Source: an uncultured Gammaproteobacteria bacterium
Lineage (GTDB): Bacteria; Pseudomonadota; Gammaproteobacteria; Nitrosococcales; Methylophagaceae
Direction: 5' to 3'
Assembly: GCA_905479985.1 (NCBI GenBank)
Contig: CAJQOM010000005.1
Coordinates: 1-64,000, forward strand
Length of the DNA: 64,000 nt
A program made the position numbers and the translations under genes. Position 1 is the first letter of the stretch. The number at the start of each line of letters is the position of its first letter. Positions 1-64,000 of this stretch are shown one piece after another. The notes beneath the pieces are model-generated. The model worked only from the letters and a program-made list of their open reading frames with translations. It was not told where the DNA came from and did not search any database.

Positions 1-1
1 C

Positions 2-127
2 TTGTCCAGCCACTCACAAACAAAGTTAAATGCAGTCGCACGACGTCTGAATGAACGCCCTAGAAAGACACTAAACTTTGAAACACCAGCAGAACGATTT
101 AATATATGCGTTGCGTCGACCGGTTGA
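2..127 (+). mobile_element. 3' end of an IS30-family transposase gene (cut by window edge)
   Basis: Reading frame 2 is open from the window edge to a TGA at 125-127. It ends with a stretch containing [19 protein letters not shown], the typical C-terminal signature of IS30-family DDE transposases. Everything upstream lies outside the window, so I cannot tell whether the element is intact. The right inverted repeat should fall somewhere in 128-224, but it cannot be defined without the left end. The element lies just beyond the stop codon of hldE and is transcribed towards it. Confidence 0.85.
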
Positions 128-224
128 ACTCACAGTCGAAATCTGTCAGATTGCATCAAACCCAAATATCCAGAAATGTCCGTTCAAGTCTGAGCAAACA
201 CACTTCTTCGACTTAAATTAAAAT

Positions 225-1676
225 TCAGCCGGTTTTATCCCTTCCAATTTTCTCAACAATCGCCGTAGTAGAACAATTCTCAACCAGCCCCATCACCCGA
301 ACTTCCCCACCATAACCCTCAACAATCTCCCAACCCACCACGCCAGTCTTATCGTAGTCGCCACCTTTGACTAAGATATCCGGTTGAACTTCTTTTAATA
401 AAGCTTCAGGCGTATCACCTTCAAAACTGGTCACCCAATCTATTGATGATAATCCCGCCAGCACAGCCAATCGGCGATCAACTGAGTTAATCGGACGGCC
501 TTGGCCTTTGAGTTTGGTGACTGATTCATCGGTATTAATCGCTAGGACTAAACGATCACCTTGGGCTCTCGCTTGTTCAAGATAACTGACATGGCCTGCA
601 TGCAAAATGTCGAAACAACCATTGGTGAATACGACTTTTTCACCGCGGTTTTTGGCTTGTTGTACGGCTAATTTGAGTTGTTCGACTGTCACAACGCCGC
701 CGATGCTGTTATCGGTATTATTATCACCTTGATGACGTTGGTATTCCGTTTTAAGTTCGGGTTCGCTCACTGTAGCGGTGCCGAGTTTACTGACTACGAT
801 ACTGGCGGCGACATTGGCGAGGGTAACGGCTGTTTCAATGCTTTCGCCCACGGCCAATACGGCGGCTAATGTTGAGATGACGGTATCGCCAGCACCGGTG
901 ACATCAGCCACTTCTTTGGCAATCGCTGGCAAGTGGAATGCAGCTTGATCTTGTCTGATTAATGACATGCCATTTTCACTGCGTGTGACTAATATCGCGC
1001 TGATATCGAGTTGCTTAATCAGTTGCTGTGCTTTATCGATTAGGTCGGCTTCTGACGACATTTTGCCGACAACGGCTTCGAACTCCGTCATATTGGGGGT
1101 GATTAGGTCGGCACCACGATATTTGTTAAAATCAGTGCCTTTCGGATCGACTAGGACGGGTAAATCGTGTTGCTTGGCTAAGTTAATCCAATGCTGTGGG
1201 TCCGCTAATGTGCCTTTATTGTAGTCTGATAAGACTAATATTTTGGATTCAGTTAACAGTGGTTCGACGATGGGTTTTAAGGCTTGCCATTCTTGAGACT
1301 CAAACTTCTTCTCGAAGTCCATGCGGAGCAATTGCTGATGATTACTGATCACGCGGCGCTTAATAATGGTGTCGCGGTTTTCGGCACGATGAAACGCACA
1401 GTTAACGCCAACCGAATTGAGGCGTTGTTCTAGGGTATCTGCTGCTGCATCTTGTCCGGTAATCCCACTGATTTTGCAGCTGGCACCAAGGGAGGCAATA
1501 TTCATTGCCACATTGGCAGCACCGCCGGGTAGGTCTTCGACCCGTTCTACATTGACCACCGGCACAGGGGCTTCTGGTGATATACGATTCGCTTTACCGT
1601 GGTAAAAACTATCTAACATCACGTCGCCAATAACGAGTACTTGATGACCTTGTAGGTTTGGAAAAGATTGTTTCAT
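225..1676 (-). CDS. hldE: Bifunctional heptose 7-phosphate kinase / heptose 1-phosphate adenylyltransferase
   Basis: This cytoplasmic enzyme makes ADP-glycero-manno-heptose for the LPS inner core, phosphorylating heptose 7-phosphate at C1 and later adenylylating the 1-phosphate. At 483 residues it is the usual fused HldE length. The N-terminal part is a PfkB/ribokinase-type kinase, with GGAANVAMN from residue 51 and the catalytic DVTGAGD at 258-264. The C-terminal part, from about residue 345, is a cytidylyltransferase-like domain with TNGCFDILHAGH and HAGH at 359-362. It is the last gene of a minus-strand run with waaC, which uses its product. The gmhB phosphatase that acts between its two reactions is at 36.6 kb. 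Confidence 0.97.
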   Translation of the reverse strand: MKQSFPNLQGHQVLVIGDVMLDSFYHGKANRISPEAPVPVVNVERVEDLPGGAANVAMNIASLGASCKISGITGQDAAADTLEQRLNSVGVNCAFHRAENRDTIIKRRVISNHQQLLRMDFEKKFESQEWQALKPIVEPLLTESKILVLSDYNKGTLADPQHWINLAKQHDLPVLVDPKGTDFNKYRGADLITPNMTEFEAVVGKMSSEADLIDKAQQLIKQLDISAILVTRSENGMSLIRQDQAAFHLPAIAKEVADVTGAGDTVISTLAAVLAVGESIETAVTLANVAASIVVSKLGTATVSEPELKTEYQRHQGDNNTDNSIGGVVTVEQLKLAVQQAKNRGEKVVFTNGCFDILHAGHVSYLEQARAQGDRLVLAINTDESVTKLKGQGRPINSVDRRLAVLAGLSSIDWVTSFEGDTPEALLKEVQPDILVKGGDYDKTGVVGWEIVEGYGGEVRVMGLVENCSTTAIVEKIGRDKTG

Positions 1677-1715
1677 AAGGGCTATTTGTTGCCTTTGAGC
1701 GAATGTGGAAAGCGT

Positions 1716-2753
1716 TTATTGTGCTTGTAAAAGTCCATCAAGTCTATGCCAGACCGTTTCGGGACTGATCTCTGCCATACAAACTGGCTCGCGGTTAATT
1801 GCTTCTGGTTTCGGGCAGGTTCTTTTATAGCAAGGTGCACAGCTCAAATCACTCACAATATGATGTTGGTTCTCGCCGACAGTGCCAATGAGTTGTGTGG
1901 CTGTGGAGCCATAAATAGTCTGAGCCGGTAAACCTGCCACGGCCGCAAGGTGGGCTAAGCCAGTATCGCTACACACAGCGCCTTTGGCTTTATGTGCTAG
2001 GGCGGCGACGTCATTCAATGATAAGCGGGGTAGCGCAAATGCCTGATTACTGACTGCCGCAATGTCTTTCGCACGCTGATATTCCTCATCATTACCACAT
2101 GGCAATAAGACGCTATAGCCTTGTTCTGTCGCCTTTGTAACCAATTGCTGCCATGCCGATAAAGGCCATAACTTACTCAACCAACTGGCGTTATGGACAA
2201 AGATTAAATATTTCTCTGGTAAGTCGACGTCGAGTGTTGGTAAATCATACTGTGAAAAGTCGGTGCCGTAATCCGGTGGCGAGCTAGGTAAGGGATAGTT
2301 CAATGCCTGTGACAAAATCTGTCGCATTCGATCAATTGCATGCTGACGTTCTGGTATCTGGTAACGGTGTTTATAGGCTTTGTAGGCAAACTTTTCGCGG
2401 CAATAGCCTTTGTCTAGCCCATGAACATCGCCGTTGTACAACCAAGATACGGTGGCACTTTTCATATTGTTTTGTAAATCAATCACAAGGTCGTACTCAC
2501 CTTGATTTAACTGTTGATTAAAATCACTGAATACGCCGGTGCGCCATGTCTGTATAAAATTCTTCTTCCATTGGCGATGGGCGGTGGTGATGACGTTTTT
2601 GACCGCAGGATGCCATAACGGTACTGCTGAGAAGTTTTTATCGACTACCCAATCAAACTCAATGCCCGGTATCGCATTGGCGGCATCAGTCAATGCCGGC
2701 AAGGCATGCATCAGATCGCCCATGGAGGTGAGTTTAATAACTAGGACGCGCAT
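1716..2753 (-). CDS. waaC: Lipopolysaccharide heptosyltransferase I
   Basis: This glycosyltransferase family 9 enzyme adds the first heptose to Kdo on lipid A at the cytoplasmic face of the inner membrane. The 345-residue protein starts MRVLVIKLTSMGDLMHALPAL, the family's N-terminal nucleotide-sugar fold. In the C-terminal half it carries SDTGLAHLAAVAGLP, the ADP-heptose-binding loop. MGDLMHALPA favours WaaC over WaaF. It lies 12 bases after thrB and 39 bases before hldE, so donor synthesis and transfer are probably co-transcribed. Confidence 0.93.
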   Translation of the reverse strand: MRVLVIKLTSMGDLMHALPALTDAANAIPGIEFDWVVDKNFSAVPLWHPAVKNVITTAHRQWKKNFIQTWRTGVFSDFNQQLNQGEYDLVIDLQNNMKSATVSWLYNGDVHGLDKGYCREKFAYKAYKHRYQIPERQHAIDRMRQILSQALNYPLPSSPPDYGTDFSQYDLPTLDVDLPEKYLIFVHNASWLSKLWPLSAWQQLVTKATEQGYSVLLPCGNDEEYQRAKDIAAVSNQAFALPRLSLNDVAALAHKAKGAVCSDTGLAHLAAVAGLPAQTIYGSTATQLIGTVGENQHHIVSDLSCAPCYKRTCPKPEAINREPVCMAEISPETVWHRLDGLLQAQ

Positions 2754-2765
2754 GATGGCCTGCGA

Positions 2766-3713
2766 TTAAGCTGCATTCACAATCAGGGGTTGTTGTTGAT
2801 GTTGGCGTAATATTTTCAAGAAAGCATCAGGATTTTTGATTTGGGTTAATTCCCCTTCACGTGGGAAATGTTTATCTTGCAGACGCGATAACCAAAAGCG
2901 TAAGGCGGCCGCACGTAGAACCAAATTCCAATGGTTTGTTTCGGCCAAAGTTAATTCGCGTTGTCTGGTATAAGCTGACATTAAAGCTTGATAACGGTCA
3001 GCTTCTAACAAACCCGACTCATCAATACACCAGTCATTCACTGTGACAGCCAAGTCATAGAGTAAATATTCATCACAGGCATAATAAAAATCAATAATGC
3101 CTTTTAAGTTATCACCCTCAAATAAGGCATTGTCTCTGAATAGATCGGAATGGGTTAGGCCTGATGGTAAATTAAGTGTTGAATAACCCGATTGGAATGC
3201 GAGTTCTGCTGTCATTAATTTTGCTGATTCAACATCTAATTTTGGTAACACACGTTCAGCCGTGTCTTGACGCCAACCGGCTCCACGTTCTGTCACACGG
3301 CGCTCAGAGAACGCTGAGCCAGCAACATGCATTTTACCTAACACCTCACCGACTGCTTGGCATTGTGCAACGCTGGCGATATCGCTAACGCCTCTACCGT
3401 CTAAGCGACCGACTAATGCTGCAGGCTTGCCTGATAAGGTTTTGAGATAGTGGCCTTGCTTATCTGCTTCTGGATGCGCTGATGGAATGCCGTGTTGATA
3501 GAAAAACGTCATGACGTCAAGAAAGTAATCCATCTCTTCAAAGTCATGCTGTTCAAACAAGGTCAATACATATTGGCCTTGTTCGGTGGTCACAAAATAA
3601 TTGGTATTTTCTATGCCGTCACTGATGCCTTCATAAGACACTAGATTCCCCACGGCGTAATCGCTTAAAAACGCCACTAATTCAGTGCGCTCAACTTCTG
3701 TATAAACTGACAT
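2766..3713 (-). CDS. thrB: Homoserine kinase, aminoglycoside-phosphotransferase type
   Basis: This enzyme phosphorylates homoserine to O-phosphohomoserine, the penultimate step of threonine synthesis. It belongs to the APH/choline-kinase-like family found in pseudomonads and relatives, not the GHMP family of E. coli ThrB. In its 315 residues the catalytic loop HSDLFRDN is at 188-195 and the metal-binding DFYYA at 208-212. SDGIENTNYFV near residue 31 is the glycine-rich nucleotide loop. It follows the DUF2782 gene by about 20 bases. The thrB, DUF2782 and polA neighbourhood is common in gammaproteobacteria and supports the assignment. Confidence 0.93.
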   Translation of the reverse strand: MSVYTEVERTELVAFLSDYAVGNLVSYEGISDGIENTNYFVTTEQGQYVLTLFEQHDFEEMDYFLDVMTFFYQHGIPSAHPEADKQGHYLKTLSGKPAALVGRLDGRGVSDIASVAQCQAVGEVLGKMHVAGSAFSERRVTERGAGWRQDTAERVLPKLDVESAKLMTAELAFQSGYSTLNLPSGLTHSDLFRDNALFEGDNLKGIIDFYYACDEYLLYDLAVTVNDWCIDESGLLEADRYQALMSAYTRQRELTLAETNHWNLVLRAAALRFWLSRLQDKHFPREGELTQIKNPDAFLKILRQHQQQPLIVNAA

Positions 3714-3736
3714 AAATAATTTAGGCTCGGGTTAAT

Positions 3737-4066
3737 TTACCACTCAAGCAAGATCCAGTTGGGGATCAATAGGCCAGAATCGAGTTCGTGTTGTGTGGTG
3801 TCTAAAGAGCCATCACCATCAGTATCCATTAAGAAATAAGGCAGGCCAATTGTCGGTACAACTTTAATCATATAAAGCTTGCCATTCACGCGATATTCTT
3901 CAATAGTGCGGTCTTGTTTTTGAATAATATTAACGTCAGGTTCTATACTTTGACCATCCATTAAAGGTTCAGGAATGACGGGCGGCTTGAGATAATCTGG
4001 CTCTGCCCAAACATTCGCTGACATTAATAATGCAACTGCGCATACAATAACGGACTTGTTAAACAT
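3737..4066 (-). CDS. DUF2782 periplasmic protein with EF-hand-like loop
   Basis: This is a small exported protein of unknown function. I place the start at the ATG at 4066 because AGGGAG lies seven bases upstream and the protein then opens with a clean signal peptide, MFNKSVIVCAVALLMSANVWA, cleaved before EPDY. The longer reading frame to 4102 would put twelve polar residues in front of that signal. The mature part is about 88 residues. It contains DTDGDGSLD at residues 81-89, matching a calcium-binding EF-hand or dockerin loop. It is the first gene of the thrB-waaC-hldE run and diverges from polA. Confidence 0.85.
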   Translation of the reverse strand: MFNKSVIVCAVALLMSANVWAEPDYLKPPVIPEPLMDGQSIEPDVNIIQKQDRTIEEYRVNGKLYMIKVVPTIGLPYFLMDTDGDGSLDTTQHELDSGLLIPNWILLEW

Positions 4067-4163
4067 AGTATTGCTCCCTATCATTTCGTATAACGATAGC
4101 ATTTCCCTTACGATGATTAAAGCAAACTCTACTCACTCTAACTGACATTGAAGACATCGCCCT

Positions 4164-6899
4164 ATGACGCAATCTAATCCTTTTATTCTTGTTGATGGTT
4201 CTTCTTACCTTTATCGTGCTTACCATGCGATGTTTAAGGCCGATCTGCGTAATAGTGCCGGTGAACCGACTGGCGCAATTCGAGGCGTTATTGCGATGTT
4301 AAAACGTCTTGAGAAAGATTATCCTAAAAGCCAGATTGCGGTCATTTTTGATGCTAAGGGTAAGACTTTTCGCGATGAAATTTATACCGAGTACAAAGCG
4401 CAACGTCCGCCAATGCCGGATGATTTACGCTCACAAGTACAACCGGTTTACGACATTATTAAGGCGATGGGCTTTCCTTTATTAATTATTGGGGGTGTTG
4501 AGGCAGATGATGTTATTGGCACGTTGACCCAAGAAGCCACCGAAAAAGGCATAGATGTCGTCGTCAGCACCGGCGATAAAGACATGGCTCAGCTTGTCAA
4601 TGAGCATGTCACCTTGGTTAATACCATGACAGAAACCACGTTAGATATTGCCGGGGTTAACGAAAAATTTGGTATCCCACCTGAGTTAATTATCGATTTC
4701 CTTGCCTTAATGGGCGATAAAGTCGACAACATTCCTGGCGTGCCGGGTGTGGGTGAAAAGACGGCTTTGGCTTTATTACAAAACCTCGGCGGTCTCGACA
4801 AAATTTATAGCAATTTAGAAGCCGTTCGTTCTTTAGCCTTCCGTGGTGCTAAGACGATGCCTGAAAAACTGGCTGACAATAAAGATATGGCTGATCTTAG
4901 TTATTTGTTAGCAACGATTAAATGTGATGTTGCTTTGGATGTTGCTGTTGAAGAACTGATTCATCAGCCGCGTGATGTTGCCGCTTTGCAAGATTTATTC
5001 ACACAGTTTGAATTCAGAGGCTGGTTAAGCGATCTTTCAAAGAATCCTAATGCATCAGCAGTTACAGCGATACCGGCAGTTGTCACAGAGAAAAATTATG
5101 AAACGATTCTGACCGAAGAACGGCTGCAATATTGGTTAAAAGCGCTGAAAGCGGCACCGCTTTTTGCATTCGATACCGAGACGACCAGCCTCGATTATTT
5201 AGATGCCCGGTTAGTTGGCTTGTCATTTGCGATTGAAGCCGGTACTGCGGCCTACTTACCTTTAACGCATGATTATATTGGCGCGCCAGAGCAGCTTGAT
5301 TTCGAATCTGTTTTAAACCTATTCCAGCCATTATTAGAAGATCCAAATCAACATAAAGTCGGTCAGAATTTAAAGTATGACCGCCATATTCTGCTTAATC
5401 ATGGCATTGATTTACAAGGTATTGAGCACGATACGATGTTGCAGTCCTATGTGCTCGACAGCACCGCCAGCCGTCATGATATGGACTCGTTAGCCGAAAA
5501 ATACTTAAACCGCACGACGATTCACTTTGAAGATATTGCCGGCAAAGGTAAGAAACAGCTGACGTTTAATCAGATTGATCTTGAACAAGCCGCGCCTTAT
5601 GCCGCTGAAGATGCTGATATCACCTTGCAGCTTCATCAAACGCTGTGGCCACAATTGGAAGCTATCCCAAGCTTATTGTCGGTTTATCGGACACTTGAAA
5701 TGCCGTTGTTGTCAGTGATTAATGCCTTGGAACGCAATGGCGTTAATATTGATATTTGGATGTTGCAGCAACAAAGCGATCATTTAGCCCACAAAATTGA
5801 TGCGGCAGAACAACAAGCCTATGCCATTGCTGAAGAGACATTTAATTTGGGTTCACCGAAGCAACTGGGTACCATTTTATATGACAAGTTAGCGCTCCCT
5901 ATTTTGAAGAAAACCCCGAAGGGCCAGCCTTCAACAGCTGAATCGGTGTTACAAGATTTAGCCGATGACGGCTATGAATTGCCACAGGTTATTATGACTT
6001 ATCGTAGCCTGAGCAAGTTAAAATCAACGTATACGGACCGCTTACCAGAACAAGTGAATAAATCAACGGGCCGCGTTCATACCTCATATCATCAGGCAGT
6101 GACGGCAACGGGCCGTTTATCGTCATCAGATCCTAATTTACAAAATATTCCTATTCGTAGCGAAGAAGGCCGCAAAATTCGCGAAGCTTTTGTCGCCCCT
6201 GAGGGCTACACCATTCTGGCTGCCGATTATTCTCAAATTGAATTACGGATCATGGCGCATTTATCTCAAGATGCCGGCCTGTTATCTGCTTTTGCGGCCG
6301 GGGAAGATATTCATCGCCATACCGCATCTGAAATCTTCAGCGTCAGTTTGGATGATGTGAGTGATGATCAGCGTCGTAGTGCTAAGGCCATTAATTTTGG
6401 CTTAATTTACGGTATGTCGGCACACGGTTTGTCTAAACAACTTGGCATCGATCGGGCACAAGCAGCCGATTATATGAATGTCTATTTCGAACGCTATCCC
6501 GGCGTGAAAGACTATATGAATACCACCCGCGACCAGGCAAAACAGGATGGTTATGTTGAGACCTTATTCGGCCGCAGATTGTATTTACCTGAAATCAATT
6601 CCAGTAATGGACTACGTCGCCAATACGCTGAAAGAACGGCGATTAATGCGCCTATGCAAGGTACGGCCGCTGATATTATTAAACGGGCGATGATTGATAT
6701 TCAGCATTGGTTAGCCACTGAAAAGGCCGATATTCGCATGATTATGCAGGTCCATGATGAATTGGTGTTTGAAGTGCCAACAGAACAAGTCGATACTGCG
6801 AAGAAAACGATTGAAAGCTATATGATGAAAGCAGCTGAATTAGCGGTGCCACTTGAGGTCGGTATTGGCACAGGACTTAACTGGGAAGTTGCCCATTAG
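4164..6899 (+). CDS. polA: DNA polymerase I
   Basis: This 911-residue family A polymerase serves Okazaki-fragment processing and repair. Residues 1-290 form the 5' nuclease, with [12 protein letters not shown] at the N terminus and [12 protein letters not shown] in the helix-hairpin-helix. The 3'-5' exonuclease, about residues 310-510, is intact: FDTETTSLD near residue 335 supplies the metal-binding DxE pair. The polymerase domain has DYSQIELR near residue 687 and VHDELVFEV near residue 863, the two catalytic aspartate motifs. It stands alone on the plus strand, divergent from DUF2782 and convergent with xerC. Confidence 0.98.
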
Positions 6900-6957
6900 T
6901 CAGTGCTTGCATTGTGCCCGTCATACCTATTTCGGTTGTTTTACTAGGCTGGTAACG

Positions 6958-7860
6958 TTATTTGTTTTTTGCGCGCGGGTGCGCTGCGTCATACACCTTG
7001 GCTAAGTGTTGGAAATCAACATGGGTATAAACTTGCGTTGTCGAAATATCAGCATGGCCTAATAATTCTTGGACCGCCCTTAAATCGCCACTGGCTTCTA
7101 GCATGTGCGAAGCAAAAGCATGTCTGAGCCTGTGTGGATGGACACGATCTGATATCCCCTGCTGCTTGCCCCAATGACGCAATCGTTGCTGAATCGAACG
7201 CACACCCAATCGACCACCTCGTTTTGAAACAAACAACGCCACTTCATTGAACAAGCGATGCTCATCTCGGCATTGCAGCCAAACTTTAATCGCGGAAATT
7301 GCTTTCCCACCAACAGGCACGACCCTCTTTTTGTCGCCTTTACCTGTGACATAAACCAGTTGATCGGCTAAATCAACGTCACGACAATTTAAGCCCGCGA
7401 GTTCAGCTAACCGCAATCCGGATGAATAGAATAATTCCATGATGGCGCGATCACGGCAGCCAATAAATGTATTTTGATTAACATGGTCAAGTAAGCCCGA
7501 GATTTGATCGACATCTAGTGTTGACGGCAAGCGTTTTTGTGCTTTGGGCGCCTGAACCGCTTGGGCTGGGTTATCACTGACAATACCTTCACGTATCAGA
7601 TAACGGAAGAAGCTCCGAATTGAAGATAAATGACGTTGAATTGAGCGGGCTGAAAGCTGTTCTCGGTTTAATTGCGCGACAAATTGGCGAACATGTTTGG
7701 TTTTAAAGCTAGGCCATTGTGTGAGCGCTTGTCCAAGCATAAAGTTGGCGCAACGCTTCAGGTCGCGTTGATAGTTTGATACGGTATGGCCAGACATTCG
7801 CCGCTCCTGCGCCAAGTGCAGGATAAACTGTTCAATCTCAGTGGTTAACTCATTGGCCAT
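6958..7860 (-). CDS. xerC: Tyrosine recombinase XerC
   Basis: This site-specific recombinase resolves chromosome dimers at dif together with XerD. The 300-residue protein has an N-terminal SAM-like core-binding domain and a C-terminal catalytic domain. All catalytic residues are visible: R150 in SSGLRLAEL, K174, H243 and R246 in HPHRLRH, H269 in LGHAD, and nucleophile Y278 in TTQVYTHV. XerC rather than XerD is chosen from its place after dapF and DUF484, the conserved gammaproteobacterial order. Its start overlaps the DUF484 stop region by 11 bases. Confidence 0.95.
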   Translation of the reverse strand: MANELTTEIEQFILHLAQERRMSGHTVSNYQRDLKRCANFMLGQALTQWPSFKTKHVRQFVAQLNREQLSARSIQRHLSSIRSFFRYLIREGIVSDNPAQAVQAPKAQKRLPSTLDVDQISGLLDHVNQNTFIGCRDRAIMELFYSSGLRLAELAGLNCRDVDLADQLVYVTGKGDKKRVVPVGGKAISAIKVWLQCRDEHRLFNEVALFVSKRGGRLGVRSIQQRLRHWGKQQGISDRVHPHRLRHAFASHMLEASGDLRAVQELLGHADISTTQVYTHVDFQHLAKVYDAAHPRAKNK

Positions 7861-8557
7861 GCGACACGTGGTAATGTGTTCTCAGTATACGCATCAACAC
7901 TTCACCCAGAAATGCCAAATAATCTGTTGCCATATTAGCCTGAAAACGGTCTTGCTCATAGCTGGCTATGGCCAGTAGGCCGCCACAGGGATCATGACCG
8001 ATAGGTAGGCAAGCTATTGAGGCCACTTTGTCATGGGAGTCTGGGAATAATACTGTTTTTTGGGCATTTGATAGCCGACCGCATACTGGTTGATGTTTCT
8101 CGAGTACTTTATCAAAGACTTTTAAGCTGTTGTCATCAAGGTGCAGTTGGGCAATATTGTCTTCATTGAGCGGCAAGCTATGTTCTGATTCACCATAAAA
8201 TAATCTTAAGGCGACTTCATCAGCATTGAATTCCTGTTTCAATGTGATAAATAAATGCGGTAATAAGCTTGTTAAATCATGTGCATCCATCAACTGTAAA
8301 CACAGCTCATGCACTCTTGCTTGTAATTGCATATTCTGACGGGCATTGTCGATAAGCGTTTGCAGTTGTTCTTGCAGCTGACTATTTTTGGTATTTAACC
8401 GTGCTGTTTGACGTTGTGCTAAAGAAATGGTGCCTTCAGGTGCTGATGATAATTCCACCGCCTCTAAAATAGCTGGGTTTTGCACAAAAAAATCTGGATG
8501 TGCTGTTAGATAATCGCTAACGTGTTCTGCTGTTAAAGTGTGTTTATCGTCGCCCAT
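7850..8557 (-). CDS. DUF484 family protein
   Basis: This 235-residue protein of the DUF484 family corresponds to YigA of the E. coli dapF-xerC operon. The N terminus, [12 protein letters not shown], is the family hallmark. The central part from about residue 30 to 75 is rich in Q, L and R and looks like a coiled coil. The rest has a GAF-like alternation ending [19 protein letters not shown]. The biochemical role is unknown. It overlaps dapF by 25 bases and xerC by 11, so translation of the three is probably coupled. Confidence 0.88.
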
Positions 8558-9396
8558 GCGATTTCCCCGTCAAAAACATGTGTTGCTGATCCTGTCATCC
8601 ATACTGGTGTCTGAAATCCTTGCCACACTATATCAAGTTCGCCCCCTGTTAGATGCACTTTCACCTCATTAGATAATAGACCGCGTTGAATACCGCTCAC
8701 CACGGCAGCGCAGGCACCCGTACCACATGCTTGCGTTTCGCCGGCACCGCGTTCAAATACCCGCAATTTAATCTCATTTTTATTGATGATTTGCATAAAA
8801 CCGACATTGACACGTTCAGGGAACTGACGATGGTTTTCTATCATCGGCCCCACTATTTGCACATCTGCGATATCAATATTATCGACAATGAGCACTGCAT
8901 GGGGATTGCCCATCGACAAAACGCCTACGGTCACGGTTTGTTCGTCGGCCAATGCCAAGGAATACACCTCTGCCTGTTGTTGCGTTTTAAACGGTACTCG
9001 CTCAGGGTTAAATTCCGGCTCACCCATATCGGCGGTGACAATCTCACCCTGTTTTTTCAGGGATAATTTAATGATGCCAGATGCTGTTTCAACGGTTATT
9101 TCAGTCTTTGTGGTCAGGCCTTGTTCAAAAACAAACCGAGCGAAACAACGCGCGCCATTGCCACATTGGCTCACTTCGCCGCCGTCAGCATTAAAGATAC
9201 GGTATTTAAAGTCGACATTGGGTTGCGTCGGCAATTCGACTAATAATAATTGATCACAACCAATGCCTCTTTGGCGATCGGCAATAAACCGACGTTGAGA
9301 GATGGTTAGATCTGAGCAAAGCTGATTAATGGCATCGATGATGACAAAGTCATTCCCTAAGCCATGCATTTTGCTAAATAATAGCGTCGCGCTCAT
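8533..9396 (-). CDS. dapF: Diaminopimelate epimerase
   Basis: This enzyme interconverts LL- and meso-diaminopimelate, supplying lysine synthesis and peptidoglycan cross-links. In its 287 residues both catalytic cysteines of the two-base mechanism are present: C78 in SQCGNGARC and C224 in TQACGTGAC. The N-terminal [12 protein letters not shown] is diagnostic. Its ATG overlaps the lysA stop in an ATGA arrangement, coupling it to the enzyme that consumes its product. Confidence 0.97.
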
Positions 9397-10643
9397 TCAG
9401 GTAAAACCTGTTCACCTAAGTAAAGAGACGCAATGCTTTCTCGTTCGCGAATACAATGCATTGCATCACCATCTATCATGATTTCTGCCGCTCTAGGACG
9501 TGAGTTGTAATTCGAACTCATGGTAAACCCATAGGCACCGGCAGATTTAATCGCCAGCAAATCACCTTGTTTAAGGGCCAATAAGCGATCTTTTCCTAAA
9601 AAATCACCCGTTTCGCAAACAGGACCGACAATATCGTAATGTTGCTTGGTTCCTGTCTCATCTAGCTCAACCGGAACAATTTCCTGCCAAGATTGGTATA
9701 ACGCTGGCCGTAATAAATCATTCATTGCCGCATCGACGATAGCAAAGTGACGATCTTCTGTTGGTTTCAAGTATTCAACGCGCGTCAGCAATACACCCGC
9801 ATTACCGACAATCGCTCTACCCGGCTCCATTAGAATCTCTAAATTCCTACCCGCTAATAAACCTGTTAATGCCTGCGCATACTCTGTTGGTGTTGGCGGT
9901 ACTTCATCTTTGTAGGTAATTCCCAAACCGCCACCGATATCAAAGTGATGCAAGTTAATGTTCAATGCAGCCAAACGATCAATTAAAGCTAGGACCCGTT
10001 TTAAGGCATCGACAAACGGCGTAACCGATGTCAACTGGGAGCCAATATGACAATCCACGCCGATGATTTGAATATTCGCCATGTCATTGGCTTGTCGATA
10101 AACCTGTTCGGCATCTTCAATTGCAATGCCAAACTTATTCTCTTTCAATCCGGTTGAAATATAGGGATGTGTTTGAGCATCAACATCGGGGTTGACGCGT
10201 ATTGATATCGGCGCCATCACACCTAATTCGGCCGCCACATCATTAATGCGTGCTAATTCTGGCACTGATTCCACATTGAAACAGCGGATTTTCTTTTGTA
10301 AGGCATCGCTAATTTCCGCTGTCGTTTTACCCACGCCAGAAAAAACTACTTTATCTGCGCGGCCACCCGCCGCTAAAACACGGGCTAATTCGCCACCAGA
10401 AACAATATCAAACCCAGATCCTAATCTCGCTAACACATTGAGCACAGCCACGTTTGAATTCGCTTTGACGGCGTAACAGACGCAATGCGGTAATGCTGAG
10501 AAAGCCGTATCGAATGCTTTCCAATGACGTTCTATTGTGGCCCTAGAATAGACATAGGTTGGCGAACCATATTGTTGTGCAACATCAGATAAGGCAACCT
10601 CTTCAGCAAATAATGTATCTGCTTGATAATGAAAATGATCCAT
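9393..10643 (-). CDS. lysA: Diaminopimelate decarboxylase
   Basis: This PLP-dependent fold III decarboxylase converts meso-diaminopimelate to lysine. It has 416 residues, with the PLP lysine K60 in CYAVKANSN, a glycine-rich phosphate loop in [12 protein letters not shown], and the substrate-proximal [10 protein letters not shown] near the C terminus. It lies seven bases downstream of lptM and overlaps dapF by four bases. AGGA upstream of the ATG is a plausible ribosome site. Confidence 0.97.
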
Positions 10644-10649
10644 CTTTTT

Positions 10650-10778
10650 CTATCCTGCGTTCACTTGGTTAACCGTGTTATCAGGGAGGTATAAATCGCC
10701 TTTTTGTCCACAGGCACTGGCCAAGCTCAATAGGAAAACCACGGCGGTTAGGCGTGCTATTTTATTTAATGTTTGCAT
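10650..10778 (-). CDS. lptM: Small LptM-like outer-membrane lipoprotein
   Basis: This 42-residue gene starts at the ATG at 10778. It encodes a basic N terminus (MQTLNKIARL), a hydrophobic stretch, and the lipobox LASAC with lipidated C23. Next come GQKGDLYLPD residues; the CGxKGxLYxP pattern is the hallmark of LptM (formerly YifL). In E. coli LptM assists oxidative maturation of the LPS translocon LptD. The position just upstream of lysA-dapF matches LptM's usual neighbourhood. The family match rests on motif and context. Confidence 0.88.
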   Translation of the reverse strand: MQTLNKIARLTAVVFLLSLASACGQKGDLYLPDNTVNQVNAG

Positions 10779-10870
10779 TGCATCTTATCCTCGTCCTCAA
10801 TTCGTTGTGCAGTATAGCGATTAATGATCTGATTCGCCATGCACACAACACTAGAAATTCTTCTTTAACT

Positions 10871-10899
10871 TTTATACTATAAGCCTTTGATTTTATAAA
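10871..10899 (+). promoter_or_regulatory. Possible sigma-70 promoter for pilB
   Basis: TTTATA (10871-10876) and TATAAA (10894-10899) are separated by 17 bases in the divergent space between lptM and pilB. The -10 match is good (5 of 6) and the -35 is modest (4 of 6). The surrounding sequence is AT-rich, so chance matches are likely. pilB begins about 30 bases downstream, after AAGGTGG. Confidence 0.25.
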
Positions 10900-10930
10900 T
10901 TTCGCTTCTTTTTAAGGTGGCTATCCAATA

Positions 10931-12643
10931 ATGGCAAATGCGACATCTGTTCGATTAAGCGGTTTGGCACAACGCCTGATCAATGACGGTTTACTTTCCG
11001 AACAAGAAGCTGAGAACGCACAACTCGCGGCTAAAGAAGCCGATTTAGCTTTTGTGAGTTATTTGGTTGAGAATAAAATTATCTCTAGTCAGCATATCGC
11101 GACGATTGCTTCTGAAGAGTTTGGTGTTCCGCTGTTCGATATTGAAACAATGAATATCGAACTGTCTGCGACAAAATTAATTTCAGAAAAACTAATTCGT
11201 CAACACAATGCCTTACCCCTTTATCAACGCGGAAAGCGCCTCTATGTCGCCGTTTCTGATCCCACCAACTTACAAGGTTTAGATGAGTTTCAGTTCAACA
11301 CGGGCTCTAATACTCGCCCTGTGCTCGTTGAAGAACAACAACTGGCCGCTGCGATTGAAAAATCCCTCGACAACAGTGACGACCAACTTGATGATTTTGG
11401 TGATGCCGAGTTAGATGATATCGATCTGGGTTCAGATGAAATCGAAACCAATAAAGACGATACTGATACCAATATTGATGACACCCCTGTTGTTCGCTTT
11501 ATTAACGGCATTTTAACGACCGCGATTAAAGCAGGCGCTTCCGATATTCATTTCGAACCTTATGAAAAGAAATACCGCGTTAGAACCCGTATCGATGGTA
11601 TTTTGCACGAAAACAAAACGGCACCGATCGCATTAGCAGGCCGTATTTCTGCCCGTATTAAGGTGTTATCTCGCCTTAATATTGCTGAACGCCGGGTGCC
11701 GCAAGATGGCCGTATGCGTCTAAAACTGTCCAAAACAAAAGCCATCGATTTTCGTGTTAATACTTGCCCGACCTTATTTGGTGAAAAAATTGTGCTGCGT
11801 ATTCTTGACCCCAGCAGCGCACAACTCGGTATTGATGCGCTCGGTTATGAACCAGAGCAAAAAGACGTCTTTATGGAGACCATGCACAATCCTTACGGCA
11901 TGATTTTGGTAACAGGTCCAACCGGTAGTGGTAAAACCGTTTCGCTTTATACTGCCCTCAATATTCTTAATACCGATGACCGTAATATTTCTACTGCGGA
12001 AGATCCGGCTGAAATCAGTTTACCGGGCATCAACCAGGTCAATGTTAACCCCACAGTTGGTCTTAATTTCTCAGATGCTTTACGCGCTTTCTTACGCCAA
12101 GATCCTGATGTCATCATGGTCGGTGAGATTCGTGACTTGGAAACCGCTGAAATTGCGATTAAAGCCGCTCAAACAGGGCATATGGTGTTATCAACGCTGC
12201 ATACCAATGATGCACCACAAACCCTAACCCGTCTTATGAATATGGGTGTCCCGCCTTTTAATATTGCCTCAGCGGTGACCTTGATTATTGCTCAGCGTTT
12301 AGCGCGGCGACTCTGTAGTCACTGTAAAGCACCAGAAGATATTCCTAAAGAAGCCTTGATAGAAGAGGGGTTTACACAAGCTCAGATTGAGGAAGGAGTC
12401 ACAGTTTTTAAAGCGGTCGGCTGCGATAATTGCACAGCAGGCTATAAAGGACGTGCTGGGATATATCAAGTGATGCCAGTCTCAGAAGCAATGGGACGTA
12501 TTATCATGGAAGGTGGTAATGCCATGCAGCTTGGTGACCAAGCTGCTGCTGAAGGCGTTGCAGACCTCCGACAATCTGGCCTGAAAAAAGTAGCTGCAGG
12601 CTTAACTAGCCTCGAAGAACTTAACCGTGTAATCACCGTATAA
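10931..12643 (+). CDS. pilB: Type IV pilus assembly ATPase PilB
   Basis: This hexameric secretion ATPase powers pilus extension at the inner membrane. The 570-residue protein has an N-terminal GSPII_E/MshEN-like domain (residues 1-150) and an acidic linker rich in D and E around residues 150-175. The ATPase core has Walker A GPTGSGKT near residues 330-337 and an Asp box in DPDVIMVGEIRD. The tetracysteine zinc motif CSHCKAPE...CDNCTAG, near residues 458-500, distinguishes PilB from PilT. The MshEN region is known to bind c-di-GMP in some family members. It is the first gene of a pilBCD run. Confidence 0.96.
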   Translation: MANATSVRLSGLAQRLINDGLLSEQEAENAQLAAKEADLAFVSYLVENKIISSQHIATIASEEFGVPLFDIETMNIELSATKLISEKLIRQHNALPLYQRGKRLYVAVSDPTNLQGLDEFQFNTGSNTRPVLVEEQQLAAAIEKSLDNSDDQLDDFGDAELDDIDLGSDEIETNKDDTDTNIDDTPVVRFINGILTTAIKAGASDIHFEPYEKKYRVRTRIDGILHENKTAPIALAGRISARIKVLSRLNIAERRVPQDGRMRLKLSKTKAIDFRVNTCPTLFGEKIVLRILDPSSAQLGIDALGYEPEQKDVFMETMHNPYGMILVTGPTGSGKTVSLYTALNILNTDDRNISTAEDPAEISLPGINQVNVNPTVGLNFSDALRAFLRQDPDVIMVGEIRDLETAEIAIKAAQTGHMVLSTLHTNDAPQTLTRLMNMGVPPFNIASAVTLIIAQRLARRLCSHCKAPEDIPKEALIEEGFTQAQIEEGVTVFKAVGCDNCTAGYKGRAGIYQVMPVSEAMGRIIMEGGNAMQLGDQAAAEGVADLRQSGLKKVAAGLTSLEELNRVITV

Positions 12644-12658
12644 TTTTAGGAGTAATAT

Positions 12659-13897
12659 GTGGCCGTAGCAACAAGTAAGGCACCCAAACCACAAGTTGAT
12701 CCGATCTTTCAATGGCAAGGCTCTAACCGTCAAGGCCGCCGTTTAAAAGGCGAGCAATCCGGTATTAGTGCCACGGCAGTGAAGGCTGACTTGCGTCGCC
12801 AAGGGATTACGCCCATCAAGGTTAAGAAAAAACCTAAGGATTTATTTGCCGCTAGAAAACCCGCCATTAAGCCCGCTGATATAGCTGTTTTTAGTCGTAT
12901 GATTGCGACGATGATGTCTTCTGGCGTGCCCTTGATGCAATCGATGCAGATTATTGGCGAAGGCCATGAAAATGCCAGTATGCAAGATATGATTTTATCG
13001 ATTAAAGCCGATGTCGAATCGGGTACTAGCCTGACAGATTCTTTAGCTAAATTCCCACACCACTTTGATGACCTATACGTCAGCCTCGTTAATGCGGGTG
13101 AACAATCGGGTACTTTAGAAAGCTTGCTCCATGAAATTGCCACTTATAAAGAGAAAACCGAGGCATTAAAAGCTAAAGTTAAAAAGGCGATGGTTTACCC
13201 CGCTTCTATTTTAGTCGTTGCCTTTGTTGTCACCGCCATTTTAATGATTTTCGTTATTCCGCAATTTGAAGCGCTCTTTACAGGTTTCGGTGCTGACTTA
13301 CCGGCTTTAACCAAGTTTGTCATTACTGTTTCAGAGGTGTTCCAGGAAAAGTGGTGGCTGATTTTTGGTGTCATCATTGCCAGTGTTATCGGCATTAAGG
13401 AAGCTAAAAAGCGCTCTAGAAAAGTACAACACTTCTTAGACCGACTACTGCTCAAAATACCCGTTATTGGTGTCGTCATCGAAAAAGGCGCGATTGCGCG
13501 TTTTGCTCGTACCTTTTCAACCATGTTTAAAGCAGGTGTACCCATGGTCGAAGCGATGGTCTCTGTCGCGGGTGCAACCGGTAATATCGTCTTTAGCGAA
13601 GCTACGCTTATCATGAAAGATGATGTTGCTACCGGAACGCAATTGAATGTTGCTATGAAGAGTAGTGAGCTCTTCCCTAATATGCCCGTCCAAATGGTCG
13701 CTATTGGCGAAGAGTCAGGTGCCTTAGACGCTATGCTGGCTAAGGTGGCGGACTTTTACGAGGCTGAGGTCGACGATGCTGTTGATAATATGACGGCCCT
13801 AATGGAACCGATGATTATGGTTATCTTGGGTGGCCTCATCGGCACGCTTGTTATCGCCATGTACCTCCCTATTTTCAAAATGGGTGCGGTCGTATAG
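12659..13897 (+). CDS. pilC: Type IV pilus inner-membrane platform protein PilC
   Basis: PilC is the inner-membrane platform coupling PilB or PilT to pilin assembly. The 412-residue protein has two T2SSF domains, one starting near FSRMIATMMSSGVPL and a repeat near FARTFSTMFKAGVPM. Its membrane segments lie near residues 180-200, 225-245 and 380-405. The start is GTG at 12659, 15 bases after the pilB stop and preceded by TAGGAG at 12647-12652. The ATG two bases earlier is out of frame. Confidence 0.95.
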   Translation: MAVATSKAPKPQVDPIFQWQGSNRQGRRLKGEQSGISATAVKADLRRQGITPIKVKKKPKDLFAARKPAIKPADIAVFSRMIATMMSSGVPLMQSMQIIGEGHENASMQDMILSIKADVESGTSLTDSLAKFPHHFDDLYVSLVNAGEQSGTLESLLHEIATYKEKTEALKAKVKKAMVYPASILVVAFVVTAILMIFVIPQFEALFTGFGADLPALTKFVITVSEVFQEKWWLIFGVIIASVIGIKEAKKRSRKVQHFLDRLLLKIPVIGVVIEKGAIARFARTFSTMFKAGVPMVEAMVSVAGATGNIVFSEATLIMKDDVATGTQLNVAMKSSELFPNMPVQMVAIGEESGALDAMLAKVADFYEAEVDDAVDNMTALMEPMIMVILGGLIGTLVIAMYLPIFKMGAVV

Positions 13898-13971
13898 ATA
13901 GTTAGTTTAATTTCGTTATATTCACTACCTTTAAGGCTACTATAATTTGAACTACATACAAACTAGCATGC

Positions 13972-16900
13972 ATGATTTTACCTGAAAGTAATGTATCTTT
14001 AAACCTTCATAAGACTCGAGAAAACGGACCTACTCTAGCTTATAACCAGGTCCTTGAAAGTCTTAAATCCCTTTCCACAGAGCATTTTTTTGTTGAAGCT
14101 GCAGAACAACTTTCCTTAGCCCTTAACACGCGCTATGTGATGATTACGCAGCGTTACACCTTTCCGGTCTCTAAACTCAAAACGCTGTCTTTCTGGGATA
14201 CCGACCAAATAAAAGACAACTTTGAGTTTATGCCAGACAATACGCCGTGTGGCGAAGTCATTGCTGGAGACGGTCAATTTCACTTCTTTGCCAATGATGT
14301 ACAAGCCCTTTTCCCTCAGGCTCCTGGATTGGAAGCACTAGAAGCTATCAGCTATGCCGCGGTTCCCATACTTGATTCTAAACGCGAAGTCTCTGGCCAC
14401 ATAGCTATTTTAGATGTTAAACCCTTACAAGACAAAGAACGGGTTCGCGCCATTCTTGAAGCTTATGCTAACTTTGCTAGTCTAGAATTAGAACGCAGGC
14501 AGACACAAGAGACGCTCGACATCTTAACAAAAGGGTTTAATTTACCGCTTGGTAAAAACTGTTTTAAACAATTAGTTCAAATGGCTGGCGATACGTTTGA
14601 TATCAACTTTGCTTTTATTGGTCAACACAGTAACGCTGATAGCCGCGTCATTGAAACCCTCGCGCTATACAACCGCGGCCAATTTTTAGGCCCAATGACT
14701 TATTCACTTGATAATGCACCTTGTGATGCCGTTGTTGGCAAACAAGCTGAGGCGTTTCCTTCAGATTTACAGGCTCTTTACCCAAATTTTCCATTGTTAC
14801 AAGAACTTGATGCAGAAGCTTATATCGGTGTGCCTTTGTTTGATGCCAATAATCAATCTATCGGGGTATTTTCCTTAGTCAACCAAAAGCCGATACCCCA
14901 AGCAGGGCGGATTAAAACACTCCTTCATGCCTTTGCAAATAAAGCCGCTTACGAAATAGAACGTGTGAAAAATGAACAAGCTTTGCACTATTATTCAGGC
15001 ATTGTGTCGACAACAGATGATTTCATGGCTTTTATCGATAAGGAGTACATATACAAGGCCATTAACCAGACTTATTGCGTACAATTTTCTCGTTCTAAAC
15101 AAGACATTATTGGCCATTCTGTCAAGCAGCTCCATGGGGCTGACCTTTTCCAGCTAATCAAACAGACCATCGACACTGCTATTAGTAGTGGTGCCACCGC
15201 CACTTGTGAATTTTGGCGATCTTATCCCGATGGCACAAAACATTTTATTCAATGTAGATATAATCCTTACTATGATGCCAATAGTGACATTACCGGTGTT
15301 TCCGTTGTTGCTCGGGATCTCAGCGAATTGAAGTCGGCACAGGACGCATTATTAGCGAGTGAGCAACGGCTTCAATCGCTTTACGATGATACCCCGTCTA
15401 TGTTTTTTACACTTGGCACTGATAGAACAATCAAATCGGTCAATGCTTTTGGTGCGGCGGAATTAGGTTATCAAATGGCTGAGTTAGTGGGCCAGTCTCT
15501 CAGTACCTTTGTCCATCACGAAGATCGTGTACACCTTGATATCGCTCTCAATAACTGTTTCTCCAACCCCGATACTATCCAGCATTGGGAGCTTCGAAAA
15601 AAACACCAAAACGGCACAACACTCTGGGTTAAAGAAACGGCTCGCTTAGTGCTTGATTCAAAACAGCAGCAACAATTGTTTATTGTTTCTGAAGATATTT
15701 CGGAACGTCATAAATTATCACAGCGCCTATCTTATCAAGCATCACACGATGCCTTAACGGGCTTAATTAACCGCCATGAATTTGAGCGTAGAACCCAGCA
15801 ATTATTAGATACGATCATTGAAGACAAAGCACAACATGTCATGTGCTACCTCGACCTCGACCAATTTAAAATTATTAATGACAGTTGCGGACATTTGGCC
15901 GGCGATACTTTATTAAAAAACATCTCTTCATTGTTGACCTTAAAAATAAGACGTGGAGATACCTTAGCTCGCTTGGGGGGGGATGAATTTGGTATTTTAA
16001 TGGCGCACTGCTCAATCACGCAGGCGCAGTCTATTGCCGAATCAATCCGCCAACTTATTGAAGATTTTAATTTCGTCTGGAATGACAAAACTTATTCCAT
16101 CGGAGCCAGCATCGGATTGGTGAGGATTGATGACAATACTGACTCTATCGTTTCTATTATGAGTACGGTTGATACAGCTTGCTATGCCGCTAAAGATGCT
16201 GGACGAAATCGTGTCGTTATCTACAGCGAAACAGACCAAGAAATGACTAAACGCCGTGTTGATATGGGCTGGGTGCAGCGCATACAAGATGCACTGGATA
16301 ATGATAAATTTCACTTATATTCACAAAAAATTGTTACTGTTAAACCCGGGCTACACAATAAGCCTAGCTATGAGTTGCTATTACGTTTATTTGAAGAAGA
16401 TGGCGACATTATTCTCCCAGGTGCTTTTTTACCGTCAGCAGAGCGTTATCATTTAGCCACTAAAATAGATCAATGGGTTGTCGAACATGCGTTTAACTGG
16501 TTGGCCAGCTTAGGCGCTAAAGTTAATGACTTTCAATACTGCACTATCAATCTTTCAGGCAACTCATTAGATGATGAGAGCTTTTTAGACTTTGCCCTGT
16601 CGCAAATAACCCGTCCTGATATATCAGGCCATAAGATTTGTTTTGAGATCACAGAAACGGCCGCTATTTCTAATTTATCTGGCGCTATAAAGTTTATACG
16701 GGAACTCTCTCAACACGGCTGTTTATTTGCACTCGATGATTTTGGTAGTGGTGTTTCTTCTTTTGGCTATTTAAAAAACTTAAATGTCGATTTTATCAAA
16801 ATAGATGGTAGTTTTGTTAAAGACTTAGTGACTGATCCTATTGATTATGCGATGGTAAAATCCATTAATGACATTGCGCATGTCATGGGGAAGAAAACCG

Positions 16901-17010
16901 TCGCGGAATACGTCGAAAATGATGATATCCTAGCTGCTTTGCAAGATATTGGCGTCGATTACGCGCAAGGTTATGGTATCGGTCGGCCTTGCCCTTTAAG
17001 CAATATCTAA
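13972..17010 (+). CDS. GAF-GAF-PAS-PAS-GGDEF-EAL cyclic-di-GMP signalling protein
   Basis: This 1012-residue, apparently cytoplasmic c-di-GMP turnover protein has two tandem GAF domains (about 25-175 and 190-335) and PAS domains at about 335-455 and 462-585. The GGDEF domain spans 590-750 and the EAL domain 770-1012. The GGDEF motif is intact near residues 668-672. EAL is replaced by ELL, keeping metal-binding E801; DDFGSG (from D922), IKIDGSF, AEYVEN and AQGYGIGRP are also kept, so phosphodiesterase activity remains plausible. The gene separates pilC from pilD, which are usually adjacent. TATAAT at 13941-13946 may give it its own promoter; the -35 is poor and no clear ribosome site precedes the ATG. 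Confidence 0.92.
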   Translation: MILPESNVSLNLHKTRENGPTLAYNQVLESLKSLSTEHFFVEAAEQLSLALNTRYVMITQRYTFPVSKLKTLSFWDTDQIKDNFEFMPDNTPCGEVIAGDGQFHFFANDVQALFPQAPGLEALEAISYAAVPILDSKREVSGHIAILDVKPLQDKERVRAILEAYANFASLELERRQTQETLDILTKGFNLPLGKNCFKQLVQMAGDTFDINFAFIGQHSNADSRVIETLALYNRGQFLGPMTYSLDNAPCDAVVGKQAEAFPSDLQALYPNFPLLQELDAEAYIGVPLFDANNQSIGVFSLVNQKPIPQAGRIKTLLHAFANKAAYEIERVKNEQALHYYSGIVSTTDDFMAFIDKEYIYKAINQTYCVQFSRSKQDIIGHSVKQLHGADLFQLIKQTIDTAISSGATATCEFWRSYPDGTKHFIQCRYNPYYDANSDITGVSVVARDLSELKSAQDALLASEQRLQSLYDDTPSMFFTLGTDRTIKSVNAFGAAELGYQMAELVGQSLSTFVHHEDRVHLDIALNNCFSNPDTIQHWELRKKHQNGTTLWVKETARLVLDSKQQQQLFIVSEDISERHKLSQRLSYQASHDALTGLINRHEFERRTQQLLDTIIEDKAQHVMCYLDLDQFKIINDSCGHLAGDTLLKNISSLLTLKIRRGDTLARLGGDEFGILMAHCSITQAQSIAESIRQLIEDFNFVWNDKTYSIGASIGLVRIDDNTDSIVSIMSTVDTACYAAKDAGRNRVVIYSETDQEMTKRRVDMGWVQRIQDALDNDKFHLYSQKIVTVKPGLHNKPSYELLLRLFEEDGDIILPGAFLPSAERYHLATKIDQWVVEHAFNWLASLGAKVNDFQYCTINLSGNSLDDESFLDFALSQITRPDISGHKICFEITETAAISNLSGAIKFIRELSQHGCLFALDDFGSGVSSFGYLKNLNVDFIKIDGSFVKDLVTDPIDYAMVKSINDIAHVMGKKTVAEYVENDDILAALQDIGVDYAQGYGIGRPCPLSNI

Positions 17011-17066
17011 AAAAGCCCATGTTTCAAGTAAAAGTCCTAATCCTTCATTATATTGACTGACTACCC

Positions 17067-17930
17067 ATGATCGAACTATTACAAAATTCTTCACTTTTTT
17101 TCATTTCGGCCACGACTATTCTTGGTTTGTTAGTCGGCAGCTTTTTAAACGTGGTCATTTATCGCCTCCCAGTGATGATGGAACGTGAATGGCAAATACA
17201 ATGCAATGAATTAAATGGTATTGAAAATAATAACAAAGCAGTTTTTACGCTTAGCCAACCACGTTCTGCCTGCCCACATTGTCAACATGCCATTACGGCA
17301 TTAGAAAATATTCCGGTTATTAGCTACCTTTTCCTTGGTGGAAAATGTCGTGGCTGTCATGCATCTATTTCAGTTCGCTACCCCATTATCGAAGCATTGA
17401 CGGGGATATTGTCCGCGGTGGTCGCCACACATTTTGGTTTTGGTTGGGCTTGTTTGGGGGCTTTATTATTAACATGGACTTTGATCGCCCTCACTTTTAT
17501 TGACGCTGATCATCAATTACTGCCTGATTCACTGACGCTACCCTTACTGTGGCTCGGCATCAGTTTTAATTTATATGGTCAATATACAACGCTTGAAGCA
17601 AGTGTCATCGGTGCACTGGCCGGCTATTTGTCACTTTGGTCTGTTTACCAAACTTTTAAATTAGTGACTGGAAAAGAAGGGATGGGCTTTGGTGATTTCA
17701 AGCTTTTAGCCGCCTTAGGCGCTTGGCTTGGCTGGTCAATGCTGCCTTCTATTATCCTCCTGTCATCGCTTGTCGGCGCTGTTGTTGGGCTTAGCTTGAT
17801 GCTTTTTCGACGCCATCAATCTGATATCCCAATTCCTTTCGGTCCTTATTTGGCTGCTGCGGGTTGGATAGCCCTTATTTGGGGAGAGTCCATTAACATG
17901 GCTTATCTCAATTGGGCTGGACTAGCCTAA
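17067..17930 (+). CDS. pilD: Prepilin leader peptidase / N-methyltransferase
   Basis: This membrane aspartyl protease cleaves type IV prepilin leaders after glycine and methylates the new N terminus. The 287-residue polytopic protein has an N-terminal methylase domain with the zinc tetracysteine pair CPHCQH and CRGCHAS. The peptidase aspartates are D146/D148 in FIDADHQLLPDSL and D210 in GFGDFKLLA. It sits four bases before coaE, as in the conserved pilD-coaE-zapD-yacG order. Confidence 0.97.
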   Translation: MIELLQNSSLFFISATTILGLLVGSFLNVVIYRLPVMMEREWQIQCNELNGIENNNKAVFTLSQPRSACPHCQHAITALENIPVISYLFLGGKCRGCHASISVRYPIIEALTGILSAVVATHFGFGWACLGALLLTWTLIALTFIDADHQLLPDSLTLPLLWLGISFNLYGQYTTLEASVIGALAGYLSLWSVYQTFKLVTGKEGMGFGDFKLLAALGAWLGWSMLPSIILLSSLVGAVVGLSLMLFRRHQSDIPIPFGPYLAAAGWIALIWGESINMAYLNWAGLA

Positions 17931-17933
17931 ATC

Positions 17934-18548
17934 ATGTTTAGAGTCGGACTCACCGGAGGTATTGCTAGTGGTAAAACTACTGTGTGCCGATACTTTACTG
18001 AACTTGGTATTGATGTCTTTGATGCTGATGATATCGCGCGCGAATTGGTTCAAATCGATACACTTTGCTACCAACAAATTGTTGGGCAGTTTGGTTCTTC
18101 CTTTCTGTTGAGCGATCGTAGTCTTGATCGACCACAACTTCGCGCACTTATTTTTTCGGATGCGCAGGCTAAACAAAGCTTAGAGGCCATTTTACACCCG
18201 GTTATTCACGCTGAGTTAGTTGCTAAAAGTGCGCTGAGCCAATCAGCTTATTGTATTTTGGCCATCCCACTTTTAGCCGAAAGTAAAATAGTTTATCCGT
18301 TAAATCACGTTCTGGTAATTAAGACATCGCCAGAGCTACAATTACAGCGGCTTTGCAAACGAGATGGATTCTCCACCGAAACTGCTCAGGCTATGATTAA
18401 TCAGCAATCCTCCTCGGCTGATAAAGCGGCTATTGCAAATGATATTATCCATAATAATCTTGGTCTCGATACCCTTAAAGATCAGGCGTGCCGCCTTCAC
18501 CAACATTATCTACAGTTGGCTAAGCAGGCCGCGGTAGTTGCTAGTTAG
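17934..18548 (+). CDS. coaE: Dephospho-CoA kinase
   Basis: This enzyme carries out the last step of coenzyme A synthesis, phosphorylating the 3' hydroxyl of dephospho-CoA. The 204-residue P-loop kinase has Walker A GGIASGKTT at residues 8-16 and DADDIARELV shortly after. The length is normal. It lies between pilD and zapD in the usual gammaproteobacterial cluster. Confidence 0.95.
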   Translation: MFRVGLTGGIASGKTTVCRYFTELGIDVFDADDIARELVQIDTLCYQQIVGQFGSSFLLSDRSLDRPQLRALIFSDAQAKQSLEAILHPVIHAELVAKSALSQSAYCILAIPLLAESKIVYPLNHVLVIKTSPELQLQRLCKRDGFSTETAQAMINQQSSSADKAAIANDIIHNNLGLDTLKDQACRLHQHYLQLAKQAAVVAS

Positions 18549-18557
18549 TGTATTGTC

Positions 18558-19370
18558 ATGGAGAATAGTCATTTTGCTGATGAAGTCCTCGCTAATACTG
18601 TGACTGATAACATTATCTACGAACAACCGCTCAATGAGCGCATACGCACCTTTCTGAGGTTAGAATTTCTATTCTCGCGCGTTGATATTGCCTTACTGGG
18701 CTGTTCGGAACAACAAAACCGCGATGCAATTGATAGTTTATTGCAGATTTTGTCCGTCTTTGAGCGCAGTGATTTAAAGTCTGAGATCATCAAAGAACTC
18801 GAGCGGCTTATTGCCACACTAACGGCGTTAGAAAATACACCCGGTGTTGATACCAAAGCCTTGGATGATTTATTGTCCGAATTAGATCACGTTTTAGATA
18901 GCTTACATATCAAAAAAACCGCCATCGGCCAGCAATTGCGCGATAGTGATTTTTTATACAGTATCCGACAGCGCTCTAGCATTCCTGGTGGCACCTGTGA
19001 CTTTGACTTGCCCAGCTATCATTTTTGGTTACAGCATACGACTGACACTGACCGACAAGCCCAACTCAAAACGTGGTTAGAACAATTCTCGGGAGTACGT
19101 GCAGCCATTAATACTACATTACACTTGGTTCGCGAGAGCACGCACTTTGTCCCGACTACTGCTGTGTCTGGTTTCTACCAACATAGTCTCGATGGTAATC
19201 ATCCCAATCAGTTAATTCGTGTTCAGATTCCGAGTAATGTACCTTATTACCCTGAGATTAGTGGTGGCAAACACCGCTTTACCGTCCGGTTTATGCAATT
19301 TGATTTGGCACAGCGTTCTCAACAATCCACAGATGATATTGTCTTTTCGCTCAGCTGTTGTGCCATGTAA
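18558..19370 (+). CDS. zapD: Cell division protein ZapD
   Basis: ZapD bundles FtsZ filaments and stabilises the Z ring in the cytoplasm. The 270-residue sequence contains YEQPLNERIRTFLRLEFLF near residue 22 and GGTCDFDLPSYHFWL near residue 144, both characteristic of the ZapD (DUF1342) family. It is mainly helical with no membrane segment. It follows coaE by nine bases and precedes yacG by six. Confidence 0.94.
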   Translation: MENSHFADEVLANTVTDNIIYEQPLNERIRTFLRLEFLFSRVDIALLGCSEQQNRDAIDSLLQILSVFERSDLKSEIIKELERLIATLTALENTPGVDTKALDDLLSELDHVLDSLHIKKTAIGQQLRDSDFLYSIRQRSSIPGGTCDFDLPSYHFWLQHTTDTDRQAQLKTWLEQFSGVRAAINTTLHLVRESTHFVPTTAVSGFYQHSLDGNHPNQLIRVQIPSNVPYYPEISGGKHRFTVRFMQFDLAQRSQQSTDDIVFSLSCCAM

Positions 19371-19376
19371 ACCGAT

Positions 19377-19571
19377 ATGATCACCACCGTTCAATGCCCA
19401 CAATGCCAAAAACCCGTGACTTGGGATGACACCTCAGCGTGGAAACCCTTTTGCAGTGAACGTTGTAAGCTGATTGATTTGGGTGATTGGGCAGAAGGAA
19501 ATCATCGGGTCGCAGGCCCAAAGACAGAGGATGCTTTTCCTGACGATTTAGATCATTTTGATTACCACTAA
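19377..19571 (+). CDS. yacG: DNA gyrase inhibitor YacG, zinc-binding
   Basis: YacG is a small zinc protein that binds GyrB and inhibits gyrase in E. coli. The 64 residues hold the four zinc cysteines C7, C10, C26 and C30 ([10 protein letters not shown] and [15 protein letters not shown]) and an acidic C terminus. It is the last gene of the pil-coaE-zapD run and converges on nadA, leaving only six bases between stop codons. Confidence 0.95.
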
Positions 19572-19577
19572 ATCGAA

Positions 19578-20654
19578 TTAAGCATCACCTGCCGTCAAAA
19601 TACCCTGTTGCCGTGAAAAATCTAGCATTCTCTCTAAGGGTTTTAACGCCTTTAACCTGACTGACTCATCCACTTCGATCGTATTGGTCTCATCTCTTAG
19701 CGCTTCATAAAGATTGATCAAGGTATTCATTGCCATCCAAGGGCAATGGGCACAACTTTTACACGTTGCACTTTTGTCACCCGTTGGCGCCGGTATTAAA
19801 CGTTTATTTGGAACGGCTTGGCCCATCTTATAAAATAAGCCATGATCCGTTGCAATAATCAATGTGTCTGCTTTAGATTCTTTCCCTGCAGCGATGATTT
19901 GCTTGGTGGAGCCAACAAAGTCTGCCTTCGCGATAACCGCCTCAGGCGACTCAGGATGGACGAGAATATCGGCATCTGGATGTTGGCTTATCAACACCTC
20001 TAGCTCATGCAATTTAAACTCATCATGTACCACGCAATGACCTTGCCACAAGATCATATCGGCCCCTGTCTTATTATTGATATATTGGCCTAAATGACGA
20101 TCAGGCGCCCAGATAATTTTTTTACCCTGCGCCATCAAATTTTCAATAATCGGAATAGCATTACTTGATGTGACAATCCAGTCTGCTCGCGCTTTAACAT
20201 CAACACTGGTATTGGCATAGACCACTACCTCATGATCAGGGTATTGATCGCAAAAGGCACTGAACTCGTCAATTGGACAGCCTAAATCTAGAGAACACTC
20301 TGCCTCTAATGTTGGCATTATTACCACTTTTTCTGGGCTTAATATTTTGGCCGTCTCCCCCATGAACCGCACACCACAGATGACTAATTTGTCTGCTTTA
20401 TGTTCGGCGCCAAAGTTAGCCATATCTAACGAATCTGATACATAACCTCCCGTTTCCTCGGCTAAAGCTTGTAGATCATCATCAACATAATAATGGGCAA
20501 TCAAAACGGCATTTTTTTCAATTAACAATGCTTTTATTTTGGCAATGTAATCGGCCTTTTGATCTTTATTGAGCCAGGGTGATGGCGTAACATTATCAAT
20601 AATATTATCTATTTTCGATTGTAACCCTTGCGGGACTTGTTCAGCTAGACTCAT
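19578..20654 (-). CDS. nadA: Quinolinate synthase A
   Basis: This [4Fe-4S] enzyme condenses iminoaspartate with dihydroxyacetone phosphate to quinolinate in NAD synthesis. In its 358 residues the expected cluster ligands are C120 ([11 protein letters not shown]), C207 ([10 protein letters not shown]) and C304 in [28 protein letters not shown] near residue 53 is the first pseudo-repeat motif. It ends a minus-strand run headed by fmdB and aspS. nadB is not in the window. Confidence 0.96.
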
Positions 20655-20663
20655 GGATTTACC

Positions 20664-21059
20664 TTAAAATTCAGTCGCTTGAATGGCTTCAATAATAGGT
20701 TTGTTTGCGGCGGGGAAATCAAAATTCGTTAATGCTGTAATCGAACACCACTGTATTGTTTGCCCTTCCAGACCTTGTGGTTTCCCCTCAAAATGGGTGG
20801 TTGACCATACGTCCAATAATACTGATTTATCAGGGTAATCGTATTTAATTTTAATCAACGGTGCCGGGTTAACAATCTTGATGCCCAGTTCTTCTTTTAT
20901 TTCACGTACTAATGCCACGTCTGTTGCTTCGCCTGTTTCAACCTTACCACCGGGAAACTCCCATAAATTGCCTTGGTGCTGATGCGGTTGGCGCAGTGCA
21001 ATGAGCACTTGTTTGTGCTCGTTGACTATCACTGCCACAGCAACATGGACCAGCGACAT
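20664..21059 (-). CDS. mutT: 8-oxo-dGTP diphosphatase (MutT Nudix hydrolase)
   Basis: This sanitation enzyme hydrolyses 8-oxo-dGTP before it can be misincorporated. The 131-residue protein has a complete Nudix box, from GGKVETGEATDVALVREI to KEELGI. The family N terminus VHVAVAVIVNEHKQVLIALR is also present. It is the single-domain form, without the C-terminal thiamine-phosphate-synthase-like domain fused to MutT in some gammaproteobacteria. It lies between the zinc-finger gene and nadA with gaps under ten bases. Confidence 0.92.
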   Translation of the reverse strand: MSLVHVAVAVIVNEHKQVLIALRQPHQHQGNLWEFPGGKVETGEATDVALVREIKEELGIKIVNPAPLIKIKYDYPDKSVLLDVWSTTHFEGKPQGLEGQTIQWCSITALTNFDFPAANKPIIEAIQATEF

Positions 21060-21064
21060 TTTTT

Positions 21065-21262
21065 CTAAACTTTCTCGTCAGTAAGCACGTATAAGGCACC
21101 ACAGTATGGACACAGAATCTCACCCTTTTGTTCAATATCTAGAAACACGCGAGGATGCGCGTCCCAACCTGACATTGCAGGCATTGGGCAAGATAGTGGC
21201 AAGTCGCTACGTTGTACTTCGTAGCGACGTTCCGATGGCGTATTAGATTGCTGTTCGCTCAT
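21065..21262 (-). CDS. Small zinc-finger protein, zf-CHCC (NDUFS6-like) type
   Basis: This 65-residue protein has C25, H36, C51 and C54 (LSCPMPAM, DAHPRVFLDI, CPYCGALYVL). The spacing and the YEVQRSDLPLSCP lead-in match the zf-CHCC family, related to the zinc subunit NDUFS6 of mitochondrial complex I. The bacterial role is not established. It sits between aspS and mutT with very short gaps, so it is probably co-transcribed with them. Confidence 0.82.
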   Translation of the reverse strand: MSEQQSNTPSERRYEVQRSDLPLSCPMPAMSGWDAHPRVFLDIEQKGEILCPYCGALYVLTDEKV

Positions 21263-21270
21263 AGTTCACC

Positions 21271-23067
21271 TTAATTTCCAGTACTTTCCGCTATCACTGG
21301 CGCTTTGCGTAAACGAATATTTAATTCTTTCAACTGTCTTTCATTCACCGCGCTTGGCGCATCCGTTAAAGGACAACTCGCTGATTGTGTTTTTGGGAAA
21401 GCCATGACATCACGAATCGATGCTGAGCCGGTCATTAACATCGCTAAACGATCAAGACCAAAGGCCAGACCACCATGTGGAGGACAGCCATATTTCAAGG
21501 CATCCAATAAAAAGCCAAATTTATCCTTAGCTTCTTCTTCATCAATGCCCAGTAAGCCAAATACTTTATTTTGGACATCAGCCTTGTGAATACGCATTGA
21601 ACCACCGCCTAACTCTGTGCCGTTAAGGACCATATCGTAAGCACGTGAGAGACATTCGCCGGGATTAGAATCTAATAATGCTAAATCTGACTCCTGTGGT
21701 GCAGTAAATGGATGATGTAATGCTGTCCAGCGCTCTGACTTTTCATCCCATTCGAACATTGGGAAATCTACAACCCAAAGTGGCTGCCAATCACCTGACA
21801 CCAGCTCTAAATCATGTCCCAACTTAACACGTAGGGCGCCGAGTGCTTCATTCACGATATTCGCTTTATCGGCACCAAAAAATACTAGATCGCCAGTTTT
21901 TGCTTCTGTTCTTTGCATAATCGCTGCAACAACATCATCTGGTAAGAACTTTAAGATGGGTGATTGTAGGCCATCAATACCAGCATCAATGTCGTTCACC
22001 TTGATGTACGCTAAGCCTTTTGCTCCATAAATACCAACATATTTGGTGTAATCATCAATTTGTTTTCGGCTTAAAGCAGCACCATTTGGCACTCTCAATG
22101 CCGCGACTCTGCCTTTCTCGTCATTGGCCGGGCCAGAAAACACTTTGAAGTCGACTGATTTCATCAAATCATTAACATCGACCAGTTCCAGTGCAATACG
22201 TAAGTCAGGCTTGTCACTGCCAAAACGCAACATTGCATCCTCATACGTCATACGTGGAAATGGGTTGGGTAAAGCTGTGTCTAATACTTTATCAAATAAT
22301 TCACGAATCATTTGCTCCATCATCGCCATCAAATCTTGTTCTTCAACGAATGATGTTTCAATATCAATCTGCGTAAATTCCGGCTGTCTGTCGGCACGTA
22401 AGTCTTCATCACGGAAGCAGCGTACTACTTGGTAGTAACGATCCATCCCTGACACCATTAACAGCTGTTTAAATAACTGTGGTGATTGTGGCAAAGCAAA
22501 AAAGTCACCGGCGTGAGTACGGCTTGGCACAAGATAATCGCGTGCGCCTTCCGGTGTTGCCTTGGTTAGAATCGGCGTTTCAATATCAAGAAAGCCATTA
22601 TCATCTAGGAAACGACGTAAGCGGCTGGTGATTTGCGAACGGAAACGCAGCTTTTGCAGCATTTCTGGACGCCGTAAATCGATATAGCGGTGGCGTAAGC
22701 GGACATCTTCACTCACTTCAGCTTGTTCATGTAATGGAAATGGCGGCGTTTCCGAACTATTTAAAATCGTGAGTTCTTTTGCAACAATTTCAATCTTGCC
22801 ACTTTTTAAACCATCATTATCACTGCCCGTAGGTCTGAGACGAACTTGACCGGTTATTTGCAATACATACTCGCTACGTACCCGCTCTGCGACGGCAAAG
22901 CTATCAACATCTTCCGGGTTGCACACTATTTGTACCAGCCCTTCACGGTCTCTGAGATCAATAAAAATGACCCCGCCATGATCACGGCGGCGGTGCATCC
23001 AACCTGATACGGTGACTGTTTGTTCTTCTAATGTTTCGTTAACATCGCCGCAATAATGGCTACGCAT
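21271..23067 (-). CDS. aspS: Aspartyl-tRNA synthetase
   Basis: This class II synthetase charges tRNA-Asp. At 598 residues it is the long bacterial form. The N-terminal OB fold shows [21 protein letters not shown]. Motif 2 is in [21 protein letters not shown], the bacterial GAD insertion lies in the middle, and motif 3 is [12 protein letters not shown] near the C terminus. Upstream lie DUF502 and fmdB, a frequent gammaproteobacterial arrangement. Whether it discriminates Asn tRNA cannot be told from sequence inspection. Confidence 0.97.
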
Positions 23068-23170
23068 GATTTTTCCTAATTTATCTTAATAATTAATCTT
23101 TTCAATGACGCTATAACACCATTGAAGCTACTTTTATTTCTGACTCTTTATTTCTGGCTCATAGGTGACT

Positions 23171-23803
23171 TTAACGCTCTACATCCACCTGCTTTGTCGC
23201 CAGCTTCTCTTTTTGCCAAGGCGGCACGGCAACGCCGAGTGAGATGATCATTTTTAAGCCATCTTCCACAGCCATGTCTAATTCGATTACATCGTCTTTT
23301 GGCACCATTAAAATGAAACCTGATGTCGGGTTAGGCGTCGTTGGAATGAACACACTGATCACTTCACTTTCCGTTTTAGCCTGTACTTCCCCCAAACTAT
23401 CTGATGTCATAAATGCCAAGCTCCAGACGCCTTTACGCGGGTATTCTATTAGCAATACCTTACGAAAAGACTTGGCATCCGTCGCCAACACAGCTTCCAT
23501 AATTTGTTTAATGCCAGCATATAAAGACCGCACTAGTGGAATGCGTGCTAAAAAATGCTCCCATGTTGCGATTAACCGCTTACCAAGGAAGTTCGCAACA
23601 ATCATGCCGGTTGCAAGTACCAGCATGGCGGCTAATACCACCCCTAAGCCAGGAATATGGATGCCTAACAAATTGTCAGGCTGATAAGCTTCTGGCAATA
23701 ATAATAATGTTCTATCAAGCAAGCCTACAATGGCTCGAATCACCAAGAAGGTGATGCCCAGCGGCATCCAGACTAACAGTCCTGCGATGACATACTTACG
23801 CAT
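23171..23803 (-). CDS. DUF502 membrane protein
   Basis: This 210-residue inner-membrane protein has hydrophobic segments at about residues 5-25 and 52-75, the second inside IHIPGLGVVLAAMLVLATGMIVANFLG. After these come a cytoplasmic or periplasmic domain with LARIPLVRSLYAGIKQ and VFIPTTPNPTSGFILMVP, both hallmarks of DUF502. The function is unknown. fmdB-DUF502-aspS is a conserved trio. Confidence 0.88.
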   Translation of the reverse strand: MRKYVIAGLLVWMPLGITFLVIRAIVGLLDRTLLLLPEAYQPDNLLGIHIPGLGVVLAAMLVLATGMIVANFLGKRLIATWEHFLARIPLVRSLYAGIKQIMEAVLATDAKSFRKVLLIEYPRKGVWSLAFMTSDSLGEVQAKTESEVISVFIPTTPNPTSGFILMVPKDDVIELDMAVEDGLKMIISLGVAVPPWQKEKLATKQVDVER

Positions 23804-23845
23804 AATGGTGACTCACTTAATGTTTAACTCACATTTTGCTTAGTT

Positions 23846-24091
23846 TTAAGCTGCGGTATCAGACTTTTTTGCTGGCTTTGTATCGCTTTCAGCTAAATTA
23901 CGTTTTTTACCACTTTTAAAGTCCGTTTCATACCAGCCATCGCCTTTTAAACGGAAACCAGCAGCAGAAACCAACTTCCTTAATGTTGCTTCATCGCAGG
24001 CTGGACAATGAATCAGCGATTCATCGCTCATTTTTTGTAATGCTTCGAACTCATGTTCGCAAGTATCACAGCGATATTCATATAATGGCAT
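23846..24091 (-). CDS. FmdB-family zinc-ribbon regulatory protein
   Basis: The start is the ATG at 24091, giving an 81-residue protein opening MPLYEYRCDTCEHEFE, the invariant family N terminus. A longer frame to 24127 adds only a basic, unconserved extension. Zinc ribbon cysteines are C8, C11, C29 and C32, and GFRLKGDGWYETDFK is the second conserved block. The C terminus is a lysine-rich tail. The family name derives from a putative regulator of formamidase or amidase genes, but the role in most bacteria is unknown. It heads the aspS run. Confidence 0.87.
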   Translation of the reverse strand: MPLYEYRCDTCEHEFEALQKMSDESLIHCPACDEATLRKLVSAAGFRLKGDGWYETDFKSGKKRNLAESDTKPAKKSDTAA

Positions 24092-24280
24092 TGTTTTGTA
24101 CCTTTTCCCTTTTTCACCTTTACACACTTACTATGTTAAGTAAGCTAAGTAAAATAGTTACGCTTACAATTTAACGCGCCAATTATACCTAATAAATAGT
24201 AATAACGCTCTGACTATCCCCTTTGCACTAAAGCGTCGTCAGCAACAGTGACTTTTCTGGTTATCCGTCAAAGCGAGATT

Positions 24281-24303
24281 ACCAAGATCAAAATCTTGGT
24301 TTT
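24281..24303 (+). terminator. AT-rich hairpin, possible weak terminator or regulatory stem
   Basis: ACCAAGAT (24281-24288) and ATCTTGGT (24293-24300) pair perfectly around a CAAA loop, and TTT follows. The stem has only three G-C pairs and the T run is short, so termination would be inefficient. No gene is read into it from the left, so it may instead be part of the petA leader or a protein-binding site. Confidence 0.35.
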
Positions 24304-24419
24304 AAAGAAAGCGATCTAATTCACTATTATTTACCTTTCAACTTCGCTAACTTAAGGGTATTTTTAGCTCCCATCGCCGTGATTAGGCTAAGTAGAAACC
24401 GTTAATTGCCCATAGTTGC

Positions 24420-24448
24420 TTGATCAGACACCAAATGTCTGTGATAAG
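24420..24448 (+). promoter_or_regulatory. Possible petA promoter with an inverted repeat in its spacer
   Basis: TTGATC (24420-24425) and GATAAG (24443-24448) are 17 bases apart, each matching the sigma-70 consensus at four of six positions. The inverted repeat CAGACA (24425-24430) and TGTCTG (24436-24441), with a five-base gap, fills the spacer, where a repressor operator could sit. Both readings are inference from spacing. Confidence 0.28.
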
Positions 24449-24547
24449 ATTCGTACTATCACTTGACCTTCGTTGGGCTATCGCTCTTAGTTCGCCATGA
24501 GCTTACCAACTCAATTAGGTCATACCGCCAGAGGTTGCCATAGATAG

Positions 24548-25144
24548 ATGACGAATACGGTTGATGTCGATAAACGACGATTTTTAACTAATGCCACGAC
24601 AGTTGTCGGCGGAATTGGGGCAATCGCCGTCGCAATCCCTTTTATTTCCTCCCTGTCACCCAGCGCTAAAGCTGAAGCCGCAGGTGCGCCAGTTGCACTT
24701 GATATTAGCAAACTGGCTATGGGTCAAATGCTGATAATTGAATGGCGTGGTAAACCTGTTTGGATTCTACGTCGCTCTGATGACACATTGTCGACGCTCG
24801 CTACTTTAGCCAGTGAATTAAGTGATCCTGACAGCGATGACCTCGGCCAACAACCTGACTACTGCAAAAATCCTAGTCGCTCTATCCGCGATGACATCCT
24901 TGTTTTAGTGGGTATTTGTACCCATTTAGGCTGTTCGCCGACACACCGACCTGAGCTTGCCCCTGAAGATTTAGGCCCTGACTGGAAAGGCGGATTCTTC
25001 TGTCCTTGCCATGGTTCAAAATTTGATTTGGCTGGCCGTGTTTATGCGGGTCTTCCAGCCCCTAACAACCTTGTCGTTCCGCCATATCATTTTGTAAGCG
25101 ATAGTCAGCTCTTAATCGGTGCTGATCCAGTGGGGTATGGTTAA
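24548..25144 (+). CDS. petA: Ubiquinol-cytochrome c reductase, Rieske iron-sulfur subunit
   Basis: This is the [2Fe-2S] subunit of the cytochrome bc1 complex, transferring electrons from ubiquinol to cytochrome c1. In its 198 residues an N-terminal DKRRFL segment precedes the single transmembrane anchor (about 14-36), a Tat-like arrangement usual for Rieske proteins. Cluster ligands are C124 and H126 (CTHLGC) and C152 and H155 (CPCHGS), with C129 and C154 forming the disulfide. Its TAA overlaps the petB ATG by one base. Confidence 0.97.
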   Translation: MTNTVDVDKRRFLTNATTVVGGIGAIAVAIPFISSLSPSAKAEAAGAPVALDISKLAMGQMLIIEWRGKPVWILRRSDDTLSTLATLASELSDPDSDDLGQQPDYCKNPSRSIRDDILVLVGICTHLGCSPTHRPELAPEDLGPDWKGGFFCPCHGSKFDLAGRVYAGLPAPNNLVVPPYHFVSDSQLLIGADPVGYG

Positions 25145-26349
25145 TGCGCTTATTAGATTGGATCGATGCCCGCTTCCCTGCCTCGAAATTATGGAATGAA
25201 CATTTAGCCGAATATTACGCCCCCAAAAACTTCAATTTTTGGTATTTCTTTGGCTCTTTGGCTTTGGTTATATTGATTTTGCAAATTGTCACGGGCATCT
25301 TTTTAACGATGCATTACAAGCCCGATACGGCTTTGGCTTTTGCTTCTGTTGAATACATTATGCGCGATGTCAATTGGGGTTGGTTAATCCGTTATCTCCA
25401 CTCGACGGGGGCTTCGGCATTTTTTGTCGTTGTTTACCTGCATATGTTCCGGGGCTTATTGTATGGTTCCTATAAACAACCCCGAGAGTTAGTCTGGATT
25501 TTCGGCATGCTCATTTATGTGGCCTTAATGGCTGAAGCCTTTATGGGCTATCTCCTTCCTTGGGGGCAAATGTCTTTTTGGGGCGCACAAGTCATCATTT
25601 CGCTATTTGGCGCCATCCCGTATGTGGGCGAAGGCTTAGCACTCTGGATAAGAGGAGACTTTGTCGTCGCCGATGCGACATTGAACCGATTTTTCGCTTT
25701 CCATGTGATTGCGGTGCCACTGGTTTTACTGGGCCTCGTTGTCGCCCATATTATCGCTTTGCATGAAGTCGGCTCAAATAACCCCGACGGCGTCGAAATT
25801 AAAAAGCTTAAAAATGATCAAGGTATTCCTGTCGACGGTATTGCTTTCCATCCTTATTATTCGGTGAAAGATCTCGTCGGTGTGATTGTCTTTTTGTTTA
25901 TCTTTTCGATCATCTTGTTTTATATGCCTGAGATGGGCGGCTGGTTTTTAGAAAAAGATAACTTTATTCCCGCTGATCCGCTTAAAACACCTGAGCACAT
26001 TGTGCCTTTATGGTATTTCACCCCTTTTTATGCGATTTTACGGGCTGTCCCAGATAAATTGTTCGGTGTCTTAGCGATGGGCGGTGCCATCGTTGTGTTG
26101 TTTTTGCTGCCATGGCTAGATCGCAGTCCGGTCAAATCCATTCGTTATCGCGGTCCTTTGTTCAAAACGGCACTCACGCTCTTTACGATTAGCTTTTTCG
26201 CACTTGGCTATTTAGGCACCCAGCCAGCCACAGGGCTTTATACCTTAATGGCGCAGATTTTCTCTGTCATTTATTTTTCCTTTTTCTTATTTATGCCCTT
26301 TTACACGGCAATTGATAAAGATAAACCTGTACCCGATAGGGTGACATAA
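25144..26349 (+). CDS. petB: Ubiquinol-cytochrome c reductase, cytochrome b subunit
   Basis: Cytochrome b houses both haem b groups and the quinone sites of the bc1 complex. The 401-residue protein has eight hydrophobic segments. The haem-ligand histidine pairs lie in WLIRYLHSTGASAFFVVVYLH and in FFAFHVIAVPLVLLGLVVAH. The Qo-site motif appears as DPLKTPEHIVPLWYFTPFYA, containing the PEHI form of PEWY. It lies between petA and petC with almost no spacing. Confidence 0.98.
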   Translation: MRLLDWIDARFPASKLWNEHLAEYYAPKNFNFWYFFGSLALVILILQIVTGIFLTMHYKPDTALAFASVEYIMRDVNWGWLIRYLHSTGASAFFVVVYLHMFRGLLYGSYKQPRELVWIFGMLIYVALMAEAFMGYLLPWGQMSFWGAQVIISLFGAIPYVGEGLALWIRGDFVVADATLNRFFAFHVIAVPLVLLGLVVAHIIALHEVGSNNPDGVEIKKLKNDQGIPVDGIAFHPYYSVKDLVGVIVFLFIFSIILFYMPEMGGWFLEKDNFIPADPLKTPEHIVPLWYFTPFYAILRAVPDKLFGVLAMGGAIVVLFLLPWLDRSPVKSIRYRGPLFKTALTLFTISFFALGYLGTQPATGLYTLMAQIFSVIYFSFFLFMPFYTAIDKDKPVPDRVT

Positions 26350-26350
26350 G

Positions 26351-27058
26351 ATGAAATTAATCGTCGGCTTCCTGCTCTATCTCATCGCATTCACTTCCAG
26401 TTACAGCTACGCTGCCTCTGGAAAAATGCAGCTTGATACCGTTGATATAGATTTATCTGACAAAGCGTCATTACAGCGTGGGGCAAAGATCTTTATGAAC
26501 TATTGCCTAAGCTGCCACTCTGCTGCCTATATGCGCTATAACCGTATGGGTAAAGATTTGGGCTTAAGTGATGCACAAGTTGAAGAAAGCTTGATGTTTG
26601 CTTCTGATAAGGTCGGCGATACCATGACTGTTGCCATGCGCCCTAAAGATGCGAAAAAATGGTTTGGCGTTGTCCCACCTGATTTATCGGTCATTTCACG
26701 GGCGCGTGGGACTGATTGGCTTTACACTTATCTTCGTGGTTATTATTTGGATACACAAAAAATATTAGGTACGAATAACGTCGTGTTTAAAGATGTAGGT
26801 ATGCCGCATGTATTGTGGCAAGAACAGGGCTACGTACGCAAAGACAGTAATAATCAATTACATGCACTGGCTGGCGATCAAACCACGGTATCAGAATACA
26901 ATATGATGGTTCGCGACTTAGTCAATTTCTTAGCCTATATTGGTGAGCCTTCCAAAATACAGCGTTTAGCATTAGGAAAATGGGTGTTATTATATCTCGC
27001 ACTGTTTTTCTTCGTTGCTTATCCGCTGAAAAAAGCCTTTTGGGAAGATGTTCATTAA
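26351..27058 (+). CDS. petC: Ubiquinol-cytochrome c reductase, cytochrome c1 subunit
   Basis: This 235-residue membrane-anchored c-type cytochrome accepts electrons from the Rieske centre. A signal peptide ends near YSYAAS at residue 22. The haem motif C52-LS-C55-H56 is in NYCLSCHSAAYMRY, and a C-terminal anchor is formed by WVLLYLALFFFVAYPLKKA. PPDLSVISRARG is a conserved haem-pocket segment. Its AGGGTGA ribosome site lies at the end of petB. Confidence 0.97.
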   Translation: MKLIVGFLLYLIAFTSSYSYAASGKMQLDTVDIDLSDKASLQRGAKIFMNYCLSCHSAAYMRYNRMGKDLGLSDAQVEESLMFASDKVGDTMTVAMRPKDAKKWFGVVPPDLSVISRARGTDWLYTYLRGYYLDTQKILGTNNVVFKDVGMPHVLWQEQGYVRKDSNNQLHALAGDQTTVSEYNMMVRDLVNFLAYIGEPSKIQRLALGKWVLLYLALFFFVAYPLKKAFWEDVH

Positions 27059-27163
27059 TATTACTGCAACACTGCCACTTTTCATCGTTAAGTTAAAATT
27101 CCCTTTCCTTGCTAGTCCCCATCATAAGGCCATGACTTTACACCCTGTCACGATTTCTCAGCT

Positions 27164-27763
27164 ATGATGGTCCTCTATTCCGATCCACTTTGCCCGCTTT
27201 GCCATCGCACGCGTTTTGCGCTCGCAGAAAAAGGGATTGCTGCCAGTATTCGTAATAGTCGTACTGATCCATGGTCAGAAGAAGTTTCGGCGGCGGTGCC
27301 TTACGGAACGAGCCCTGTCTTAGTTGAACGTGACCTCGTCCTGTTCGATAGCAACATCATTATTGATTATCTTGATGCGCGCTTCCTTCAAGCCCCGCTA
27401 TATCCTTCCGACCCCGCGGCTAAAGCGCAACTCAAACTGATGCTGTACCGTCTCGATCGCGATTGGTATTCACTTTGGGATGCCTTGTCTGGCCTGAAGA
27501 AGACGAAAATGGCCACAGCAAAACGGACGCTTCGTGAAGACTTAACTGTATTAGCACCACTATTTGAAGCCACCCCTTTCTTTATGAGCGACACCTTTTC
27601 CATGCTCGATTGTAGTTTAGCGCCCTTGCTTTGGCGTTTGCCACTGCTTAATATTACGTTACCGAGTAGCGCGAGTGCCGTCGATACGTATGCGAAACGC
27701 TTATTTGAGCGGCCAAGCTTTCAAACCAGTCTAACTAATGAAGAACGAGCGATGAGACCATGA
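27164..27763 (+). CDS. sspA: Stringent starvation protein A homologue (GST fold)
   Basis: SspA binds RNA polymerase and acts as a transcription factor under starvation or acid stress. This 199-residue glutathione-transferase-fold protein has the diagnostic FALAEKGI near residue 18, YGTSPVLVERDLVLFDSNIIIDYLD, and RDWYSLWDAL in the helical domain. At the position corresponding to the GST active site it carries CPLC (residues 10-13), whereas E. coli SspA has a Y-S-H sequence. It follows petC and overlaps sspB by four bases; petABC-sspAB is a conserved order. Confidence 0.92.
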   Translation: MMVLYSDPLCPLCHRTRFALAEKGIAASIRNSRTDPWSEEVSAAVPYGTSPVLVERDLVLFDSNIIIDYLDARFLQAPLYPSDPAAKAQLKLMLYRLDRDWYSLWDALSGLKKTKMATAKRTLREDLTVLAPLFEATPFFMSDTFSMLDCSLAPLLWRLPLLNITLPSSASAVDTYAKRLFERPSFQTSLTNEERAMRP

Positions 27764-28143
27764 CCTCTCAAAAACCTTATCTTATCCGTGCTATTTACGA
27801 ATGGCTATTGGATAACCAATTAACGCCTTATTTGTTAGTCAATACGTTGATTGAAGGGGTAAAAGTGCCCGAAGAATATATTAATGAAGATAAAATAGTG
27901 CTGAATATCGCGCCGGATGCGGTACAGCACTTTCAAGCTGATAATGACTGGATCAGTTTTTCAGCGCGCTTTTCAGGCAGGCCGATGGAGCTGTTTATTC
28001 CCATTGATGCTATTCAAGGTATTTATGGCAAAGAAAACAATGAGGGCATGTTTTTTACTGACGAAGACACGCCACCATCACCAACCTCGCCAAAAAAAGT
28101 ACCTGCGGTTAAAGAACGACCTAGTCTGAAAATCGTTAAATAA
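27760..28143 (+). CDS. sspB: ClpXP protease specificity-enhancing factor SspB
   Basis: SspB tethers ssrA-tagged peptides to ClpX and speeds their degradation. The 127-residue protein has the family start KPYLIRAIYEWLLDNQLTPYLLV, the substrate-groove region with FSARFSGRP, and IPIDAIQGIYGKENNEGMFF. A flexible, proline- and lysine-rich tail ends in RPSLKIVK, resembling the ClpX-docking tail (LRVVK-like). It ends five bases from the convergent gltX stop. Confidence 0.95.
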   Translation: MTSQKPYLIRAIYEWLLDNQLTPYLLVNTLIEGVKVPEEYINEDKIVLNIAPDAVQHFQADNDWISFSARFSGRPMELFIPIDAIQGIYGKENNEGMFFTDEDTPPSPTSPKKVPAVKERPSLKIVK

Positions 28144-28148
28144 ACCGA

Positions 28149-29558
28149 CTAAGCCACCCGGTTTTGTTCGATCCACTCCAGTGCTTTATCAATTGCTAAG
28201 AGCGTTTTATCGCGCCCTAATACTGCCAACGTGACATCTAATGGCGGTGACATTGTGGTGCCTGTCACTGCGACTCTGATAGGTTGAGCCACTTTACCCA
28301 TGCCTACTTCAAATTGTTCTGCACAGGCTTTAATTTGATCATGTACTGGCTCTGCTTGCCAACTTGCTAATCCGGATAAACGTTGTTTCATATCGGCTAA
28401 AAAAACAGCACTGGTTACTGTCAGGTTTTTCTTGGCTGCTTTTTCATCATAGCCTTCTGGCGCCCGATAGAAAAAGACGCTATTTGCTGCCATTTCAACC
28501 AAGGTTTTTGCTCTTTCTTGTTGCAACTCTACCACGTCAACTAACGCGGGGCCTTGCGATGGATCTATTCCCTGCTGTCCCATGTGATAACTCAAATGGC
28601 GGGCAATATGTTCTGGTGTGCTGGTCTTGATGTAATGCTGATTCAGCCAAATCAGCTTATCGGTATTGAAACTAGATGCCGCTTTGTTAACATCGGCAAT
28701 ATCAAATAGCTGAATCATCTCATCTAACGAAAAAATTTCCTGATCGCCATGTGACCAGCCTAAACGTACTAAATAATTGAGTAGGGCTTCCGGTAGGTAG
28801 CCTTCATCCCGATAATTCATGACACCCACTGCACCATGACGTTTCGATAATCGCGCCCCATCATCCCCTAAAATCATTGGTACATGGGAAAAGACCGGCA
28901 CGTCGGCCTTGAGTGCATTGAAAATATTAATTTGTCTCGGTGAGTTATTCAGATGGTCATCACCGCGAATCACATGAGTCAACGCCATGTCCATATCGTC
29001 GACTACCACCGTTAAGTTGTAGGTCGGTGAGCCATCCGAGCGGGCAATGATTAAATCGTCGAGTTCGGTGTTTTTGAAGACGACATCGCCTCGAATATTA
29101 TCTTTGACCACGACAGCACCTTCTGTCGGGTTTTTAAATCGAATAACAGGTTCTACATTTGATGGTGGGGCTTTCAAATGTCGGCAACGGCCGTCATAAC
29201 GCGGCTTTTCTTTGTTTGCTCTTTGTTGCTCGCGCATGTCTTCCAAAGTGTCTTTTGAGCAATAACAATGGTACGCATCACCTTGCTCAAATAATTGTGC
29301 AATCACCTCTTTATAGCGATCAAAGCGGTCTGTTTGGTAAAATGGCCCCTCATCATACGTTAGCCCTAACCAAGTCATCCCTTCTAAAATGGCATTGACC
29401 GATTCTTTTGTTGAACGCGCTAAATCAGTATCCTCGATCCGTAAAATAAATTGTCCACCATGTTTCCTGGCATATAACCAAGAAAATAAGGCTGTGCGAG
29501 CACCCCCTACGTGTAAATAACCGGTTGGACTAGGGGCAAAACGGGTACGAACTGTCAT
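28149..29558 (-). CDS. gltX: Glutamyl-tRNA synthetase
   Basis: This class I synthetase charges tRNA-Glu. I use the ATG at 29558, so the protein (469 residues) starts [19 protein letters not shown], with the HIGH-equivalent HVGG. The longer frame to 29582 adds eight unconserved residues. KMSKS appears as [10 protein letters not shown], and [29 protein letters not shown] is the zinc-binding insertion. It stands alone, convergent with sspB and divergent from mtdA. Confidence 0.97.
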
Positions 29559-29742
29559 GATTGTTGCTCTCACACTCTTCAAATATAAAATAGTGCTTAT
29601 TGTACCAGTATGAAGATCGAATATTATGCTGGCCTAGCGTCATCAGTACTGACTTTATTACCTCTGATGTACAAGTTACTGTAAAATCGCGCTATTAATA
29701 TTTTTTACGCTGAATTTTTAGACATTAACGACATGGGGATAT

Positions 29743-30609
29743 TTGATGAAAAAGTTGTTACTACACCTTGATACGGACCCAATTCCAAGTGCCTTTGATC
29801 AAGCCGTAGCTTATGATTCAAATGTTGATAACATTATTGCTTATGGTGGGATTACACGTGATAACGTGACACCCCATGTCCACGGTATGATTTTTACCCG
29901 TGGCGGTAAAAACTTGAAAAATAGTGCAATTTTCATTGGTGGCTCCAATGTCTCGGCCAGTGAAATGGTGGGCCGAGCCGTCAAAAAAGCTTTTTTTGGG
30001 CCTGTTAAAGTATCTGTCATGCTCGATCCTAATGGGTCAAATACCACTGCTGCGGCTATCGTCCGCAAGGTCCTGACTAATTATGATGTCACTGGCAAAA
30101 AAGTTGTTATCGTCGGGGCAGGCCCAGTTGGACAACGTGCTGCCTTATTCTTGCTAAAAGAGGGCGCTGCTGAAGTCATTATTACCAGCCGTGATATCAC
30201 GCGTTCAAAAGCGATTGCTCATCAAATGAAAGACGCCTATGGTGTTGATATCACACTTGGTGAAGCACGTAGTGATGAATCTGTTTCAGCATTATTAAAA
30301 GATGCGCATGTCGCTATCGCTGCCGGCCCTGCGGGCGTTTGTGTTATTTCCGAATCAGCATGGATGAATAGTAATAATTTAGAAGTCATTGCTGATGTTA
30401 ATGCGGTGCCACCACAAGGAATCGAAGGCTTAGAAGTGATGGATAACGGGACTGAAAGAGAAGGTATTCGTTTCTACGGTGCGATTGCCATTGGTAATTT
30501 TAAAATGAAAGTCCACCGCGGCGCCATTGAGTCACTTTATGAAAGTAATGATCAATTCCTAGATGAAACAACCATTTACGATATTGCTTGTAAAGTCGAT
30601 AAACAATAA
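29743..30609 (+). CDS. mtdA: Methylene-tetrahydromethanopterin/tetrahydrofolate dehydrogenase, MtdA type
   Basis: This dehydrogenase of methylotrophs oxidises methylene-H4MPT or methylene-H4F with NADP in the C1 pathway. The protein is 288 residues, the same length I recall for Methylobacterium MtdA. It has the MtdA-type start KKLLLHLDTDPIPSAFD, then YTRGGK-like FTRGGKNLKNSAIFIGG, FFGPVKVSVMLDPNGSNTTAAA, and the Rossmann loop GAGPVGQRAA near residue 126. MtdA rather than MtdB is chosen from these motifs. GGGGAT lies just upstream of the ATG. The downstream genes make and use H4MPT. Confidence 0.86.
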   Translation: MMKKLLLHLDTDPIPSAFDQAVAYDSNVDNIIAYGGITRDNVTPHVHGMIFTRGGKNLKNSAIFIGGSNVSASEMVGRAVKKAFFGPVKVSVMLDPNGSNTTAAAIVRKVLTNYDVTGKKVVIVGAGPVGQRAALFLLKEGAAEVIITSRDITRSKAIAHQMKDAYGVDITLGEARSDESVSALLKDAHVAIAAGPAGVCVISESAWMNSNNLEVIADVNAVPPQGIEGLEVMDNGTEREGIRFYGAIAIGNFKMKVHRGAIESLYESNDQFLDETTIYDIACKVDKQ

Positions 30610-30640
30610 CGCTATTATCACGGTCATCAGGTAAGTTATT

Positions 30641-31639
30641 TTGGACACAGTTGTTCGGATCACCGCACCGGCAAGGCTTCACCTGGGGTTTTTGGATCTT
30701 AATGGGGCTGCTGGCAGAAAGTTTGGCAGTATTGGGCTTGCTATTGATAGTCATCATACTATTGTAGAAGCACGATTCTGTACTTCCGATGTACAACATG
30801 TCATCCCAGATCATTTACGAACAAAAGTTGACACCTTAATCAATACCTTTTGTCGCCATTTTGCTGATATCGTTCGTCAACAACCGTCCCCTGTTCAAGT
30901 CTCGATTCTACAATCGATTCCTGAGCATGCAGGTCTAGGGTCTGGCACACAGTTGGCGATTGCGGTTGGCACCGCCTTATGTCGCCTTTATGACATCCTT
31001 ATCGATACGCCAACAATAGCGACGATTTTGGATCGCGGCTCTCGTTCTGGTATTGGGATTGCTGCTTTCGACCAAGGTGGGTTTATTGTCGATGGTGGTT
31101 TGGGAGCACAGTCAGCAGTGCCGCCTCTTTTGGCCCGACACACTTACCCTGAAGACTGGCGTATCGTGTTAATTATGGAACAAACGCGGCAAGGCGTGCA
31201 CGGTCAAGCTGAAACACAAGCATTTAGCACTTTGCCCCCTTTTCCACAATCGCAATCGCATGCGATTTGTCACCTTACGCTAATGGCGTTATTACCCGCT
31301 TTGCTTGAACGCGACATTGCCCTTTTTGGACAATCTATCACAGAAATTCAGAACCTGATCGGCGATCATTTCTCTTTAGTTCAAGGTGGCCGTTATACCA
31401 GTCCTGCTATTGCTCAACTCTTGGCCCAGGCTACGACATTAGGCCATACTGGTATTGCACAGAGTTCTTGGGGCCCAACGGGGTGTGTGTTTGTTGACAG
31501 TGAAGCCGCGGCTTTAACGCTAACAAAGCACTTAGAAGAGACGGTTGAGCAACACTTTGATAATAAGGCTGATTACTCAATTATGACAGCACAAGCTAAC
31601 ACAATAGGCGCTGTCATTGAATTGAATACGGCATCATGA
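30641..31639 (+). CDS. Beta-ribofuranosylaminobenzene 5'-phosphate synthase
   Basis: This enzyme joins p-aminobenzoate and PRPP, the first committed step of (dephospho)methanopterin synthesis. It marks methanogens and H4MPT-using methylotrophs, where it corresponds to orf4 of Methylobacterium. The 332-residue protein has a GHMP-kinase-like fold: VRITAPARLHLGFLDL at the N terminus and the glycine-rich PEHAGLGSGTQ at residues 94-104. The start is TTG at 30641, with AGG ten to twelve bases upstream. No ATG or GTG lies close enough to preserve the conserved N terminus. Confidence 0.88.
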   Translation: MDTVVRITAPARLHLGFLDLNGAAGRKFGSIGLAIDSHHTIVEARFCTSDVQHVIPDHLRTKVDTLINTFCRHFADIVRQQPSPVQVSILQSIPEHAGLGSGTQLAIAVGTALCRLYDILIDTPTIATILDRGSRSGIGIAAFDQGGFIVDGGLGAQSAVPPLLARHTYPEDWRIVLIMEQTRQGVHGQAETQAFSTLPPFPQSQSHAICHLTLMALLPALLERDIALFGQSITEIQNLIGDHFSLVQGGRYTSPAIAQLLAQATTLGHTGIAQSSWGPTGCVFVDSEAAALTLTKHLEETVEQHFDNKADYSIMTAQANTIGAVIELNTAS

Positions 31640-31678
31640 TTATGATAAATAACAGACTTTTTAATAAAAGGAAGCACC

Positions 31679-32584
31679 ATGCCTAAACGTTCGATTATGC
31701 ATATGTTTACACCCAGAAAGCATACGAGTCCTTTCGATATTAATATGGCGATTGATGCGGGCTACGATACCGCTTTTCCGCATCAAGATGTACAGTTGAA
31801 TGACGTTGCAGATATGACACAGGATGCTATCTTTTCTCGTGGCCCTGCCGGTGTCAAGAAAACCGGCATTTTCATTGGCGGCCGAGATATTGGCGTTGCG
31901 ATGGATATGCTCGATGCCGCTAAAAAAGCGATGGTGCCGCCATTCGAAGTGTCTGTTTTTGCTGATCCTAGTGGTGCTTTTACTACTGCTGCAGCGTTGG
32001 TTGCCAGTGTAGAACGTGAATTAAAACAGCACTTCAAACAAGATTTAAAAGGCACCAAAACAATTGTCTTCGGCGGGACTGGCCCCGTTGGCTTAGCCGC
32101 GGCAGTCATTGCGGCTGAACAAGGTGCGAACACGACGATTGTCGATCACTTTTCATTAGATACTTCGTTGGATTTTGCTAACGAAGCCAAGCGTCGATAT
32201 GGCGTTAATTTGACTGCGACCGCAGCGGCTTCTGATGCCGATAAGGCACGGTTAATCGCTGATGCCGATGTAGTTCTTTGTGCCGTTAAAGCCGGGATTC
32301 AAGTCCTTAACGCTTCCGTTTTATCTGATGCTAAACAATTAAAAGTGGCCGGCGATGTTAATGCTGTACCGCCACTGGGTATCGAAGGTATCGAATTGAT
32401 GGATTCGGGTGCAAGGCTAGTTCATGCCGTAAATTCAGAAGGTGCTGTTGCGGTGGGTGCACTGGCTGTTGGTAATGTGAAATACAAATTACAACATGAA
32501 CTGTTACGTCAAACCCTCGAAAATGACACACCCGTTTATCTGGACTTCCGTAATGCATTCAACGATGCGCGTAAGCTCGTCTAA
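31679..32584 (+). CDS. mtdB: NAD(P)-dependent methylene-tetrahydromethanopterin dehydrogenase, MtdB type
   Basis: MtdB catalyses the H4MPT-specific oxidation of methylene-H4MPT in formaldehyde dissimilation. The 301-residue protein begins RSIMHMFTPRKHTSPFDINMAIDAG, the MtdB signature. It continues with QDAIFSRGP, KTGIFIGGRD, VPPFEVSVFADPSGAFTTAAA and a Rossmann loop GGTGPVGLAAA near residue 122. The C terminus, VGALAVGNVKYK, is also MtdB-like. A strong AAGGAAG precedes the ATG. With mtdA two genes away, the window carries both paralogues. NAD versus NADP preference cannot be settled here. Confidence 0.88.
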   Translation: MPKRSIMHMFTPRKHTSPFDINMAIDAGYDTAFPHQDVQLNDVADMTQDAIFSRGPAGVKKTGIFIGGRDIGVAMDMLDAAKKAMVPPFEVSVFADPSGAFTTAAALVASVERELKQHFKQDLKGTKTIVFGGTGPVGLAAAVIAAEQGANTTIVDHFSLDTSLDFANEAKRRYGVNLTATAAASDADKARLIADADVVLCAVKAGIQVLNASVLSDAKQLKVAGDVNAVPPLGIEGIELMDSGARLVHAVNSEGAVAVGALAVGNVKYKLQHELLRQTLENDTPVYLDFRNAFNDARKLV

Positions 32585-32597
32585 GTAGCCACCTCAC

Positions 32598-33704
32598 GTG
32601 CAACAACCAGCCGTTCTGATTGTTGCACAAAGTGGGCGCTTTCTTGCCCAGTTAGCCCATCGCGCCGGCTACCCCATCTGGGTAGCCGATTGCTTTGGTG
32701 ACCAAGATACTTTAGCTATCGCTGAACGGTGGCTCCTGCTTGCTGATCTCCATGACCACTCAGCTGTCGCTAAAACTATCCTTGACCTAAGCCAACACCA
32801 GCCTTGCTTGCTCATTTATGGCAGTGGTATTGAAGCTTTCTACCCTGCTCTCAATATACTGCCAGAGTCGATTAATATTATTGGTAATTCGGCCGAGACT
32901 ATTAAGCAAGTTAAAAACCCCACTCACTTTTTCTCGCTATTGCAGCAGCTGGCTATTCCTTATCCTGACACGTCTTTTGCTGCCGATGATGCCCAGCCTA
33001 ATCGATGGCTCAGCAAGCCGATTTGTGGCTTTGGTGGACGGTTAATCTCTGACCAAAACGGACAGACTGACTCAGAACCCTATTATTATCAACGTTATAT
33101 TAATGGTTTAAACGGTTCAGTGTTATTTTTAGCTGATGGCCACTCAGCTAAAACTTGTGGTTTTAATCAACAGTTTCGGCGGGCTCTCTCTGACACACCC
33201 TTTCTATTATCAGGTTTAACTACACCTCTGTCTTTGTCCACTACATTACAACGTCGGCTCGAAGACATCGTTAACCGTATTGTGGCGCATGCTGGATTAC
33301 GCGGGTTTAATAGTTTGGATTTTATTGTCACCACCGATGATGATGTTTTTGTTTTAGAAATTAACCCTAGAATAAGTGCTTCCGTTGAATTAATGGATAC
33401 TGAGCAACCACTTTTTGAGCGGCATCTTGCTGCTTGTTTAGATCAATCAATGAGCGCATTTTCGAGCACGCCCGTACAAAGGCATTTACATACTGTTTTC
33501 GCGCCATGTGATCTTATTACGCCTGATTTTATTGATTGGCCTGAGACTTACCATGATCGGCCTAAAGCCAAGACGCTAATCAAAAATGGTGCGCCTATCT
33601 GTACAGTACTCGTTGAAACGTTAATGTCGTTTTCACAGTCAGAGAGTGAAACCCAGCAGCGCGTGTTTTCTTTAATGGGTTTACTTGAAAACGAGGGTGC
33701 ATAG
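32598..33704 (+). CDS. ATP-grasp protein of the tetrahydromethanopterin cluster
   Basis: This 368-residue ATP-grasp ligase-like protein has N-terminal pre-ATP-grasp residues VLIVAQSGRFLAQLAHRAG. The central domain carries KPICGFGGRLIS as the ATP-binding loop and YYYQRYINGLNGSVLFL. The metal/ATP end is FVLEINPRISASVELMD. Proteins of this kind (OrfY-like) occur in methylotroph H4MPT clusters and are thought to attach groups during cofactor or methanofuran-like synthesis, but the exact substrate is not shown. The start is GTG at 32598, only 13 bases after mtdB, with no strong ribosome site. Confidence 0.72.
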   Translation: MQQPAVLIVAQSGRFLAQLAHRAGYPIWVADCFGDQDTLAIAERWLLLADLHDHSAVAKTILDLSQHQPCLLIYGSGIEAFYPALNILPESINIIGNSAETIKQVKNPTHFFSLLQQLAIPYPDTSFAADDAQPNRWLSKPICGFGGRLISDQNGQTDSEPYYYQRYINGLNGSVLFLADGHSAKTCGFNQQFRRALSDTPFLLSGLTTPLSLSTTLQRRLEDIVNRIVAHAGLRGFNSLDFIVTTDDDVFVLEINPRISASVELMDTEQPLFERHLAACLDQSMSAFSSTPVQRHLHTVFAPCDLITPDFIDWPETYHDRPKAKTLIKNGAPICTVLVETLMSFSQSESETQQRVFSLMGLLENEGA

Positions 33705-33772
33705 ATAAGTCTGCAGATTACCAGCCGGCCATATAATACCGCTTAAATGTACTTAAATCCCTCTATAATCTT

Positions 33773-35869
33773 CTAAAAATCGTCATCTTCGAAATTATAG
33801 TTCAGCTCGCCTGACGGTTCATGAATGTAATACCCCTGAGCATAATCGACACCTAACCGCCATAATAAGGCGAGACTATTGGCATCGGAGACAAACTCCG
33901 CAATGCTACGCTTACCAGCATTTTTACTCATCTCGATAATGGCTTTCACTGCAGCTTGATTCTCTGCATCATTGGCCATATTCTCAACAAAAGCACCATT
34001 AATTTTCAAATAATCAACATCGAGTAAATCTAAGCTAGATGAGAAGTTGAGACCTGAACCAAAATGCTCTAAACCAAACTCACAACCCGCTTCTTTTAAT
34101 TTAGTTAACGTTGCCTTCGTTTCATCAACATTGGCCATGGCATCGGTTTCGCTCACTTCAAAAGTCAGTGATTCGCCAGGTATGCCATGTTCTTTCAATA
34201 AACCAAATAGCCAGTCAATAAAGGTTGGATCGCAGATAGTTTGTTTGGATAATTTCAAAAAGAAACGTGTTCTGGGAAAGCGTTGTTTATGTTCAGCCAA
34301 GCTTTTTAACGCATTGGGAATAACCCATTGATCAATCACACCCATCATGTCGAATTCAGCAGCAAAATCGATAAAGTCTTCGGCCACAATTAAATCGCCC
34401 GTTTCTTCATCAATCATTCTCAGCAATACTTCATAAAGCTCTTGTTCTTTACCGTGCAAGCTGACAATGGGCTGGTAGTGTAATGTGAAGTTTTGTTTTT
34501 CTATCGCGACTTCTAAACGTGGCTTCCAACTGGCGGCTTCATCAAACTCTGCTTCTTCTAATTCGATTGTTGGCGCTTGATAACGCATCACCCTTTCATC
34601 TGAATTGTGTTGTGCTAATGCGCAGGCTTTATCGGCATGATTGAGTATATTCTCTACTTTGGAGCTCGTTTCGGATATCCGACTAATACCAATACTACAT
34701 TTTATATCTAACGGTTTATCACTGATCTGAGAGCGATAGCCATCAATGATGTCGCCATACGCTTTGGCGCGTTCATCGACATAATTATCATCATCACTAT
34801 TCACTATGACAGTGAAAACCTGATCGGCATAATGGGCTAATAAATCACCGTCAACAATGCCTTTTCTGAGCACTTCACCTATTTCTTTCAGTACTTGCTC
34901 ACTGGCGGCAACACCCAACTGTTCTTTAATCAGCTGGAAATCATCTAACACGATATAGAGCAAAGCCGCATCAGCCTGGCTATCTCCAGCACGGCCTGCT
35001 ACTTTTTCTAATTCATCCATAAAACGAACGCGATTGTAGAGCCCCGTCAAGAAATCATGATCTCTTAATAGTTGAAGTTGGTCGGAATTTACATCTTCGT
35101 GTTCACTTTCATTACGCACAACAACTTGTGTACAGTTTTCCCCTTCGACTTCAGCATGGCTGAATTCAATATCAGCCTTAAAGAGACCGCCATCGTCTCG
35201 GACACCTTGGACAGAAACATGCACCGATTGTGATTCGACTTGCTCTGAAAACTGTCTAAAGACAGTTTTGAATGTGTTTTGGTCATCTGCTGCGATTAAA
35301 TCTAAGATGGGTAAACCGTCGACGTCTTCTGCTTCTTCGTAGCCAAATAATTCCAAGTAAGCACTATTAACATAGATATGCATACCCTCGTGCATATACG
35401 CTACGGCATCTTTCGAACTTTCTAATAACAAGCGGGACCGCTTTTCGCTTTCTCTTAGCGCCCGCTCATTTCTTCTTGCAGCGCGGCGGTTGAATAAACT
35501 TTGTAGCTCTCGCTGCACGGCAAACTGTAACCGTTTGCTATCACCGATTGGGATAACGTCTTGCATGCCCAAATTGTAGAGCTCTTCGATCTCATCCTGA
35601 CCCGATGTTAATACAATACACGGTAAGTCCCGTCCTAAACGATGAACAATATTCACCAATTCACGGGGCGGTACGCTCGTTAAAGCAGCACGACAAATTA
35701 ACAAGTCCCATGTTTGCTGGGCTAAAGCTTGCTCGATACCATTTAATGTATCTTCTCTCGAAGCACGAACGGCATGGCCTGCACTCCGCAGCGTATTCGT
35801 TACGTTATCCGCTTCTGTTAAAGAATCATCAACCAATAACAGTCTTAACATACCATCAGATCTTGTCAC
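33773..35869 (-). CDS. fimX: FimX-like degenerate GGDEF-EAL c-di-GMP effector
   Basis: The architecture is that of FimX of Pseudomonas aeruginosa, an effector that promotes type IV pilus assembly and twitching. The 698-residue protein has a receiver-like domain (1-130), a PAS domain (about 140-260), a degenerate GGDEF and a degenerate EAL. QVFTVIV stands where GGDEF should be, and E480-VL (YEVLLRM) replaces EAL. DDFGSG has become EHFGSG, so neither catalytic activity is expected and c-di-GMP binding is the likely function. GTG at 35869 overlaps the plsC stop as GTGA and has AAGGAA eight bases upstream; ATG at 35851 is the alternative start. Confidence 0.85.
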   Translation of the reverse strand: MTRSDGMLRLLLVDDSLTEADNVTNTLRSAGHAVRASREDTLNGIEQALAQQTWDLLICRAALTSVPPRELVNIVHRLGRDLPCIVLTSGQDEIEELYNLGMQDVIPIGDSKRLQFAVQRELQSLFNRRAARRNERALRESEKRSRLLLESSKDAVAYMHEGMHIYVNSAYLELFGYEEAEDVDGLPILDLIAADDQNTFKTVFRQFSEQVESQSVHVSVQGVRDDGGLFKADIEFSHAEVEGENCTQVVVRNESEHEDVNSDQLQLLRDHDFLTGLYNRVRFMDELEKVAGRAGDSQADAALLYIVLDDFQLIKEQLGVAASEQVLKEIGEVLRKGIVDGDLLAHYADQVFTVIVNSDDDNYVDERAKAYGDIIDGYRSQISDKPLDIKCSIGISRISETSSKVENILNHADKACALAQHNSDERVMRYQAPTIELEEAEFDEAASWKPRLEVAIEKQNFTLHYQPIVSLHGKEQELYEVLLRMIDEETGDLIVAEDFIDFAAEFDMMGVIDQWVIPNALKSLAEHKQRFPRTRFFLKLSKQTICDPTFIDWLFGLLKEHGIPGESLTFEVSETDAMANVDETKATLTKLKEAGCEFGLEHFGSGLNFSSSLDLLDVDYLKINGAFVENMANDAENQAAVKAIIEMSKNAGKRSIAEFVSDANSLALLWRLGVDYAQGYYIHEPSGELNYNFEDDDF

Positions 35870-36621
35870 TTATTCTGTTCCTTTCTCAATGGTGCTATAT
35901 CAGGATTTTTACCTTCTAGATGTGTCATTTGACTCTCCATCCATTGATAAACTTTTTTATTGATGTCTGATGCTTTCTTGGTCTGTTCATCTATGGTTAT
36001 CTTATCGCCAATGACTAATTTAATCACATTTGGGTATTTTAGAAAGCCATGTCTTGGCCAGGCCTTCCCGCCATCATGTGCTACCGGTATCACAGAATAG
36101 CCGGTTTCTGCAGCTAAAAATGCGGCCCCCATACCAAATTTACCCATTTGGCCTGTGGGAATCCGTGTTCCTTCAGGGAAAATCACCACCCATGCGCCCG
36201 AACTTAATCTTGCTCGTCCTTGCTCGATAATCTGATTCAAAGCCTTTCGGCCAGCACTTCGATCAATGGCAATCGGGTTGAGCGATGCTAAGCCCCAGCC
36301 AAAGAACGGTATCCATAATAACTCTCGTTTTAATACCCAGACTTGTGGTGGGAAGACTGCTTGCAATGCCAACGTTTCCCATGTTGATTGGTGTTTGGAC
36401 ATGATGATGCATGGCTCATCGGGGATTTTCTCTGCGCCTTCCACTTCATAGCGAATATCGCAAATCACTTTCAATAGCCAAAGATTAAGTACTGCCCATT
36501 GGCTGACAATCTTATAACGCCATTTAAAAGGCATAGGCCAGACAAGTAAGCTGATAAGGGAAAAGACGACCGCTGTGATTGCGTGTAAAGAGACGAATAA
36601 TAAAGAACGAACGAATAGCAT
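35866..36621 (-). CDS. plsC: 1-acyl-sn-glycerol-3-phosphate acyltransferase
   Basis: This enzyme acylates lysophosphatidic acid to phosphatidic acid at the inner membrane. The 251-residue protein has N-terminal membrane segments (about 5-27 and 37-53) and the acyltransferase block SKHQSTWET, where HX4E stands for the usual HX4D, a common variant in this subgroup. FPEGTRIP is motif III. It begins immediately after the gmhB stop and overlaps fimX by four bases, the last enzyme gene of the glyQ-glyS-gmhB-plsC-fimX run. Confidence 0.93.
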   Translation of the reverse strand: MLFVRSLLFVSLHAITAVVFSLISLLVWPMPFKWRYKIVSQWAVLNLWLLKVICDIRYEVEGAEKIPDEPCIIMSKHQSTWETLALQAVFPPQVWVLKRELLWIPFFGWGLASLNPIAIDRSAGRKALNQIIEQGRARLSSGAWVVIFPEGTRIPTGQMGKFGMGAAFLAAETGYSVIPVAHDGGKAWPRHGFLKYPNVIKLVIGDKITIDEQTKKASDINKKVYQWMESQMTHLEGKNPDIAPLRKEQNK

Positions 36622-37164
36622 TTACAGTTTGGTCTCTAATAAAGCATCTACCGCCGCGGCCAGATCAGCGTAAACAGGCACGCTATCCAGTAGGTTCGGA
36701 TCTGCTAAAGTCCGCTGTCCTTTACCTGTTTTGACTAAGATGGGCTTTGCACCGACTGATTGCGCGGCTTGTAAATCACGAAGTGAATCACCTATCGCAG
36801 GGACATCTTTAAGATCAATACGAAGACGGTGTTCCAGTTCCTTGAATGCACCACCAAGCGGCTTTCGACAGCTGCAACCATCATCAGGGCCGTGCGGGCA
36901 ATATAGGATTGCTTCCAGTTTGCCGCCAACTTGCGAGATCATACGCCGCATTTTGCTATGGATGCGGCTTAAGGTGTCGACATCTAATAAGCCACGCGCA
37001 ATGCCGGACTGGTTCGTAATAACAACAACACGATAACCGGCATAAGTGAGCTTGGCAATGGCTTCTAGGCTGCCTTCAATCGGTTCCCATTCGGCCGGCG
37101 TTTTAATAAAGTCATCTGAATCATTATTAATGACACCATCTCGATCTAAAATTATCAGTGACAT
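36622..37164 (-). CDS. gmhB: D-glycero-beta-D-manno-heptose-1,7-bisphosphate 7-phosphatase
   Basis: This HAD phosphatase removes the 7-phosphate from heptose bisphosphate, the step between the two HldE reactions. In its 180 residues the nucleophile motif is LDRDGVIN (residues 5-12). The zinc-binding loop CPHGPDDGCSCRKP is typical of GmhB, and IGDSLRDLQAA closes the active site. The glyQ-glyS-gmhB-plsC order is common in gammaproteobacteria. Confidence 0.95.
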   Translation of the reverse strand: MSLIILDRDGVINNDSDDFIKTPAEWEPIEGSLEAIAKLTYAGYRVVVITNQSGIARGLLDVDTLSRIHSKMRRMISQVGGKLEAILYCPHGPDDGCSCRKPLGGAFKELEHRLRIDLKDVPAIGDSLRDLQAAQSVGAKPILVKTGKGQRTLADPNLLDSVPVYADLAAAVDALLETKL

Positions 37165-37246
37165 TATCTTTGCTCCAAGTCCTTACTCGTTATGCCCAGC
37201 CAGTATCGAAGGCAGGATACTCATCTTAAATATTATTCTCACTATT

Positions 37247-39325
37247 TTAGGCCTGTAATATAGAGATATCGGCAATTTCTAAAAACAAAGCGCGCGTTTG
37301 ATTTAATAACGCCAAACGGTTTTGTCGAATCGCTTCATCTTCTGCCATCACCATGACTTGATCGAAAAAAGCATCAACCGTGTCACGCATATCCGCTAAT
37401 GCTGTTAACACTGCAGCGTAGTCAGATTTAGCCAATAGCGGTGCAACCTGATTTTTTACCGATTGTACCTTATCCGCCAAAGCTTGTTCCGTCGGCTCCA
37501 TGAGTAAATTTGTGTCGATAACTGAGTCACGCTGTTCGACATTATTTTTACGCAGGATGTTGCCGATTCGCTTATTGGCTGCTGCGAGCGCTTGGGCTTG
37601 TTCCAACTGTCGGAAACCGGCCACCGCCGCTAACCTATCCATGAAATCAACTGGCTTCGTTGGTTTTATCGCTAACACCGCTTCGAAGACATCAACTTGA
37701 TAGCCTTGCTCTTGGGCATAGCCACGTAGACGATCAAAGAGGTATTGCATCACATCCGCGACACAGTTTTGCTTTGTCGCAATATCGCCTAAACCCGTTA
37801 AGGCTGATGTCAATAATTGTTCAAGATCAAGATCCAATTTGTTCTCGATGATGATTCTTAGCACACCCAATGCAGCCCGACGCAGGGCGAAAGGATCTTT
37901 AACCCCTGTTGGAGGCTGGCCAATACCAAATAAGCCAACTAAGGTATCCAATTTCTCGGCTAAGCTCAGTGCTTGCCCAGTTTTAGTCTGTGGTAGTTTG
38001 TCACCGGCAAAACGCGGTAAATATTGCTCATCTAATGCTTCACACACGTCATCATGCTCGCCATCCAATCTTGCATAATAACGGCCCATAATGCCTTGTA
38101 AATCAGGAAACTCACCGACCATTTCTGTGACTAGATCACATTTAGCCAAAGCGGCGGCACGTTGTGCCAGTGGCGCGTCCCCACCTATTTGGTTGGCAAT
38201 CACAGCCGCTAGATCAGCCACACGTTGCGACTTGTCGTAGACCGAGCCTAACTTGTTTTGAAACACAATAGTTTTGAGTTGTTGCTGTGAATCCGCTAAA
38301 GGACGTTTGCGATCGGTCTCCCAAAAGAAGGCAGCATCACTTAAACGCGGAAGGATAACCCGTTCATTACCCGCTATAACTTGCGCCGGATCCTTACTTT
38401 CGATATTACAAATCGTAATAAAGTAAGGTAATAAGGTATTGTTTTTATCTCTGACCGCAAAGTATTTTTGATGTTCTTCCATCGAAGAAATCAAGGCTTC
38501 TGCCGGTAATTCTAGAAAACGGCGATCATATTCGCCTGACAAGGCAACCGGCCACTCAACTAAACCCGTGACTTCTTCTAATAAGTTTTGATTAATAACC
38601 GCTTGGCCACCTAACTTATTGCCTAAAGCTTCGACTTGTTGACGGATTTCTTGTTGTCTTTCCGCCATATCCACCATCACATAAGCTTGCTCAAGCAATT
38701 GTTTGGCATACGCTTGTGGTGATGTGATTGTGATTTGTTCAGGGTGGTGAAAACGATGGCCGCGTGTTGTTCTGCCTGCTGATACGCCTAAGAGTTCTAA
38801 AGGGATAACTTCATCACCAAACAATAGCACTAACCAATGGACTGGTCTGACAAACTCACCCGGTAAATTTCCCCAGCGCATGCGTTTAGGAATAGGTAAA
38901 GCCGCTAATGCTTTTTGTAAAATATCGCCGATGAGATTACTTGTTTCAGCGCCTTGTTGCTGTTGCTTGAATACGAGCCAAGCGCCTTTGGCCGTTTCTA
39001 GCCTTCCTAACGCATCAACTTCAACGCCACAAGAACGGGCGAAACCTTGTACTGCTTTGGTCGGTTGGCCTTCACTATCAAATGCGGCGGAAACGGCTGG
39101 ACCGCGACGTTCTATTAAGCGATCTTGTTGTCGTATTTCTACATTAGACACGACCACTGCTAGTCTTCTTGGTGCCGCATAAGCCTGAATTTTCTCAAAG
39201 CTTAATTCAGCGTCTTTTAAACCCTGTCCGATGCCTTTTTCAAAAGCATTAATTAATTTTGTTAACGCCTTCGGTGGTAACTCTTCGGTCCCTATTTCAA
39301 TCAATAAATCACGTGTCTCGCTCAT
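37247..39325 (-). CDS. glyS: Glycyl-tRNA synthetase beta subunit
   Basis: This is the 692-residue beta subunit of the alpha2-beta2 bacterial glycyl-tRNA synthetase; it provides tRNA recognition. The N terminus [22 protein letters not shown] and internal FRPVHW-like [21 protein letters not shown] are diagnostic. The C-terminal third is the DALR anticodon-binding domain. Its ATG overlaps the glyQ stop as ATGA. The imperfect hairpin AGTATC...GATACT at 37202-37221 lies just past its stop, before gmhB. Confidence 0.97.
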
Positions 39326-40260
39326 GATTGACTCTCCTTATCTTGAGCGTTCAACATGGGAAAACCCAACGATTCACGGCGTTCGTAATACGTTTGTGCA
39401 ACTGCTTGAGCTAATTTTCGTACACGCAAGATAAAGCGTTGTCGCTCGGTGACCGAGATGGCTTTTCGTGCATCAAGTAAATTAAAGGTATGGGATGCTT
39501 TTAAAACCAATTCATAAGCGGGTAAAGGTAACCCTGCTTCGATCATTTTTGCACTTTCGCGTTCGCAGGTATCAAAGGTAGTGAATAAACTCTCAACATG
39601 CGCATGGTCAAAATTATATTCTGACATTTCAACTTCGTTTTGTAAGAACACATCGCCATAGGTGACTTTGCCTTTTGGCCCATCGGACCACACTAGGTCA
39701 TAAACACTGCTGACACCTTGTAAATACATGGCAATCCGTTCGAGACCATAGGTGATTTCACCTGTAACAGGCCGACATTCCAGACCGCCCACTTGCTGAA
39801 AATAGGTGAATTGCGTCACTTCCATGCCATTGAGCCAAATTTCCCAACCTAGTCCCCATGCGCCCAGTGTCGGTGATTCCCAATTATCTTCAACAAAACG
39901 GACATCATGAATGCCCGTATCAATACCCAACATTTTGAGCGACTCAAGATACAGCTCTTGAATATTATCTGGCGAGGGTTTTAATACCACTTGAAACTGG
40001 TAATAATGCTGTAGACGGTTTGGATTTTCGCCATACCGGCCATCAGTCGGTCGGCGAGAAGGCTGCACATAGGCTGCACTCCATGGCTCTGGGCCAATGG
40101 CACGCAAAAATGTCGCCGGATGGAATGTTCCCGCCCCCACTTCCATATCATAGGGCTGCAATAACACACAGCCTTGTTCGGCCCAGTATTGTTGCAACCT
40201 TAAAATTAATTCTTGGAACGTGTTCGGCGTTTCTGCCACCGTTGTAGCATGTGTAGTCAT
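39322..40260 (-). CDS. glyQ: Glycyl-tRNA synthetase alpha subunit
   Basis: This is the catalytic class II alpha subunit, with 312 residues. [41 protein letters not shown] opens the family fold, and [18 protein letters not shown] lies in the active-site region. The length is normal. It heads the minus-strand run that ends with fimX and diverges from gshB across 165 bases. Confidence 0.97.
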
Positions 40261-40425
40261 TAGTTAAAAATCACAATCTAGAAATCAAAACGCTCTGATT
40301 ATAGCGAAGTTCGTCTCGCGATGCCCGCGTAAGCCTCTGAAGTGTGGGATTTTCATTAAACCAGATCAGTCAAAAATAAATTTCAGGTAGAATCTGTTCA
40401 TATTCATCAAACTCTGAAGGTCAAT

Positions 40426-41373
40426 ATGGCGCAAATTCAACTCGGTATCGTGATGGATCCTATTTCAGCGATCACGATCAAAAAAGACAGTAGTTTTGCG
40501 ATGTTACTCGCTGCGCAGGCGAAAGGTTGGCAGCTGTATTACATGGAACAAAGCGATCTATTTCTGTCTCAAGGGGTTGTTTCAGCCACAGTCAAACGAT
40601 TGCAGGTAGTTGAAGATGCGGATTGTTGGTACACGCTGAGTGAGCCCGACACGATCGCACTGAGTGAACTCGATGTTGTGTTAATGCGCAAAGATCCGCC
40701 GTTTGATATGGAATACATCTACAGCACATATCTACTAGAACAAGCGCAAGCGGCAGGGGTTTTGATCGTCAATGATCCGCAAAGTTTGCGTGATGCTAAT
40801 GAGAAATTATTTACCGCTTGGTTTCCTGAATGCTGCCCCGATACCTTAGTCACTCGTCAGAGCACGTTGATTCGTGACTTTCATCAGACCCACGGCGATA
40901 TTATTCTCAAGCCATTGGACGGTATGGGCGGTGCTTCAATCTTTAGGGTGAAACAGGACGACCCGAACCTCAGTGTCATTATCGAAACACTAACCGAATA
41001 TGGTCAAAAATCAATCATGGCACAGCGTTTTATCCCGGATATTGCTGATGGCGACAAGCGTATTTTAATGATCGATGGTGAGCCTATCCCTTATGCTTTA
41101 GCCCGTATCCCTGCTAAAGGTGAAACACGTGGTAATTTGGCCGCGGGTGGACGAGCTGAAGGTCGGCCTTTAACAGAACGTGATCGTTGGATTTGTCAGC
41201 AAGTTGGGCCTAAATTACGTGAAAAAGGGCTCATTTTCGTCGGACTTGATGTGATTGGTGATTATTTAACAGAAATCAATGTCACCAGCCCAACTTGTAT
41301 TCGCGAATTAGACAGCCAATTTAACCTCGACATTGCTGGCGACTTAATCGATGCTATAACACGTCATTTATGA
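40426..41373 (+). CDS. gshB: Glutathione synthetase
   Basis: This ATP-grasp enzyme joins gamma-glutamylcysteine and glycine. The 315-residue prokaryotic form begins with GIVMDPISAITIKKDSSFAML. It carries ILKPLDGMGGASIFR for ATP binding and EINVTSPTCIRELD for magnesium and substrate. AAGG lies eight bases before the ATG. It overlaps apbE by four bases. In methylotrophs glutathione also serves formaldehyde handling, but this gene does not show which role dominates. Confidence 0.97.
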   Translation: MAQIQLGIVMDPISAITIKKDSSFAMLLAAQAKGWQLYYMEQSDLFLSQGVVSATVKRLQVVEDADCWYTLSEPDTIALSELDVVLMRKDPPFDMEYIYSTYLLEQAQAAGVLIVNDPQSLRDANEKLFTAWFPECCPDTLVTRQSTLIRDFHQTHGDIILKPLDGMGGASIFRVKQDDPNLSVIIETLTEYGQKSIMAQRFIPDIADGDKRILMIDGEPIPYALARIPAKGETRGNLAAGGRAEGRPLTERDRWICQQVGPKLREKGLIFVGLDVIGDYLTEINVTSPTCIRELDSQFNLDIAGDLIDAITRHL

Positions 41374-42416
41374 TGCCTTTCCTTCGTTTTATTCTCATTG
41401 GTCTTTGCCTGTCTGTCTTGACGGCTTGCGATAATGAACCCAGTGCAAGACAGGCTAAGTTTTATGCCTTTGGCACTGAAATCGATGTCAGTCTTTATGG
41501 CGTTTCTGAAGAAGAGGCAAGCGCGACTGTTTCCGCGTTAGAAGCCAGTTTTGCTGATATCGATAATACTTGGCATGCCTGGCGGCCCAGTACGCTAAGT
41601 GATATTAACCAAGCGATATCAAACAATAAATCAATCCTTGTTACTGACGATGTCGCTGCCCTTATTTTATTAGCCAAAACTTTAGCTCAAAACAGCGAGC
41701 ATTTGTTTAATCCTGCTGCTGGCAAGCTATTCGAGTTATGGGGCTTCCATCAAGATGATTGGTTTAACTCACGCTCGCCACCGACACAGAATCAACTTGA
41801 TAATTGGTTAGCAAAAGCGCCTTCAATGGATGCCCTGACCATAGAAAATGGTCAGTTAACCAGCGATAACGATGCCGTTAAATTAGGCTTTGGCGGTTTT
41901 GCTAAAGGCTTTGCCGTCGACCAAGCTATCCTGGCATTACAACAGCAAGGCATTCAAAATGCCTTGGTTAATATCGGCGGTGATTTACGTGCTATCGGCA
42001 TGCATGGCAAACGGCCCTGGGTTATTGGTGTCCGTCACCCTAGGCAAGATGGCATGTTGGCTACCATCGCGATTCAAGGTGATGAAAGTGTTTTCACCTC
42101 TGGCGACTATGAGCGCTTCTTTGAATATCAAGGCCAGCGTTACCCGCACATTCTTGATCCCCGTAATGGTCAGCCAGCAAATCAAGCAACATCGGTGACG
42201 GTATTACACGACAATGCCGCTATCGCAGATGCGGCCGCAACCGCCTTGTTTGTGGCGGGTCAGGATTGGCCCCGTATTGCTGCATTGATGGGTATCAAGC
42301 ATGTTATGCTAGTCCTACCTGATGGTGAAATAGAGATCAGCCCTGATATGCTTGAACGCGTTGCCTTCATAAATCATGACGCTCCGGCGATTGTAAGACC
42401 ACTTTCTTTGCCTTAA
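41370..42416 (+). CDS. apbE: FAD:protein FMN transferase, lipoprotein form
   Basis: ApbE attaches FMN covalently to threonines of exported flavoproteins such as NqrC and RnfG. The 348-residue protein begins with a lipoprotein signal and lipobox LTAC (C20). The next residue is D21, the classical inner-membrane retention signal. FGTEIDVSLYG, LGFGGFAKGFAVDQA and the ALVNIGGDLRAIG block are the FAD-binding features. HILDPRNGQPA and DAAATALFVAG close the active site. It is inserted between gshB and tonB. Confidence 0.94.
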   Translation: MMPFLRFILIGLCLSVLTACDNEPSARQAKFYAFGTEIDVSLYGVSEEEASATVSALEASFADIDNTWHAWRPSTLSDINQAISNNKSILVTDDVAALILLAKTLAQNSEHLFNPAAGKLFELWGFHQDDWFNSRSPPTQNQLDNWLAKAPSMDALTIENGQLTSDNDAVKLGFGGFAKGFAVDQAILALQQQGIQNALVNIGGDLRAIGMHGKRPWVIGVRHPRQDGMLATIAIQGDESVFTSGDYERFFEYQGQRYPHILDPRNGQPANQATSVTVLHDNAAIADAAATALFVAGQDWPRIAALMGIKHVMLVLPDGEIEISPDMLERVAFINHDAPAIVRPLSLP

Positions 42417-42419
42417 TTT

Positions 42420-43355
42420 ATGGAAAATACTGTCCCTACTGCGAGACTGAATTTCACCCTTTTCTTTTCGGTGATACTCCATTTGGTTATTTTATTGGGT
42501 GTCGGTTTTACGGTCTCATCTCCCCCTAATAATCCGCCATTAACCAGTCTTGATATCACACTCGTCAAGCAGCAAACAGAACTAGCGCCAGAAGAAGCAG
42601 ACTTTCTTGCTCAGGCGAACAATGAAGGTGGGGGCGAAGCCGATAAGAAAGCGCCTGACCCAACGCCAAATGAAGATCAAGCAGATCCTGTGACGGCACA
42701 AGCGTCGTCAAACACAAAGCCGACACCGCCACCTCAACCTATCGTCAAACCAACTCCACCAGCCCCTGTTGAAAAATCAACTAAAATCATCACACAGGCT
42801 AAGGCTGAACGGAAAATTCAAACGACTAAAGAACTTAATACTGACGTTAAACCGATCACCGAAGTCGTGCCACCAGCACGGCCCCAATTAAAAGCCAGCG
42901 ACCTGATTTTACAAGTAAAAAGTGATATCAAAATGCTCGAACAAAAATTGGATATGTCGGCCAAAGTATTAAATAAAAAGCCACGTAAGAGGTATTTATC
43001 GAGCCGTACCAAACAATATAATGCCGCGGCTTATCATGAAGCATGGCGCAAAAAAGTAGAGCGGATTGGTAATTTAAATTACCCTAAAGAGGCAAAGCGG
43101 AAAAGATTAAATGGCAGCTTAATGTTGTCGGTAGATATCAACCCTGATGGCAGTGTCCCTGTTGATGGTATCGTCGTTACGCGTTCATCTGGTCATGACA
43201 TTTTGGATAAAGCGGCCATTAAAATTGTACGCTTAGGCGCACCTTATGCCCCTATTCCAGAAGATGTACTGCAAGATTCAGCTCAAGATTATGACGTCAT
43301 CACCATCATTAGAACGTGGAAGTTCGAGACAGATCGGGGCCTGCAAGCCCGCTGA
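42420..43355 (+). CDS. tonB: TonB-family energy transducer
   Basis: This periplasm-spanning protein passes proton-motive force to the outer membrane. The 311 residues comprise an N-terminal anchor (about 9-29), a long proline- and glutamate-rich region (roughly 40-150, with PTPPPQPIVKPTPPAP), and a C-terminal TonB domain. The domain contains NYPKEAKRKRLNGSLMLSVDINPDGSV. No exbB or exbD lies beside it. The gshB-linked location resembles the P. aeruginosa tonB3 locus, where the protein is needed for type IV pili, so the same role is possible here. A bidirectional terminator follows. Confidence 0.88.
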   Translation: MENTVPTARLNFTLFFSVILHLVILLGVGFTVSSPPNNPPLTSLDITLVKQQTELAPEEADFLAQANNEGGGEADKKAPDPTPNEDQADPVTAQASSNTKPTPPPQPIVKPTPPAPVEKSTKIITQAKAERKIQTTKELNTDVKPITEVVPPARPQLKASDLILQVKSDIKMLEQKLDMSAKVLNKKPRKRYLSSRTKQYNAAAYHEAWRKKVERIGNLNYPKEAKRKRLNGSLMLSVDINPDGSVPVDGIVVTRSSGHDILDKAAIKIVRLGAPYAPIPEDVLQDSAQDYDVITIIRTWKFETDRGLQAR

Positions 43356-43375
43356 TTTAATCAAGTTCTCGAAAC

Positions 43376-43406
43376 AAAAAAGCCGCGAATCAATCGCGGC
43401 TTTTTT
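43376..43406. terminator. Bidirectional intrinsic terminator after tonB
   Basis: GCCGCGA (43382-43388) pairs with TCGCGGC (43394-43400) around ATCAA. Six A residues precede the stem and six T residues follow it. It therefore works in both directions, ending tonB on the plus strand and the VPLPA gene on the minus strand. Confidence 0.92.
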
Positions 43407-43424
43407 GAATTTCTGACGTTTCGA

Positions 43425-44027
43425 TTAAGCTTGCTTGGCTTTTCTTCTCATGCCAACAAAGCCCATTAACGCACTACCCAATAACCAGACTGCTGCTGGT
43501 ACTGGCACTGCCGTTAGATTCATATTTAGATCCCAATGCTTGTTGCCAAACAATTTATTTTGGCGTGCTTGATCACTAAATACATCAACCCACGTTGACC
43601 CACCAAATGCTAAGTTCTTGTCATTAGCGCCAGTACCAATTTGAAGTACAGGACCCTGACCTAACATAACCATACCTAGGTAGTAGGTCACTGAGTCAAT
43701 CATAATCGTTGAGTTTTCTTGGATATTGGCATAGTAATACCATGAGTCCAATACCGGGCCACCGCCCGTTTTATTTTTAGTGTAAGTCTCTTGACGGTCA
43801 TCAAACCAAACACTGATTTCAGCATCACGGCCAAAACGGTTTGTTGCTGTAGCCACTAAGTGTGCCGTGCCATTATCATATTCAGTCAACATGCTGCCCG
43901 AATTAAAGCTGTGACGCTTTTCATTTTCTGAACCGCCTAGACCATTAGTCCATAAACCATGATCGTCGCCGTTTGTTTGTGCATCTGTCACAGCCCATTT
44001 TTGGGTGACGCTAGCCGCCATTGTCAA
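43425..44027 (-). CDS. VPLPA/PEP-CTERM-like exported protein lacking a signal peptide
   Basis: This 200-residue protein ends with VPVPAAVWLLGSALMG, then GFVGMRRKAK, the tripartite motif, transmembrane helix and basic tail recognised by exosortase-type systems (VPLPA subtype). The body is polar with no cysteine, as usual for secreted matrix or surface proteins. The N terminus is odd: the only start codons are TTG at 44027 or ATG at 44021, and a stop lies seven codons upstream. No hydrophobic export signal exists, although AASVTQKW looks like the residue context just after a signal peptidase site. No exosortase is in the window. The function is unknown. Confidence 0.75.
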   Translation of the reverse strand: MTMAASVTQKWAVTDAQTNGDDHGLWTNGLGGSENEKRHSFNSGSMLTEYDNGTAHLVATATNRFGRDAEISVWFDDRQETYTKNKTGGGPVLDSWYYYANIQENSTIMIDSVTYYLGMVMLGQGPVLQIGTGANDKNLAFGGSTWVDVFSDQARQNKLFGNKHWDLNMNLTAVPVPAAVWLLGSALMGFVGMRRKAKQA

Positions 44028-44037
44028 TCGTGTAAAG

Positions 44038-44067
44038 ATTATAGGTTAATCAGAATGTTGCTGACAA
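44038..44067 (-). promoter_or_regulatory. Sigma-70 promoter reading into the VPLPA-type gene
   Basis: On the minus strand TTGTCA (44067-44062) and a perfect TATAAT (44043-44038) are 18 bases apart. They overlap the stop region of the CYTH gene. The predicted transcription start, near 44031, is only a few bases before the TTG at 44027, so the transcript would be almost leaderless. Confidence 0.5.
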
Positions 44068-44678
44068 TTGGACTTTAGTACTAAGGCATAACCTTTTTGT
44101 GCTTTACTACTATTTGTTGTTTCCAAAGGTAATTTAGAAATCAGTTGTACCGCTATCTGCTGCAAGTGATTTACATCACCTGTTTTAAGCTCAAGTTCTA
44201 TTTCATGTATTGATGTTGTCTTCTCACCGGCGTGGATGCTGCCTTTATCATAGGCAAGCTCGATTTCAGACTGATCCTGAGATCTTAGGACGATTGTCTG
44301 CCGAATAAAGTCTGTGGTAAATACTGGTGACACGCTTGCCCACATTACCTTATCTTCAATCAATGCTTTCAATGGCGTTAACGCCAATAACGCTTCATCG
44401 AATGCCTTTGTTTCCAATGCGTGTTCCCATTCTTGACGCTCATGCAGGCCATTTTTGACTTGACCTGCTTCTTTAACCGTTTGAAACCAGTGACTCCCAT
44501 CAAACCTTAATCTTAAGCCGACGCCACTGTCGATTAATGTTTGGTTTGGCGTATCAAAATAGGTACTGATTAACCTTTGGCTCGTTATCTCAGATTGTTC
44601 ATAACCCTCGAGCGAAATGTCCTTTAAAGTTATCTCACCCTCTAATACCGATAACTTTAATTCCTGTTCTAATACCAT
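44046..44678 (-). CDS. CYTH-domain triphosphate tunnel protein
   Basis: The N-terminal EQELKL is the ExExK motif of CYTH/triphosphate tunnel metalloenzymes. YFDTPNQTLIDSGVGLRLR is the second conserved strand pair, and EIELELKTGD supplies further acidic metal ligands. At 210 residues it is a single CYTH domain without a CHAD domain. Members act as inorganic triphosphatases, thiamine triphosphatases or adenylate cyclases, and the substrate cannot be assigned here. It lies two bases downstream of uvrA and may be co-transcribed with it. Confidence 0.85.
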   Translation of the reverse strand: MVLEQELKLSVLEGEITLKDISLEGYEQSEITSQRLISTYFDTPNQTLIDSGVGLRLRFDGSHWFQTVKEAGQVKNGLHERQEWEHALETKAFDEALLALTPLKALIEDKVMWASVSPVFTTDFIRQTIVLRSQDQSEIELAYDKGSIHAGEKTTSIHEIELELKTGDVNHLQQIAVQLISKLPLETTNSSKAQKGYALVLKSNCQQHSD

Positions 44679-44680
44679 GG

Positions 44681-47500
44681 TTAGCTTAAGAGTGGTTTTA
44701 AGTAATGGCCGGTATGTGATGCCTTATTTTCGGCAACGTCTTCTGGTGTACCTGTTGCCACGACCATACCGCCACCTGACCCACCTTCTGGGCCCATATC
44801 GATAATCCAGTCTGCTGTTTTAATCACGTCTAGATTATGTTCTATCACGATAATGGTATTGCCGTGATCACGCAGACGATGCAGTACTTTTAACAACTGT
44901 TCAATATCAAAGAAATGTAAACCCGTTGTCGGCTCATCTAAGATATACAGTGTTTTTCCGGTATCGCGCTTAGATAATTCTTTAGCCAATTTAACCCGCT
45001 GCGCTTCGCCGCCAGATAACGTGGTCGCATTCTGGCCTAATTTGATATAGGTCAAGCCCACATCCATTAAGGTTTCGAGTTTTTTAGCCACGACAGGCAC
45101 GTTAGTGAAGAATACATTGGCCTCCTCAATCGTCATGTCCAATACTTCGGTAATGCTTTTACCTTTGTAGCGGATATCCAACGTTTCTCGATTATAGCGC
45201 TGGCCTTTACACACATCACAAGGTACATAAATGTCCGGCAGGAAGTGCATTTCAACTTTAATGAGTCCATCGCCCTGACACGCTTCACAACGGCCACCCT
45301 TAACATTAAAACTAAAGCGGCCAGGTGTATAACCGCGAGCACGTGACTCAGGTGTATTGGCAAATAATTCACGAACAGGCGTGAAAATACCGGTATACGT
45401 AGCGGGGTTTGAGCGCGGTGTACGCCCAATCGGGCTTTGATTAATGGCAATGACTTTATCGAGCTGGTGTAGACCAATCACTTCGTCATAAGGCGCCGGT
45501 TCATCGGAGGCATTATTGAGCGTTTTAGAGGTTAGTTTCAATAAAGTATCGTTGATCAGCGTCGACTTACCCGAGCCAGATACCCCCGTCACGCAGGTCA
45601 TTAAGCCCAGTGGAATATCAACGTTGACGTGTTGTAAATTATTACCTGAGGCCCCACGCATACTAATCAGACGTTTTTGATCAGACGTTTTACGACTTTC
45701 TGGCAAGGCAATTTTTCTACGACCCGACAAGTATTGGCCCGTTAAAGAGACCTCGCTCTTCATAATATCTTCTGGCGTGCCTCGGGCGACAATTTCACCA
45801 CCATGCACACCCGCACCGGGGCCAATGTCGAGCACATAATCTGCTGCTCGGATGGCCTCTTCATCATGCTCCACCACAATCACACTATTGCCCATGTCCC
45901 GGAGGCGGGTCAGTGTCGCTAATAAACGGTCATTGTCACGTTGGTGCAGGCCTATTGAAGGTTCATCAAGGATATACATCACCCCGACTAAACCGGCGCC
46001 GATTTGACTGGCTAATCTGATGCGCTGAGCTTCACCGCCGGATAAGGTGTCGGCACTTCTCGCTAAGGTTAAATAGTCCAAACCAACATTGACTAAAAAA
46101 GTGAGACGCTCTCCGATTTCAGACACAATTTTACTGGCAATCTCACCGCGTTTTCCCGGTAAGGTCAATTGATCAAAAAACTGTTTTACTTCGCCGACAG
46201 GCATATCGGTCACATTGGGTAAATTGGTTTGACCGATAAAGACATGTCGCGATGCTTCATTTAATCTAGCGCCATCACAGTCCGGACAGGCACGAACGGT
46301 ATGATATTTTGCCAGTTCTTCTCGCACACTGTTTGATTCGGTTTCATGATAGCGGCGTTGCATATTTGGGATAACACCTTCAAAGGTATGATTCCGTTTG
46401 ACGCTTTTGCCGCGATCACTGAGGTAATTAAAATCAATTTTTGTCCGACTGCTGCCATAAAGCACGACTTTTTTAATGTCTTCAGACAAGCTGTCATAAG
46501 GGCTATCTAAGTCAAAGTCATAGTGGGCCGCTAAGGATTTCATCAATTGAAAATAATAGGCATTACGACGATCCCAGCCTCTAACAGCCCCGGCAGATAA
46601 GCTTAATTCTGGATGGGCCACAATGCGTTCTGGATCAACAAACTGCTTTACGCCTAGGCCATCACAGGTGCCGCAAGCGCCGGCTGGATTGTTGAATGAA
46701 AACATCCTCGGCTCAAGTTCGACAATTGAATAACCACAACTTGGGCAAGAGAACCGCGATGAAAACACGGTCTCATCCCCGGCGTCATCCATTGAGGCAA
46801 CACGGGCCACACCATCGGCCATTTTCAAAGCTGTTTCGAATGATTCAGCCAGTCGCTGTTGTAAATCTGCTCGGATCTTAAACCGATCGATAACCGCTTC
46901 AATCGTGTGCTTTTTACGTAATTCTAATTCGGGAGGTGATTCTAATTCGATCACTTTTCCATTGACTCGTGCTCTCACAAAACCCTGTGCTCTCAGGTTT
47001 TCTAGAACATCTTTATGTTCACCCTTACGATCTTGTACTACTGGTGCCAATAGCATCATCCGTTCACCTTCCGGCATGGCTAATACTGCGTCGACCATTT
47101 GGCTAACGGTTTGTGCCGCTAAAGGCTCGTCATGTGTCGGGCAGCGTGGTTCGCCTGCTCTGGCAAACAATAAACGCAGGTAATCATAAATTTCGGTAAT
47201 CGTGCCAACAGTGGACCGTGGATTATGAGAAGTCGACTTTTGTTCAATTGAAATCGCGGGTGATAGCCCTTCAATATGATCAACATCTGGTTTTTCCATC
47301 ATCGATAAAAATTGACGCGCGTAAGCGGACAATGACTCGACATAACGTCGCTGCCCCTCGGCGTACAGCGTATCAAATGCCAGTGACGATTTTCCTGAAC
47401 CTGACAGGCCGGTGATTACGATTAACGCATCACGCGGCAGGTCCAGATCAATGTTTTTTAAATTATGCGTGCGTGCACCACGAATACTTATGCTTTTCAT
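44681..47500 (-). CDS. uvrA: Excinuclease ABC subunit A
   Basis: UvrA is the damage-recognition ATPase of nucleotide excision repair. The 939-residue protein has two ABC modules, with Walker [16 protein letters not shown] near residue 31 and [15 protein letters not shown] near residue 640. It has two zinc-finger modules ([14 protein letters not shown] and [19 protein letters not shown]) and the ABC signatures [12 protein letters not shown] and [12 protein letters not shown]. It is divergent from an MFS gene and upstream of the CYTH gene. Confidence 0.98.
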
Positions 47501-47554
47501 TAAGCTTCCGTATAGAATAAGGCCGAACCGATTAATATACCCCTACTCACTATA

Positions 47555-48943
47555 ATGACGCAAAAGCAAAACACAGCCTCTAGCATGACCTCACTTGAGA
47601 AGCGTAGCATTTCTGGCCTAGCCAGTATTTTTGCGCTCAGAATGCTCGGCTTATTCATGATTTTGCCGGTATTTTCTTTGGCAGCTGAACAATATTCCGG
47701 CTCAACGCCGCTATTAATCGGCTTAGCTATCGGTGCTTACGGCCTGACTCAAGCTTTATTCCAAATCCCTTTTGGCATGTTATCTGACCGAATTGGTCGC
47801 AAGCGGGTCATTACCGCCGGTTTATTATTATTTGCGGCAGGTAGTGTGGTTGCGGCCACTGCTGACAGTATTCAAATGGTGATTTTAGGCCGGTTATTGC
47901 AAGGTAGCGGTGCTATTTCAGCCGCCGTGATGGCCTTAACCGCCGATTTAACACGTGATGAGCACCGTACAAAAGCAATGGCCAGTATTGGCATAAGTAT
48001 TGGCCTGTCTTTTTCTGTTGCCTTAGCAACCGGAGCGGCATTAGAAAGCTGGATCGGTTTATCGGGCATTTTTTGGGCAACCGCGGCATTCTCTTTGGTC
48101 GGTATTGCTGTTTTGCATTTGTGGGTGCCCACGCCGACACGCTCTACGACACATCGCGATATGGAGCCAGCGCCAAAACAATTTATAAAAGTACTGCGTA
48201 ACCCCGAGATCATGCGATTAGTGCTCAGTATTATGATGTTGCATTTATTGTTAACCACCAGTTTTTTTGCCCTACCTATCACCTTATTCGAGCATGCCGG
48301 CTTAGCCAAAAGCGACCATGCCATGGCGTATTTACCCGTGCTGATTTTGGCTTTTATTGCAATGGTGCCGTTCATTATCATTGCTGAGAAACGCCGGAAA
48401 ATGAAAGCGGTATTCCTTGGTGCCGTGATTGTATTAGGCCTAGTGCAGCTTATCTGGGCTTTCGGACCTAGCTCTACCACCAGCATTTTAATTGGCCTAT
48501 GGCTGTTCTTTACCGCCTTTAATATTCTTGAGGCCAGTTTGCCATCAATGATGTCCAAACTTAGTCCGCTGGCAAATAAAGGAACCGCACTGGGGGTTTA
48601 TTCGACAGCACAATTCTTAGGCGCTTTTATTGGCGGCGCGACCGGCGGCTTTTTATATGGTCAGTTTGGCGTCACTGGTGTCTTTATTGCTGGTGCCATC
48701 ATTACCTTAGTGTGGTTATTCTTTGTTTTACCAATGACGCCACCGCGCCATTTATCAACTAAAATTCTTGAGCTCGCCACGTTAACTGATGACAATGCCA
48801 ATGACACTGCTGCGCGATTGAACGCTATCGATGGTGTTGTTGAAACAATGATAGTCGCCAGTGAGCAAGTGGCTTATGTAAAATATGCACCCGAAGAACT
48901 CAATCTCGATGATCTAGATGCTTTTCGCGTTTCATCATCGTAG
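47555..48943 (+). CDS. MFS transporter, YajR-like with C-terminal ferredoxin-fold domain
   Basis: This 462-residue exporter of the major facilitator superfamily has twelve hydrophobic segments. The loop motif GMLSDRIGRKRVITAGLL is motif A and LGRLLQGSGAISAAVMALTADLT is motif C/D-like. After the last helix, residues about 415-462 form a soluble tail, ARLNAIDGVVETMIVASEQVAYVKYAPEE. Its alternating pattern fits the small YAM domain of E. coli YajR. The substrate is unknown; drug or proton antiport is a guess from the family. No clear ribosome site precedes the first ATG, and a second ATG lies at 47585. Confidence 0.85.
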   Translation: MTQKQNTASSMTSLEKRSISGLASIFALRMLGLFMILPVFSLAAEQYSGSTPLLIGLAIGAYGLTQALFQIPFGMLSDRIGRKRVITAGLLLFAAGSVVAATADSIQMVILGRLLQGSGAISAAVMALTADLTRDEHRTKAMASIGISIGLSFSVALATGAALESWIGLSGIFWATAAFSLVGIAVLHLWVPTPTRSTTHRDMEPAPKQFIKVLRNPEIMRLVLSIMMLHLLLTTSFFALPITLFEHAGLAKSDHAMAYLPVLILAFIAMVPFIIIAEKRRKMKAVFLGAVIVLGLVQLIWAFGPSSTTSILIGLWLFFTAFNILEASLPSMMSKLSPLANKGTALGVYSTAQFLGAFIGGATGGFLYGQFGVTGVFIAGAIITLVWLFFVLPMTPPRHLSTKILELATLTDDNANDTAARLNAIDGVVETMIVASEQVAYVKYAPEELNLDDLDAFRVSSS

Positions 48944-48983
48944 AATACCCTCATAAACTTAATATCAAATTCAGGAGCAAACC

Positions 48984-49469
48984 ATGTCAGTGAATAAAGT
49001 GATTCTTGTTGGACGACTCGGCGCAGAACCGGAAAGTCGTTCTTTCCCTAATGGTGGCTCTATTTGTAATTTACGTTTAGCCACGTCAGAATCATGGAAA
49101 GACAAGCAAACCGGCGAGCGTAAAGAGCGGACAGAATGGCACCGTGTGGTCTTACAAAACCGCTTAGGTGAAGTTGCTCAACAATATTTACACAAAGGCT
49201 CTCAGGTCTATATCGAAGGTCGTATCCGCACTAATAAATGGCAAGATCAAAGTGGTCAAGATCGCTACTCGACTGAAATTATGGGCGATAGCATGACCAT
49301 GTTAGGCGGTGGCGGAAGTGGGTCTGGTGGTAGTACAGGATATGACCAATCAGCCCCTCAAAAACCAAAAGCCGCGGCTTCTCCACAACCGGCATCACCT
49401 TCTGCTGGGCCAGATTATGGCATGCCTTCAGGCGGTGCTGATTACTTGGATGATGATATTCCCTTCTAA
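48984..49469 (+). CDS. ssb: Single-stranded DNA-binding protein
   Basis: This protein coats single-stranded DNA and recruits repair and replication proteins. In its 161 residues an N-terminal OB fold begins [23 protein letters not shown] disordered Gly/Pro/Gln/Ser linker fills about residues 110-150, and the C-terminal tail YLDDDIPF recruits partners. AGGAG lies upstream of the ATG. The divergent pairing with uvrA, here with an MFS gene between, is widespread in gammaproteobacteria. Confidence 0.97.
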
Positions 49470-49553
49470 GTCAATTACTTAGTTTTGTCACATTTTTGCA
49501 ACAAAAGGCACGTAGTTACCCGTAGGATCAGCGTTAACGGATCACTTAAAAAC

Positions 49554-49567
49554 TTGATCTAGTTCAC
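49554..49567. promoter_or_regulatory. FNR/CRP-family-like operator upstream of the small secreted-protein gene
   Basis: TTGATCTAGTTCAC combines an FNR-type half-site (TTGAT) with TTCAC(A), close to the CRP half-site TCACA. It stands about 50 bases before the ATG at 49619. The symmetry is imperfect and the call is by eye only. Confidence 0.25.
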
Positions 49568-49618
49568 ACTTCGCATTAAATTGGATTATCGCTTAATGCC
49601 AATGATGGGAAGAAAACT

Positions 49619-49873
49619 ATGATGTTATCTAAGAAATTATTATCAGTTGCGCTGCTTATAACGTCGTATGGTGTCTCTGCAGAAACAGAGTTTTTGACGA
49701 CCTATACCGATGTTGAGACCTTTGTCGAAGCAAAAGCACGTTTAGGCAAACAAGATGTTTTGGAATCAGATTTGATTCGTACACATTATATTGTCGAAAG
49801 AGACTTAGATACTAAGAAGGTTATTATTAGGCCTCTGGAAGATCAACTTGCGGCGTACAATAACGCGTTGTAA
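49619..49873 (+). CDS. Small secreted protein of unknown function
   Basis: This 84-residue protein starts MMLSKKLLSVALLITSYGVSA, a good signal peptide cleaved before ETEF, leaving about 63 residues. The mature part is charged and cysteine-free, with EFLTTYTDVETFVEAKARLG then RTHYIVERDLDTKKVIIRP. It looks like one beta-hairpin and helix. I do not recognise a family. GGGAAGAAAAC lies just before the ATG. It is a single gene that converges on the next one, with only seven bases between stops. Confidence 0.7.
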   Translation: MMLSKKLLSVALLITSYGVSAETEFLTTYTDVETFVEAKARLGKQDVLESDLIRTHYIVERDLDTKKVIIRPLEDQLAAYNNAL

Positions 49874-49880
49874 TCATTCT

Positions 49881-50489
49881 TTAATCTAACGGGCTTTCTT
49901 CTATTATCTGAAAGTCCGTTAGATAAATTAACTCGCAGGCACCATCACCGGTGTCTTCGCGGGTTAATGAGCTTTGCCAATGCCATTGGCTATCTTCTGC
50001 ATCTACTCTCACTAAAAAGCCTTTAAGCGCCACGACTTGCCCCTTTTTCACGCTATCTAGTTTATTTGCTATCCAATCCTCGGATGGCACCATATGCATA
50101 TTGGCGCTTTGCGTCTCGATCTCTCTGCGTGGAATGGGAAACGCTTTAACAGACCAGCGATACCAACGACCAGATTGTGAAAAACCTATTTGGTCGATCA
50201 CTTTTTGATCCGACATTTTTCCCCAACCTAACGCAAGATCGACGGGCGATAATTCACTTGCTTGGCCTAAGTGATAATTTTCCTTAGCTAATACCTTCGC
50301 TTGTAACTTGAAGTCTGCCAATGGCGTTATCTTATGCTCTTTGAATTTGAAGGGTTTGGCTTGCTTTATCACTTGTTGTATTGGCGATTCAGGCGCTTTG
50401 ACACCTGGCTCAAATGTCACCTCATCACTACCGCTGGTTAATTTCCACAATACGAAAATCATAAAACCAACGACCCATAACCGACCCAT
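49881..50489 (-). CDS. Membrane-anchored protein of unknown function downstream of ampG
   Basis: This 202-residue protein has an N-terminal hydrophobic anchor (residues 2-17, GRLWVVGFMIFVLWKL) and a soluble, probably periplasmic part. The soluble part includes DLALGWGKMSDQ, RWYRWSVKAFPIPRREIETQSANMHMVPS and KGQVVALKGFLVRV. That HMVPS and KGFLV layout suggests a small OB-like beta domain, but I cannot name a family. Its ATG overlaps the ampG stop as TAATG, so the two are translationally linked. Confidence 0.7.
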   Translation of the reverse strand: MGRLWVVGFMIFVLWKLTSGSDEVTFEPGVKAPESPIQQVIKQAKPFKFKEHKITPLADFKLQAKVLAKENYHLGQASELSPVDLALGWGKMSDQKVIDQIGFSQSGRWYRWSVKAFPIPRREIETQSANMHMVPSEDWIANKLDSVKKGQVVALKGFLVRVDAEDSQWHWQSSLTREDTGDGACELIYLTDFQIIEESPLD

Positions 50490-52042
50490 TATGAATGGCC
50501 TTTGAGCTCTAAGTATTTATTCGCCAATACGATCAGTAATAAAACAGGTAGGCCCATCAATGCCGTTATCAAGAAGAACTGCTCGTAACCCATGCTTTCG
50601 ACTATCGTGCCCGAGTAACCGCCAAGTATTTTAGGTAATAATGTCATCAAAGAGCTGAAAATGGCATATTGCATGGCGGTAAATGAAATATTGGTTAGGC
50701 TTGATAAAAAAGCAATAAAGGCAGCGCTGGCTAAGCCTGCCGACAAATTGTCTGCTGCGATCACAATATAAAGCATGGTGATGTCATGACCCATTTGTGC
50801 CAATAACATAAATAATAGGTTGGTGAGCGCTGATAACACAGCCCCTAGGAATAGAATGGGCATTACACCAAAACGAATGGCCAATAAGCCCCCCAAAAAA
50901 CCACCCATGATAGTCATAGCTAACCCAAAGCTTTTTACAACACTGGCGATAACGGGCTTGCTAAACCCCAAGTCTTGATAAAAAACGTTAGAAATGACAC
51001 CCAGTACAATGTCTGAAATACGGTACAGGCCCACTAAAGCCAATAATAATAATGCGAGTGTTAAGCCATAACGCTGGAAAAAATCTCTTATCGGGGCTAT
51101 ATAGGTTTGTGCCACTTGCTGCTGTCTTACCACCCCTAACGTTATCAGCCCTTTTGCAATGATTGCAACCAGCCCCAACGCAAGGCTAAGGCGGCACAGC
51201 TCAACTAGAAAGCTGGCTAAATTTCTATTGGCAAACCACTCGTTCAATGTTGCTTTTGCAGTTTGTGACAGCTCAGCACTGTAATAAAAAGCAGCGATGA
51301 AGCCTGCTACTGACAACACAAACAAGAGCAAAAAAGACAGGTAATCTTGCTGGGAGTGAACCAATTGGTCATTTTGTCGTTCATCTGGCTCATCAATAAT
51401 AAACGTTGTTACCACGCCGATAAGCATGACGGCGGCCATCAGGAGATAGGTTGTTTGCCATGCTTGGTAGTCATAGACTTCTCGCGTTGAACCAAAATAG
51501 CTCGCCAGATATAAAGCCCCAGCCCCGGCTAATAACATCCCGACACGGTAGCCCGCGATATAACTCGATGCCATTAAAGGTTGTAAATCAATGTCTGCCG
51601 ATTCGATTCGATAGGCATCAATCACGATATCCTGTGTTGCTGCTGAGAAACCTAGAAAGACCGCAGCCCAAGCCATCGCTGTTAGCGTGTCCGTTGCTGG
51701 GTTGATCGATGCCATTAAACTAATCGAGGCAATGATCATGAGCTGTGACAATAAGAGCCAGGCACGTCGGCGACCAAGCCAGTTTGTTAAGAATGGAATG
51801 GCCAGTTTATCGGCCAATGGCGCCCAAACAAACTTAAATGAATAGCCTAATGCTGCCCAACTAAAATACGTTACCGCTGAACGCTCGACACCCGCTTCAC
51901 GTAACCATAAACTCAATGATGAGAATATCAATAGGATGGGAATACCGGCAGAGATACCTAGAAAAAGCATTGTCACCACTCTGGGGTGACAAAATGCTTT
52001 TACACTATCTCCCCAGCTTCTAGTCGGTACGTCGTTGGTCAT
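50489..52042 (-). CDS. ampG: AmpG-type muropeptide permease (MFS)
   Basis: This proton-driven importer takes up anhydro-muropeptides during peptidoglycan recycling. At 517 residues, with about fourteen hydrophobic segments, it fits AmpG, which is longer than a typical MFS protein. Characteristic blocks are WLREAGVERSAVTYFSWAALGYSFKFVWAPLADKL, NWLGRRRAWLLLSQ, and FSAATQDIVIDAYRIES, the AmpG signature. It overlaps xthA by four bases (ATGA) upstream and the anchored protein downstream. Confidence 0.92.
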   Translation of the reverse strand: MTNDVPTRSWGDSVKAFCHPRVVTMLFLGISAGIPILLIFSSLSLWLREAGVERSAVTYFSWAALGYSFKFVWAPLADKLAIPFLTNWLGRRRAWLLLSQLMIIASISLMASINPATDTLTAMAWAAVFLGFSAATQDIVIDAYRIESADIDLQPLMASSYIAGYRVGMLLAGAGALYLASYFGSTREVYDYQAWQTTYLLMAAVMLIGVVTTFIIDEPDERQNDQLVHSQQDYLSFLLLFVLSVAGFIAAFYYSAELSQTAKATLNEWFANRNLASFLVELCRLSLALGLVAIIAKGLITLGVVRQQQVAQTYIAPIRDFFQRYGLTLALLLLALVGLYRISDIVLGVISNVFYQDLGFSKPVIASVVKSFGLAMTIMGGFLGGLLAIRFGVMPILFLGAVLSALTNLLFMLLAQMGHDITMLYIVIAADNLSAGLASAAFIAFLSSLTNISFTAMQYAIFSSLMTLLPKILGGYSGTIVESMGYEQFFLITALMGLPVLLLIVLANKYLELKGHS

Positions 52043-52821
52043 TCGCCGGGGATAACGTAGTCATAATCAATAATCAGTGGTGCATGGTCAGAAAAACTTT
52101 CTTCACGATAAATTTCTGTCGTTTGTACCGCACCTTTTAAGCTTGGCGATAAAATATGATAATCGATCCGCCAGCCGACATTATTTGCCCTCGCTTGTCC
52201 ACGGTTAGACCACCATGTGTACATATGCTCTTCTTGTTCTATTTCTCGAAACGCGTCGACAAAATCCATGTCATCAAACAAGGTATCCAGCCAAGCCCGT
52301 TCTTCTGGTAAAAAGCCCGAGTTCTTTAAATTACCTTTCCAGTTCCGAATATCTTCATTTTTATGGGCGATATTCCAATCGCCACACACAATGTAGTCCC
52401 TGCCAGATGCCTTCATCTCCTCTAACTTCGCCATCATATGGTCCATGCAGCGATATTTTAATTGCTGGCGCTCTTCTTTCGATGAACCTGATGGCATATA
52501 GAGGGAAATGACGCTTAAATTGCCAAACTTCGCTTCGATATAGCGGCCTTCGCTATCAAACTCCTCATTCCCCATACCTACAATCACTTCATCTGGTTTG
52601 TGTTGGCAGTACAGTGCAACACCGCTATAACCCTTCTTTTGCGCATCATGATAAAAGCAGTGGTAGCCATCAGGGTGATAAAGCGCATCGGTCAGCTGAT
52701 CGACTTGGGCTTTTGTTTCTTGAATACAGACCACATAAGCTTGCGTTTTTGCCACCCAATCGAAAAAGCCTTTTCTTCCTGCAGCCCTAATACCGTTGAC
52801 ATTGGCTGTCACAATTTTCAT
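52039..52821 (-). CDS. xthA: Exodeoxyribonuclease III (AP endonuclease)
   Basis: This 260-residue enzyme of base-excision repair belongs to the exonuclease-endonuclease-phosphatase family. Visible residues include N8 in TANVNGIRAAGRKGF, E in CIQETKAQ, D and N in VCGDWNIAHKNEDI, and the catalytic SDHAPLIIDY near the C terminus. It heads a three-gene run with ampG and diverges from rpsT. Confidence 0.95.
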   Translation of the reverse strand: MKIVTANVNGIRAAGRKGFFDWVAKTQAYVVCIQETKAQVDQLTDALYHPDGYHCFYHDAQKKGYSGVALYCQHKPDEVIVGMGNEEFDSEGRYIEAKFGNLSVISLYMPSGSSKEERQQLKYRCMDHMMAKLEEMKASGRDYIVCGDWNIAHKNEDIRNWKGNLKNSGFLPEERAWLDTLFDDMDFVDAFREIEQEEHMYTWWSNRGQARANNVGWRIDYHILSPSLKGAVQTTEIYREESFSDHAPLIIDYDYVIPGE

Positions 52822-52870
52822 TGTTTTACCCTATAAATTTGTAATGTCGGTTATCATACCAAGGAATAAC

Positions 52871-52916
52871 AGCAAACGTGATGGGCTTTTGCTGGGTTTT
52901 CGGTCGCCATGGCGAC
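52871..52916. repeat. Inverted repeat and 14-base palindrome upstream of rpsT
   Basis: AGCAAA (52871-52876) pairs with TTTGCT (52888-52893) across eleven bases. Ten bases further on, GTCGCCATGGCGAC (52903-52916) is a perfect palindrome. Both precede the rpsT promoter and lie between xthA and rpsT. They may be an operator, or a terminator-like structure of uncertain direction; the palindrome has no T run. Confidence 0.5.
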
Positions 52917-52952
52917 TGCTAGCCCTACAATAGAACTCATTGAAATTAGGTC

Positions 52953-52981
52953 TTTACAAAGTAGATCTAAATCAGGATAAT
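52953..52981 (+). promoter_or_regulatory. Sigma-70 promoter of rpsT
   Basis: TTTACA (52953-52958) and GATAAT (52976-52981) are exactly 17 bases apart, each matching the consensus in five of six positions. Transcription would start near 52988, giving a leader of about 37 bases before the TTG at 53026. Confidence 0.6.
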
Positions 52982-53025
52982 GCTCTGTTCTTTAAGTATA
53001 TAAGCTGGTTTTCAGGAGACACACT

Positions 53026-53286
53026 TTGGCCAACTCAGCACAAGCAAAAAAACGCGCTCGTCAAGCGGAAGATAGCCGCCAACGCAACGCAAGTCAACGT
53101 TCAGCAATGCGCACAAGTGTTAAGTCACTTCAAAAAGCCATTGAAGCTGGTGATAAAGAGCAAGCAACCGCTGCATACCAAGCTGCTGTTCCTGCTTTAG
53201 ACCGTCTAGCACGCAAAGGGCTTATTCATAAAAACGCAGCTGCTCGTAGTAAAAGCCGTTTAAATAAAGCAGTTCGCGCACTTTAA
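53026..53286 (+). CDS. rpsT: 30S ribosomal protein S20
   Basis: This 16S rRNA-binding protein of the small subunit has 86 residues and is highly basic and helical. It starts [20 protein letters not shown]. The start is TTG at 53026 with AGGAG upstream. E. coli rpsT also uses UUG, which underlies its weak initiation and autogenous repression by excess S20, so the same feedback is likely here. No ATG or GTG upstream would preserve the conserved N terminus. A terminator follows 25 bases after the stop. Confidence 0.97.
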
Positions 53287-53310
53287 TAGTACGTGTTCCT
53301 GTTTTAGTAA

Positions 53311-53336
53311 AAAACCGACGGCATGTCGGTTTTTTT
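53311..53336 (+). terminator. Intrinsic terminator of rpsT
   Basis: AACCGAC (53313-53319) and GTCGGTT (53325-53331) pair around GGCAT and lead into a run of T residues to 53336. An A run upstream makes it look partly bidirectional. Confidence 0.88.
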
Positions 53337-53409
53337 ATGCCTGTCTTTTATTGTAAAACTCTGCAACCACTTCGTTTCACCTTCCCATCATTAACGGTTC
53401 TGACTTTTT

Positions 53410-54579
53410 ATGAATTTTGGTGTTCTCGCTCTCTCTTTCTGTAAAGCATTACTCAGTACTGGTAATGTGTTGCTGGTTGCTGTCACAGCTTTAATTGGTC
53501 AATCCCTTGCGCCTGATCCTCTCTGGGTTACTTTACCTGTTGCCTTCCAATTTATTGGTTTAATGTGCGCGACTATTCCGGCCTCTTTGGTCATGGAAAA
53601 GATTGGCCGAAAGAATGGTTTTTATCTCGGTAATACACTGGGTATCATCGGCGCCATTTTGAGTATCCAAGCACTTTACGCTGCGTCCTTTTGGTTGTTT
53701 TGTGTCGGCACTTTCTTCTTAGGAATTGGTATAGGGTTTGGTACGCTTTACCGCTTTGCTGCCGTTGAAATGTGTGAAACGCCGTATCGCGCTAAAGCAA
53801 TTTCCATCATTATGGCCGGTGGCGTATTGGCGGCTATCGCTGGGCCAAACTTGGCTATCTTCAGCCAAGACTTAGTTCAAGGTGTTCCTTTTGTAGGTGC
53901 TTTTTGGGGCTTACTTATCCTTTATATTGCCGCCATGTTAGTGCTCGCCCTGGTAAAGTTTCCGCCGCAAGCTGTTCATGCACCCGATGTTGTCACTCGC
54001 CCGGTGATAGAGATCATTTTACAGCCCATTTTTCTTGTCTCTGTCGTCGCTGGCATGGTCAGCTATGTTGTCATGAATTTGTTAATGACAGCCACGCCTT
54101 TAGCAATGCACCATCATGGTTTTCACTTTAACCAATCTGCTTTTGTCATTGAGTTACATGCACTCGGCATGTTTTTGCCTGGCTTTTTCACCGGCGATTT
54201 AATCAAGCGGTTTGGTACCATCTGTATTCTCATGGTGGGGGCTTTGATTATGTTGATGTGCATTGGTATTAATCTCAATGGCCAATCAGAACTGCATTTT
54301 TCGGTTTCACTCTTTTTATTAGGCTTGGGCTGGAATTTTATGTTTGTCAGCGCCACATACCTTGTTACCGGGGCCTATTCAGAAGCTGAGAAGCCAAAAG
54401 CACAAGCCGCTAATGAGTTCCTTATTTTTAGTATGGTGACCTTTTCTGCCCTCGCTTCCGGCTGGTTAGAAGCGACGTTAGGCTGGCATGTTATGAACTT
54501 AATTTGTATTCCTGTGGTGCTTTTTGCGATGGCTACTGTCTTTTATTTTCATAAGAAGCAGGCTTTTAGCATCGCCTAA
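53410..54579 (+). CDS. MFS transporter of unknown substrate
   Basis: This 389-residue, twelve-helix major facilitator protein has the motif A-type loop ASLVMEKIGRKNGFYLGNTLG and the GVLAAIAGPNLA motif C-like stretch. The second half has the loop TGDLIKRFGTICILMVGALI. Related proteins are often annotated as predicted arabinose-efflux-type permeases, but no substrate can be named. It is a single gene between the rpsT terminator and the convergent Lnb_N gene, ten bases from its stop. Confidence 0.82.
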   Translation: MNFGVLALSFCKALLSTGNVLLVAVTALIGQSLAPDPLWVTLPVAFQFIGLMCATIPASLVMEKIGRKNGFYLGNTLGIIGAILSIQALYAASFWLFCVGTFFLGIGIGFGTLYRFAAVEMCETPYRAKAISIIMAGGVLAAIAGPNLAIFSQDLVQGVPFVGAFWGLLILYIAAMLVLALVKFPPQAVHAPDVVTRPVIEIILQPIFLVSVVAGMVSYVVMNLLMTATPLAMHHHGFHFNQSAFVIELHALGMFLPGFFTGDLIKRFGTICILMVGALIMLMCIGINLNGQSELHFSVSLFLLGLGWNFMFVSATYLVTGAYSEAEKPKAQAANEFLIFSMVTFSALASGWLEATLGWHVMNLICIPVVLFAMATVFYFHKKQAFSIA

Positions 54580-54589
54580 GACAGGACCC

Positions 54590-56401
54590 TTAGAAATAAT
54601 GTTTTACCTTTAAGGAAAACCTATCTTCACTTTCTCCCTGACCTAATACGCTTTCATAGCTTAAGAATAGGCCCAAATTTTCTGAAAGATATTTAGACTG
54701 CGTTAATTGTAATGTTGTTATACCGGTATGCTCATTAAACTCGTTCCATCTATAGTCTATATTCAACCGTGTTTTATAATTGTTTTTCTCTCTAATAATC
54801 ACGCCTATAGAAGGGTTTAGATACAAGAAGGTTTTGCCCTTTCCATAGCCAGCACCAGTCCCCATTAAACCGTAGAGTGTTATCGACTTATGCGGCTCTA
54901 CCGCCCTCCCCACTGCAATAGCGACTTCAAAGCTATGCTTCTTTTTCAGGTCTTTGTCATAGCTCCTTAGTATCCCTAAATGAAAGCGGCCAGATAGCCC
55001 TCCTAATATTGGATCATAAGGAATAATCGACTGTGCTTTATATAATGGCAGCTTATCTAAAATAATTCTGTCGCTATTTGCCAATATTGAAATGGCCCCT
55101 AGCTGTAACTCATTCTCACTAAAATATTGCCGGTTATCGTCATCTAAGTCATGGGAAGTTGGAAGATAAGAAAACGTGCTAAATAATTTACCTTGTTCAT
55201 GAACAACACCCATTGCCCATTGAGAGTCTGGCGGCGTTTTAGTGGGAATTTTAAAGTCTGATATGTCGACACTATAGCTATTTTTCAACTGTTCCGAGGC
55301 TAATTGTAACGCTGACATTCTGTCTTGGTATTTTTCTTGTGCTATTTTCTCTGATTTTCTTATGATTGAGAGATATTTCTTTGTTAATTCAATAACAACA
55401 AATCTTTGCTTTTCATTTTTTATCTCCTGCACTCGCTCTACCTTCCCATCGGCTATAAAGTGCCTCGCGATGCTTTTTAAATGAGGCTTCGCTGCTTCAC
55501 CTAACATTCTCGCTTCCCACTGCTCAGAAGATAACACTCTCGCGGCCGCTACAACGCCTGTCTTATTAACCCTTTTAACAACATCTATCGGTGTAATATT
55601 GTCTATTTTTTCAGGTAATAATTCTGGTTTTGCTACTGCTAAAATAAAATTGGTGAGTGTCGCGCAGTTATAAGTGTGGAAAAAGTAATCTAATGACGCT
55701 TGTTTCAACTCCCATAAATGGAGCATCAGCAGTTGTTTTTCATCCTTATTTAACTGCAGATCATATTCCCAAACATTACGTCCTTCATCATTCAAATATA
55801 AATTAAGCTTTTCGCTATAGGTGCTTAGAGCAAAAATGCCTTTCTTACCTGTCACCAGACTTTCAAACATAATTTTAGGGACATTAACCCCTGTAACATC
55901 AGTATAAAAAGAAATCGCATATTCTCGATACTGAGATTGGCTATCTAAGCCTGATAGTTTGATTAATATATGGCCCATCATGCTCGATGGACTTGCTAAA
56001 TTTTCTGATGAGAAAACCAGTGCTACCTTGTCAGTAGGGACTTTCTCTAAAAACTCTTGTAAGCCAGAACAATAAGACAAATCTGCTTGCGTTGTTCCGA
56101 ATTTTTTACTTAGCCACAACTGTCGAGCAGGAAAACGGCATATGATTGGCGATGCTGTCGGAGCAGAAAGTAAAACTTCTTTCGACGCATCAAACTCACT
56201 GTTACTTTTAGAAGAAGAGTGCGAAATTAGAGAGAAACGACTATCACGAATGCCGTTATAACCATCAATGCTATGTATTAACGCTTGCCATTGTTTATCA
56301 TCAGAAGCTGATGGACTCCCATAAACTAAACCAAGCTGTAAACAAAAAAGGAAGCCTATAAAAAAGGAAGCCCGTAGGCTTCCTTTGATATTTTGTAACA
56401 C
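54590..56401 (-). CDS. Lnb_N (DUF4105) domain protein with probable outer-membrane beta-barrel
   Basis: The 603-residue protein starts at GTG 56401, ten bases after the upstream lipoprotein stop; no good ribosome site is visible. A signal peptide spans about residues 1-30. The N-terminal half carries the DUF4105 residues SSMMGHILIKLSG (H144) and HTYNCATLTNF (C246), a papain-like His/Cys pair. This domain was renamed Lnb_N after a Bacteroides lipoprotein N-acyltransferase. Residues about 375-603 alternate polar and hydrophobic strands and end in HYF, as outer-membrane barrels do. Function here is unknown; peptide or lipid acyl-group handling at the outer membrane is inference. The signal-peptide codons contain a terminator-like hairpin. 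Confidence 0.78.
   Translation of the reverse strand: MLQNIKGSLRASFFIGFLFCLQLGLVYGSPSASDDKQWQALIHSIDGYNGIRDSRFSLISHSSSKSNSEFDASKEVLLSAPTASPIICRFPARQLWLSKKFGTTQADLSYCSGLQEFLEKVPTDKVALVFSSENLASPSSMMGHILIKLSGLDSQSQYREYAISFYTDVTGVNVPKIMFESLVTGKKGIFALSTYSEKLNLYLNDEGRNVWEYDLQLNKDEKQLLMLHLWELKQASLDYFFHTYNCATLTNFILAVAKPELLPEKIDNITPIDVVKRVNKTGVVAAARVLSSEQWEARMLGEAAKPHLKSIARHFIADGKVERVQEIKNEKQRFVVIELTKKYLSIIRKSEKIAQEKYQDRMSALQLASEQLKNSYSVDISDFKIPTKTPPDSQWAMGVVHEQGKLFSTFSYLPTSHDLDDDNRQYFSENELQLGAISILANSDRIILDKLPLYKAQSIIPYDPILGGLSGRFHLGILRSYDKDLKKKHSFEVAIAVGRAVEPHKSITLYGLMGTGAGYGKGKTFLYLNPSIGVIIREKNNYKTRLNIDYRWNEFNEHTGITTLQLTQSKYLSENLGLFLSYESVLGQGESEDRFSLKVKHYF
56361..56386 (-). terminator. Intrinsic-terminator hairpin inside the Lnb_N signal-peptide codons
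   Basis: On the minus strand AAAGGAAGCC (56386-56377) pairs perfectly with GGCTTCCTTT (56372-56363) around TACG. C(UACG)G is the extra-stable UNCG tetraloop. Six T residues end the structure. A second GGCTTCCTTTTTT copy follows three bases later as a direct repeat. It lies 26 bases past the lipoprotein stop, where a terminator is expected, yet inside the next reading frame. Confidence 0.85.
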
Positions 56402-56411
56402 GAACTAAATA

Positions 56412-56786
56412 CTATTTACCATGACAACTAATATGAATCGTATCATCATAACGCCACATTTTTTCAGTTGTGTAATCCGTTGTTGAACCAAAAGCACCAC
56501 CAGATAAGATATTGACCCAGAATGCTGTATCAACTTCTTTATTCGCAACAGTTGTTTCAGTACACCCTGCTGTGCTGACGTGAATTATTTTATCTGCTTG
56601 AGCTCTTTTTACTGTCACTACGCCAGGCGCATTGAATGGCACGCCATCAATTGTACCTTCAATTTTTTGGCCATTAGAACTTACAATATTAACGTTTTGT
56701 GTTTCTTCGTTAAGAATAGAAGCACACGCTGATAAACCAAGTACTAAACTACCAACAACTAATGAACGGACGAACTTAATCTTCAT
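56412..56786 (-). CDS. Outer-membrane lipoprotein of unknown function
   Basis: This 124-residue protein has a lipoprotein signal MKIKFVRSLVVGSLVLGLSAC with lipidated C21; residue 22 is Ala, so outer-membrane sorting is expected. The mature part contains EGTIDGVPFNAPGVVTVKRAQ, a PEGA-like strand turn. Its C-terminal block VNILSGGAFGSTTDYTTEKMWRYDD is seen in small lipoproteins often carried in envelope operons. Two cysteines (in AGCTE and HISCHG) could form a disulfide. It precedes the Lnb_N gene by ten bases, and the terminator hairpin between them suggests it is expressed more strongly. Confidence 0.82.
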   Translation of the reverse strand: MKIKFVRSLVVGSLVLGLSACASILNEETQNVNIVSSNGQKIEGTIDGVPFNAPGVVTVKRAQADKIIHVSTAGCTETTVANKEVDTAFWVNILSGGAFGSTTDYTTEKMWRYDDTIHISCHGK

Positions 56787-56906
56787 AAAGATCCTTCTTA
56801 TTTATTATTATTTAAAGCGGCGAACTTTATCATAAATAAAGACTGTAAACTAGAAATATGTCTCAAAAAGTTTACATTTTTGGCTATTTCGAAAAAATAG
56901 CTTCTG

Positions 56907-58037
56907 TTACCCTGTCACCACCAAATTATCGCGGTGAATGAGCTCTGGTTCATCGACATAGCCTAGAATAGCTTCAATATCATTACTTGAACTGCCCATG
57001 ATTTTTTTAGCTTCATCAGCATTGTAATTAACAAGACCTCGGGCGATTTCTTGACCTGACAGATCGTGACAAATTACGAGCTCACCCCGGGTAAATTTTC
57101 CCTGAACCTCTTTAACTCCCACAGATAAGATACTTTTACCTTGCTGTTTTACGACATTAACCGCGCCTGCATCTAAAGTGATAATGCCCTTTGGTTTTAA
57201 ATGTCCTACTAGCCATTGCTGGCGTGCTGTCATTGGTTCGTTATCAGCCCAGAGTAAGGTACCGACTGTCTCACCACGAGATAGCTTTTGTAAATTATCA
57301 GCTTGTTTGCCAGATAAGATCACGGTGGTTGCCCCTGAACGTGCAGCACGACGCGCAGCCAATAGCTTAGTCGCCATCCCGCCTCGACCTAGTTCACCTT
57401 TGCTTTCACCTGCCATGCCATCTAGCTCAGGATTATTGGCAGCAGAAGCGGTAATTAATTGCGCTTCTGGGTTCTGACGTGGATCGGCTTCAAATAGGCC
57501 GTCTTGATCTGTCAAAATTACCAGCACATCAGCTTCGACTAAATTAGCGGTCATCGCGGCTAAGGTATCATTATCACCAAAACGGATTTCTTCTGTCGCA
57601 ATGGTGTCATTTTCATTCACCACGGGTAATACATTCAATTCCAATAAGCTATGTAGCGTGCTACGCGCATTAAGATGGCGACCACGCTCGGAAAGATCTG
57701 AATGTGTCAGTAAAATCTGTGCAGTATGAATATTATGTTGCTTACAGGCAGCTGAATAAGCTTGAATTAGCCCCATTTGGCCCACACTGGCGGCAGATTG
57801 TAATAAATGTAAGGCATGCGGCCGTTTAGTCCAACCGAGTTGTTGCATTCCTGCCGCTACCGAGCCGGATGTCACTAAAACAACTTCCTTGCCTTGTGCA
57901 CGCAATGTGGCGATTTCACCGCTTAACCATCGCACACGCTCAATATCTAAACCATCGCCCACACGCGTCAACAGCGCGCTGCCAATTTTGATGACCCAAC
58001 GTTTTGTATCGACAAGTTGTTGGTGGGTGTTTGCCAC
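56907..58037 (-). CDS. proB: Glutamate 5-kinase
   Basis: This enzyme phosphorylates glutamate for proline synthesis. The 376-residue protein has an amino-acid-kinase domain ([56 protein letters not shown]) and a C-terminal PUA domain from about residue 280. It is the last gene of rplU-rpmA-obgE-proB. A 7-base hairpin (56883-56901) follows its stop but lacks a T run on the minus strand. Confidence 0.96.
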
Positions 58038-58039
58038 GG

Positions 58040-59140
<1,101 letters not shown>

Positions 59141-59183
59141 CTACGATTCAAAATAGCCATTTTTAATCGTAAAGTCCAGAAAC

Positions 59184-59208
59184 AAAAAAGCCCCGCGTTG
59201 GCAGGGCT
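59184..59208 (-). terminator. Intrinsic terminator between rpmA and obgE
   Basis: On the minus strand AGCCCTGC (59208-59201) pairs with GCGGGGCT (59196-59189), allowing one G-U pair, around a CAAC loop. A T run follows at 59188-59184. It would end most rplU-rpmA transcripts, letting ribosomal-protein messages exceed those of obgE and proB. Confidence 0.85.
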
Positions 59209-59247
59209 CTTTAGTCGTTTGCCCTCAGTTAGGGCTAACCAAATGCT

Positions 59248-59508
59248 TTAGTCAGCAGCAACAACGCTTACGAACATGCGGTTTTTCGGGCCTTTCTTTT
59301 CAAAAAGAACACGACCTGCTGCTTTTGCAAATAATGTGTGATCTTTACCAAGACCTACATTCAAACCTGCGTGGTAACGTGTGCCGCGTTGGCGAATTAA
59401 AATATTACCGCCATCGACAGCTTCGCCACCGTAACGTTTTACGCCAAGACGTTTCGATTCCGAATCACGTCCGTTTCTAGTACTACCACCTGCTTTCTTA
59501 TGAGCCAT
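59248..59508 (-). CDS. rpmA: 50S ribosomal protein L27
   Basis: L27 reaches the peptidyl-transferase centre with its N-terminal tail. The 86-residue protein begins [21 protein letters not shown] and carries [20 protein letters not shown]. There is no N-terminal extension of the kind cleaved in Firmicutes. It follows rplU by 27 bases. Confidence 0.98.
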
Positions 59509-59535
59509 CTCTAAATCCTCTTGTAACGTGTAATC

Positions 59536-59847
59536 TTAGGCTGAGATGCCTGTGATTTCGATTTCGGTGAAAGACTGACGATGCCCCATCTGTTTACGAT
59601 AGTGCTTACGACGGTTGAATTTGATGATTTTAACTTTCGCGCCACGGCCATTCGCAGCAACTGTTGCTGTGACTTTCGCGCCTTCTAAGTAAGGTGCGCC
59701 GATTTTGACATCATCACCTTCACCGACCATTAAAACTTTATCAAGTTCAATTGTATCACCGGTTTCAGCTGACAATTTCTCAACACGGAGCTTCTCGCCC
59801 TCTTTAACTCGGTACTGTTTTCCGCCCGTCGCGACAATAGCGTACAT
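59536..59847 (-). CDS. rplU: 50S ribosomal protein L21
   Basis: This 23S rRNA-binding protein is adjacent to L27. I start it at the ATG at 59847, giving [19 protein letters not shown], the conserved N terminus (103 residues). TTGGAGACAGCG just upstream supplies the ribosome site. The frame to 59859 merely reads through that site. [19 protein letters not shown] is the conserved C-terminal block. Confidence 0.97.
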
Positions 59848-59899
59848 CGCTGTCTCCAAAAATTAAGTTATTGCTAGATAGTCCAGCAAAAGACCGGCA

Positions 59900-59928
59900 A
59901 TTTTAGCGTCTTTCATGAGATAGATCAA
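59900..59928 (-). promoter_or_regulatory. Sigma-70 promoter of rplU-rpmA
   Basis: On the minus strand TTGATC (59928-59923) and TAAAAT (59905-59900) are 17 bases apart. The -10 matches in five positions and the -35 in four. Transcription would begin about 50 bases before rplU. Confidence 0.45.
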
Positions 59929-60015
59929 ACCTTAATCAAAATATTTGCGATCTGCTGTCTTGCATGAGAAAGTAGCGGCATTTCCAGACGACTATTATAG
60001 GCAGATTTACGCTCC

Positions 60016-60984
60016 GTGGATATTCAATCCATCTATTCCCTAATCGAAGATGATATGGCAGCTGTCGACGCGATGATTCATTTGCGATTGCAGTCTGATG
60101 TTGTACTGATTAATCAATTGGGACACTACATTATTAATAGTGGTGGCAAACGCCTGCGGCCTGCTTTAGCGATTTTGAGTGCGCGTGCCTGCGGTTATCA
60201 AGGCGAGCAACATGCCAATCTCGCGACGATTATTGAGTTTATTCATACTGCAACCTTATTACATGATGATGTCGTGGATGGTTCGGACATGCGACGCGGC
60301 AAAGAAACCGCTAATAATCTCTGGGGCAATGAAGCAAGCGTGTTAGTCGGTGATTTTCTCTACACTCGCTCATTCGAGATGATGGTTGAGATGCACTCCA
60401 TGCCGTTAATGAAGATTCTGTCTCATACCACCAACATTATTGCTGAAGGTGAAGTCTTACAGCTGCTCAATTGCAATGACCCAGACACCAGTGAAGCCGC
60501 TTATCTCGAAGTCATTCATCATAAAACGGCCAAACTGTTTGAGGCTGCTGGACAGCTAGGCGCCGTTATTAGCGGCTCTGATGCAGAGACCGAACAAGCG
60601 ATGGCACAATATGCCATGCATTTGGGCAGTGCCTTCCAATTAGTGGATGACTTGTTAGATTACAGCGAGTCCAGTGATACCATTGGCAAAAATATTGGTG
60701 ATGATTTAGCGGAAGGCAAACCGACTTTGCCGTTGATTTATGCCATGCAACATGGTGATGAGACACAAAGACAAGTCATTCGTCATGCGATTGAACACGG
60801 CGAGCGTGACCGTATTGATGACATCATTACAATTATCAATGATACCGGTGCGATTAACTATACTTCTCAAGCGGCTTTAAAAGAGGCGGAGCTTGCTAAG
60901 TCTGCTTTGGCGATGCTGCCTAGTTCAGTTTATAAAGATGCCTTATTATCTTTGGCAGATTTTTCTGTCGAACGTCACTATTAA
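60016..60984 (+). CDS. ispB: Octaprenyl diphosphate synthase (trans-polyprenyl synthase)
   Basis: This enzyme makes the C40 (or similar) side chain of ubiquinone. The 322-residue protein has both aspartate-rich motifs, LLHDDVVDGSDMRRG (about residues 81-95) and QLVDDLLDYSE (about 212-222), with GGKRLRPALAIL near residue 43. GTG at 60016 is the start; no ATG upstream fits. The chain length is inferred from its divergent position to rplU, as in E. coli. Confidence 0.94.
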   Translation: MDIQSIYSLIEDDMAAVDAMIHLRLQSDVVLINQLGHYIINSGGKRLRPALAILSARACGYQGEQHANLATIIEFIHTATLLHDDVVDGSDMRRGKETANNLWGNEASVLVGDFLYTRSFEMMVEMHSMPLMKILSHTTNIIAEGEVLQLLNCNDPDTSEAAYLEVIHHKTAKLFEAAGQLGAVISGSDAETEQAMAQYAMHLGSAFQLVDDLLDYSESSDTIGKNIGDDLAEGKPTLPLIYAMQHGDETQRQVIRHAIEHGERDRIDDIITIINDTGAINYTSQAALKEAELAKSALAMLPSSVYKDALLSLADFSVERHY

Positions 60985-61039
60985 AGTTAGAATAAAAACC
61001 GTTCGGATTGGCGACTTTAATCATTTGGTCACTTAAAAT

Positions 61040-61339
61040 ATGTCAGATTTTTATCAGTACCATTTATTTTTCTGCACGCATGAACGCGAAGACAAAGTGC
61101 ATTGTCAAGAACATGATGCGGTGTCACTTCGTAATTACGCCAAGCAACGTGTCAAAGATCTTAAGCTCAAGAAAGTCCGCGTTAATAATTCTGGCTGTCT
61201 AAACCGCTGTGCCCTTGGGCCGATGTTAGTGGTTTATCCAGAAGGTATCTGGTATCAATATAAAACGACCGATGATATTGATGAAATCATCGAAAGCCAT
61301 GTTATACAAGGCAAAGTCGTGGAAAGACTGCAACGATGA
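61040..61339 (+). CDS. Thioredoxin-like 2Fe-2S ferredoxin-family protein
   Basis: This 99-residue protein has the thioredoxin-like [2Fe-2S] ferredoxin pattern: C in HLFFCTHERED, C in VHCQEHD, then VNNSGCLNRCALGPMLVVYPEGIWY, giving four cysteines for one cluster. Such proteins are predicted electron carriers or cluster donors. Its last codons overlap the hpnD ATG by four bases, so it is translated with the squalene genes and could feed electrons to that pathway; this is inference. Confidence 0.85.
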   Translation: MSDFYQYHLFFCTHEREDKVHCQEHDAVSLRNYAKQRVKDLKLKKVRVNNSGCLNRCALGPMLVVYPEGIWYQYKTTDDIDEIIESHVIQGKVVERLQR

Positions 61340-62193
61340 GTCCAGACGAGTACTGCCAAAATAAAACGGCCGAAAGCGGCTCAAGCTTTTATTACAGCTT
61401 TTTATTTTTGTCAGAACCGCAACGTCAAGCCATTACTGCCTTATATGCTTTTTGTCGTGAAGTCGATGATATTGTTGATGAGGTACATGAAGAAGACATT
61501 GCGCGTACCAAGTTAGATTGGTGGCGGCAGGAAATAGACCGCGTATATGCTGGCAATGCAACACATCCTATTGGCAAGGCGCTAACGACAGCCGTTTCAC
61601 GCTATGATTTACAGCAAGCCTATTTAATGGAAGTTATTGACGGCATGACGATGGATTTAACGCAATTTAGCTATCCAGACTTCACGCAGCTTACTTTATA
61701 TTGTCATCGTGTTGCCGGGGTTGTCGGCTTATTATCCGCTGAAATTTTTGGCTACCAAGCCCGGGATACTTTGCGCTACGCAGAAAGTTTGGGGATGGCC
61801 ATGCAATTGACCAATATTATTCGCGATGTCCGAGAAGATGCCGAACGTGGTCGACTCTATTTACCACAAGATGAAATGACACAATATAATGTCGATGTCG
61901 ATGCTGTTTTGGCTTTAAAAAGTAGCCCCGAACTCACAGCCTTGCTTCAATTTCAGACTGAACGGGCCCAACACTATTATCAAAAAGCCATGACAATGCT
62001 GCCAGACTGCGATCGTTACACCCAGCGAACTGGCTTAATTATGGCAAATATTTACCAAGCCACTTTGCAGGAAATCGCGAATGATGACTTCCAAGTTATG
62101 CAACATCGCGTTTCTTTGACACCTTTACGTAAATTTTGGATTGCCTGGACAACCGCACGTGAACAGAAACGTTGGCGGGAGAAAGCAGCATGA
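61336..62193 (+). CDS. hpnD: Presqualene diphosphate synthase HpnD
   Basis: This enzyme condenses two farnesyl diphosphates to presqualene diphosphate in the three-step HpnCDE route to squalene. The 285-residue squalene/phytoene synthase-fold protein has the HpnD-like N terminus DEYCQNKTAESGSSFYYSF. The first Asp motif is CREVDDIVDE (near residues 39-48), and the second region is LTNIIRDVREDAERGRLYLP. Its TGA overlaps the hpnE ATG as ATGA. hpnC is not beside it. A phytoene-type role is less likely because hpnE follows. Confidence 0.88.
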   Translation: MSPDEYCQNKTAESGSSFYYSFLFLSEPQRQAITALYAFCREVDDIVDEVHEEDIARTKLDWWRQEIDRVYAGNATHPIGKALTTAVSRYDLQQAYLMEVIDGMTMDLTQFSYPDFTQLTLYCHRVAGVVGLLSAEIFGYQARDTLRYAESLGMAMQLTNIIRDVREDAERGRLYLPQDEMTQYNVDVDAVLALKSSPELTALLQFQTERAQHYYQKAMTMLPDCDRYTQRTGLIMANIYQATLQEIANDDFQVMQHRVSLTPLRKFWIAWTTAREQKRWREKAA

Positions 62194-63482
62194 CAACGCT
62201 GGTTATTGGTGGTGGCTGGAGTGGACTTGCCGCTGCGATCTCTCTAATTCAACAGGGACATAATGTCCATTTAGTTGAGTCCGCCAAACAATTTGGTGGA
62301 CGCGCGCGTAACGTGAGTTGGCAGGGGAAAATGGTTGATAACGGCCAACATATTATGATTGGGGCTTATGATCATATGCTGGCGATGATGCAATTAGTGG
62401 GTGTCGATCCTGAACAAGCCTTTAACCGTTTGCCTATTGATATTTCAATGCATAACCCAAATTATTCGACTTTACATTTATCAGGGCAAAGTCGGTTACC
62501 TTGGCCTTGGTCTCTAGCTTGGAATGTAGTCAAAAGCGCCGGACTCAATAATTTAAAAAGCTTAGTGACATTACAAAAAGACATTCCGCGTTTATTAGCA
62601 GGGCAAGACATGACCGTGTTGGCTTGGCTACAACGCGCTAACCAACCTGAACGTCTTATTGAACAACTCTGGCAACCCCTTTGCCTTGCCACACTCAATA
62701 CACAGGTGTCTAAGGCGTCGGCCCAGGTTTTAGCCATTGTATTAAGAGATAGCCTAGGTAAAGACGAGCCGACAGCCGACTTACTTATACCTAAAATCCC
62801 ACTGGGCGCTTTATTCCCGCAAGCGGCCGCGGATTATATCCTGCAACAAGGCGGTAAGATCAGCAAACAAACTCGTATTGCAGAAATTGTGACAGAAGAA
62901 GGTCAAGTCAGCGGTGCGATCACAACCAATGGCGATTTCATTGACAGTGAAAATATTATTTTGGCGACTGGGCCGGATCAAACGGCTCAATTGCTGACCG
63001 CCCATTTGCGCTTTCCTCGGCCTAGCCAGATGCCGATTACGACGGTTTATTTGCAATACCCACCCCATGTTCGCTTGCCCAAGCCGTTATTAGGCATGAC
63101 GGGTACGATGAGTCATTGGTTATTTGATCGCAGCGTACAACATCCAGGGATGATCGCTGTCGTCATTAGCTCAGATGGACCGCATGAAAAACTATCCAAA
63201 GAAGCCTTGGTTGAACATGTTTGTGCTGAGGTGCATCAACTGCTGCCCGACTTTCCTGAAAAAGCGGATGAGGGGTTTGTTATTCGAGAAAAACGGGCAA
63301 CGTTCGAATGTACTGTTGAAAACCATCGTGACCGGCCGGAGTGTGTGACCGCTGTACCGGGCTTATGGTTGACCGGTGATTATATCGCCAATGATTATCC
63401 CGCAACATTGGAAGGGGCTATTCGTAATGGAGAACACTGTGCCCAATTACTGCTTTCGCATTTAACATCAACTGAGCTTTAA
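62190..63482 (+). CDS. hpnE: Hydroxysqualene dehydroxylase HpnE (FAD-dependent)
   Basis: This amine-oxidase-like flavoprotein reduces hydroxysqualene to squalene. I start at the ATG at 62190, which overlaps the hpnD stop. The protein (430 residues) opens MTTLVIGGGWSGLAAAISL with the dinucleotide-binding GGGWSGLAAA. VDNGQHIMIGAYDHML is the family motif near residue 51, and the C terminus has WLTGDYIANDYPATLEGAIRNGE for FAD. Carotenoid desaturase is the alternative reading, but GWSG and NGQHIMIGAY favour HpnE. Confidence 0.9.
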   Translation: MTTLVIGGGWSGLAAAISLIQQGHNVHLVESAKQFGGRARNVSWQGKMVDNGQHIMIGAYDHMLAMMQLVGVDPEQAFNRLPIDISMHNPNYSTLHLSGQSRLPWPWSLAWNVVKSAGLNNLKSLVTLQKDIPRLLAGQDMTVLAWLQRANQPERLIEQLWQPLCLATLNTQVSKASAQVLAIVLRDSLGKDEPTADLLIPKIPLGALFPQAAADYILQQGGKISKQTRIAEIVTEEGQVSGAITTNGDFIDSENIILATGPDQTAQLLTAHLRFPRPSQMPITTVYLQYPPHVRLPKPLLGMTGTMSHWLFDRSVQHPGMIAVVISSDGPHEKLSKEALVEHVCAEVHQLLPDFPEKADEGFVIREKRATFECTVENHRDRPECVTAVPGLWLTGDYIANDYPATLEGAIRNGEHCAQLLLSHLTSTEL

Positions 63483-63484
63483 AT

Positions 63485-63691
63485 ATGATGACCCGCCTAT
63501 TGACCCTGTTTTATCTCACTTTCTTTGCTTTATTAACCGCATGCAGCGGCGAGCACACCGATAAGGTCGAGCCTCTTTCTGAGGAAGGCGGCTTGCCGCA
63601 ATCTCAGCGCACGCAAGAAGATAGTGCCGCTGGCGTAAAGTTTAATGCGGAAACCCCGTTCAAATCTTTATCTGATACCGAAAAACAGTAA
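63485..63691 (+). CDS. Small lipoprotein of unknown function
   Basis: This 68-residue protein has a lipoprotein signal with lipobox LLTAC (C20) and serine next, so outer-membrane localisation is expected. The mature tail of about 48 residues is hydrophilic and acidic with no cysteine or predicted domain. It begins two bases after hpnE and ends three bases before yciK, so it is probably co-transcribed. I do not recognise a family. Confidence 0.68.
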   Translation: MMTRLLTLFYLTFFALLTACSGEHTDKVEPLSEEGGLPQSQRTQEDSAAGVKFNAETPFKSLSDTEKQ

Positions 63692-63693
63692 CC

Positions 63694-64000
63694 ATGACTG
63701 ACACAACCCTTTCTGATCACGTTGTTTTAGTGACGGGTGCCGCTAATGGCATTGGTGCTGCCGTTGCTAAAGCTTACGCGGCTTCTGGCGCGACGCTCAT
63801 TTTGTTAGATAAAGATGTGTCAGGGCTCGAAGCCACTTATGATGCCATTTATCCTGCCTATGCAAAACCGGCCATTTATCCTCTCGATTTAAAAGGCGCC
63901 GGCGTTAATGATTATGCTGAGATGATCGCCACCATTACATCTCACTTTGGCCGTCTAGATACCCTTATTCATTGTGCAGCAACACTTGGTCAGCTGGCCC
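63694..64000 (+). CDS. yciK: YciK-family short-chain oxidoreductase (5' part, cut by window edge)
   Basis: The reading frame from ATG 63694 is open to the window end (about 102 residues). It begins TDTTLSDHVVLVTGAANGIG, the glycine-rich NAD(P)-binding loop of short-chain dehydrogenases. Further on are LDKDVSGLEATYDAI and LIHCAATLGQLA, where the family NAAxLG motif reads CAATLG. The active-site YxxxK lies beyond the edge. YciK rather than another member is chosen from the IHCAATLG-type sequence. Confidence 0.75.
   Translation, partial: MTDTTLSDHVVLVTGAANGIGAAVAKAYAASGATLILLDKDVSGLEATYDAIYPAYAKPAIYPLDLKGAGVNDYAEMIATITSHFGRLDTLIHCAATLGQLA

Follow-up and report, generated by a model that had tools for sequence, protein, structure and literature searches.

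Between pilC and pilD of a type IVa pilus cluster in an uncultured member of the Methylophagaceae lies a 3 kb gene that encodes a protein of GAF-GAF-PAS-PAS-GGDEF-EAL architecture, with intact motifs in both its cyclase and phosphodiesterase halves. Judged from its sequence, the product is most likely a functional, sensor-controlled c-di-GMP enzyme of the RbdA type that was placed in the pil operon in one sublineage of the family. The explanation that we favour, and to which we give about an even chance, is that this enzyme was kept between the two genes and adjusts c-di-GMP for the pilus by way of FimX and PilZ.

The cluster is read from the + strand of the window, the whole 64,000-nucleotide stretch of DNA that was analysed. 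It opens with pilB (10931-12643, +), which encodes the 570-residue extension ATPase of a type IVa pilus (TIGR02538, 850.9 bits with a cut-off of 675.65; Pfam T2SSE and MshEN), and continues with pilC (12659-13897, +) for the 412-residue platform protein (Pfam T2SSF, 3.7e-65, with close matches in relatives). The inserted gene (13972-17010, +; 1012 residues) follows after a spacer of 74 bp, where the first-pass annotation had placed it, and is documented by its open frame, Pfam, the self-similarity of its GAF domains, alignment to RbdA and motif words. A second spacer, of 56 bp, leads to pilD (17067-17930, +; 287 residues, prepilin peptidase, Pfam A24_N_bact and Peptidase_A24), and next in the cluster are coaE (17934-18548, +; dephospho-CoA kinase, Pfam CoaE 1.3e-52) and the cell division gene zapD (18558-19370, +; Pfam ZapD 2.1e-74). 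No terminator-like site was called in either spacer of the inserted gene. A promoter-like site at 13895-13922, in the pilC-side spacer, was counted against a shared operon; the scan of the region called 17 such sites against 18.7 expected, no more than chance, so little can be said from it. Inspection by eye revealed no clear ribosome-binding site before the ATG of the inserted gene, which is presumably co-transcribed with the pil genes.

The domain order that had been proposed for the product was borne out. GAF domain 1 (14086-14490, +; residues 39-173, Pfam GAF 1.4e-9) is followed by a GAF-like domain 2 (14530-14979, +), which is absent from the Pfam report and was recognised from its resemblance to GAF domain 1 (28% identity over 130 residues, E 1e-21). 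Two PAS domains come next, at 15013-15333 (+; Pfam PAS_4, best stretch 348-454) and 15367-15681 (+; Pfam PAS, best stretch 466-570), and then the GGDEF domain (15739-16212, +; residues 590-747, Pfam 6.8e-40, 136.9 bits with a cut-off of 23.8) and the EAL domain (16276-16989, +; residues 769-1006, Pfam 2e-59, 201.3 bits with a cut-off of 31.3). The GGDEF half is intact as first read, with GGDEF at residue 669 and the RxxD site (RRGD) at 660. The EAL signature is indeed spelled ELL, within ELLLR at 801, and the other expected residues are kept in agreement with the RbdA alignment: NLSG at 860 and 901, EITE at 892, DDFG at 922, KIDG at 943, AEYVEN at 978 and QGYG at 999. These words we take to include the ligand and catalytic residues, and on that assumption the protein is a GGDEF-EAL dual-domain (RbdA-type) member by its domains and by the motifs of both halves, predicted to be enzymatically active. 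No obvious membrane segment was found by eye, and a cytosolic location is probable.

The closest solved homologue is RbdA (PA0861) of Pseudomonas aeruginosa (phmmer E 2.9e-138, residues 2-427 of the GGDEF-EAL half used as query), with which the inserted protein has in common the PAS-GGDEF-EAL core, an intact GGDEF and the ELLLR word; the ELL spelling is therefore not odd, because a working relative has it too. RbdA is described as membrane-bound, with a domain in the periplasm, and as an enzyme that hydrolyses c-di-GMP, its phosphodiesterase activity being dominant (PMC11372557). The inserted protein differs from it in its GAF-GAF-PAS-PAS arrangement, in the absence of an obvious membrane segment by eye and in its location in a pil operon. 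It was not accepted as an RbdA orthologue, given that its N-terminus is formed by the GAF pair and that a membrane-anchored periplasmic sensor was not seen by eye. If the analogy with RbdA holds, the protein would probably be a net phosphodiesterase. The best NCBIfam match of the inserted protein is PRK09776 (473 bits, below the cut-off of 1135), presumably E. coli DgcE, and because this family is named diguanylate cyclase the net direction of turnover is one that we infer. FimX, also a GGDEF-EAL protein, is associated with type IV pili, and its chain 4j40 matches the inserted protein at E 3.5e-43. FimX is described as degenerate and as binding c-di-GMP without turnover (PMC8389850). The inserted protein, by contrast, keeps its catalytic motifs and has no Pfam match to REC, a domain that FimX bears, and the window encodes a FimX homologue of its own at 33773-35869; the identification of the inserted gene as a degenerate FimX was thus rejected.

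That pilC and pilD are usually adjacent, as the first-pass annotation had supposed, agrees with a spacing survey of 75 genomes, own genome included. Among the 62 measurable relatives the pilC-pilD gap is at most 203 bp in 61, with a median of 11.5 bp over all 62, against 3169 bp in the own genome. The 13 genomes outside this count are the own genome, two sister genomes treated separately below (G003 and G012) and ten without a usable pair (G018, G022, G025, G029, G054, G055, G067, G069, G071 and G074), including four (G025, G054, G055 and G071) where a PilC paralogue at 32-34% only was excluded by hand. The sole exception, G027, has a gap of 18.4 kb, and the inserted gene had no match at E <= 1e-5 in the stretch fetched, which spans all but about 400 bp of it. 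This unrelated insert of about 18 kb (L046) holds frames that by eye resemble RND-type efflux, patatin-like and phospholipase D-like genes. At the level of the class, the gap was at most 300 bp in 79 of 80 genomes, hand-picked down the ranking from at least 299 genomes with a PilD match, skipping genomes already measured, places at contig edges and, by no fixed rule, some others. The remaining one, G197, has a gap of 1191 bp that gave no match to the inserted gene; a 188-residue frame, Uma2-like by eye, lies within it (L137:1492-2058, - strand). Of 80 loci in named genomes, 77 had a recognised pilC upstream, in every case with a gap of at most 300 bp; one of the other three is on too short a contig. 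The three samples overlap and their counts are not additive.

Genes of the same general type occur near pilus genes in other settings. In G123, a FimX-like gene is located directly upstream of pilB (L152:4024-5988, - strand); like the inserted gene it is of GGDEF-EAL type and adjoins pilBCD, but its motifs are degenerate by eye and it stands before pilB rather than between pilC and pilD. A GGDEF-EAL-type gene can therefore join this cluster elsewhere too. A Gallionellaceae MAG (L169:13-1620) carries a GGDEF-EAL match that precedes pilD by about 5 kb and falls beyond the pilC-pilD gap, at a locus where no pilB match was found. In the open-licence PMC literature, no title or abstract start dealt with a GGDEF gene inside pilBCD.

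The insertion is common to three genomes rather than peculiar to one, as the alignments of the two sister genomes, the closest relatives sampled, indicate. In G003 this site holds the first 135 residues of PilC, then a remnant of residues 840-1012 of the inserted protein (90% identity), then pilD; G012 holds a 104-residue frame in which roughly the first 47 PilB residues run directly into residues 953-1012 of the inserted protein (78% identity), again followed by pilD. The nucleotide alignment of G003 covers 10501-13062 and then 16457-19498, which places a deletion at about 13063-16456, and that of G012 covers 10501-11064 and then 16831-19498, with a deletion at about 11065-16830. Two different deletions are thus seen, one removing pilC sequence and the other pilB and pilC sequence, each together with the rest of the inserted gene; both junctions are internal to contigs and were read from assemblies, that of G003 being in about 260 pieces. 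A tree of 12 genomes built from PilD and ZapD, which left out G027 because its stretch is without zapD, separates the own genome (G000), G003 and G012 from the other nine with a bootstrap of 96. The case in which the insertion is absent from all relatives, named beforehand as one that would count against a role in the pilus, does not hold, although the relatives searched yielded no intact copy outside the own genome and one intact copy is known.

Selection on the retained part was estimated from G000 and G003. The dN/dS ratio of the EAL tail (167 codons) is 0.039, compared with 0.030 for pilB (residues 79-570), 0.034 for pilC (residues 1-135), 0.046 for pilD, 0.051 for zapD and 0.166 for coaE, ratios that are rough because dS exceeds 1 for all but coaE. 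A value of about 0.04, even so rough, points to purifying selection on the tail like that on pilB and pilC. Together with the same-site remnants, it suggests that for much of the period after the species diverged the gene was probably present here and under selection, and a recent or decaying insert was rejected on the same evidence.

In both sister lineages the pilus was apparently lost. PilQ was above cut-off in five of nine genomes tested, own genome included, and had no match in the other four (G003, G012, G018 and G022). In G003 a pilT-like match has two stops, a pilB match has one and FimX is in two pieces; in G012 no pilC match and no FimX at E <= 1e-70 were found. G012 does keep pilD (L042:4291-5154, - strand; 83% identical, dN/dS about 0.07), pilB being reduced to a short remnant. 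Each deletion is contiguous, and the joint loss of enzyme and pil sequence is therefore no independent evidence of a functional tie.

As to the origin of the gene, a search for close relatives in genome contigs found none of full length. The N-terminal half at E <= 1e-40 matched in two of 369 genomes of the class, itself and G170 (28%), among the best four candidates at most per genome, and at E <= 1e-30 in four of 75 genomes, itself and three at 25-28%. Among plasmids, 40 records matched at E <= 1e-60, and no single place in any of them covered 80%. With the whole protein at E <= 1e-170, and up to ten best candidates per genome, two of 75 genomes matched, the own genome and G062. The G062 matches cover the PAS-GGDEF-EAL part at 54% and 50%, above the best paralogue in the own genome (47%), which hints at an outside origin and is no proof of it; the G+C content of the gene, 41.5% against 44.3% for the window, is a weak hint in the same direction.

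How such an enzyme might reach the pilus was addressed through PilB and its regulators. It had been suggested that c-di-GMP turned over locally binds the N-terminal domain of PilB (residues 1-150) and so tunes extension directly. This PilB does have an MshEN-type N-terminal domain (Pfam MshEN, 3.9e-21), as have the c-di-GMP-binding assembly ATPases of the MshE type, and binding has been described for some PilBs, for example those of Myxococcus xanthus and Clostridium perfringens (PMC11656802). The motif responsible is described as two 24-residue repeats of the form RLG...LxxxLxxQ (PMC5013675), and the PilB found here is without these binding residues, unlike the MshE-type ATPases. When the repeats are registered on Gly20, consistent with the alignment to 6olj PilB, two of seven key residues are present in repeat I and none of seven in repeat II, giving 2/14, and a free scan reached at best 5/14, in a different register. 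NF053729, the NCBIfam model of the MshE-type c-di-GMP motif, had no match in PilB at E <= 0.001. The closest solved chains to the PilB N-terminus are 7lko and 7lkm, from entries that also hold PilZ and are taken as the Xanthomonas citri PilB-PilZ complex; Xanthomonas-type PilBs, that of X. citri included, are described as being without the MshEN motif (PMC8389850). PilB was consequently not classed with the c-di-GMP-binding PilB/MshE proteins, and we regard the direct route as very improbable.

The same genome encodes a second assembly ATPase with a canonical c-di-GMP motif (L070:2163-3899 on G000:C13, - strand), which has 10 of the 14 motif residues, matches NF053729 at 67.3 bits (cut-off 38) and adjoins a PilC-like gene. 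The inserted enzyme might link pilus expression to another c-di-GMP output of this kind, an idea to which the motif and the neighbouring PilC-like gene lend some appeal; no genetic link between the two loci was seen, however, and we consider it improbable.

The indirect route has its components in place. A fimX homologue (33773-35869, - strand) lies in the window about 16 kb from pilD, has the domain order REC-PAS-GGDEF-EAL by Pfam and catalytic motifs that are degenerate by eye, and matches FimX 4j40 at E 5.6e-63 and RbdA 5xgb at E 6.9e-67; it is likely to be the c-di-GMP reader for this pilus. A PilZ at G000:C6 has as its closest solved counterpart a type IV fimbriae assembly PilZ (E 2.4e-40), to which it is identical over the final eight residues; among these is the terminal Met, which in X. 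citri is described as contacting PilB (PMC8389850). PilB, PilZ with its conserved C-terminal Met and FimX are thus all encoded, as in a type IVa pilus regulated by PilB, PilZ and FimX. With PilB lacking the motif and FimX and PilZ present, any effect on this pilus would more plausibly run from FimX through PilZ to PilB. A FimX match at E <= 1e-70 was obtained in 53 of 75 genomes, a count that includes some weaker hits on other GGDEF-EAL genes. Co-occurrence of FimX with this pilus is not universal among the genomes searched, since G016 (67% complete) has pilB, pilC and PilQ with no FimX match and G025 (82% complete) has FimX and PilQ with no close pilB or pilC match.

The main competitor, which we rate as a serious possibility falling a little short of even, is that the enzyme works but has no particular connection with the pilus: its gene would have landed at a tolerated site between pilC and pilD, and the product would feed the general c-di-GMP pool. 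The own genome has 33 GGDEF/EAL-type places including the inserted gene (a few are weak, and some are fragments of a single gene), which leaves about 30 others and makes a general role nearly as likely as a pilus-dedicated one. Unrelated DNA occupies the same gap elsewhere (18.4 kb in G027, 1.2 kb in G197), and a strong match to the N-terminal half is confined to the own genome among the 75, even though pilB, pilC and pilD are all present in many of the others. A mere landing site is harder to reconcile with a gene that stayed in the operon long enough to be carried by three species and whose tail was under strong selection; at E <= 1e-30 the N-terminal half is found nowhere else in G003 or G012. 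A pilus-dedicated role is plausible, if unproven. Its strictest form, an enzyme made with and held near PilB and PilC that sets the c-di-GMP which FimX and PilZ report to PilB, and that is dispensable only once the pilus is lost, seems doubtful to us. From the interpretation first put forward for this locus, the anatomy, the intact motifs and the unusual placement stand, and direct binding by PilB, for which the motif is absent, does not.

In the favoured explanation, the gene would have become lodged between pilC and pilD in the common ancestor of a single Methylophagaceae sublineage and would then have been kept under selection. Its two GAF and two PAS domains may control the intact cyclase and phosphodiesterase domains, with a net output that is probably hydrolysis by analogy with RbdA and possibly switchable. 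Made together with the pilus machine, the enzyme would adjust c-di-GMP during pilus building; FimX would read the nucleotide and, with PilZ, act on a PilB that does not itself bind it. Which of the many c-di-GMP enzymes of a cell feeds which target is an open question in the field. If the tie is accidental, the gene would be unremarkable among GGDEF-EAL genes and unusual only in its location. Where a target machine has a c-di-GMP reader of its own, an intact turnover enzyme encoded within the same machine's operon would offer a natural test of local signalling, for which the empty-site relatives and the two remnant-bearing sister genomes provide built-in comparisons.
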